The translations under genes were made by a program, and so were the position numbers. This document shows positions 1 through 32,552 of a DNA stretch of 32,552 nucleotides, one piece after another. The notes under the pieces were generated by a model, which was given only the letters and a program-made list of their open reading frames with translations, did no database searches and was not told the DNA's origin. The stretch covers positions 1-32,552 of the forward strand of contig JAQUWX010000003.1 of the NCBI GenBank assembly GCA_028692635.1, read 5' to 3'. Positions within the stretch are counted from its first letter, which is position 1. Each line of letters opens with the position of its first letter. This DNA is from Alphaproteobacteria bacterium. GTDB taxonomy: Bacteria; Pseudomonadota; Alphaproteobacteria; UBA9219.

Positions 1-1016
1 TCGGCAGCTATGGTTTCAAGATCATCCGTGTTGGCAATCAATTTGGATGCCACGCCATGCTCATCGCATACCTGTTTCAAAAGCACTTTCAGTAAATCAA
101 GCACAGCGGAGATACTGCCATGAGGAGCTTTACGAGGCTCCCCTGCCGGACACTCTGCAATTGGCAAAGCACTGGCACGAGCGATAGCTTCCATAATTTC
201 CGCACCGGCGCGGCTTTCCGCAAATCCGTGATTAAGCCCGCGAGTGCGCGCAAGATCCGCAAGAGTGGACGGAGAATGCTGCGCTATTTCAAGCAGAGCT
301 TCGTCCTTCATAACGCGGCCACGTGGCACGTTGAGGCGCTGAGACTCCAGCTCCCGCCAGGCAGCTATCTCCCGCAGCACAGCGCGAGTCCTCGGTTTGT
401 CCGAGCGCAATCTCAAACGGCGCCATGCTTCCATAGGCTCAACATTATATGTGCCGGGGTTAAGCAGGATCGCCATTTCTTCCTTGACCCATTCGCTCCG
501 CCCGGATTTTTCCAGTTGCGCACGCAATTTGTCATAAACCACCCGAAGGTGGGTGACATCAGCCAAAGCGTATTCTATCTGGCGATCGGTCAAAGGACGA
601 CGCGCCCAATCCGTAAAGCGGCTCGACTTATCAATGTGCGCTCCGGCCAGTTTGTCTGCCAGCGTCTCATAACTCGCAGCGTCGCCAAAGCCGCAGACCA
701 TCGCCGCGACCTGGGTGTCGAACATAGGAACGGGAACCCGCCCCGTCGCGTTGACGAAAATCTCCACATCCTGCCGAGCGGCGTGAAATACCTTCAGCAC
801 CTCTTGATTAGCCAGCAATTCATATAATGGAGATAAATCTATCCCATCCGCCAAAGGATCTATCGCGGCGAACTTATCCGGCCCGGCAATCTGCACGAGG
901 CAGAGCTTGGACCAATATGTGCGCTCCCGCATGAATTCGGTATCTACTGTTACAAAATCCGCTTTTGATAATGAAGAGCAGAAATCTTTAAGCTGTTCTG
1001 TTGTTGTAATAAGCAT
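1..1016 (-). CDS. rnd: Ribonuclease D (3' end cut by window edge)
   Basis: RNase D is a 3'-to-5' exoribonuclease that trims tRNA precursors and other structured RNAs in the cytoplasm. I translated this gene by hand from the minus strand, and 338 complete codons are visible before the window edge. The DEDDy exonuclease residues are all present: D25 and E27 in VDTEF, D83 in ARQDVEIF, and Y149 with D153 in YALADVTHL. The region after residue 200 matches the helical HRDC-type part of the family. The start is uncertain. An ATG at 1016 (MLITTTEQLK) matches the family start, while an in-frame ATG at 1028 adds four residues (MLPA). An AGAGG at 1033-1037 lies too close to the second start and too far from the first to decide. 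The gene begins just after the hypE stop, so it is probably cotranscribed with the hydrogenase genes. The C-terminus is not visible. Confidence 0.93.
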   Translation of the reverse strand, partial: MLITTTEQLKDFCSSLSKADFVTVDTEFMRERTYWSKLCLVQIAGPDKFAAIDPLADGIDLSPLYELLANQEVLKVFHAARQDVEIFVNATGRVPVPMFDTQVAAMVCGFGDAASYETLADKLAGAHIDKSSRFTDWARRPLTDRQIEYALADVTHLRVVYDKLRAQLEKSGRSEWVKEEMAILLNPGTYNVEPMEAWRRLRLRSDKPRTRAVLREIAAWRELESQRLNVPRGRVMKDEALLEIAQHSPSTLADLARTRGLNHGFAESRAGAEIMEAIARASALPIAECPAGEPRKAPHGSISAVLDLLKVLLKQVCDEHGVASKLIANTDDLETIAA

Positions 1017-1034
1017 GGCTGGCAACATAAACCT

Positions 1035-2078
1035 CTAACAAATTCTTGGCAACTGTTCCCCGGCGAGCCAATCGACTATGCGGCGGCCTCCCAAAGTCGT
1101 GCGCATTTCGACGAAATTGCGCTTATCCTCCACCACATTGCCTATGATAGACGATTCAGCTCCATGTTCATGCGAACGCATGGCTTCCAGCAGCTTCTGA
1201 GCATCTTTAGCAGCGCAAAAAGCGATAAGCCGCCCCTCGTTGGCGATATATAGAGGATCAAGCCCCAGAACCTCGCTAGCGCTTTTTACAGACAGGCGAA
1301 TGGGAATGTCTTTTTCCTCGAGGCGAATCCCAACATTGGCAGCATCGGCCATCTCATTAAGCGCAGTCGCAAGCCCTCCCCTCGTAGGATCGCGCATAGC
1401 GTGTATATCGACTTTTGACGCAATCATGCGCTCAACAAGTCCGTTAAGCGGAGCGCTGTCAGAAATTATTTCCGTATCGAATGACAGACTCTCGCGCTTC
1501 GACATTATAGCTACGCCGTGATCTCCAATAGGGCCGCTTACAAGAACGGCGTCTCCGGCTTTTATCCTTTTGACCGATATATCTATGCCATCCGGTATTA
1601 TGCCTATGCCGGAGGTATTGATGAAAACTCCGTCAGCTTTGCCTCTTTCGACCACCTTGGTGTCGCCGGTAACGACAGAAACTCCGCATTTTCTCGCAGC
1701 CTCGGCCATGGATTGCGCTATCAGCAAAAGCTGAGAAAGTTCAAATCCCTCCTCAATTATAAATCCCGCGGACAACCACAACGGCTCTGCTCCCGACATA
1801 GATACATCGTTTACAGTTCCATGCACCGCAAGACTGCCAATATCTCCGCCAGGAAAGAACAGAGGAGACACGACGAAGCTGTCAGTGCTGAACGCCACGC
1901 AGCCCTTGGGGAGAGATAGCCGCGCCTGATCGTTACCTTCGGCCAAGGCGGGATTGTCAAAAGAAGCCGCAAAAACGCTGTCTATCAACTGAGCCATAGC
2001 GCGTCCGCCGCTGCCATGAGTCATGTCAACCCGTCCGTTACGTAAATCAAGTTTTTGCCTGAATTTTTTATCCGTCAT
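1035..2078 (-). CDS. hypE: HypE, carbamoyl dehydratase / cyanide donor for [NiFe]-hydrogenase
   Basis: HypE receives a carbamoyl group from HypF on its C-terminal cysteine, dehydrates it with ATP to thiocyanate, and passes cyanide to iron on the HypC-HypD complex. This protein ends in the diagnostic PRIC tail, so the catalytic terminal Cys is intact. It has the PurM/AIR-synthase-like layout, with the glycine-rich MTHGSGG near residues 19-25, FSTDSFVV near 64-71 and VVTGDTKVV in the middle. I chose the ATG at 2078 (MTDKKFRQKL), giving 347 residues. It lines up with the family, lies inside the end of hypD (11-base overlap) and follows a purine-rich GAAGAAAAA. An in-frame ATG at 2093 would add five residues. 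The reading frame stays open further upstream, but that stretch lies in hypD and does not look like HypE. The next gene downstream is rnd. Confidence 0.96.
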   Translation of the reverse strand: MTDKKFRQKLDLRNGRVDMTHGSGGRAMAQLIDSVFAASFDNPALAEGNDQARLSLPKGCVAFSTDSFVVSPLFFPGGDIGSLAVHGTVNDVSMSGAEPLWLSAGFIIEEGFELSQLLLIAQSMAEAARKCGVSVVTGDTKVVERGKADGVFINTSGIGIIPDGIDISVKRIKAGDAVLVSGPIGDHGVAIMSKRESLSFDTEIISDSAPLNGLVERMIASKVDIHAMRDPTRGGLATALNEMADAANVGIRLEEKDIPIRLSVKSASEVLGLDPLYIANEGRLIAFCAAKDAQKLLEAMRSHEHGAESSIIGNVVEDKRNFVEMRTTLGGRRIVDWLAGEQLPRIC

Positions 2079-3192
2079 CGCTTTTTCTTCCATAGCTGTA
2101 CCATGCGGCGCACCCACCCTCTGACGACACCATGCACGAACCGATTGGATTTTCAGGAGTGCACGCCTTGCCAAACAAAGGACATTGAGCGGGAGTCTTC
2201 GCGCCTCTTAAAATGGCAGGACACTGGCAGGCCGGATTTTCCCTGCTTTTTACCGGATCAATTTTAAACCTGCGCTCGGCGTCATATTGCGCGTACTCTT
2301 CGCGCAAACGTAAAGCGCTGTTGGGAATGAAGCCCAAGCCTCGCCATTCGAAAGTGTCTCGCAGATCGAAGACTTCATTCGTTATTTTCTGCGCTTTCAC
2401 GTTGCCTTCTCTGGTCACCGCCCGAGTGTATTCGTTTTCCACCTCTGCTCGCCCGGAATTAACCTGACGGATCAGCATCAAGATAGATTGCATGACATCC
2501 AGCGGTTCAAACCCGGCAATAACAACCGGCTTGCCATACTTACTAGCTGCTATTTCATATGGAGCGGTTCCTATGACCGCGCTCACATGCGCAGGACCGA
2601 CAAAGCCGTCGATAGGAGGAACGTCGCTGTCGTTCTTCCCGGATTCAAGCAACCATCCAAACGCGGACGGAGTAAGAACGTGATTGCAAAACACGCTAAA
2701 ATTGGAAAGCCCCATCTTCTGCGCCTGTTTAATAACAACCGCGGTCGGAGGGGTAGTAGTCTCAAACCCTATTGCGAAAAAGATTACCTGCTTATCGGGA
2801 TTTTCCACAGCCATCTGAATAGCATCGAACGGAGCGGTTATCATTCTCACATCCGCTCCTGCTGCTCTGGCTTTAAGCAGGCTCATGCGATTGCTTCCCG
2901 GCACGCGCAACATATCGCCATACGAGCATAAAACCACGCCAGGGATTTTCGCAAGCTGTATAGCCGCATCTATCCGAGCAATAGGCAGAACGCACACGGG
3001 ACAGCCCGGACCGTGGATCATCCTAACATTTTCAGGAAGCAAATCCGGTATTCCAAACCGAAAGATAGCGTGAGTATGCCCCCCGCAGAATTCCATAAAT
3101 CTATAAACGCGGTTCTTGTCTGCCTCAGCCTTAATCGAGCAGGACAAAGATTGAGCTAAAGAGCGATTTCGAAATTCCTCTATGTACTTCAC
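2068..3192 (-). CDS. hypD: HypD, Fe-S scaffold for Fe(CN)2CO assembly
   Basis: HypD, with HypC, holds the iron ion on which the two cyanides and one CO of the [NiFe] active site are assembled. The 374-residue length is normal for the family. The key motifs are present: C36 followed by HTH (residues 39-41) in FCGGHTH, GPGCPVC with C64 and C67, and GFETT in the middle. A Cys-rich C-terminal third (CQCP, AQCPLF, GKACTP, GSCMV, GGCAAWY) provides the [4Fe-4S] ligands. The start codon is GTG at 3192, and it overlaps the hypC stop as GTGA. This overlap implies translational coupling, which fits the tight HypC-HypD complex. The 3' end overlaps the start of hypE. Confidence 0.97.
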   Translation of the reverse strand: MKYIEEFRNRSLAQSLSCSIKAEADKNRVYRFMEFCGGHTHAIFRFGIPDLLPENVRMIHGPGCPVCVLPIARIDAAIQLAKIPGVVLCSYGDMLRVPGSNRMSLLKARAAGADVRMITAPFDAIQMAVENPDKQVIFFAIGFETTTPPTAVVIKQAQKMGLSNFSVFCNHVLTPSAFGWLLESGKNDSDVPPIDGFVGPAHVSAVIGTAPYEIAASKYGKPVVIAGFEPLDVMQSILMLIRQVNSGRAEVENEYTRAVTREGNVKAQKITNEVFDLRDTFEWRGLGFIPNSALRLREEYAQYDAERRFKIDPVKSRENPACQCPAILRGAKTPAQCPLFGKACTPENPIGSCMVSSEGGCAAWYSYGRKSDDG

Positions 3193-3437
3193 GGCAACCT
3201 CGAGGCGGCTTCGCGTCTTCCTGCTTCATTCATTTCCGCGAACAGAGCCAGCGTCTTTTCCGCCTCTTTCGGATCGAGCCGAGACAAAGCATATCCAACG
3301 TGAACGATCACATAATCCCCTACCGCTACGCCTTCCACCAGAGCCAGCGATATTTTTCTGCCAATTCCACCGACATCAGCTATGGCCATATCATCGTCGA
3401 TCACTTTCGTAATCATTGCCGGAATAGCAAGACACAT
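3189..3437 (-). CDS. hypC: HypC/HupF, hydrogenase maturation chaperone
   Basis: HypC is the small chaperone that carries iron with its CN/CO ligands together with HypD and then docks on the immature hydrogenase large subunit. The 82-residue protein starts with the signature MCLAIP, which contains the essential Cys2. It continues with the OB-fold core and the typical GDYVIVHVGYALSRLD segment. The ATG at 3437 is preceded by an AGGAAA-type ribosome binding site about 6 bases upstream. It follows the hypF-like gene after a 14-base gap and overlaps hypD by four bases. Nothing looks truncated. Confidence 0.97.
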   Translation of the reverse strand: MCLAIPAMITKVIDDDMAIADVGGIGRKISLALVEGVAVGDYVIVHVGYALSRLDPKEAEKTLALFAEMNEAGRREAASRLP

Positions 3438-3451
3438 TTTTTATTTTCCTT

Positions 3452-4555
3452 TTACCTATCCAATAAAAGCGCAGCAGCCCACGCCTGCCCCAGGCTGACA
3501 GAAGAGTCCCCCGGAGGCAACTCCCTGGAACACAGAGGCGTTATTCCCAACGATATTATTTGCCGACAAAGGTTATCACGCAAAACTTTGTTTAGGAAAC
3601 ACCCTCCCCCAAGCGCTACTTTGCGTATGCCTGTCTTTGCGGCAGCTTCCTCTATCCATGCAGCCAAAGCCGCAGCGAACGTGCCATGGAATAATTCCGC
3701 GCCATCCTGCGCTGGCATATCCGCGATCTTATCCAAAAGCGGAATTAAATCTAAAATTCCGTCATCATCTATATCCCAACCGTCCGGCATTACCTTTATA
3801 TCTCGCACCATGGCCTCTAACGCCATCGGAGCTTCGCCTTCGAATGAGGCCACGGGTTTTACTCCCAACAATCCGCAAGCGGCATCGAATAAACGCCCTG
3901 CGCTGGTCGTCGAAGGGCAATTCACTTTTCCGTCCAGCATGGCTCTCAAAAGGCGAGCCTGGGGGAACTCTTTGTAACGGTCGGCTATATCGTCGCCACG
4001 CCCCAAAGCCCACAGAGCAGCCGCTCCCATGCGCCAGGGTTGAATCGCAGCTATGTCTCCGCCCGGCTGCAAAAAAGAACGCAGGTGGCCGATACGCTGA
4101 AACCCATCCCGATCCACTCGCAAAAGCTCTCCGCCCCAGGATTCGTTATTTAGCCCCAGGCCAAAGCCATCCAGAGCCACTCCAAGGACAGGTTCATCAA
4201 TCCCATGCTCGGCCATAACTGCGGCAACGTGAGCATGATGGTGCTGTATTTCCAACGGCTTAATGCCGCTATTTAAAGCAAAATGTGTGCTGGCAAAGTC
4301 CGGGTGAAGATCATGAGCTATGGCAATAGGAGAAACTCCCGCCAGAGAAATCATTTCATGAGCAGTTCGCTCATAATTTTCAACCGCCGCGACATTGTCC
4401 AGCGATCCGTTATCGCGAGATACCCATGCTTCCTTTCCCTTAATGATGCAAAGCGTATTTTTCAAAAACGCCCCTGCGCCCATAACCGGGACCATCTCGC
4501 GAGGGAGATTTATAACGGCAGATACCAAAGAATTATTATCGTTTGTTTTTATCAT
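3452..4555 (-). CDS. hypF: HypF, C-terminal Kae1-like carbamoyltransferase domain only
   Basis: Full-length HypF is about 750 residues. It has an acylphosphatase domain, a zinc-finger region, a YrdC-like domain that makes carbamoyl-adenylate, and a Kae1-like domain that carbamoylates HypE. This gene encodes only the last part, 367 residues from the ATG at 4555 (MIKTNDNNSL). The Kae1-like metal site QHHHAH is at residues 104-109, followed by GVALDGFGLG, WGGELL and, near the end, GGGCFLNKVL and SSVSLGQAW. No KxR/SxxxN YrdC signature or CxxC zinc-finger pairs precede it. Upstream DNA is hypB, which overlaps by 20 bases, so no N-terminal domain is hidden nearby. As I recall, Cupriavidus necator HypF1 is a functional shortened HypF of similar size, so this form may work. 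The earlier steps would need another protein. Confidence 0.9.
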   Translation of the reverse strand: MIKTNDNNSLVSAVINLPREMVPVMGAGAFLKNTLCIIKGKEAWVSRDNGSLDNVAAVENYERTAHEMISLAGVSPIAIAHDLHPDFASTHFALNSGIKPLEIQHHHAHVAAVMAEHGIDEPVLGVALDGFGLGLNNESWGGELLRVDRDGFQRIGHLRSFLQPGGDIAAIQPWRMGAAALWALGRGDDIADRYKEFPQARLLRAMLDGKVNCPSTTSAGRLFDAACGLLGVKPVASFEGEAPMALEAMVRDIKVMPDGWDIDDDGILDLIPLLDKIADMPAQDGAELFHGTFAAALAAWIEEAAAKTGIRKVALGGGCFLNKVLRDNLCRQIISLGITPLCSRELPPGDSSVSLGQAWAAALLLDR

Positions 4556-5291
4556 GGCCAGATTCCAACCAGCTAATCCACTCTGGCATGCCCTTGCCTG
4601 ACAACGAAGATAAGGAGATCGTCTCAATCGCAGGATTTATCTTGCGAGCATTTGCTATACAGCGATCGACATCGAACGGCACATACGGCAACAGATCGGT
4701 TTTCGTAATCAGCATCAAACGAGCGGCTTGAAACATATCGGGATACTTCAGGGGTTTGTCATCGCCTTCGGTCACGGACAAAAGCACAACCTTGGCAGCT
4801 TCCCCCAGATCGAACGCAGCCGGACAAACCAGATTGCCCACGTTCTCAATGAACAGCACGCTGTCATCAGGAGCGCCAAGATCATCAAGCGCATGACCGA
4901 CCATGTGCGCGTCAAGATGGCATCCACGACCTGTATTTATCTGCACTGTTTTAATTCCTGCTTTTCTTAGGCGTTCCGCATCGATATCCGTGCTTTGATC
5001 TCCTTCGATCACAGATGCAGGAAAGCGAATTTCAGAAACCGTTTTCGACAAAAGCGTAGTTTTCCCCGACCCGGGACTGGACACCAGATTCAAGGCCAAT
5101 ATGTTGCGCTTTAAAAAGACATGGCGATTGGCAGCCGCATAACGGTTATTCACCGCAAGAATATCTTCCTCAATTTTTATAGTCCGCTCATGCCCCTCTC
5201 CCGGAGCATGAACCGCGCCGATAGGATGATGATGGTGATGCTCATGATCGTTCTCATCAAGCCCCAATCCGCAACCGCAAGAAATGCACAT
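4536..5291 (-). CDS. hypB: HypB, nickel-binding GTPase for hydrogenase maturation
   Basis: HypB is a SIMIBI-class GTPase that works with HypA to insert nickel into the hydrogenase large subunit. The 251-residue protein begins with MCISCGCG, matching the CxxCGC high-affinity nickel motif of proteobacterial HypB. A short His-rich stretch (HEHHHHH) follows, with possible nickel storage. The P-loop SSPGSGKTTLL, the switch-region EGDQSTDIDAERL, the metal-site GRGCHLDAHM, ENVGNLVCP and the base-specificity TKTDLL are all present. The ATG at 5291 sits six bases after a strong GGAGGAATAAA ribosome binding site that contains the stop of the preceding CYTH gene, so the two are translationally coupled. 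Its partner HypA is encoded just upstream and is abnormal (see that entry). Confidence 0.97.
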   Translation of the reverse strand: MCISCGCGLGLDENDHEHHHHHPIGAVHAPGEGHERTIKIEEDILAVNNRYAAANRHVFLKRNILALNLVSSPGSGKTTLLSKTVSEIRFPASVIEGDQSTDIDAERLRKAGIKTVQINTGRGCHLDAHMVGHALDDLGAPDDSVLFIENVGNLVCPAAFDLGEAAKVVLLSVTEGDDKPLKYPDMFQAARLMLITKTDLLPYVPFDVDRCIANARKINPAIETISLSSLSGKGMPEWISWLESGHDKNKR

Positions 5292-5292
5292 T

Positions 5293-5811
5293 TTATTCCT
5301 CCGCTTTCAAGGCAAGATCCACATACGCGCCTTCAATTAATTGATTGTTCGATATGCCCAGCTTTGACAGAATATCATTTGCGGTCTTTATCCCGCTTTC
5401 AGCAGTCTCGGTGTCCGACAAAACCACCTCGAGTTCGAGAAAGTCTCCCAATCCTTCAACTTTATCCAAGTGTATTCTGGTATTGCCGCACATATAAAGA
5501 GTTCGGCGCTTTACAACTTTACCCAAAATTCCGCAGGACGAGGCCAATACATCACCCAGCGCACGCGGCGAGGAAGTTTCATAGATTGTGTAAATGCATT
5601 CCTTGGGTCCGCTTTTATTCGGGCGACTATAAGAAATCAACTGGCCCTCAGCTTCAGAAAACATCCGCAGCTTTAATCGCCCGCTTGAGCAAAAGAAAAA
5701 CGTGTCGTCCTGAAAAATTTCCTGCGGTTGGCTATCCGCGATTTTCTCAACCGCAGGCAAAAGAGCGCCGATACTGCCTATCTTCGCTTTTATCTCTATA
5801 TTCCTGCCCAT
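5293..5811 (-). CDS. CYTH-domain protein, class IV adenylate cyclase-like
   Basis: The protein of about 172 residues belongs to the CYTH superfamily of triphosphate-tunnel enzymes, which includes CyaB adenylate cyclases and thiamine-triphosphatases. It starts with GRNIEIKAK, the form of the ExExK motif seen in many CyaB-like proteins, with Asn at the first acidic position. It continues with alternating charged strands (RLKLRMF, KRRTLYM, RIHLDKVEGLG, FLELEVVL) and ends with LIEGAYVDLAL, typical of the cyclase-like group. The start is either the ATG at 5811, which overlaps the hypA stop as TGATG, or the GTG one codon upstream. It lies between hypA and hypB with no gaps, so it should be made together with the hydrogenase maturation proteins. 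Family membership is clear. Its substrate and any role in maturation are unknown, and the replaced acidic residue leaves catalysis open. Confidence 0.87.
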   Translation of the reverse strand: MGRNIEIKAKIGSIGALLPAVEKIADSQPQEIFQDDTFFFCSSGRLKLRMFSEAEGQLISYSRPNKSGPKECIYTIYETSSPRALGDVLASSCGILGKVVKRRTLYMCGNTRIHLDKVEGLGDFLELEVVLSDTETAESGIKTANDILSKLGISNNQLIEGAYVDLALKAEE

Positions 5812-6053
5812 CACGCCACGTCCATTTCAACGACCCTAAGCGCGACGCCGTGAGATTGTATGAATTCCAGTTCTGCATCTTGAGCTATCGTGTCTTTTGC
5901 TACCATGGGAAAACAAAAGCGCATCGACTCTTCACTTGCGCCGGAGACTTCTCCGATCTCTATCTTGATTTTGCGCACAACGCCAAAATTGTCGCGCTTA
6001 GCTTGCTCTTGCGCTATTCGCACGATGCTTTCGCATAACGACACTTCATGCAT
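5811..6053 (-). CDS. hypA: HypA-like nickel chaperone lacking the zinc-ribbon domain
   Basis: HypA binds nickel at its N-terminus (Met1-His2-Glu3) and passes it, with HypB, to the hydrogenase large subunit. Normal HypA has about 115 residues, with two CxxC pairs forming a zinc ribbon. This protein has 80. Residues 1-67 follow HypA closely: MHEVSLCESI, KIKIEIGEVSG, then SMRFCFP. The sequence then jumps from AELEFIQ directly to GVALRVVEMDVA, the normal C-terminal strand, skipping the roughly 38-residue zinc-ribbon segment. Its only cysteines are C7 and C47, and no CxxC remains. The gene overlaps the protease gene by 8 bases and the CYTH gene by one, so no lost exon-like piece or frameshifted zinc finger is hidden beside it. 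The clean in-frame deletion, rather than decay, suggests a working variant. Confidence 0.88.
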   Translation of the reverse strand: MHEVSLCESIVRIAQEQAKRDNFGVVRKIKIEIGEVSGASEESMRFCFPMVAKDTIAQDAELEFIQSHGVALRVVEMDVA

Positions 6054-6507
6054 TTATAAAATCCTTGAGCACCATATCTTTAACCTCATGCATGGCCGCT
6101 TCAACTTCTGGAGACAGCGACGCCCCAAAAGAAAACTCTATGCCCTCGATGCCGTATATAATCAGGGATTTTGGCAGTCTTTTCATGGCTCGCGACATTT
6201 CCACCGCCTCTGAAAGGCCGAACAGATGGCTGGAATACCGGAAGGTCCCCGCTATAAGCCTATCCGCATTGGCGTCAAACCGCCTGAGCGTCCCAATCTT
6301 TGCCCCGGATTTCATGGCATCCACTATCACCGTAAGATCGGTATCGCGCCAAAGATCCATAAGCGATACGCCCTCTCCGCTGTGGTCCAGAACCTCCACA
6401 CTTAGGCGGCGCATATCCTCGTTATCGGCAAGAGCTTCCGCGACCATGGGGCCGACAGCATCGTCACCGCGATTGCGATTGCCGACTCCAAGGAAGAGAA
6501 ACCCCAT
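6046..6507 (-). CDS. [NiFe]-hydrogenase maturation protease (HyaD/HycI family)
   Basis: This endopeptidase removes the C-terminal tail of the hydrogenase large subunit after nickel insertion, locking the active site. The 153-residue protein has the family start FLFLGVGNRNRGDD. Its three expected metal-contact residues are D16, D63 (VIVDAMK) and H93 (SSHLFGL), matching positions 16, 62 and 93 of E. coli HybD. The ATG at 6507 lies two bases after the stop of the large-subunit gene, so the enzyme is made directly with its substrate. The 3' end overlaps hypA. I give no symbol because the protease gene name differs between hydrogenase groups. Confidence 0.95.
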   Translation of the reverse strand: MGFLFLGVGNRNRGDDAVGPMVAEALADNEDMRRLSVEVLDHSGEGVSLMDLWRDTDLTVIVDAMKSGAKIGTLRRFDANADRLIAGTFRYSSHLFGLSEAVEMSRAMKRLPKSLIIYGIEGIEFSFGASLSPEVEAAMHEVKDMVLKDFINA

Positions 6508-6509
6508 GA

Positions 6510-7829
6510 TTAATCCCTAATCACCGTCAGATTAAGGAAATGCGTAGAGCAGGATATACAGGGATCATAATTGCGAATGGTCTGCTCACAACGCCACTTA
6601 AGATCCTCGTCGTTAAGATGCAGGTTTTTCTCGACAACGCCCAAAAGATCGCGCTCAATCTGCGGCTGGTTCTGCGCCGTGGGAGGAACGATAGTCGCCG
6701 CCTTTACCAGCCCCTTGCCGTCAATGGTATAGCGATGGACGCATATGCCTCTGGGAGCTTCTGTGCAACCGTAACCTGTTCCTGCCGTTGGAGAAGCATC
6801 AACAAACGCCCTATCCGGCTCCTCGTATGCCTCGACCAAGCGCAATGCCTCCTCGCACGCATAGAGTGTCTCGATCATGCGAACCAGCAAGCTCTTGTAT
6901 GGATTGTTGCAAACAGCTCCCAGCCCGACTTCCTTTGCTACGGACTTTGATAAACTGGTAAGCTGGTTGAAGTTGTTGTTATACCGAGCGATAGGACCGG
7001 TAAGGTATGGTTTCTTGTCGGCCCTTGTATGACCATGAAGAGCGGTAGAATGCTCGATATGGCTTTCCTCGAAATAATCGAAAAACTTGTTTATTGGGAT
7101 GTCGATCCCGCGATTGCTTACGATGTTTCCTTCCATGATAGCGTATTCGTCCGGGTGGCGGAGCGAAACGCAATGATAGTCATATTCGTAATCCGGAAAA
7201 TTGAAAGTGCCAAACAACCGCGTGATGGCCACTGAAGCTTCGATCCCCCATTTTAACGGCTCGATCAAATGGTGGATTTCTTTTTTGCTTGGAATTTTAT
7301 AAAAGCCGCCGACGCGAGTGTTAATGGGATGTATGGCGCGTCCTCCGCCAATTATCTCAAGAATATCGTTGCCGATTTTCTTTAGCTTCAATGCGTTTTC
7401 CACTACAGCGGGGTTCGCCGCCGCAAGCTGCAAAGAATCCTGCAAACCAAGAAAATCCGGAGCATGCAGCATAGCAGCGTGCAGAACGTGGCTCTCGATC
7501 CATTCACCGCAGTACATAAGGCGACGCAAGTCGCGCAGTGGGCGAGTTATCCTTATTCCCAATATCTCTTCCATGGCATGCTCGGCCCCCATCAGATAGG
7601 CTATCGGGCAAATGCCACAGATGCGAGCCGTTATATCGGGAACCTCCAGATACATGCGATCGCGCAAGAAGGCTTCGAAAAAACGAGGCGGTTCGAAGAT
7701 GCGGAATTTTATCTCGCTCACCACGCCGTCGGTGACGCGAACGGTCAAAGCGCCCTCGCCCTCGACCCTCGACAGTTCATCGACTTTTATGGTGCGTGTG
7801 CCGGACGGCTGATTTGTATCGCCCATCAT
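6510..7829 (-). CDS. hydA: Group 3b [NiFe]-hydrogenase alpha (large, catalytic) subunit
   Basis: This subunit carries the Ni-Fe(CN)2CO site where H2 is split or formed. The two cysteine pairs that bind the metals are present: RICGICP (C71, C74) near the N-terminus and DPCISCSTH (C424, C427) near the C-terminus. After His430 the gene encodes a nine-residue tail (FLNLTVIRD), which the adjacent protease should remove. The starts at 7829 and 7826 (tandem ATG) follow AAGAAGGAAAT at a good spacing and come just after the small-subunit stop. A GTG further upstream would extend into that gene and is unlikely. The length of about 439 residues, the single RICGICP form and the neighbouring beta-gamma-delta genes fit the cytoplasmic bidirectional NADP-linked (sulfhydrogenase-like) group. 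The gene name follows Pyrococcus usage. Confidence 0.95.
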   Translation of the reverse strand: MMGDTNQPSGTRTIKVDELSRVEGEGALTVRVTDGVVSEIKFRIFEPPRFFEAFLRDRMYLEVPDITARICGICPIAYLMGAEHAMEEILGIRITRPLRDLRRLMYCGEWIESHVLHAAMLHAPDFLGLQDSLQLAAANPAVVENALKLKKIGNDILEIIGGGRAIHPINTRVGGFYKIPSKKEIHHLIEPLKWGIEASVAITRLFGTFNFPDYEYDYHCVSLRHPDEYAIMEGNIVSNRGIDIPINKFFDYFEESHIEHSTALHGHTRADKKPYLTGPIARYNNNFNQLTSLSKSVAKEVGLGAVCNNPYKSLLVRMIETLYACEEALRLVEAYEEPDRAFVDASPTAGTGYGCTEAPRGICVHRYTIDGKGLVKAATIVPPTAQNQPQIERDLLGVVEKNLHLNDEDLKWRCEQTIRNYDPCISCSTHFLNLTVIRD

Positions 7830-7830
7830 G

Positions 7831-8628
7831 TCAAATTTCCTTCTTCTTGCAATTTTCACTGGCCGTACGGAAAGCCTCGGCGTTGCCGTTGAAGTTGCGA
7901 TAGAAATCGCAAATGCGATCTTTATCCATTCCCATCTTCGACAATTGATCTGTCATGCTGGCAGTGTTTGGCGTCTCCATAGGACCGAAGCAACCAAAAC
8001 AACCGCGATCGTACGCAGGGCAAAGATTGCCGCAACCGGCATGAGTGACAGGCCCCAGACATGGAATGCCGCGAGAAACCATGACGCACACAGTTCCGCG
8101 ACGCTTACATTCAAAACACTGGCTATAGTGAGGAACATTCGGAGTCCGTCCGTTCAACAGAGCGTTGATTACTTCCAGCAACTGGAATTTATTGATCGGA
8201 CATCCGCGCAGCTCAAAATCGACCTTAACGTGATCCTGAATTGCCGTAGAAGTCTTCAGCACGTCCAGAAATTCAGGATGCTGGTAAACTGTGCGAGCAT
8301 ACTCATTTACATCGGCAAAATTGCGCAGGGCTTGAATTCCGCCCGCCGTAGCGCAAGCGCCAATTGTTATAAGTATCTTCGACTGATCGCGGATTTTCTT
8401 GATCCGCTCAACGTCATGAGGAGTTGTGATAGAACCCTCAACTAAAGAAAGATCGTAAGGCCCCTCGATCACCGCCCTCGTCGCTTCAAGGAAGTAGGCG
8501 ATCTCAATGGCTCCCGCCACAGCGAGAAGCTCATCCTCGCAATCGATAAGGCTCAACTGGCAGCCGTCACAGGAGGAAAATTTCCATACCGCAACCCGTG
8601 GCTTTGCCCTTTTGTTTTCTGATGTCAT
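7831..8628 (-). CDS. hydD: Group 3b [NiFe]-hydrogenase delta (small, Fe-S) subunit
   Basis: The small subunit relays electrons from the Ni-Fe site through three Fe-S clusters to the diaphorase part. The 265-residue protein has the proximal-cluster start SSCDGCQ (C20, C23), then GACATAGG and RGCPINK. The C-terminal cysteine-rich block ([40 protein letters not shown]) holds the other cluster ligands. No twin-arginine signal is present, so the enzyme stays in the cytoplasm, as expected for group 3. The ATG at 8628 has a strong AAGGAGC ribosome binding site overlapping the end of the gamma-subunit gene. The stop lies one base before the large-subunit start. Confidence 0.95.
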
Positions 8629-8631
8629 GGC

Positions 8632-9486
8632 TTAAAGCTCCTTAATTTTAAGGGCATCGACGATCTGATCGTAACGGAACACCGGACCATCGCGGCAAAC
8701 GAAGTCCGTCCCCCACTGACAGTGACCGCAAAGGCCGACGCCGCACTTCATATTGCGTTCCATGGACAGATATATCTGATTCAAAGGAACGCCCCTTCCC
8801 ACCAGAGACTTCGCGGAAAAGTGCATCATTATTTCCGGGCCGCAAACAAAGGCGACCGTGTTCGCAGCGTCAAGGTCAGCCGCATCTATCAGCTTGGTGA
8901 CCAAGCCGACATTGCCGCTCCAACTGCCGGTAGCTTTATCGACAGTGACCTGAACGTCCATATCTCCACGAGCGCGCCATTTTTCGATTTCCGCGGCGAA
9001 CAGAATATCCTCCGGCGTGCGAGCTCCATAAAGGATCGTGACTTTCTTGAATTTAGAACGATCGTTTATAGCGCTATAGATAGTAGGACGCACAGGCGCC
9101 AGCCCAACGCCTCCCGATATGATGGCGAGGCTTTTCCCCTCGGCCATGCTTACGGGCCAAGTCGTGCCGAATGGCCCCCGAACTCCGACAGTATCTCCGA
9201 CTTTTAGAGCGGCGATAGCCGCCGACACTTTTCCGACAGACCTTGTTGTGTGCACTATCGCGGATTTATCGGCAGGATTGCCGCTGATGCTGATAGGAAC
9301 CTCGCCAACGCCAAAAACATAAAGCATGTTGGACTGGCCGGGCAGAAACTGAACCGGTTGGCCATCCACAGGCTTTATCACCATGGTGAAGGTGTCGGAT
9401 AAATTCTGAACAACCTCTGTAACGCGGAACGGACGCGGACGCATCGGATCAGCTTCGGCTGCCTTTACATTTTTGCAATCACACAT
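8632..9486 (-). CDS. hydG: Hydrogenase gamma subunit, FAD/NAD(P)H-binding reductase
   Basis: This 284-residue flavoprotein exchanges electrons between NAD(P)H and the Fe-S chain of the hydrogenase. It has the ferredoxin-reductase fold: a beta-barrel FAD domain with EVPISISG where flavin contacts lie, then a nucleotide-binding domain with [10 protein letters not shown] and [11 protein letters not shown]. It ends with a [2Fe-2S] motif of dihydroorotate dehydrogenase electron-transfer type, with C248, C253, C256 and C264. It starts MCDCKN at 9486, directly after the beta-subunit stop. It resembles HydG of archaeal sulfhydrogenase and the anaerobic sulfite reductase B subunit. The position within a hydrogenase operon favours the former. 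Preference for NADP over NAD is inferred from the group, not read from the sequence. Confidence 0.93.
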
Positions 9487-10617
9487 TTAACCGACCCCTT
9501 TATCAGTTTTCTTTATCTCAGCGGCCTCTTCTGTAATATCGATGCCGACGGGGCACCAGGTAATACAACGTCCGCAACCAACGCACCCGGAAGTGCCAAA
9601 CTGATCTAGCCAGCTCGACAACTTATGAGTCATCCACTGGCGATAGCGGGAGAATCCTTCCTTGCGGATGCTTCCTCCATGGATATAGCTGAAATCGACA
9701 GAGAAGCATGAATCCCACAATCTCCACCGCTCAGCATGGTCGCCGCTTAAATCGGTTACATCTTCAACCGTGTTGCAGAAGCACGTCGGGCAAGCCATCG
9801 TGCAGTTACCGCAGCTGAGGCACCTTTTTGCGACTTCTGCCCAGCGCGGACTCTCAAGATTGCGCTTCAACAAGGAAGCAACTCCCGGGATCATGGCTCG
9901 GCCCATATGGCTGCGCGCATTTTCGACGACAGCCTTGGCGGCCCTGATGTCCTCGCCGACGGATTCGCGCTTCGGCAGTTTATTCAAAATGGCCTCGCCG
10001 CGTGCGCTGCCGACTTCGACCAGAAACTCATGTCGTTTTTTATCCAGCAATTCCGTAAGAGCAAGATCGTATCCCGCCCCCACATTCGGCCCTGTCTTCA
10101 TAGAGTCGCAGAAGCAAGTCTTTGCAGCCCTCGAGCAATTGACCGCCACGATAAACGCATTGGCGCGGCGAGCGCTATAACCAGAGTCCGCGTTGTCTCC
10201 GCTGTTAAGAACCTTGTCCTGAATTTGTATGGCGGCAAGCTCACATGCGCGCACGCCTATGAACGCGTAAGGAGGTTCTTTCTCTGTGCTCTCAACAATA
10301 CTGAAGCCATCCTTCTCGCGCTTGGCCTCTAAAACCTTTTGACGCGGAGGAAAGAGATACTTCTTCCAGCTTGTAGGGCCGACCACATACTCAAAATATG
10401 CGCCGCTGGTTCCATCGACCAAACGATATTTTCCGCCCTCCTGCTCATCGGACTTGCCGATGGGAAGATCCTCGGGAGAAGAGATCGGTTCATACACGAC
10501 AGCGCCATCACGCGCATGCGGACCGATGAGCTGGTACCCGTCTTTGGCCAGAGCGGCGAGAAGAGCCTTAAATCCGGCCTCGTCGAGCACGGCTTTTGTT
10601 GTTGTCTGAGTTATCAT
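9487..10617 (-). CDS. hydB: Hydrogenase beta subunit, 4Fe-4S dicluster protein
   Basis: The beta subunit is an electron-transfer protein bridging the hydrogenase and diaphorase halves. It resembles anaerobic sulfite reductase subunit A. Two ferredoxin-type motifs lie in the C-terminal third: [11 protein letters not shown] (C266, C269, C272, C276) and [11 protein letters not shown] (C345, C348, C351, C355). Further cysteines occur at KTCFCDS and PTCFCNT. I chose the ATG at 10617 ([10 protein letters not shown]), giving 376 residues and preceded by GGGG with a short A-rich spacer. Longer in-frame starts up to 10734 would add up to 39 residues rich in Phe/Arg/His that do not look like this family. 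This is the first gene of the hydrogenase operon, and its promoter should lie in 10618-10841. Confidence 0.92.
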
Positions 10618-10841
10618 GTTTTTTACCCCATATGCACCGAGATGGCGCACCATCGACTGAAAATTAGGAACTATCGCGAAGAAGATTATACGGCGGAAGG
10701 GATGATTAGTATTCTTTGAATCAGTAAAGAGCAATTTTAATCAAAAGGCAAACAAGTATATACGCCCTCGGCGCACGCAACCATCACATGAATACCAGCG
10801 CATTTCTATTTGTTTTAATTTACTTTTTGCGTTGCGGTATA
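10618..10841 (-). promoter_or_regulatory. Probable promoter region of the hydrogenase-hyp operon
   Basis: This 224-bp gap lies upstream of hydB and downstream of the glycosyltransferase gene. On the minus strand it holds a perfect TATAAT at 10690-10685, about 68 bases before the hydB start. No convincing -35 box lies 16-18 bases further upstream, so an activator may be required. I looked for an FNR/ANR box (TTGATnnnnATCAA) and a sigma-54 -24/-12 element and found neither convincingly. The call rests on position and the single hexamer. Confidence 0.35.
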
Positions 10842-11594
10842 TTAAGCCCCAACCCTTGTCATAGGATTGCCGCTGAATTCATAGCTTCCCACATGCACCA
10901 GCTCTCCCCTTTGATCGAGCCATATCTTTCCGCCCATTTTCCGCCAGCGGTAACAAAATGTGAAATCCTCGCTTAAGTAAGTGCCGGTATCTGGATCGAT
11001 CATGCAATCGAACAAATTGTATTGATTGGGGCTTGGATGTTTGGGCAACGGGTATGTTTGCATAGCTTTATATTTAGTCTCTGGATAAGCCTTCGCCATA
11101 CTCTCTGCGACCGAACGCTTCATGAGCATAAAGCCGGTTCCCGCATAAGTCCCGGTGACGAAACCATCGATCTCTTGCTTTTCTTCTCCCTTGCAGGGGA
11201 TGCCCACATAGTTCAAACCAAGCTGAGGCAACTCATCTGAATTAGTATCCGCAGAAATTCTCTTCTGCACTTGAGGCCAATGAATAACCCTGATCGGATA
11301 CATTCCCGCCACAAGATCCTTATCGAAATCCAGCATGCGCTCGACTTGCTCTGGCTCGAAACCAGTGTCGGCATCTATGAACAAAAGGTGCGTCATCCGC
11401 GGAGTATCAAGAAAATTCGCCAGAATGGTATTTCTGCTGCGAGTTACCAGAGAGTCATGAGCAAGCAACGCCAGATTAAGCTCTATGTCCCGGGACGCAG
11501 CATAGGACATCAACTTTATGATCGACTGCATATATACATGAGTGACCATCCCTCCATAGCAAGGAGTACCTATAAGAATGCTGGCTTTGGGCAT
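10842..11594 (-). CDS. Putative GT-A-fold glycosyltransferase
   Basis: The 250-residue protein begins with a beta-strand and small-residue loop (ASILIGTPCYGG) and has FIDADTGF with a DxD motif at D74-D76, typical of metal-dependent GT-A glycosyltransferases. Later it has YAGTGFMLMKR and an acidic YLSEDFTFCYRWRKMGG segment like the catalytic-base region of family 2-type enzymes. It has no transmembrane segment or signal peptide. The ATG at 11594 follows GGAGAGATCAT at a good spacing. It lies 16 bases after the malic enzyme gene on the same strand, so the two are probably cotranscribed. The sugar donor, acceptor and pathway cannot be read from the sequence. No other glycan genes are nearby. Confidence 0.7.
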   Translation of the reverse strand: MPKASILIGTPCYGGMVTHVYMQSIIKLMSYAASRDIELNLALLAHDSLVTRSRNTILANFLDTPRMTHLLFIDADTGFEPEQVERMLDFDKDLVAGMYPIRVIHWPQVQKRISADTNSDELPQLGLNYVGIPCKGEEKQEIDGFVTGTYAGTGFMLMKRSVAESMAKAYPETKYKAMQTYPLPKHPSPNQYNLFDCMIDPDTGTYLSEDFTFCYRWRKMGGKIWLDQRGELVHVGSYEFSGNPMTRVGA

Positions 11595-11610
11595 ATGATC
11601 TCTCCGTTCT

Positions 11611-12894
11611 TTATTTTCTGTTATTCAGTCTTCCCTGCAATTCTTTGCGATAAGCGTCAAGGTCGGTAATGCGCTTCTGAGCAACTCCGGTAAGCATAGC
11701 GGCTTCCGCAACAGCTACAGGAACCCGACATATCAGGCGCGGATCGAATGGAACCGGAACGATATACTCCGGGCCATAGCTCAAACGGCGACCGCCGTAA
11801 GCCGCACATACCTCTTCTGGAACAGGCTCTCTGGCCAAAGCAGCAATAGTCCTTGCCGCAGCGATTTTCATCTCGTCATTTATAGTGGAAGCCCTCACAT
11901 CCAAGGCTCCACGGAAGATATACGGAAATCCAAGAACATTGTTTATCTGGTTGGGATAGTCCGATCTTCCTGTAGCCATTATTGCGTCACCGCGAGCCTT
12001 TTTGACTTCCTCGGGAGTAATCTCGGGATCGGGGTTCGCCATGGCAAATATAATGGGCTTATCCGCCATCGATTTGACCATCTCCCTAGTCACGCAGTCT
12101 TTGGCTGAAAGCCCCAGAAAAACATCGGCTCCGACCATGGCTTCTTTTAAGGTTCGACATTCGGTATTGACGGCAAACCCTTCTTTCCATTGGTTCATGG
12201 ACTCTTTGCGTCCTTTATATATGACGCCCTTGGTATCGCACATAAGCAGGTTTTGAGCAGGCACTCCTAGTTTCTTGAACAGATTGGAACAGGCAATCGC
12301 GGCAGCCCCAGCTCCGTTCACAACCACCTTTATATTTCCGATGTCGCGCCCCGTAAGCTCCAACGCATTAATCAGCCCGGCAGAAGCAATAATGGCGGTT
12401 CCATGTTGATCGTCATGAAACACGGGTATTTTCATTATCTCACGCAGCCTGCTCTCTATGATAAAGCACTCAGGAGCTTTGATATCCTCAAGGTTTATGC
12501 CTCCAAAGGATGGGCCTAGAAACTTCACGCAATTGATGAACTCCTCGACGTTTTCGGTATCCACCTCAAGATCGATTCCATCCACGTCGGAGAATCGCTT
12601 AAATAAGACAGCCTTCCCCTCCATCACTGGCTTCGAGGCCAAAGCCCCCAGATTGCCGAGTCCCAACACAGCGGTACCATTCGATATGATGGCCACCACA
12701 TTCCCCTTAGCCGTATAGTCATATACGGAACTGGGATCCCTCTGGATTTTAAGGCAAGGAGCCGCGACGCCCGGAGAATAGGCTAAAGAAAGGTCTTTTT
12801 GCGTTTTTAAAGGCTTGGTCGGAGTCACTTCAAGCTTACCGGGCCGACCGGTCGCATGAAATTTTAGAGCCTCAGCGTATATATCGTCCGACAT
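11611..12894 (-). CDS. maeB: NADP-type malic enzyme, single-domain form
   Basis: Malic enzyme oxidatively decarboxylates malate to pyruvate and CO2, making NAD(P)H. The 427-residue protein has the N-terminal malic domain with [22 protein letters not shown] and [13 protein letters not shown] Rossmann NAD(P) domain follows, with [11 protein letters not shown], then [10 protein letters not shown] and [24 protein letters not shown] split by short loops. Proteobacterial MaeB usually has about 760 residues, with a C-terminal phosphotransacetylase-like domain. That domain is absent here, and the frame ends cleanly at NNRK. The ATG at 12894 follows AAGGATG. NADP use is inferred from family resemblance. 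Such an enzyme supplies the same cofactor pool as the neighbouring hydrogenase, but this link is only inference. Confidence 0.93.
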
Positions 12895-13018
12895 GGCAGA
12901 TCATCCTTGTAGAAAAACAAATCTCATACCCATATATAGGGCCTATACTCATAAATAGCATGAGGTTATGTTTGTGCAATACGATGAAAATAGATTGTTT
13001 GGAGTCTGCGTTTAAATA
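12895..13018. promoter_or_regulatory. Divergent promoter region between maeB and the sensor kinase gene
   Basis: This 124-bp A+T-rich gap separates the two divergent transcripts. It holds a 13-base odd palindrome at 12935-12947 (TATAGG, G, CCTATA), flanked by CTCAT and ATGAG further out. A regulator binding here could act on both genes. GGAG at 13001-13004 is the only ribosome-binding candidate for the kinase, and it lies 14 bases before that ATG, which is far. No -35/-10 pair stands out. Confidence 0.35.
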
Positions 13019-15778
13019 ATGGCTGGTTTTAACTTATCCCGCAGGGCAATAAACTTCCTTATCGCTTTAGGAGCGATGGTCGTCGTCGTGGTGTGCCTTA
13101 TGCCCGGCCTGGCGGATGCCGCTGTCGATTCCAGCGGCATAGCCAATACCCTGTTCCCCAGCGCTCCAAGATCGCAGTCGATAAACGACCGGTTCTCCAG
13201 CCTGATATTCGGCATATTCATCGGCACTATGATGACGGCTGCATTGTACCTGTTTTTCATATGGATCGTAATTCGAGATCGGGGCCAGGTGTTTCTTATG
13301 ATGCTGCTGGTTTGTCTGGGCACAAATATGGCCAGCACAAACGATATGCTTATGGATCAGATAGGGCCTCAAAGCATCGCTATGCGCAATCTGCTGCAAA
13401 ATTACAGCATGATCCTATCTTATATTTTAAGTATTTTCTTCACATACTATTTTCTCTCGATATATGCCAACGCGCCTAAGCTGAGGAACTTTCTGTTTTC
13501 ATTTGCGCTGTTGTTGGTTCTTCTGCTCGCCTATTCCGCGTTCGATCAAAAGCTTGTGCACTTCGCGCTCCCCACCATAGGGATCATAGCGATCACCATC
13601 GTTCTAATCGCCGGGATCATATCCCTTAGAATCGGGGTCACAGGAAGTCTTACTCATATCGTCGCCTTCCTGTTTTTTCTTCTCGGATGCATCTCCGAGC
13701 CTATGTATAACGTCGGCTTCATCATAGATCAGGATAATGCCAGCCGACTGGCCTACATGTCGTATTCTCTTGCGGCCATGATGTTCGCTATCGTCATCGC
13801 GGGGCAGTTCGCCGCCCGCCAGGAAGAGAAAGAGCGAGCCTTAGCCATAAGCAACGAACGCTTTGCCCTGGCAGCAAAAGGATCAAACGAAGGCTTGTTC
13901 GATTGGAATCTAAAAACCGGAGAAGTGTTCTTCTCGGATCAGTTCAAAAGAATACTGGGCGTCAATCTTGAAAGCACATCCTCTGCTCTTAAAATATGGC
14001 TGAAGATGATAGTCCCCGCCGATCGCAAAACGATCCGTGAATCTCTGCGTAGATTCCGCCAGAACGCTCAAGTCGGAGCAATCAACCTCGAATACAGAGT
14101 AATGCGCCTCGACGATAGAAAGCGCTGGCTGCACACGCGAGCAGTGGCGACACGCGATTCACGCACTGGAAAGATGATGCGCCTGGTAGGATCTACGGGT
14201 GACATAACGGATCGCAAACAGGGGGAAGTCGCGTTGAGAGCCAGCGAGGCTCGCTTCCGCAGCATAACCGAAGCTCATCCGGTTCCTGTTCTGATAGTGG
14301 CGCTTAATAAGGGGCAAGTGTTATATGCCAGTCCCGGCGCGGAAGTCCTGCTTGGACTGCCTAATGGAACTCTTACGAGTCATTTTCTTGATCGCTTTTT
14401 GACCAAAGCCGATGAACGGCGGGAGCTTCTTGCTGCGATGAACGCGGGACAGGAAGTAAATCTCAAGGAATTCACCGTTACAAGAGGTGATGGCAACGCC
14501 CTGACAGCAGCGCTATCCGCACGCAGGATCAATTATCAGAATGAAGTTGCGATGGTCATGGGGCTTTATGATCTGACCGAGCGCAAAGAAGCTGAATCGC
14601 AAATAGCCAAACAGCAAGAAGCTCTCCAGCAAAGCGAGAAAATGGCTGCGCTGGGAGGATTGCTTGCTGGCGTCGCTCACGAGCTTAACAATCCTTTGTC
14701 TGTGGTTGTGGGCCAATCCACTCTGCTTATCGAGGGGTCAACTGAACCCAAGGTCATCGGACGCGCCGAGAAAATTTTCAAAGCGGCTGACAGATGCACT
14801 CGCATTGTCAAAAGCTTTCTGGCTCTGGCAAGGCGCAAGCCCCCGGAGAGAAAACCTGTCGATATCAATCAGATTATAAATTCATCGCTTGAGCTGTTGG
14901 GATACCAGTTCAGAAACGAAAACGTAGAGTTAAAGTTGGAGCTTGAGCCGACTCTCCCCGAAGTAAACGGAGATGGAGACCAGCTTACTCAGGTTTTCAC
15001 CAATCTTGAGCTTAACGCCGCTCAGGCGATGATCGGATGGCAGGGGAAAAGGCAAGTTACTATCCGCACAGAATCTCATGGTATGGGCGAGGTTCTCATA
15101 ACCGTTATGGACACCGGCCCAGGCATTCCCGCAGACATCAAATCCCGGGTCTTTGAGCCATTTTTCACCACTAAAAGCAGCAAGGGCGGCACGGGCGTAG
15201 GGCTATCGCTGTGTCTCAACATAATCGAATCCCATAGCGGACAGGTTGTGCTGGAAGACACGCAGGACGGTGGAGCTACGTTCTTTATTACTCTTCCGAC
15301 GATCACTAACGCGCAGAAAAATCAGGAAGAACAGGAAAAGAGCGAAGACCATAAACTACCCCGCTTGAGAATACTGCTGGTCGATGATGAGATAGAATTG
15401 GCTCAAACGCTGGCCGACCTCCTGGAGCCGGAGGGCCATGAAATAGATTTGGCCTCCGATGGGTCCATAGCTCTTGAAAAGTTGCGCCGGAAACCGTTTG
15501 ATGTGATTATAAGCGACCTTAGAATGCCGGTAATGGACGGACCTGGGCTTTATGCCGAGATATCCCGCACAATGCCTGAGTTTACGAAACGGATCATCTA
15601 TATAACAGGGGACACCTTATCTTCCCATATACAATCGTTTTTGAGCCAAAACACGGTCCCTGTGATAGAAAAGCCCTACCGCCTCGTGGATGTTAAACGG
15701 ACTATCGCCAAACTGTTGAAGGAAATTCCAGAGAATAGCAGTATAACAAGTGTCGATTCGACAAACGCCACCCAGTAA
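13019..15778 (+). CDS. Membrane hybrid histidine kinase (7TM-PAS-PAS-HisKA-HATPase-REC)
   Basis: The 919-residue sensor has an N-terminal hydrophobic segment (residues 12-35) that may be a signal peptide, then about six to seven membrane helices (roughly 58-265), like 7TMR-DISM sensors. Two PAS-like domains follow (about 280-400 and 405-525), the first with the PAC-type end GSTGDITDRK. The HisKA domain carries the phospho-acceptor H554 in GVAHELNNPL. The ATPase domain has an N box (NLELNAAQAM), DTGPGIP, FEPFFTTK and GGTGVGLSL. The C-terminal receiver has VDDE and phospho-acceptor D833 in SDLRMPVMDG, so the kinase is a hybrid. No Hpt domain is encoded in the window. The next gene, nine bases downstream, encodes a REC-EAL regulator that is its likely partner. 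The signal sensed is unknown. Confidence 0.93.
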   Translation: MAGFNLSRRAINFLIALGAMVVVVVCLMPGLADAAVDSSGIANTLFPSAPRSQSINDRFSSLIFGIFIGTMMTAALYLFFIWIVIRDRGQVFLMMLLVCLGTNMASTNDMLMDQIGPQSIAMRNLLQNYSMILSYILSIFFTYYFLSIYANAPKLRNFLFSFALLLVLLLAYSAFDQKLVHFALPTIGIIAITIVLIAGIISLRIGVTGSLTHIVAFLFFLLGCISEPMYNVGFIIDQDNASRLAYMSYSLAAMMFAIVIAGQFAARQEEKERALAISNERFALAAKGSNEGLFDWNLKTGEVFFSDQFKRILGVNLESTSSALKIWLKMIVPADRKTIRESLRRFRQNAQVGAINLEYRVMRLDDRKRWLHTRAVATRDSRTGKMMRLVGSTGDITDRKQGEVALRASEARFRSITEAHPVPVLIVALNKGQVLYASPGAEVLLGLPNGTLTSHFLDRFLTKADERRELLAAMNAGQEVNLKEFTVTRGDGNALTAALSARRINYQNEVAMVMGLYDLTERKEAESQIAKQQEALQQSEKMAALGGLLAGVAHELNNPLSVVVGQSTLLIEGSTEPKVIGRAEKIFKAADRCTRIVKSFLALARRKPPERKPVDINQIINSSLELLGYQFRNENVELKLELEPTLPEVNGDGDQLTQVFTNLELNAAQAMIGWQGKRQVTIRTESHGMGEVLITVMDTGPGIPADIKSRVFEPFFTTKSSKGGTGVGLSLCLNIIESHSGQVVLEDTQDGGATFFITLPTITNAQKNQEEQEKSEDHKLPRLRILLVDDEIELAQTLADLLEPEGHEIDLASDGSIALEKLRRKPFDVIISDLRMPVMDGPGLYAEISRTMPEFTKRIIYITGDTLSSHIQSFLSQNTVPVIEKPYRLVDVKRTIAKLLKEIPENSSITSVDSTNATQ

Positions 15779-15787
15779 GGAAACCTT

Positions 15788-16954
15788 ATGCGTCTTCTGA
15801 TTATAGATGATGAAGAAGATATCTGCGACATGATCGCCGAGATAGCCAGCGATCGCGGTTTTGAGGTCGCATGCATAAGCAAGCCGGAAACCGTCGCCGA
15901 TAAGCTCTCTGAATTTAAACCAGATTTCATCATGCTCGATCTCATGATGCCGGGCACCGATGGCGTGGAGCTTCTGCGCGTGCTGGTGGATAAGGTTAAA
16001 GACGTAAAGATATGCCTCATGAGCGGAAGCGACGCTCGCGTGCTAAACAGCGCTCGCCGTTTAGGTAGCGCTCACGGACTTAACGTAGTCGCCGCGCTGG
16101 AAAAACCGCTCGGAATTGCAACGCTGCGCGAAACCTTCGACCAAATGCTTGGCAACGGCAAAACCGTACTTGGAACCGATCTTGCGCACGCCATCTCTCT
16201 TGGCCAGTTCGTGCTCTATTATCAACCGATCATTGAAATTGCCACAAGGAATGTTAAAGGGGCCGAAGCTCTTGCTCGTTGGGCTCACCCAAGCCGAGGA
16301 ATACTCCCTCCGGCTGCCTTTCTGGAGCAGATATCGTCCGAAGGCTTGATGCAGCCATTCACCGAGCAAGTAATCTCCATGGCCGTTGATCAAGCCGACA
16401 AATGGAACCAGGCCGGAGAAAAGCTTACTCTGTCGATAAACATCACGGCGTCATCTCTGCTGGAGCTTACCCTGCCCGACAGGATCGCGGAGATGTGCAC
16501 ACAGCGCAACCTTCCGGCAGATCGTCTTATTCTGGAAGTGACAGAAACCGAAGCCATGCGCGATGTAACTCGCACTATGGACGTTCTTCTGCGGATGAGG
16601 ATACGTAACATCGGGGTATCGATTGACGATTTTGGAACCGGCCACTCTTCTTTGCGCGAGCTACAGCGCATGCCGTTCAGCGAAATGAAAATAGACAACG
16701 GATTTGTTATCGACATGGCAAGCAACAAAGATTGCGCTGTGATCGTAAATTCGATAATCGACCTTGGACACAATCTCGGCCTTAAAATTATTGCCGAGGG
16801 CGTGGAGGATATCCGCATTTGGAGAATGCTTGCGGAAAAAGGCTGCGATTACGCTCAAGGATTTTATATGGCAAAGCCCATGCCTGCGGATGAGTTTGAT
16901 CGCTGGCTGAAAAGCTGGCGCGAGACAACCGCAAACCCAGCGATGCTCCCCTGA
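15788..16954 (+). CDS. REC-EAL response regulator, c-di-GMP phosphodiesterase
   Basis: The 388-residue protein couples a receiver domain (residues 1-120, IIDDEED and phospho-acceptor D51 in MLDLMMPG) to an EAL domain (about 135-375) that hydrolyses c-di-GMP to pGpG. The catalytic residues I can check are present: E160 of EAL, N218 (SINITASS), E250, D280-D281 (DDFGTG), K301 (EMKID), E337 (AEGVED) and Q357 (YAQGF). An active phosphodiesterase is therefore likely. The start follows AAGGAAACCTT and lies nine bases after the hybrid kinase gene, which probably controls it by phosphorylation. Its stop overlaps the start of pmbA as TGATG. Output would be lower c-di-GMP, favouring motility over attachment in most bacteria. 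Confidence 0.94.
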   Translation: MRLLIIDDEEDICDMIAEIASDRGFEVACISKPETVADKLSEFKPDFIMLDLMMPGTDGVELLRVLVDKVKDVKICLMSGSDARVLNSARRLGSAHGLNVVAALEKPLGIATLRETFDQMLGNGKTVLGTDLAHAISLGQFVLYYQPIIEIATRNVKGAEALARWAHPSRGILPPAAFLEQISSEGLMQPFTEQVISMAVDQADKWNQAGEKLTLSINITASSLLELTLPDRIAEMCTQRNLPADRLILEVTETEAMRDVTRTMDVLLRMRIRNIGVSIDDFGTGHSSLRELQRMPFSEMKIDNGFVIDMASNKDCAVIVNSIIDLGHNLGLKIIAEGVEDIRIWRMLAEKGCDYAQGFYMAKPMPADEFDRWLKSWRETTANPAMLP

Positions 16955-18306
16955 TGAGCACAAGCTCGGCCCCTTCCGAATCCACGGACAAACTGGACTA
17001 TCTGATAAAAAAGGCTCTCAAGGCAGGAGCGGATGCGGCTGACGCCGTTCTGGTGGATGCTACGGCTCTGTCCGTCACATGGCGCGACGGAAAGCTGGAA
17101 TCTCTGGAGAGCACTGAAACCGGAGATCTTGGGCTACGCGTATTCATCGGAAAGCAGCAGGCGATCGTATCCACGACCGACAGGCGCATGAACACGCTGA
17201 ATGAGCTGGTGGATAGAGCAATCGCAATGGTGCGCGAAGCTCCTGCGGATGAATTCTGCGGCATAGCCTCAAGCGATCAGATATCCCACCAGTGGCCAAA
17301 GCTGGAAATGGCCGACGACGCAAAAATGACTGCGGAGACGCTCATTGAACAGGCTCGCACTGCGGAAGCGGCAGCTCTTGCAATTCCAGGCGTCTCTCAG
17401 TGCGAAAGCACCGATGCCGGATCAAGCTCGAGCGCGATAACGCTTGTCGCAAGCAACGGGTTTGCCGGACATTATCGTCGAACAGGATATAGCGTAAGCG
17501 CCGCAGTTCTGGCGGGGTCCGGCACTGAGATGGAACGCGACTATGATTACGCATCCACGGTATTTCGATCCGACATGCCGGACGCGGCCGCCATTGGCCG
17601 TGAAGCGGCAGAGAGAGCTGTAAAACACCTTGGATCAAGAAAAATGCCAACTGCCAGAGCGCCAGTGGTTATGGAACCCAGGATAGCCAGCAGCATGCTT
17701 GGTCATTTGGCCGGAGCAATCTCCGGGGCAAGCGTCGCTCGCGGCACAAGCTTTTTAAAAGACAAGCTTGGAGAAAAAATATTCCGGGATGACATAGCTG
17801 TAATCGACGATCCGTTCCGCGCACGCGGATTGAGATCCAAGTCGTTCGACGGGGAAGGCATTGCTCCCAAACCATTAAACATAATCGATCAAGGAAAGCT
17901 GACTACATGGCTGCTTGATCTACGGTCTGCGAGACAGCTTGGAATGACCAGCACCGGCCATGGCAGCAGAAGCGCAGGCAGTGTTCCTTATCCCTCCCCC
18001 AGCAATTTTTATATGTCTCCGGGACAGTTAAGCCCGGAGGATCTCATAAAGGACATTAAGCAGGGATTCTATGTCACTGATTTGATGGGGGACGGAGTCA
18101 ACGGTGTCACTGGGGATTATAGTCGCGCAGCCTCTGGGTTCTGGATAGAGAACGGACAGATAAGCTTCCCAGTCAACGAGATGACCATCGCCGGGAACCT
18201 GAAGGACATGTTCATGAACCTTTATGCGGCCAACGATCTTAAATTTAAGGACGGCATAGACGCCCCCACCATCCGCATAGATGGAATGACCATAGCGGGA
18301 GTATAG
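16954..18306 (+). CDS. pmbA: PmbA/TldE, TldD-TldE metalloprotease subunit
   Basis: TldE (PmbA) is the non-catalytic partner of TldD in a cytoplasmic peptidase that degrades unfolded peptides and matures some ribosomally made peptides. The 450-residue length is usual. The N-terminal ADAADAVLVDA and TGDLGLRVFIG and the C-terminal YVTDLMGDGVNGVTGDYSRAA followed by GFWIENGQI are typical. The HExxxH metal motif of TldD is absent, as expected for TldE. No tldD is in the window. The ATG overlaps the stop of the REC-EAL gene by one base and rodA follows after four bases, so these genes share a transcript. Confidence 0.93.
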   Translation: MSTSSAPSESTDKLDYLIKKALKAGADAADAVLVDATALSVTWRDGKLESLESTETGDLGLRVFIGKQQAIVSTTDRRMNTLNELVDRAIAMVREAPADEFCGIASSDQISHQWPKLEMADDAKMTAETLIEQARTAEAAALAIPGVSQCESTDAGSSSSAITLVASNGFAGHYRRTGYSVSAAVLAGSGTEMERDYDYASTVFRSDMPDAAAIGREAAERAVKHLGSRKMPTARAPVVMEPRIASSMLGHLAGAISGASVARGTSFLKDKLGEKIFRDDIAVIDDPFRARGLRSKSFDGEGIAPKPLNIIDQGKLTTWLLDLRSARQLGMTSTGHGSRSAGSVPYPSPSNFYMSPGQLSPEDLIKDIKQGFYVTDLMGDGVNGVTGDYSRAASGFWIENGQISFPVNEMTIAGNLKDMFMNLYAANDLKFKDGIDAPTIRIDGMTIAGV

Positions 18307-18310
18307 GCGC

Positions 18311-19453
18311 ATGATCGGCATCTCATCCGCAGAACGTCTTGGATTAACCGATAAGCTGCGCCTTATGCACTGGGGGTTGGTGCTGCTTATTGTGGCGATT
18401 GGATCGACGGGCGTCGCCTTGCTCTATTCCGCCGGCGGGATGAGCTGGCAACCATGGGCCGGAGCGCAACTAACCCGCTTTCTGGCTGGGCTTGTCGTCA
18501 TGATGATAATCGCCCTTATAAACATTCGCCTGTGGTTGAAAATAGCATACCCGCTTTATGGAATAATGCTGCTCCTGCTTATCGTGGTCGAGCTTATGGG
18601 CCACTCTGGAATGGGGGCGCAGCGCTGGATCAACATAGGCTTCTTCGTCCTTCAACCGTCAGAGCTGATGAAAATAGCGTTGGTGCTGGCGCTGGCAAAG
18701 TATTTCCACGGGCTGGAGCTGGACGAAATTGGACGACCGTTACTTCTCATCCCGCCGATAATTATGGTGCTGGCTCCTACGGCTCTTGTTCTAATGCAGC
18801 CTAATCTTGGGACTGCCATGCTGCTGCTGGTTGCAAGCACCGCCATGTTTTTCGTGGCTGGAGTGCGCTGGTGGAAATTCGCCCTCTTAATCGCCCTAGT
18901 AATAATTATCGCGCCGTTTGCATGGAATCATCTGCATGATTATCAGCGCGCCAGGCTAACCACATTCATCAACCCGGACGCGGACCCCCTCGGAGCCGGA
19001 TATAACATCCTTCAATCCAAAATAGCTCTGGGATCAGGTGGACTTTTTGGCAAAGGCTTTGGACTTGGCACGCAAAGCCAACTGCAATTTCTCCCGGAAA
19101 AGCATACGGATTTCATATTCGTCGTGCTGGCCGAAGAATTCGGCCTTGTCGGAGCATTTGGCCTGCTTGTGCTTTATTTTCTGCTTCTTTCCTATGGCTT
19201 CATGATAGCCCTCACAAGCCGAAACCAGTTTGGAAGACTCGTAGCCTTCGGCCTTACCACCAGCTTTTTCCTGTACGTTTTCGTAAATGTAGCAATGGTT
19301 ACAGGGTTAATTCCGGTCGTAGGAATTCCTCTTCCCCTGGTATCCTATGGGGGAACCGCAATGATGACTCTTCTAATAGGGTGCGGCCTGCTTTTGGGGA
19401 TTTCCGTACACCGGGACGTCAGAATATCCAGGACAGGCATAAGCGAATTATAG
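18311..19453 (+). CDS. rodA: RodA, SEDS-family peptidoglycan glycosyltransferase
   Basis: RodA polymerises lipid II into glycan strands during cell elongation, with a class B penicillin-binding protein as partner. The 380-residue protein is strongly hydrophobic, with about ten membrane helices. It has the SEDS signatures GAQRWINIG, LQPSELMKI, QPNLGTA, and PEKHTDFIFVVLAEE with D267 at the position of the essential Asp of E. coli RodA. The C-terminal VVGIPLPLVSYGG is the family pattern that favours RodA. It begins four bases after pmbA rather than beside mreBCD or the PBP2 gene. The ATG at 18311 has no strong ribosome binding site, so coupling to pmbA translation is likely. Confidence 0.95.
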   Translation: MIGISSAERLGLTDKLRLMHWGLVLLIVAIGSTGVALLYSAGGMSWQPWAGAQLTRFLAGLVVMMIIALINIRLWLKIAYPLYGIMLLLLIVVELMGHSGMGAQRWINIGFFVLQPSELMKIALVLALAKYFHGLELDEIGRPLLLIPPIIMVLAPTALVLMQPNLGTAMLLLVASTAMFFVAGVRWWKFALLIALVIIIAPFAWNHLHDYQRARLTTFINPDADPLGAGYNILQSKIALGSGGLFGKGFGLGTQSQLQFLPEKHTDFIFVVLAEEFGLVGAFGLLVLYFLLLSYGFMIALTSRNQFGRLVAFGLTTSFFLYVFVNVAMVTGLIPVVGIPLPLVSYGGTAMMTLLIGCGLLLGISVHRDVRISRTGISEL

Positions 19454-19473
19454 CTAATTTTTTCCCGTTATAG

Positions 19474-19523
19474 TTACCGTTACCCTTATTTTGCTAGTAC
19501 TTGCCCTTTATGGGTACCCGTAA
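19474..19523. repeat. Imperfect inverted repeat downstream of rodA
   Basis: TTACCGTTACCC (19474-19485) can pair with GGGTACCCGTAA (19512-19523): five pairs, a mismatch, one pair, a mismatch, then four pairs, around a 26-base loop. GTTACC is also repeated in tandem at the left arm. It lies 20 bases after the rodA stop. It may be a weak transcription end or a regulatory site for the next gene. There is no T-tract, so I do not call it a rho-independent terminator. Confidence 0.35.
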
Positions 19524-19654
19524 TTACTTTCATGATTTTTAAGCGAAATTTTTGCGTTTTAAAGTTTTTTGCTTTCATGAATCCGCATTAAGGTGAGCTT
19601 AAGAAATTCGGGACTATAAATTTGCTGCTTAGAAAAATAGAAGGAATTAGTACA

Positions 19655-19858
19655 GTGTTGGTTGAATTATCTCCAGTTGCTTATTTGACGTTATGCGGTC
19701 TAGTGCGGGATGCTCTGGAAGTGAGCAGCGACGCCTCGTTCTTGCTGCAAAAAGTTGCTAAAGAATTATCTAACGTCACGGTCGATGAAGACTCAGAATT
19801 CTCCGAACAACCCGACCGCGTAGAAGCCCTCCGCCGCGGCGGATTTATGGCTGGCTGA
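19655..19858 (+). CDS. Small hypothetical protein
   Basis: This short frame encodes about 67 residues from a GTG at 19655, which has a good AGAAGGA ribosome binding site nine bases upstream. A TTG at 19622 would add eleven residues but lacks such a site. The product starts with a hydrophobic stretch (PVAYLTLCGLV), followed by an acidic middle and a basic end (RVEALRRGGFMAG). It matches no family I recognise. It stands alone in an A+T-rich gap, converging on the unknown 431-residue gene. The ribosome binding site is the main support that it is real. Confidence 0.45.
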   Translation: MLVELSPVAYLTLCGLVRDALEVSSDASFLLQKVAKELSNVTVDEDSEFSEQPDRVEALRRGGFMAG

Positions 19859-19882
19859 TCTGTTCGGATTTATACCCGACTT

Positions 19883-21178
19883 TTATCCTTTATCGCACCC
19901 AGGACGGTTTTTGTTTGGTTTTGCGATGCGCTTTCTGGCCGCTTCTCCATCTGGCTCAAGCGCTTCAGACATCAGCTTAAGTTGAGCAGGAGCGTCAGGG
20001 AAAAGATCGGCGTTATTCCGATTAATCTCAACGGCCTCAGAAATCAATTTCAGCAAAGCATTCGCAGTGAGCCGATTAATCTTCTTTATCCGCTTAACCC
20101 CGTCCTCACTAAGAGTAAGTCTCGGATCTTTATATCCCACCAAAGCCACCATAGGATCGGGCTGATCGCCTGTCAGAGCTTTATATATTTCTGCCGGGGA
20201 TCTTTCATCCATGGATAGGCCAGTAAGCCTCGATAAATAAGAGTTTTCAACCACCATCTCTCCTTGAACATCAAGCAAGGAAATACGCAACTTTTTCTCA
20301 GAACCACCCTTTGGCCCCAAAGAACACCATTTGAAAATTTTCCTTTCCGGAAATTCCTCTATGAAACCCTGTTGCAAAGCGTAGAACAGGTTAACGCTAT
20401 CGACACCAAAAGAGGAAAAACTAGACAACTCTTTCTTTCTAATGGCAATCGGGCAGCCCTTGACGATCTCTATTATTATGCTCATAGGCGTGTCGTCATG
20501 ACCGGAAAGAACGCCTCTTTCACGGTAATTCTTCTGTAGAGCAATTGCTCTCTCTAACATCTTCCTCGAATTTTCATACGATGCCCCGCGGGCAACAACT
20601 TCAAACAACCCCATTATATTCCAGACGCTCTCATTAAGCTTGCGACGCTCATTATGAGCTTCCGTAGCGCCAATATCCTCGACAGTTTTCATCAATCTGT
20701 CTATTTCATCAGACGTTACATCGGAGCGGTTTTCTGACCAGTGAGCAATAAAACCACCGTCAGTTTGGTGTCCGTCTCTTTTCTGAGTCACCAGTCTAAG
20801 CAAATATGCTGCATGACTGAAAATATGGCGGCTGGGGTAATCAATCGCAATATCGAAAGCCCTTGTCCTTACCTCTTCACGAAACCTGAGCGATAGATAC
20901 TTACTGTTAATGTCATAAAAAAGAACGTTTAACAGACCATAATCGTCCTTGTGTTGAACGAATTCATTCACCAAAACATCGGCGGCTTTTCCAAATCTTT
21001 CCGTAGCGATATTTTTTGACTCTTCGCTTGTCGCTTTATCTATATCGCTCTCAAGCAAATCCAAAAAACTTTTCAGACACAAAAGGGGAGACGAGCGCAT
21101 ATCTTTCTTTTTATATGAAATATTAAATTTGTTCGCAAAATCTTCTACAAATAACTTGTCCGCTTTAAATTCGTCCAT
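19883..21178 (-). CDS. Hypothetical protein, 431 residues, no recognised family
   Basis: I do not recognise this protein. It is soluble, highly charged and predicted mostly helical, with no signal peptide or membrane segment. It has no obvious catalytic motif. The middle (residues about 130-260) has short helical stretches of TPR-like spacing, and the C-terminus is basic (RKRIAKPNKNRPGCDKG). I chose the ATG at 21178 (MDEFKADKLF) because GGCGGAGA lies seven bases upstream. An ATG 39 bases earlier has no such site. The gene is visibly richer in A+T than its neighbours and sits alone between the rodA and gluQ transcripts, which suggests acquired DNA. No integrase, transposase or toxin-antitoxin partner is evident beside it. 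The long frame and strong ribosome binding site argue that it is real. Confidence 0.8.
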   Translation of the reverse strand: MDEFKADKLFVEDFANKFNISYKKKDMRSSPLLCLKSFLDLLESDIDKATSEESKNIATERFGKAADVLVNEFVQHKDDYGLLNVLFYDINSKYLSLRFREEVRTRAFDIAIDYPSRHIFSHAAYLLRLVTQKRDGHQTDGGFIAHWSENRSDVTSDEIDRLMKTVEDIGATEAHNERRKLNESVWNIMGLFEVVARGASYENSRKMLERAIALQKNYRERGVLSGHDDTPMSIIIEIVKGCPIAIRKKELSSFSSFGVDSVNLFYALQQGFIEEFPERKIFKWCSLGPKGGSEKKLRISLLDVQGEMVVENSYLSRLTGLSMDERSPAEIYKALTGDQPDPMVALVGYKDPRLTLSEDGVKRIKKINRLTANALLKLISEAVEINRNNADLFPDAPAQLKLMSEALEPDGEAARKRIAKPNKNRPGCDKG

Positions 21179-21246
21179 CTCAAATCTCCGCCTATGATTG
21201 CCATAGGCTAATGACATCGTTTCTGCATCGCAAATAATTAGTTTGG

Positions 21247-22086
21247 TTAACGCGCCAAAGACATCAGCGAATCCCTCACATCCTTCGCGCTCATGCCACC
21301 TTCTCTTGCGGCGCGCAGAGTTGCGGCTTTGTCGCGTTTGGCAAAGCGCTTGCCCGTTTCGTCCAGCAACAGCTTGTGGTGGTGATATTCCGGCACAGGA
21401 TAATCCAGCAAAGCCTGCAAAAGTCTGTGCACCGATGTAGAATTAAACAAGTCATTGCCACGCGTTACCAACGTTACGCCTTGCAGATAATCATCGACCG
21501 TTACGCTTAAATGATAGCTTGTCGGAACGTCCTTGCGAGCCAGCACTACATCTCCGAAAAGCTCTGGCTTGACTTTGACTTCTCCGGCTTCTTTATCTTT
21601 CCACGAAATGTTGCCGACCAGCGCTTTGGCTTTGGCAGAATCCAGTCGCCACACTGCGGAGCGTTGCTCCATAAATTCTTCTCTCTGCTCAACGGACAGC
21701 TTGCGGCAAACTCCGGGATACAAAGGACCGTCCGCCCCGTGCGGAGCCTGCCCTGCCGATGCTATTTCCGCAGCGACCTCGCTCCTTGTGCAAAAGCACG
21801 GATACAAAACCCCAAGCTCCTTTAAGCGCGAGAGAGCGTTTTTATAATCGTCCATGTGTTCGGACTGCTTGCGGATCTCACCGTCCCACTTCAGGCCCAG
21901 CCATTTAAGGTCTTCGATTAAATCATCGGAGAATTCAGGCTTACACCGAACGGGATCTATATCCTCGATCCTCAGCAAAAACTTTCCGCCCGCGCTGCGA
22001 GCAGCTTTTTCCGCGAAAAGAGCCGAGAAAGCGTGTCCTAAATGAAGATGTCCTGTGGGGCTGGGAGCAAATCGAGAAACGACCAT
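21247..22086 (-). CDS. gluQ: Glutamyl-Q tRNA(Asp) synthetase
   Basis: GluQ-RS is a GluRS-like enzyme without an anticodon-binding domain. It attaches glutamate to the queuosine of tRNA(Asp). The 279-residue length fits this short paralogue and is far below the roughly 470 residues of true GluRS. The N-terminus has RFAPSPTGHLHLGH with the HIGH-type motif at 15-18, then RIEDIDPVR. A zinc-site pattern CFC ... YPGVC lies near residues 97-128, as in GluQ. The KMSK loop is the variant KRFAKR. The ATG at 22086 lies 17 bases after lepA, and the gene ends the minus-strand housekeeping train. Confidence 0.94.
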   Translation of the reverse strand: MVVSRFAPSPTGHLHLGHAFSALFAEKAARSAGGKFLLRIEDIDPVRCKPEFSDDLIEDLKWLGLKWDGEIRKQSEHMDDYKNALSRLKELGVLYPCFCTRSEVAAEIASAGQAPHGADGPLYPGVCRKLSVEQREEFMEQRSAVWRLDSAKAKALVGNISWKDKEAGEVKVKPELFGDVVLARKDVPTSYHLSVTVDDYLQGVTLVTRGNDLFNSTSVHRLLQALLDYPVPEYHHHKLLLDETGKRFAKRDKAATLRAAREGGMSAKDVRDSLMSLAR

Positions 22087-22103
22087 GGTACTCCCGCCCT
22101 TCG

Positions 22104-23906
22104 CTATCTATCGTCCATTTTAAGAGCCGCGATAAACGCCGATTGAGGGATTTCCACCTCTCCGAACTGGCGCATACGTTTTTTACCTTCTTTTTGCTTA
22201 TCCAGCAACTTGCGCTTACGAGAGACGTCTCCGCCATAGCATTTTGCGGTCACGTCCTTGCGCATAGCCGAAATAGTCTCGCGAGCGATCACCCGGCTTC
22301 CAATAGCGGCTTGAATAGCGATTTTGAATAATTGCTTTGGAATAAGCTCTTTAAGCCGCTCGCACAAACCGCGACCGCGCTTTTCGGCAACGCTACGATG
22401 AACGACGCAGGCAAGAGCGTCCACCGGCTCTAAATTAACAAGCACGTTCATCATGACCAGATCGCCTTCGCGATAGCTGTCCAGCGAGTAATCAAAGCTC
22501 GCATAGCCACGGCTGACCGATTTAAGGCGATCGTAGAAATCGAACACGACCTCGTTAAGCGGGAGAAGATAGATCAACATTGCGCGCTGCCCGACATAGG
22601 TAAGCTCTATCTGCTCCCCGCGGCGATCGTTGCAAAGAGCCAGAATGCCGCCGAGATATTCATCCGGCGTAAAGATCGTAGCCTTGATCCACGGCTCCTC
22701 CATATGAGCGATCTTCACCGGATCGGGCATATCAGCAGGATTGTGCAGCGATAACATCGTACCGTCAGTCAGATGAATGCGATATATGACCGAAGGGGCC
22801 GTAGTTATAAGATTAAGGTTAAACTCGCGCTCGAGCCGCTCTTGAATTATCTCAAGATGCAAAAGGCCCAGGAAGCCGCAGCGGAAACCAAATCCCAAAG
22901 CCGCAGAGCTTTCCGGCTCGAACTTAAAGCTCGCATCGTTAAGAGCGAGCTTGCCAAGAGACTCCCTCAAATGTTCAAAATCAGCCGCATCGACGGGGAA
23001 CAATCCACAGAACACAACCGGCACAGAAGGCTTAAACCCGGACAAAATCTCTGTCGCAGGATGACGATCGTCGGTGATGGTGTCTCCGACTTTCGTGTCG
23101 CTTATCTGTTTTATACCTGCTGTAATAAATCCTATTTCTCCGGGGCCAAGCTCTTGCAGCTCAATCTTCTTGGGAGTGAATATGCCCACGCGGTCAACGT
23201 CGCGCACAGCGCCAGTTACCATAAAGCGCACTTTCTGGCCCTTGCGGATAACGCCGTCCATGACGCGAACAAGTATCACCACGCCAAGATAGCTATCGTA
23301 CCAGCTATCGACCAGCAAAGCCTTTAACGGCGCATTCCTATTTCCCTTTGGCGGAGGCAGTCGCTCTACAATAGCCTCCAGCACATCGCCTATACCGACT
23401 CCCGTCTTCGCGGAAATCTGGACCGAGTTGCTTGCGTCAATGCCGATCACATCCTCGATCTGTTGCTTTACCCTCTCAGGCTCCGCTGCGGGAAGATCGA
23501 TCTTATTCAGAACCGGGACGATCTCGTGGTTGTTATCGAGAGCCTGATAAACGTTCGCCAGCGTTTGCGCCTCTACTCCCTGTGAGGAATCAACAACCAG
23601 AAGCGATCCTTCGCAGGCAGCCAAACTACGGCTCACCTCATAAGCAAAGTCCACATGCCCAGGAGTATCCATCAAATTCAGCTGATAAGTTTCTCCGTCT
23701 TTGGCTTTATACTCAAGCCGAACCGTTTGCGCTTTTATGGTTATTCCGCGCTCACGCTCTATGTCCATGCTGTCCAGGATCTGCTCGCGCATTTCCCGAG
23801 CTTCAATTGCTCCGCACTTCTCGATAAGGCGGTCGGCCAACGTCGATTTTCCGTGATCTATGTGAGCAATAATAGAAAAATTACGAATATGCGATTGGTC
23901 TGTCAT
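22104..23906 (-). CDS. lepA: Elongation factor 4 (LepA)
   Basis: LepA is a ribosome-associated GTPase that aids translation under stress and 30S assembly. The 600-residue length is exactly typical. The GTPase motifs are AHIDHGKST (14-22), DTPGH (80-84) and NKID (134-137). The switch I region is [10 protein letters not shown]. The LepA-specific C-terminal domain is complete ([15 protein letters not shown] and [14 protein letters not shown]). The start lies one base after the leuB stop, so it is cotranscribed with the leucine genes. Confidence 0.98.
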
Positions 23907-23907
23907 C

Positions 23908-25011
23908 TCAACTCAATTTGGCTAAAGCGCTTATTACAGCATCTCCCATTGCTTTTGTGCCTACCGGTTTTTCTCCGGGAGCGGCAATATCGATGGTGCG
24001 AACGCCTGCATCTAACACATTCCTAACCGCCAACTCCAGCATATCCGCTTCGTTAACCCAACCGAACGAATAGCGGAACATCATGCCAGCGCTTAAAATG
24101 GTAGCTATCGGATTGGCCAAATCCCTCCCCGCGATATCCGGGGCAGAACCGTGAATAGGCTCATACATGGCTCTGCGCCTGCCTTTTTCGTCCACATCGC
24201 CCAAAGAAGCCGAGGGCAGCATGCCGATAGAACCGGTTAACATGGAAGCCTCGTCAGAGAGGATATCCCCAAACAAATTGTCGGTAAGAATAACGTCAAA
24301 CTGGCGCGGATTGCGCAAAAGCTGCATAGCGCAGGCATCCGCATACATGTGCGATAACTCCACATCGCCATATTCCTCGGCGTGGAGCTTGATGACCTCC
24401 TCGCGCCACAGGATGCCAGATTCCATCACGTTGCTTTTCTCGCACGAGCAGACTCTGTTGCTCCGTTGCCGAGCCAGCTCAAAAGCCACGCGAGCGGCGC
24501 GTCTGATCTCAGCAGTAGTATAGACCTGAGTATTGATCCCTTTTCTCTCGCCGCCGCCGATGTCGAAGATACCGCGAGGCTCTCCGAAATAGACTCCGCC
24601 AGTAAGCTCGCGAAGGATCATGATATCTAAACCGCGCACGACCTCCGGCTTCATAGTGGATGCGTCTATCAGAGCGTCGAAAACCATCGCAGGCCGCAGA
24701 TTAGCGAACAACCCCATCTTCTTGCGTATCTCAAGCAATCCGGCTTCCGGGCGCTTGTCATAAGAAATGTTCGCCCATTTAGGTCCGCCGACGGCGCCCA
24801 TAATCACAGCGTCAACTTCCAGCGCTTTTTTAAGAGTCTCCGCCGCAAGCGGAGTCCCGTATTTCTCGTACGCAGCGCCTCCGATTTGATCGTCAATGAT
24901 GTTCATGCCCAGAGAGCGCTTATCGTTAAACCATTCCATAACGCGACGAGCGGTTTCCATAATTTCAGGGCCGATACCGTCGCCGGGAAGAAAGAGGATG
25001 TTCTTACTCAT
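23908..25011 (-). CDS. leuB: 3-isopropylmalate dehydrogenase
   Basis: LeuB oxidises and decarboxylates 3-isopropylmalate with NAD in leucine synthesis. The 367-residue protein has [12 protein letters not shown] at the N-terminus, [14 protein letters not shown], the substrate-site [14 protein letters not shown], then [15 protein letters not shown] and [18 protein letters not shown]. These are the standard family motifs. It begins three bases after leuD. Together with leuC and leuD it covers two of the three specific steps. No leuA is in the window, and no leader peptide attenuator lies near because the genes are internal to a longer transcript. Confidence 0.98.
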
Positions 25012-25014
25012 TTT

Positions 25015-25617
25015 TCAAATCCAAGGTTGTTCGTTACTGATTTTCTTTTCATATTCTTCGATTGAAGCAATATTTTGTTCCGTCAGGGATATATCATCAA
25101 GGCCATTTAACAGACAATGCTTTCTGAACGGATCGATGGAAAACGAGATGTCTATGCCGTCAGGACCGGTTATGCGCTGAGCCTCAAGATCGATGGTTAT
25201 ATCGGCATCGGAAGTTACCGCCACCTTCGTCAATCGCGCCACATCGCTTTCGGGCAGAATTATCGGCAACAGGCCGTTCTTGAAACAGTTGTTGAAGAAT
25301 ATGTCCGCAAAGCTCGGAGCTATGACGCAACGGATTCCAAAATCTTCCAGCGCCCACGGAGCATGCTCACGACTGGAGCCGCAACCGAAGTTAGCTCCCG
25401 TCACCAGAATTGACGCAGAACGATAGCGCGGCTTGTTAAGCACAAACGACGGAATTTCTTTTCCGTCCGCATCGAAGCGCAGATCGTTAAACAAATAACG
25501 CCCAAGCCCCGTGCGTTTTATGGTTTTGAGAAACTGCTTAGGGATTATAGCGTCCGTATCGATGTTTATCATCGGCAGCATAGCCATCACGCCTTTAAGC
25601 ACCGTGAATTTTTTCAT
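25015..25617 (-). CDS. leuD: 3-isopropylmalate dehydratase small subunit
   Basis: LeuD forms the isopropylmalate isomerase with LeuC, converting 2- to 3-isopropylmalate. The 200-residue protein has the family motifs [31 protein letters not shown] and [17 protein letters not shown]. It begins two bases after the RDD gene, whose last codons supply a strong GAGGAG ribosome binding site. The two genes are therefore physically tied in translation. Confidence 0.98.
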
Positions 25618-25619
25618 AT

Positions 25620-26117
25620 TTATCTCCTCAAAACCAAAGTCTCGGCGATTATGTCGTGTAGCGCTTGGCGCTTGGCGGTGAACGCCGCCATTATAAAACC
25701 GACGAAGAAAATGAAAGCTGAAATATATTTGGAAAAGTACCTTGCCGTAGCCCGTTTAAAAGATATGCGCCCGCCTTCTTCCGTAGTCACATAAATTCCA
25801 AAAAGCCTTTTTCCAAAAGTAGCCTGCCATCTCGAGCTTTCCATCAACGAGAAATACAGCCACGAAATCAAAGTCATTTTGAAAGCCATCGAAGAACCAG
25901 AGCTATACTCCGCGCTCCATTCCGTTATGCCCGCAGCAATCGGCCATACCACAACCTGCCCTATGCCGGAGACTATTCCAAAAAACAGACAGATCGTGCC
26001 AACTATGAAAAACAGGATCATGTTATCGAGAGTGATCGCGAAAAACCTCATCCAGAACCCGGCGTATCTCCATTCAACAGTTTCCAGCGAGGTGTTCGGA
26101 ATCGTGCTGCTTTTCAT
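25620..26117 (-). CDS. RDD-family inner membrane protein inserted between leuC and leuD
   Basis: The 165-residue protein has three to four hydrophobic segments: about 22-60 (possibly two helices), 80-97 and 130-148. The RDD-type features are Arg and Asp in the first helix ([13 protein letters not shown]), then [13 protein letters not shown] and a closing [14 protein letters not shown]. Some RDD proteins have been linked to ion transport, but most are uncharacterised. Here the start overlaps the leuC stop as ATGA, with AAGGAAG upstream. It ends two bases before leuD, so all three are coupled. No link with leucine synthesis is known to me. Confidence 0.88.
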
Positions 26118-27523
26118 TTCATCTTCCTTACATCCGCAAGATGGCCCTTTATAGCCGCAGCCGCGGCCATAGCAGGACTGACAAGATGAGTGCGCCCGTC
26201 GCGCCCCTGCCTGCCTTCGAAATTGCGATTGGATGTCGAGGCGCAGCGCTCACCTGGCTGCAAACGATCCTCGTTCATGGCGAGGCACATAGAGCACCCA
26301 GGTTCTCTCCAATCGAACCCTGCTTCGATAAATATTTTATCAAGCCCCTCTTTCTCGGCCTGCATCTTCACAATCCCGGAACCGGGAACGACCATAGCGC
26401 CTACTCCCGGAGCCACCTTTCTTCCCTCAGCTACGGCAGCCGCAGCCCTAAGATCTTCAATTCGACCGTTGGTGCAAGAGCCGATAAAAACCCGGTCAAT
26501 TTTGATTTCTTCCATCTTCATGCCGGGCTTAAGCGCCATGTACTCCAAGGATCGCAGCATAGCCTTTCTTTTTGTCTCATCCTTTATGAGCGAAGGATCG
26601 GGAACGGCTCCGGTGATATGAATGACATCCTCGGGAGAAGTCCCCCACGTCACCATCGGCAACATCTTCGAAGCATCCAGCTTGACAATCTTGTCATACA
26701 CAGCGCCCTCATCGCTTGGCAGAGTGCGCCAGTATTCAATAGCCTTCTCCAGATCTTCATTCTTAGGGGCGCGAGGACAATCTCTAAGATAATTGAATGT
26801 CTTGTCGTCTGGAGCTATCAGTCCAGCTCTGGCTCCGGCTTCTATAGACATATTGCAGACTGTCATTCTGCCTTCCATGGACAGCGAGCGAATAGCTGAA
26901 CCTGTATATTCGATCACATATCCAGTCCCGCCAGCCGTTCCAAGCTCTCCGATTATGGACAGCACCAGATCCTTAGCGGTGACTCCTGGAGGCAATTCTC
27001 CATCGACTTCCACCTTCATATTCTTCGAAGGCTTCATTATGAGAGTCTGCGTCGCCAGGACGTGCTCAACCTCCGAGGTTCCTATGCCGAACGCCAAAGC
27101 TCCGAAAGCTCCGTGCGTAGCCGTGTGGCTATCTCCGCAAACTATGGTAGCGCCCGGCAAAGTAAAGCCCTGCTCCGGCCCGACTATGTGGACAACGCCC
27201 TGTCTTACATCCATCATGGAAAAAAGCTCGACATCGAATTTCTTGGCGTTTCTCTCCAAAGCCTCAAGCTGGAGTCTGGATTCCTCCTCATGCACGCCCT
27301 TGGCGCGATCTTTAGACGTAGGAACGTTGTGATCCGCCACGGCAAGAGTGCGATCGGTATGCCGCACTCGACGACCGGCCATGCGCAATCCCTCGAACGC
27401 TTGAGGGCTGGTGACTTCGTGGACCAGGTGGCGGTCTATATAAATGAGGCAAGTGCCATCCTCCTGCCGCTTCACCACATGGCTGTTCCATATTTTGTCA
27501 TAAAGAGTTTCAGGCTTTTTCAT
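26114..27523 (-). CDS. leuC: 3-isopropylmalate dehydratase large subunit
   Basis: LeuC is the [4Fe-4S] aconitase-family subunit of isopropylmalate isomerase. The 469-residue protein has the three cluster cysteines at C350 ([13 protein letters not shown]), C410 and C413 ([11 protein letters not shown]). It also has [27 protein letters not shown] in two conserved halves near residues 129-155. The ATG at 27523 follows AGGAGAAGATC. It lies nine bases after pgeF, so there is no separate leucine-responsive leader. The reading frame is full length. Confidence 0.98.
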
Positions 27524-27532
27524 GATCTTCTC

Positions 27533-28306
27533 CTAACCAGCAAGCATTATAGCCGAAATTTGGCTTGCTCCGGATTTTTCTCCAACAAGACAGTTTCTAC
27601 GATAGCTGAAAAATCTGCGCTCATCCGCAAGAGTATCCACCGGCGAAGGAGCTATGTCATCCAATCCCAGCGAGCGCAATTTGGCCATGATATACCCGGG
27701 TAAATCAAACATATGATATCTCTCGCGAATTGAGGGACGGAAAAATTTCCGGTTATCCCTGTTTTCATCGAGAAAAGGCGCCGGAAATTCCGGCCCAACT
27801 TCATAAGAGTCCTGCCAGATGCAAGGACCTATGGCAGCTTTTATAGATGAGCGTTTAGCCCCTATTGCTTCCATTTCAAGAATGGTGCTCTCTAAAATAC
27901 CGCCGACAGCGCCTCTCCAACCGGCATGAGCCGCGCCTATCACCCCGGCGCTCTCATCCGCAAAAAGAACAGGCCCGCAGTCAGCTGTGAGAATGCCAAG
28001 CGCAATACCTTGTTTATTTGTTACCATCCCGTCAACGCGAGGACGATCTTTATCGGCCCAAGGAGCCGTCACATTTACCACATCCGAAGAATGAATCTGT
28101 CGGCAACTTACAAGATTGCCAGAAGTCGCCCCAAGATAATCCTCTACCCTCTTGCGGTTTTCTTGCACGCAAGTTTGATCGTCGTTGCTCCACAAGCCGC
28201 CATTGAGAGATTCATAAACTCCGCCGCTCACGCCGCCGAGGCGCGTAAAAAACCCGTGCTTCACGCCGGATATATTTTTCAGATTGTCCGAGACAAGAGC
28301 TTCCAT
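27533..28306 (-). CDS. pgeF: Peptidoglycan editing factor PgeF (YfiH, laccase-domain)
   Basis: PgeF is a zinc-dependent enzyme of the Cu-oxidase_4 family, known to remove wrongly incorporated residues (L-Ser for L-Ala) from peptidoglycan precursors. Older annotation calls it polyphenol oxidase. The 257-residue form starts at the ATG at 28306 (MEALVSDNLK), two bases after the midA stop. A longer in-frame start would overlap midA and is unlikely. The metal ligands are H72 (RQIHSSD), C110 (TADCGPV) and H127 (GAAHAGWRGAVGG). Confidence 0.94.
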   Translation of the reverse strand: MEALVSDNLKNISGVKHGFFTRLGGVSGGVYESLNGGLWSNDDQTCVQENRKRVEDYLGATSGNLVSCRQIHSSDVVNVTAPWADKDRPRVDGMVTNKQGIALGILTADCGPVLFADESAGVIGAAHAGWRGAVGGILESTILEMEAIGAKRSSIKAAIGPCIWQDSYEVGPEFPAPFLDENRDNRKFFRPSIRERYHMFDLPGYIMAKLRSLGLDDIAPSPVDTLADERRFFSYRRNCLVGEKSGASQISAIMLAG

Positions 28307-28308
28307 AA

Positions 28309-29367
28309 TCAGAACCCCGGAATTCCGCGTAGAGAAGGATCTGCAAAACATATCGCCTTGAAAAGCTCTCCCATCTGCGTTTCGTCAGTTAATCGGCTTA
28401 GAGCGGATGTAATTTCCTCGGCCTCTAGCGGCAGAGCCTGCCTTTGAAGCATCTCGGCGCGAATTTCTATGCCCATGGCGCGGAGAAATTCTCCCTGCCC
28501 CGTCGGGCCAAGCACCTGCGCTCCGGCGCTTAACGCTTCTTTTCCGATAGCCGCAAAATCCACATGCGCGGTTAGATCGACTTCTCCCGGATTTTCTAAA
28601 ACCTCTGCGCGGCGATGCCCGGAAACCGCCTGCAAAGTGCTGAAGCCGGACGGAGAGACATATCCATAATCTATGATAAGACCAGCTCCGCCGTTTTTTG
28701 CGACATGCTCCGCCAGAAAATGAACCAGCACCGAAGAAACCGGAGAAAATTCACGAATAATCACCTTTTCATTCTCGGCGCAGGGAATAGAGGGAATGTT
28801 CACAAATACCAGATTGTCTCCATCCATCCCTATCTTGCGCTCGGACCAGGCGTCCAGATCGTTCGCCGATGGTTGTACCATCTGATAAATCGGCATAGCG
28901 TCAAAAAACTCATTCGCGATGACAATTGTCGGCTCTTCGGGGAGATCTCCGATATCGTCAAGATAAACCGGGTTAAATTCACGCAATTTCTCTTTTTGCA
29001 TGGCGCACAAAGTCTCGTTGCTTTCAAGCATGAACAGCCGCAAAGATTTGTGAAAATTATTGATTTTGCTCGTGGCCCGCAAAGCGTCTTGCAACAAAGT
29101 GCCCCGACCGGAGCCAAGCTCCAGCAGAATAAATTTCTCGGGGCTTCCCATAGCGCGCCATACTTCCGCGCACCACAAGCCGATCATCTCCCCGAACATC
29201 TGGCTGATCTCGGGAGCGGTTATGAAATCTCCGCCAACTCCAAGAGGATCGTGTCTTTTATAATATCCATACACAGGATGCTGGAGCGCTAATTCCATAT
29301 AATAAGCGACGCTTATAGGACCCTTTTCTCTTATAATATTGCGGATATGATCTATGAGTCCCGTCAT
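28309..29367 (-). CDS. SAM-dependent methyltransferase, MidA/NDUFAF7 family
   Basis: This 352-residue protein belongs to the family of MidA/NDUFAF7, which in mitochondria methylates an arginine of complex I subunit NDUFS2. Bacterial members are common beside lgt in alphaproteobacteria. Visible features are the N-terminal ISVAYYMELALQHPVYGYY and DFITAPEISQMFGE, then the SAM loop LLELGSGRGTLLQDAL and the later NEFFDAMP. The ATG overlaps the lgt stop (ATGA), so it is coupled to lgt. Its bacterial substrate is not established by the sequence. Confidence 0.92.
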   Translation of the reverse strand: MTGLIDHIRNIIREKGPISVAYYMELALQHPVYGYYKRHDPLGVGGDFITAPEISQMFGEMIGLWCAEVWRAMGSPEKFILLELGSGRGTLLQDALRATSKINNFHKSLRLFMLESNETLCAMQKEKLREFNPVYLDDIGDLPEEPTIVIANEFFDAMPIYQMVQPSANDLDAWSERKIGMDGDNLVFVNIPSIPCAENEKVIIREFSPVSSVLVHFLAEHVAKNGGAGLIIDYGYVSPSGFSTLQAVSGHRRAEVLENPGEVDLTAHVDFAAIGKEALSAGAQVLGPTGQGEFLRAMGIEIRAEMLQRQALPLEAEEITSALSRLTDETQMGELFKAICFADPSLRGIPGF

Positions 29368-30170
29368 GCAGGCTTCCTCCTCAACGATCTGTATATAAAG
29401 TAGGCTCCGAACGCAGCCATAGGAACGCAGAGCAACTGCCCCATAGTCGCTCCGGCAAACAAAAATCCCAGCTGTTGATCCGGCTCACGGAAGAACTCAA
29501 CGAAGAAGCGGAATATCCCGTATCCGACGAGAAAGCTTCCCGACAGAAATCCGTACCTGGCTCTCAGTTTAGGAACCTGCGCGATTACAGAAAGAATTAT
29601 AAAAAGAACCAACCCCTCAAGCATAGATTCATAAATCTGGCTTGGATGGCGAGGAATATCTCCTCCCCGTGGAAAAACAATGGCCCACGGAACGTCAGTC
29701 TCGCGCCCAAACAATTCGCCATTTATAAAATTAGCTAAACGGCCAAAGAACAGCCCTATCGGAGTCGCGCACGCCAGAAGATCGCTGAATGCGAAGAACA
29801 ACATTTTTCTTGAACGCACAAACAAACAGGCGGCAATGATAACCCCCAGCATCCCGCCATGGAACGACATGCCTCCGCGCCATATTTTAAGAGCCTCTAA
29901 CGGCTCGGTCAGGTAATAGTCGAATTGATAGAACAACACATACCCGAGGCGCCCTCCCAGCACAGTGCCGATGATCGCCCAAGTCATAAAGTCGTCATAG
30001 CTTATAGAAGGAGGTCCCGCCGGATTTTGCTTCGCCAGCAAAACGCAGTACCGCCACCCAAGCACAAACCCCGCGATATAGGCCAGGGCATACCAACGAA
30101 CAACCAAAGGGCCGACGGATACTAAAACCGGATCAATTTGTGGAAATGCTATGGCGAATGAAGTAAACAT
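29364..30170 (-). CDS. lgt: Prolipoprotein diacylglyceryl transferase
   Basis: Lgt transfers diacylglycerol from phosphatidylglycerol to the lipobox cysteine of prolipoproteins in the inner membrane. The 268-residue, seven-helix protein has the expected motifs: H104 in SFHGGMLGV, the Lgt signature GRLANFINGELFGRETDVPW (residues 143-162) and HPSQIYE. The ATG at 30170 has only a weak ribosome binding site. It is the first gene of the minus-strand train and is divergent from ubiK across 92 bp that must hold both promoters. I could not pick out a convincing promoter there. Confidence 0.97.
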   Translation of the reverse strand: MFTSFAIAFPQIDPVLVSVGPLVVRWYALAYIAGFVLGWRYCVLLAKQNPAGPPSISYDDFMTWAIIGTVLGGRLGYVLFYQFDYYLTEPLEALKIWRGGMSFHGGMLGVIIAACLFVRSRKMLFFAFSDLLACATPIGLFFGRLANFINGELFGRETDVPWAIVFPRGGDIPRHPSQIYESMLEGLVLFIILSVIAQVPKLRARYGFLSGSFLVGYGIFRFFVEFFREPDQQLGFLFAGATMGQLLCVPMAAFGAYFIYRSLRRKPA

Positions 30171-30262
30171 GGCGCAATCTGGACCCTGGGGCTGAGTTCA
30201 CTTATTGTTATCATAAGACGTGATTTTTTACTCGTACAAATAAACCAAGGAGCTGCTTTGCT

Positions 30263-30592
30263 ATGAAGTCGAATCAAAACATGATTGAGGATATATTTAA
30301 TATAGGCAAAAGCATACTTATGAACGCATTGGCCTCGCCTGAAGGATTGGGAAAACAGGCTCGCAAAAAAGCGGATGTAATAATAGATAAACTCGATCTC
30401 GTGACCCGCGATGAATTCGAAGCCTTGCTTGCGATGATATCAAAAGCCCGCTCAAAGCAGGATGACCTGGACGATCGCTTAAGTCTGGTTGAGGCAAAAT
30501 TGAATCTGTCAAGGTCCGGCAAAACAAAAAGTAAGGTAAAGACTCGTTTACCTTCTGTTAAGCAAAGCAAACCGAAGAAGAAGCGAGGCTGA
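30263..30592 (+). CDS. ubiK: UbiK-type accessory factor (BMFP/YqiC family)
   Basis: UbiK/YqiC is a small coiled-coil protein that helps the ubiquinone biosynthesis complex contact membranes or lipids. The 109-residue protein has the family layout. An amphipathic N-terminal half (MIEDIFNIGKSILMNALAS) leads to LVTRDEFEALLAMISKARS, then an acidic-basic coiled coil (DDLDDRLSLVEAKLNL) and an unusually Lys-rich tail (KTKSKVKTRLP, SKPKKKRG). AAGGAG lies about ten bases before the ATG. Divergence from lgt is a common alphaproteobacterial arrangement. Confidence 0.85.
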   Translation: MKSNQNMIEDIFNIGKSILMNALASPEGLGKQARKKADVIIDKLDLVTRDEFEALLAMISKARSKQDDLDDRLSLVEAKLNLSRSGKTKSKVKTRLPSVKQSKPKKKRG

Positions 30593-30594
30593 CA

Positions 30595-30748
30595 GATTCA
30601 AGACTCTGAAATGACTCAAAGAATGAGTCATTTGAATCGCTTAGATCGATACCAGATCAATTCGGCAGCAGAACGTAAGTGTGACTCAAAACACACGGCA
30701 TGCAGGGTATCTAAAAATATAACCATCTCGACTCTTGCGGCGCGACTC
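30595..30748. promoter_or_regulatory. Dense GANTC (CcrM-type) methylation-site cluster
   Basis: Eight GANTC pentamers begin at 30595, 30602, 30613, 30625, 30634, 30683, 30730 and 30744, with a ninth at 30541 inside the end of ubiK. Random sequence of even composition gives about one per 256 bases. GANTC is the target of CcrM, the cell-cycle DNA methylase of alphaproteobacteria, and such sites in promoters can make expression depend on methylation through GcrA. The cluster lies in the gap upstream of the YbjN-domain gene. Confidence 0.6.
30609..30633. repeat. Perfect 9-bp inverted repeat, 7-base loop
   Basis: AAATGACTC (30609-30617) and GAGTCATTT (30625-30633) are exact reverse complements around AAAGAAT. 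The repeat starts 16 bases after the ubiK stop. No T-tract follows, so it is more like an operator or RNA hairpin than a rho-independent terminator. TGACTCAAA from its left side recurs at 30682-30690. Confidence 0.6.
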
Positions 30749-30796
30749 CTAACTTTGATACCCCATAGGAAGTCTTTAGCACTGGAGATTGTGCCG

Positions 30797-31300
30797 ATGT
30801 CGTTCGCCGCCGCCCATGAAACTACGCCGCTTCACAATCCTCTCGATATTCTCGAGGAAATAGTGACGGCCAATGAATGGCTTTTCGATCGAGCCAACGA
30901 AGATGAATTGATTGTGGAGCTGGCTGGACGCTGGTGCCAATACAGAATGTTTTTTGTATGGCAACGTGAAATCGGAGCGCTTCAATTTTCTTGTCAGTTC
31001 GATATGCGCGTTCCTGAAAACAAGCGCGGAGACGTGAACGACCTTCTGGCGATGTTGAACAACCGCCTATGGCTTGGGCACTTTGATTTCGAGCCGCAGC
31101 AAAACACTCCATTATACCGTTATACGGTGCTTGCCCGTAACGACCGCATGCCGGGGACTGAAACTCTTGAGGACGTCGTGGAAATTGCCCTGACCGAGTG
31201 CGAGCGCTTCTATCCTGCGTTCCAGTTCGTAATCTGGGGCGGGAAAAAGCCGGGCGAAGCCATGGCCGCCGCCATGATAGATACAGCAGGACGGGCGTAA
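30797..31300 (+). CDS. YbjN domain-containing protein
   Basis: The 167-residue protein has the alphaproteobacterial YbjN-domain pattern: NPLDILEEIVTANEW, a central beta-rich part (ELAGRWCQYRMFFVW, ALQFSCQFDMRVP, LNNRLWLGHFDF) and TECERFYPAFQFVIWGGK near the end. YbjN-type proteins resemble type III secretion chaperones in fold and affect stress and motility, but the function is not settled. I chose the ATG at 30797 (MSFAAAHETT), which has GGAG upstream. The frame is open back to 30611, but that part lies in the GANTC cluster and reads as noncoding. The gene lies downstream of ubiK on the same strand. Confidence 0.85.
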   Translation: MSFAAAHETTPLHNPLDILEEIVTANEWLFDRANEDELIVELAGRWCQYRMFFVWQREIGALQFSCQFDMRVPENKRGDVNDLLAMLNNRLWLGHFDFEPQQNTPLYRYTVLARNDRMPGTETLEDVVEIALTECERFYPAFQFVIWGGKKPGEAMAAAMIDTAGRA

Positions 31301-31324
31301 ACTTTTTCTGCTATACCTAAATCC

Positions 31325-31903
31325 ATGAAAAAAAAAGACACATCCATCAGAGAAAAACTGTGCGCTGCCGCCGTTAAGCTGGCATCCCAAAAAGCTTGGG
31401 AAGAAATTACTATTTCACAGATAGCCAAAACGGCGAAAGTTCCATTAAAGCAGGCCGCCGAGCTTTATTCCGAAACCGAAGAAATTCTTCCTTCATTGAT
31501 GGAAGCAACCGACAAAAGAGTCAAAAAAACCGTCGGCATAAGAGATAAAAATGAAAGCGCTCACGATCGGTTGTTTGAAATTTTCATGGCAAGATTCGAT
31601 GACCTTCAAAAAAATCGCAAAAGCGCAATATCTATAAGCAATGCTTGTAGAAAAGACCCTCGCCTTGCGCGCATCATGCTAAAATCGCAGTGGAATTCCA
31701 TGCGCGAAATTTTGCTCATGGCTGGAATTGATGACGATGGATCAAAAAAAATTCTCCAAGTATGCAGCTTGGTCGTAGTGTATAATCTCACTATATACAG
31801 ATGGCTAAATGACGAAACCGAAGACATGGCAAAGACCATGGCGGCGCTCGATAGGGGTCTAAAATTTAATTTTTTATTAACTAATCAAAATTGTTTTCGT
31901 TAA
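31325..31903 (+). CDS. TetR-type transcriptional regulator
   Basis: The 192-residue protein has an N-terminal TetR helix-turn-helix (residues about 8-52: REKLCAAAVKLASQ, then ITISQIAKTAKVPLKQAAELY). A helical C-terminal ligand or dimer domain follows. The end (IYRWLNDETEDMAKTMAALDRGL) resembles the C-terminal part of the TetR-fold COQ9 family, so a lipid-binding relative is possible, though the HTH region looks intact. The ATG at 31325 is 24 bases after the YbjN gene and has no visible ribosome binding site. It could regulate the phasin gene downstream, but nothing in the sequence proves that. Confidence 0.78.
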   Translation: MKKKDTSIREKLCAAAVKLASQKAWEEITISQIAKTAKVPLKQAAELYSETEEILPSLMEATDKRVKKTVGIRDKNESAHDRLFEIFMARFDDLQKNRKSAISISNACRKDPRLARIMLKSQWNSMREILLMAGIDDDGSKKILQVCSLVVVYNLTIYRWLNDETEDMAKTMAALDRGLKFNFLLTNQNCFR

Positions 31904-31925
31904 CTATCTTATTGATTCGCATACA

Positions 31926-31947
31926 TTTTTGTGCACTGCAAAAAAAG
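31926..31947. promoter_or_regulatory. Possible TGC-rich operator upstream of the phasin gene
   Basis: A dyad-like TTTTT-GTGCACTGC-AAAAA stretch lies about 36 bases upstream of the phasin -35 box. TGC-rich sites near phasin genes are targets of the PHB-responsive repressor PhaR in several alphaproteobacteria. The symmetry here is imperfect, and the position upstream of the promoter is not ideal for a repressor. Confidence 0.25.
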
Positions 31948-31982
31948 CGTGACAAATTGATTAAGAATCGTCATATTTACTG

Positions 31983-32011
31983 TTGTTAACCTTAATTTCA
32001 ACGTGTAAAAT
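31983..32011 (+). promoter_or_regulatory. Sigma-70-type promoter of the phasin gene
   Basis: TTGTTA (31983-31988) and TAAAAT (32006-32011) are separated by 17 bases and lie just upstream of the phasin gene. They match TTGACA in four and TATAAT in five of six positions. Transcription would start near 32018, giving a leader of about 30 bases with AAGGA eight bases before the ATG. Confidence 0.6.
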
Positions 32012-32046
32012 ACCTAGCGCACACAAACCTTAACAAGGACAATCCA

Positions 32047-32496
32047 ATGTCAAAAATACCGAACCCCTTCCTGGAAACAGATTTCTCCAAGCTCTTTGAT
32101 ATGCCCAAGTTTGTGGGAGACTTCAAGGTACCCAACGTCGATGTTGACGCGTTGATGGTTGCCCACCGCAAGAATCTTGAGGCGTTAACCTCTGCCAATC
32201 AAGCAGCGTTCGAGGGGCTTCAGAGCCTCGCCCGCCGCCAGGCTGAGCTTGTTCGTCAAAATTTTGAGGATACCGCAAATTTGGTTAATTCTCTCGTGTC
32301 ACAGCAGACCCCGGAAGAAAAGGTCGCGAAGCAAGCGGAAGTAACCAAGGTCTCTTTGGAGCGCAGCGTAGCCAATCTGAAAGAACTTACAGATCTGGCC
32401 GCCAAGACTAACTATCAAGCGATTGAGTTTATCAGCAATCGCATTAGTGAAGGCTTGGAAGAGTTGCGTTCTCTCGTTAAGAACCGCGCTTCCTAA
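32047..32496 (+). CDS. Phasin family protein
   Basis: Phasins coat polyhydroxyalkanoate granules and control their number and size. The 149-residue helical protein has the Phasin_2-type pattern. The N-terminus FDMPKFVGDFKVPNVDVDAL leads to AHRKNLEALTSANQAAFEGL, then ARRQAELVRQNFEDTANLV and ISEGLEELRSLV. There is no cysteine and no signal peptide. The ATG at 32047 follows AAGGACAATCC. The gene has its own promoter upstream and a strong terminator downstream, so it is a single-gene unit. No PHA synthase or depolymerase is in the window, but the gene implies the host stores PHA. Confidence 0.93.
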   Translation: MSKIPNPFLETDFSKLFDMPKFVGDFKVPNVDVDALMVAHRKNLEALTSANQAAFEGLQSLARRQAELVRQNFEDTANLVNSLVSQQTPEEKVAKQAEVTKVSLERSVANLKELTDLAAKTNYQAIEFISNRISEGLEELRSLVKNRAS

Positions 32497-32524
32497 GTTT
32501 TGTTAAGAGTTTGGTGCGAAAGAG

Positions 32525-32550
32525 AGGCGCGGATTATTCCGCGCCTTTTT
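32525..32550 (+). terminator. Rho-independent terminator after the phasin gene
   Basis: GGCGCGG (32526-32532) and CCGCGCC (32539-32545) form a perfect seven-pair G+C stem, with an extra A-T pair outside, around ATTATT. Five Ts follow (32546-32550). It begins about 30 bases after the phasin stop. Confidence 0.93.
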
Positions 32551-32552
32551 CG

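Follow-up and report, generated by a model that had tools for sequence, protein, structure and literature searches.

The main finding of this work is the identification of a natural HypA that lacks the zinc ribbon. The gene lies at positions 5811..6053, on the minus strand, of the window, that is, the whole stretch of 32,552 nucleotides of DNA from an uncultured alphaproteobacterium analysed here, and its ORF product has 80 residues (MHEVSLCESIVRIAQEQAKRDNFGVVRKIKIEIGEVSGASEESMRFCFPMVAKDTIAQDAELEFIQSHGVALRVVEMDVA), beginning with MHEVSLCE and ending with VALRVVEMDVA. Judged by its profile match, MHE motif, predicted fold and gene neighborhood, this protein is a variant of the HypA/HybF family (PF01155, TIGR00100), with which it also shares the C-terminal strand, but from which it differs in the absence of the domain carrying the two CxxC pairs and in its length of 80 residues, against about 113-118. 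Sequence, conservation and structure prediction together make it likely that the gene encodes a functional minimal HypA, consisting of the nickel-binding domain alone, in which the zinc ribbon was deleted in frame. According to a 2019 review, a nickel site and a zinc site are found in all HypA proteins (PMC7055735), and no description of a zinc-less HypA was found in the literature searched, the coverage of which did not extend to most subscription papers. What is new is thus the natural HypA without zinc ribbon as a variant, since some such proteins are already public under the HypA name. The zinc domain, present in every HypA according to reviews, seems to be dispensable in nature, because it was lost in relatives of the window genome and in other proteobacteria.

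Comparison with the Pfam HypA profile PF01155 (cut-off 28.9 bits) gave 67.8 bits (1e-18) over profile positions 1-69 of 112. With TIGR00100 the score was 59.8 bits, below the full-length cut-off of 88.1, and only positions 1-64 of 116 were covered; across the NCBIfam HypA models, the protein covers just the first 63-74 positions and falls below the equivalog cut-off. The MHE nickel site occupies residues 1-3 and is encoded by the 5' end of the gene (6045..6053, minus strand), and none of M1, H2 and E3 varies, either among the aligned short forms or among the full-length HypAs listed with them. In an alignment of 62 HypAs, the missing segment corresponds to 34 columns, and the strands on either side of it, AELEF and the C-terminal LRVVEMDV, are both retained. 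Aligned with full-length HypA, the junction and C-terminal beta strand (SHGVALRVVEMDVA; 5814..5855, minus strand) lead the chain back into the sheet at the point where the zinc ribbon is gone. The original prediction, made from the DNA letters alone, described an HypA of 80 residues with the MHE site and the core fold in which the segment with both CxxC pairs is missing, and it quoted AELEFIQ as joined directly to the following residues. The alignment, the relatives and the structure prediction bear this description out, with a zinc ribbon that is precisely removed. The quotation, however, skips two residues (SH), and the real sequence reads AELEFIQSHGVALRVVEMDVA.

In ordinary HypA, the zinc ribbon is an insertion between two neighboring beta strands. 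The AF2 model of the short protein, for which six natural sequences served as input, has a pLDDT of 93.4 and predicts a helix at residues 2-21, a strand at 26-34, a second helix at 41-51 and strands at 61-67 and 72-79. The last two strands, which flank the zinc ribbon in ordinary HypA, are joined in the model by a short turn to form a direct beta hairpin. In the Foldseek comparison with the PDB, the best 14 matches were all HypA (probability 1.00), among them HypAB and HyhL-HypA complexes of T. kodakarensis; where the alignment is ungapped, 65-68 nickel-domain residues fit at about 1.4 Å. The best structural match of the nickel domain was the T. kodakarensis HypA (3a43, 5aun, 5yxy, 5yy0), which was solved with HypB and with the large subunit HyhL. 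The model therefore indicates that the normal fold of the HypA nickel domain is kept in the short form.

The protein contains no CxxC motif, and the zinc site of HypA/HybF is accordingly lacking. Moreover, no CxxC-x(8-40)-CxxC pattern occurs in any of the six frames of window positions 5001-7000, so that a displaced or frameshifted zinc finger can be dismissed. The gene is tightly packed on both sides: its start overlaps the hybD stop codon by 8 bases (ATGCATGA), and the TGATG at its other end combines its own stop codon with the start of the following gene. These overlaps had been taken earlier as excluding a hidden zinc finger, and the six-frame search leads to the same conclusion. The window genome (1.87 Mb, 98% complete, a draft assembly of 120 contigs) encodes one HypA as judged by the PF01155 search. 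The sole other match (C109, 16 bits) is below the cut-off and corresponds to the zinc-finger LID of an adenylate kinase, not to a second full HypA. The zinc ribbon might instead act in trans, as part of another subunit or as a small protein of its own, which would fit with the fact that HypF is here also domain-reduced, to half its length. Nevertheless, the stretch 5001-7000 holds no paired CxxC, and apart from the adenylate kinase no HypA-type zinc-ribbon match was found elsewhere in the genome, a search that a divergent rubredoxin-like protein could escape; we regard this explanation as very unlikely.

As expected for a HypA/HybF protein, the gene is surrounded by hydrogenase and hyp genes, all on the minus strand. 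The operon comprises the hydrogenase, hybD and a complete hypABFCDE set in coupled genes. Directly upstream of hypA is a hydrogenase maturation protease of the HybD/HycI family (6046..6507; PF01750, TIGR00072), preceded by the four-gene set of group 3b. This consists of the large subunit of a group 3b-type [NiFe] hydrogenase (6510..7859), which is the presumed client of HypA and whose best families are NF040828 (3e-73) and NF040832 (5.5e-68) with scores under the equivalog cut-offs; a small subunit (7831..8628; PF01058, and NF040836 with a score under the equivalog cut-off); an HydG-like FAD/NAD(P)-binding diaphorase subunit (8632..9486), assigned from its operon position, homologues in relatives and the FAD/NAD(P)-binding annotation in orthologous plasmid operons; and an HydB-like iron-sulfur subunit (9487..10734), assigned from homologues in relatives and the 4Fe-4S dicluster annotation in orthologous operons. 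On the other side are hypB (4536..5291; TIGR00073, 2.1e-86), a nickel GTPase with CxxCGC and a His-rich N terminus that is the likely partner of the short HypA, followed by hypF (3452..4627), hypC (3189..3437; PF01455), hypD (2068..3192; PF01924) and hypE (1035..2174; TIGR02124), whose product ends in PRIC. Between hypA and hypB, in overlap with the end of hypA, lies the gene of a CYTH-domain protein (5293..5814; PF01928, 2e-17) that is similar to class IV adenylate cyclases. It is present in one of the 33 genomes of the order and, since it was found in no other of them, probably has no part in HypA function.

The hypF gene of the window encodes the Kae1-like carbamoyltransferase half alone (profile positions 381-740 of 741; TIGR00143, PF22521, PF17788). 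The other half, with the acylphosphatase, zinc-finger and YrdC parts, is absent from the window genome except for one TsaC/Sua5-type protein, so that HypA and HypF are both without their zinc-bearing parts here. Of the eight other family members searched, seven gave a HypF match, and in all seven, as in another alphaproteobacterial family, f24, HypF is likewise reduced to its C-terminal half. In f24, however, the half-length HypF occurs with a full-length HypA, so that the HypA loss and the HypF shortening are not one event. One f24 locus (L036, genome G184) has an in-frame TAA stop within hypA. For a single-domain hyp maturation protein there is a precedent in Cupriavidus necator, whose truncated HypF1, similar to the half-length HypF of the window, is believed to depend on an outside supply of carbamoyl adenylate (PMC9100943); this precedent concerns HypF and not HypA.

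The short form is conserved in the GTDB family of the window genome, the short HypAs of which are referred to here as clade I. Among 33 genomes of the order, HypA was found in nine, all from this family, and in all nine it is the short form, although in one of them (G017) the sequence enters Ns after the nickel domain. Loss of the zinc segment through a sequencing or assembly error could be suspected in a window taken from a 120-contig draft assembly, but the same in-frame form is present in eight other genomes of the family. An error is thus excluded for clade I, and we consider its probability practically negligible overall. Either an assembly error or a second complete hypA, together with a lack of conservation in relatives, had been put forward as grounds for rejecting the original prediction; neither applies, given the single HypA of the genome and the nine short forms among nine family HypAs. 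Three of the genomes with a short HypA (G009, G008 and G015) gave no HypB match at 1e-5, and G009 is 96% complete; HypB may have been lost in some clade I genomes too, or may fall in an assembly gap.

Among eight aligned family members, 22 of the 80 positions are invariant, M1, H2 and E3 included, and for the closest pair (L010/L011, from genomes G018 and G020) dN is 0.16 and dS about 1.5, a dN/dS of about 0.1, which indicates strong purifying selection on the short HypA. This bears on the possibility that what remains of HypA is a relic in decay, the nickel coming from HypB, from a different chaperone or from the free pool. High nickel is known to bypass partly the loss of HypA or HypB (PMC3287977; PMC12134894). 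H. pylori mutants with changes in the zinc-site Cys residues of HypA retain 9-60% of the wild-type hydrogenase activity (PMC5557546), and since activity is reduced in this way, the zinc site matters in that organism. Against decay stand the low dN/dS, the retention of the short HypA, its MHE invariant, by nine genomes of the window's family and by another clade (clade II, below), stop-free frames and a predicted fold of high confidence, and we find a remnant very improbable. With regard to the impaired H. pylori mutants, it may be that an altered zinc loop that is still present does harm that a clean excision does not.

The searches were all made within Pseudomonadota and covered, in addition to the order, a class-wide sample and a phylum sample of 399 genomes. 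In the class-wide sample, six more alphaproteobacterial genomes have as their sole HypA a short form of 87-89 residues and clearly distinct sequence, here called clade II, which overall ranges from 87 to 95 residues and extends over Alpha- and Betaproteobacteria. Plasmids of Burkholderia savannae, Pandoraea vervacti and Paraburkholderia carry relatives, another Pandoraea gave a match as well, and the Burkholderia and Pandoraea plasmid forms are annotated publicly as plain HypA (e.g., WP_059583950.1). Like the window protein, these HypAs have no zinc ribbon, keep the MHE and adjoin a group 3b operon, but they group apart from it, have a loop of about 6 additional residues (D-P-N-A type), and are accompanied by a full-length HypF in an operon without HypB. 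A third case, from a single genome, is the 80-residue HypA of G742, with the C-terminal sequence TFLIKEFEFGEIA, encoded just before hypB in a genome whose congener has a full-length HypA. In the phylum sample, HypA was detected in 99 of the 399 genomes, and besides the window and G742 only one N-terminal-only match was obtained (C85 of G433), which was rejected as a short HypA on the ground that the gene ends at a contig end. A clade II profile gave no new short forms in the 399 genomes, its matches being the first 62-68 positions of HypAs already found with PF01155. A check for the same deletion in other group 3b loci had been suggested earlier, and clade II provides such cases. The statement that no characterised HypA without the zinc site is known agrees with the literature searched, but the window protein is not unique, as clade II and G742 exist and some of these proteins are annotated as HypA.

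A HypA tree was inferred from 76 columns, with the zinc columns left out, and many of its forks are unresolved. In this tree, clade I (support 99/89) does not group with clade II (100/100), and the position of G742 is within full-length forms (99/98). The loss of the zinc ribbon was counted as three changes, two of which are forced by branches with good support, and a single clade of all short forms was not rejected (AU p = 0.18). Since clades I and II are separate and G742 lies among full-length HypAs, the tree suggests at least two losses of the zinc ribbon in Pseudomonadota, and probably three.

Clade II hypA genes are found in group 3b operons wherever the neighborhood is visible, and the same is true for most of clade I, which could point to the short form being an adaptation to a group 3b large subunit that needs no docking of the zinc domain. 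In the clade I genome G018, however, the short HypA precedes hypB-F-C-D-E and a group 1-type (HyaB-like) large subunit, with NF007550 as best model and only weak matches to the large subunit of the window (24-31% identity), and G742 has no match to that subunit. Conversely, T. kodakarensis pairs a full-length HypA with HyhL (5yxy and 5yy0, among the Foldseek matches), which we take to be a group 3b enzyme. The group 1-type hydrogenase of G018 shows that the short HypA has no fixed link to group 3b; in view of G018 and G742, specificity for group 3b is not supported as the reason for the loss, and we see little chance of its being correct.

We therefore favor a short HypA that works as a nickel chaperone by itself. 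The protein would accept nickel from HypB, use its N-terminal amine and the MHE motif to bind the metal, and pass the metal on to the immature large subunit, and it would do so without tuning of nickel affinity by a zinc site and without contacts of a zinc domain. The zinc ribbon of HypA forms a mobile unit of its own, which in H. pylori influences the affinity for nickel and reacts to pH (PMC7055735); the short HypA has the nickel domain and not this mobile unit. In the HypAB complex of T. kodakarensis, the high-affinity nickel site is completed by His98, which lies outside the N-terminal nickel domain (PMC7055735). Differently from that protein, the short form has neither the zinc domain nor an equivalent of His98; the place of the latter in the nickel site would have to be filled by water, a different side chain or a HypB residue.

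In the clade II operons that are fully in view, the order is hydB, a cyclic-nucleotide-binding protein, hydG, hydD, hydA, hybD, hypA, full-length hypF, hypC, hypD and hypE, with no hypB. No HypB above the cut-off was found in the six clade II genomes searched whole, where only weak matches were obtained (61-78 bits, against 121); four of the six (L108, L111, L112 and L113, but not L109 and L110) appear by eye to be UreG-like, with GPVGSGKT and TNDIYTKED. As HypB is lacking, nickel in clade II may come from UreG or from the free pool. The order hypAFCDE without hypB has been reported for Nitrosococcus oceani AFC132 and others, with UreG proposed as a stand-in, in passages that make no comment on the zinc domain of HypA (PMC7285500). 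More tentatively, and with a chance that we put somewhat under even, zinc-free HypA would represent a convergent minimal nickel chaperone across Pseudomonadota, and in clade II, without HypB, a single 87-residue protein would insert nickel, possibly together with UreG. If this is true, the zinc ribbon is a regulatory add-on that stands outside the nickel-delivery mechanism itself, and of the systems found here that insert nickel into a [NiFe] hydrogenase, clade II, without zinc ribbon and HypB, would be the simplest. Natural zinc-less HypAs make the role of the zinc site, whether structural, regulatory or in docking, directly testable; they show the minimum needs of nickel delivery and, as small proteins, lend themselves to structural studies and to the engineering of hydrogenase maturation.

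Two minor observations concern the clade II loci. A gene with a cyclic-nucleotide-binding domain lies inside the structural gene set of the group 3b operons at L084-L087, L098 and L099. In plasmid pPV15 of Pandoraea vervacti (L098 8161-8164), the large subunit matches in two pieces with no gene listed, which suggests a frameshift or a pseudogene.
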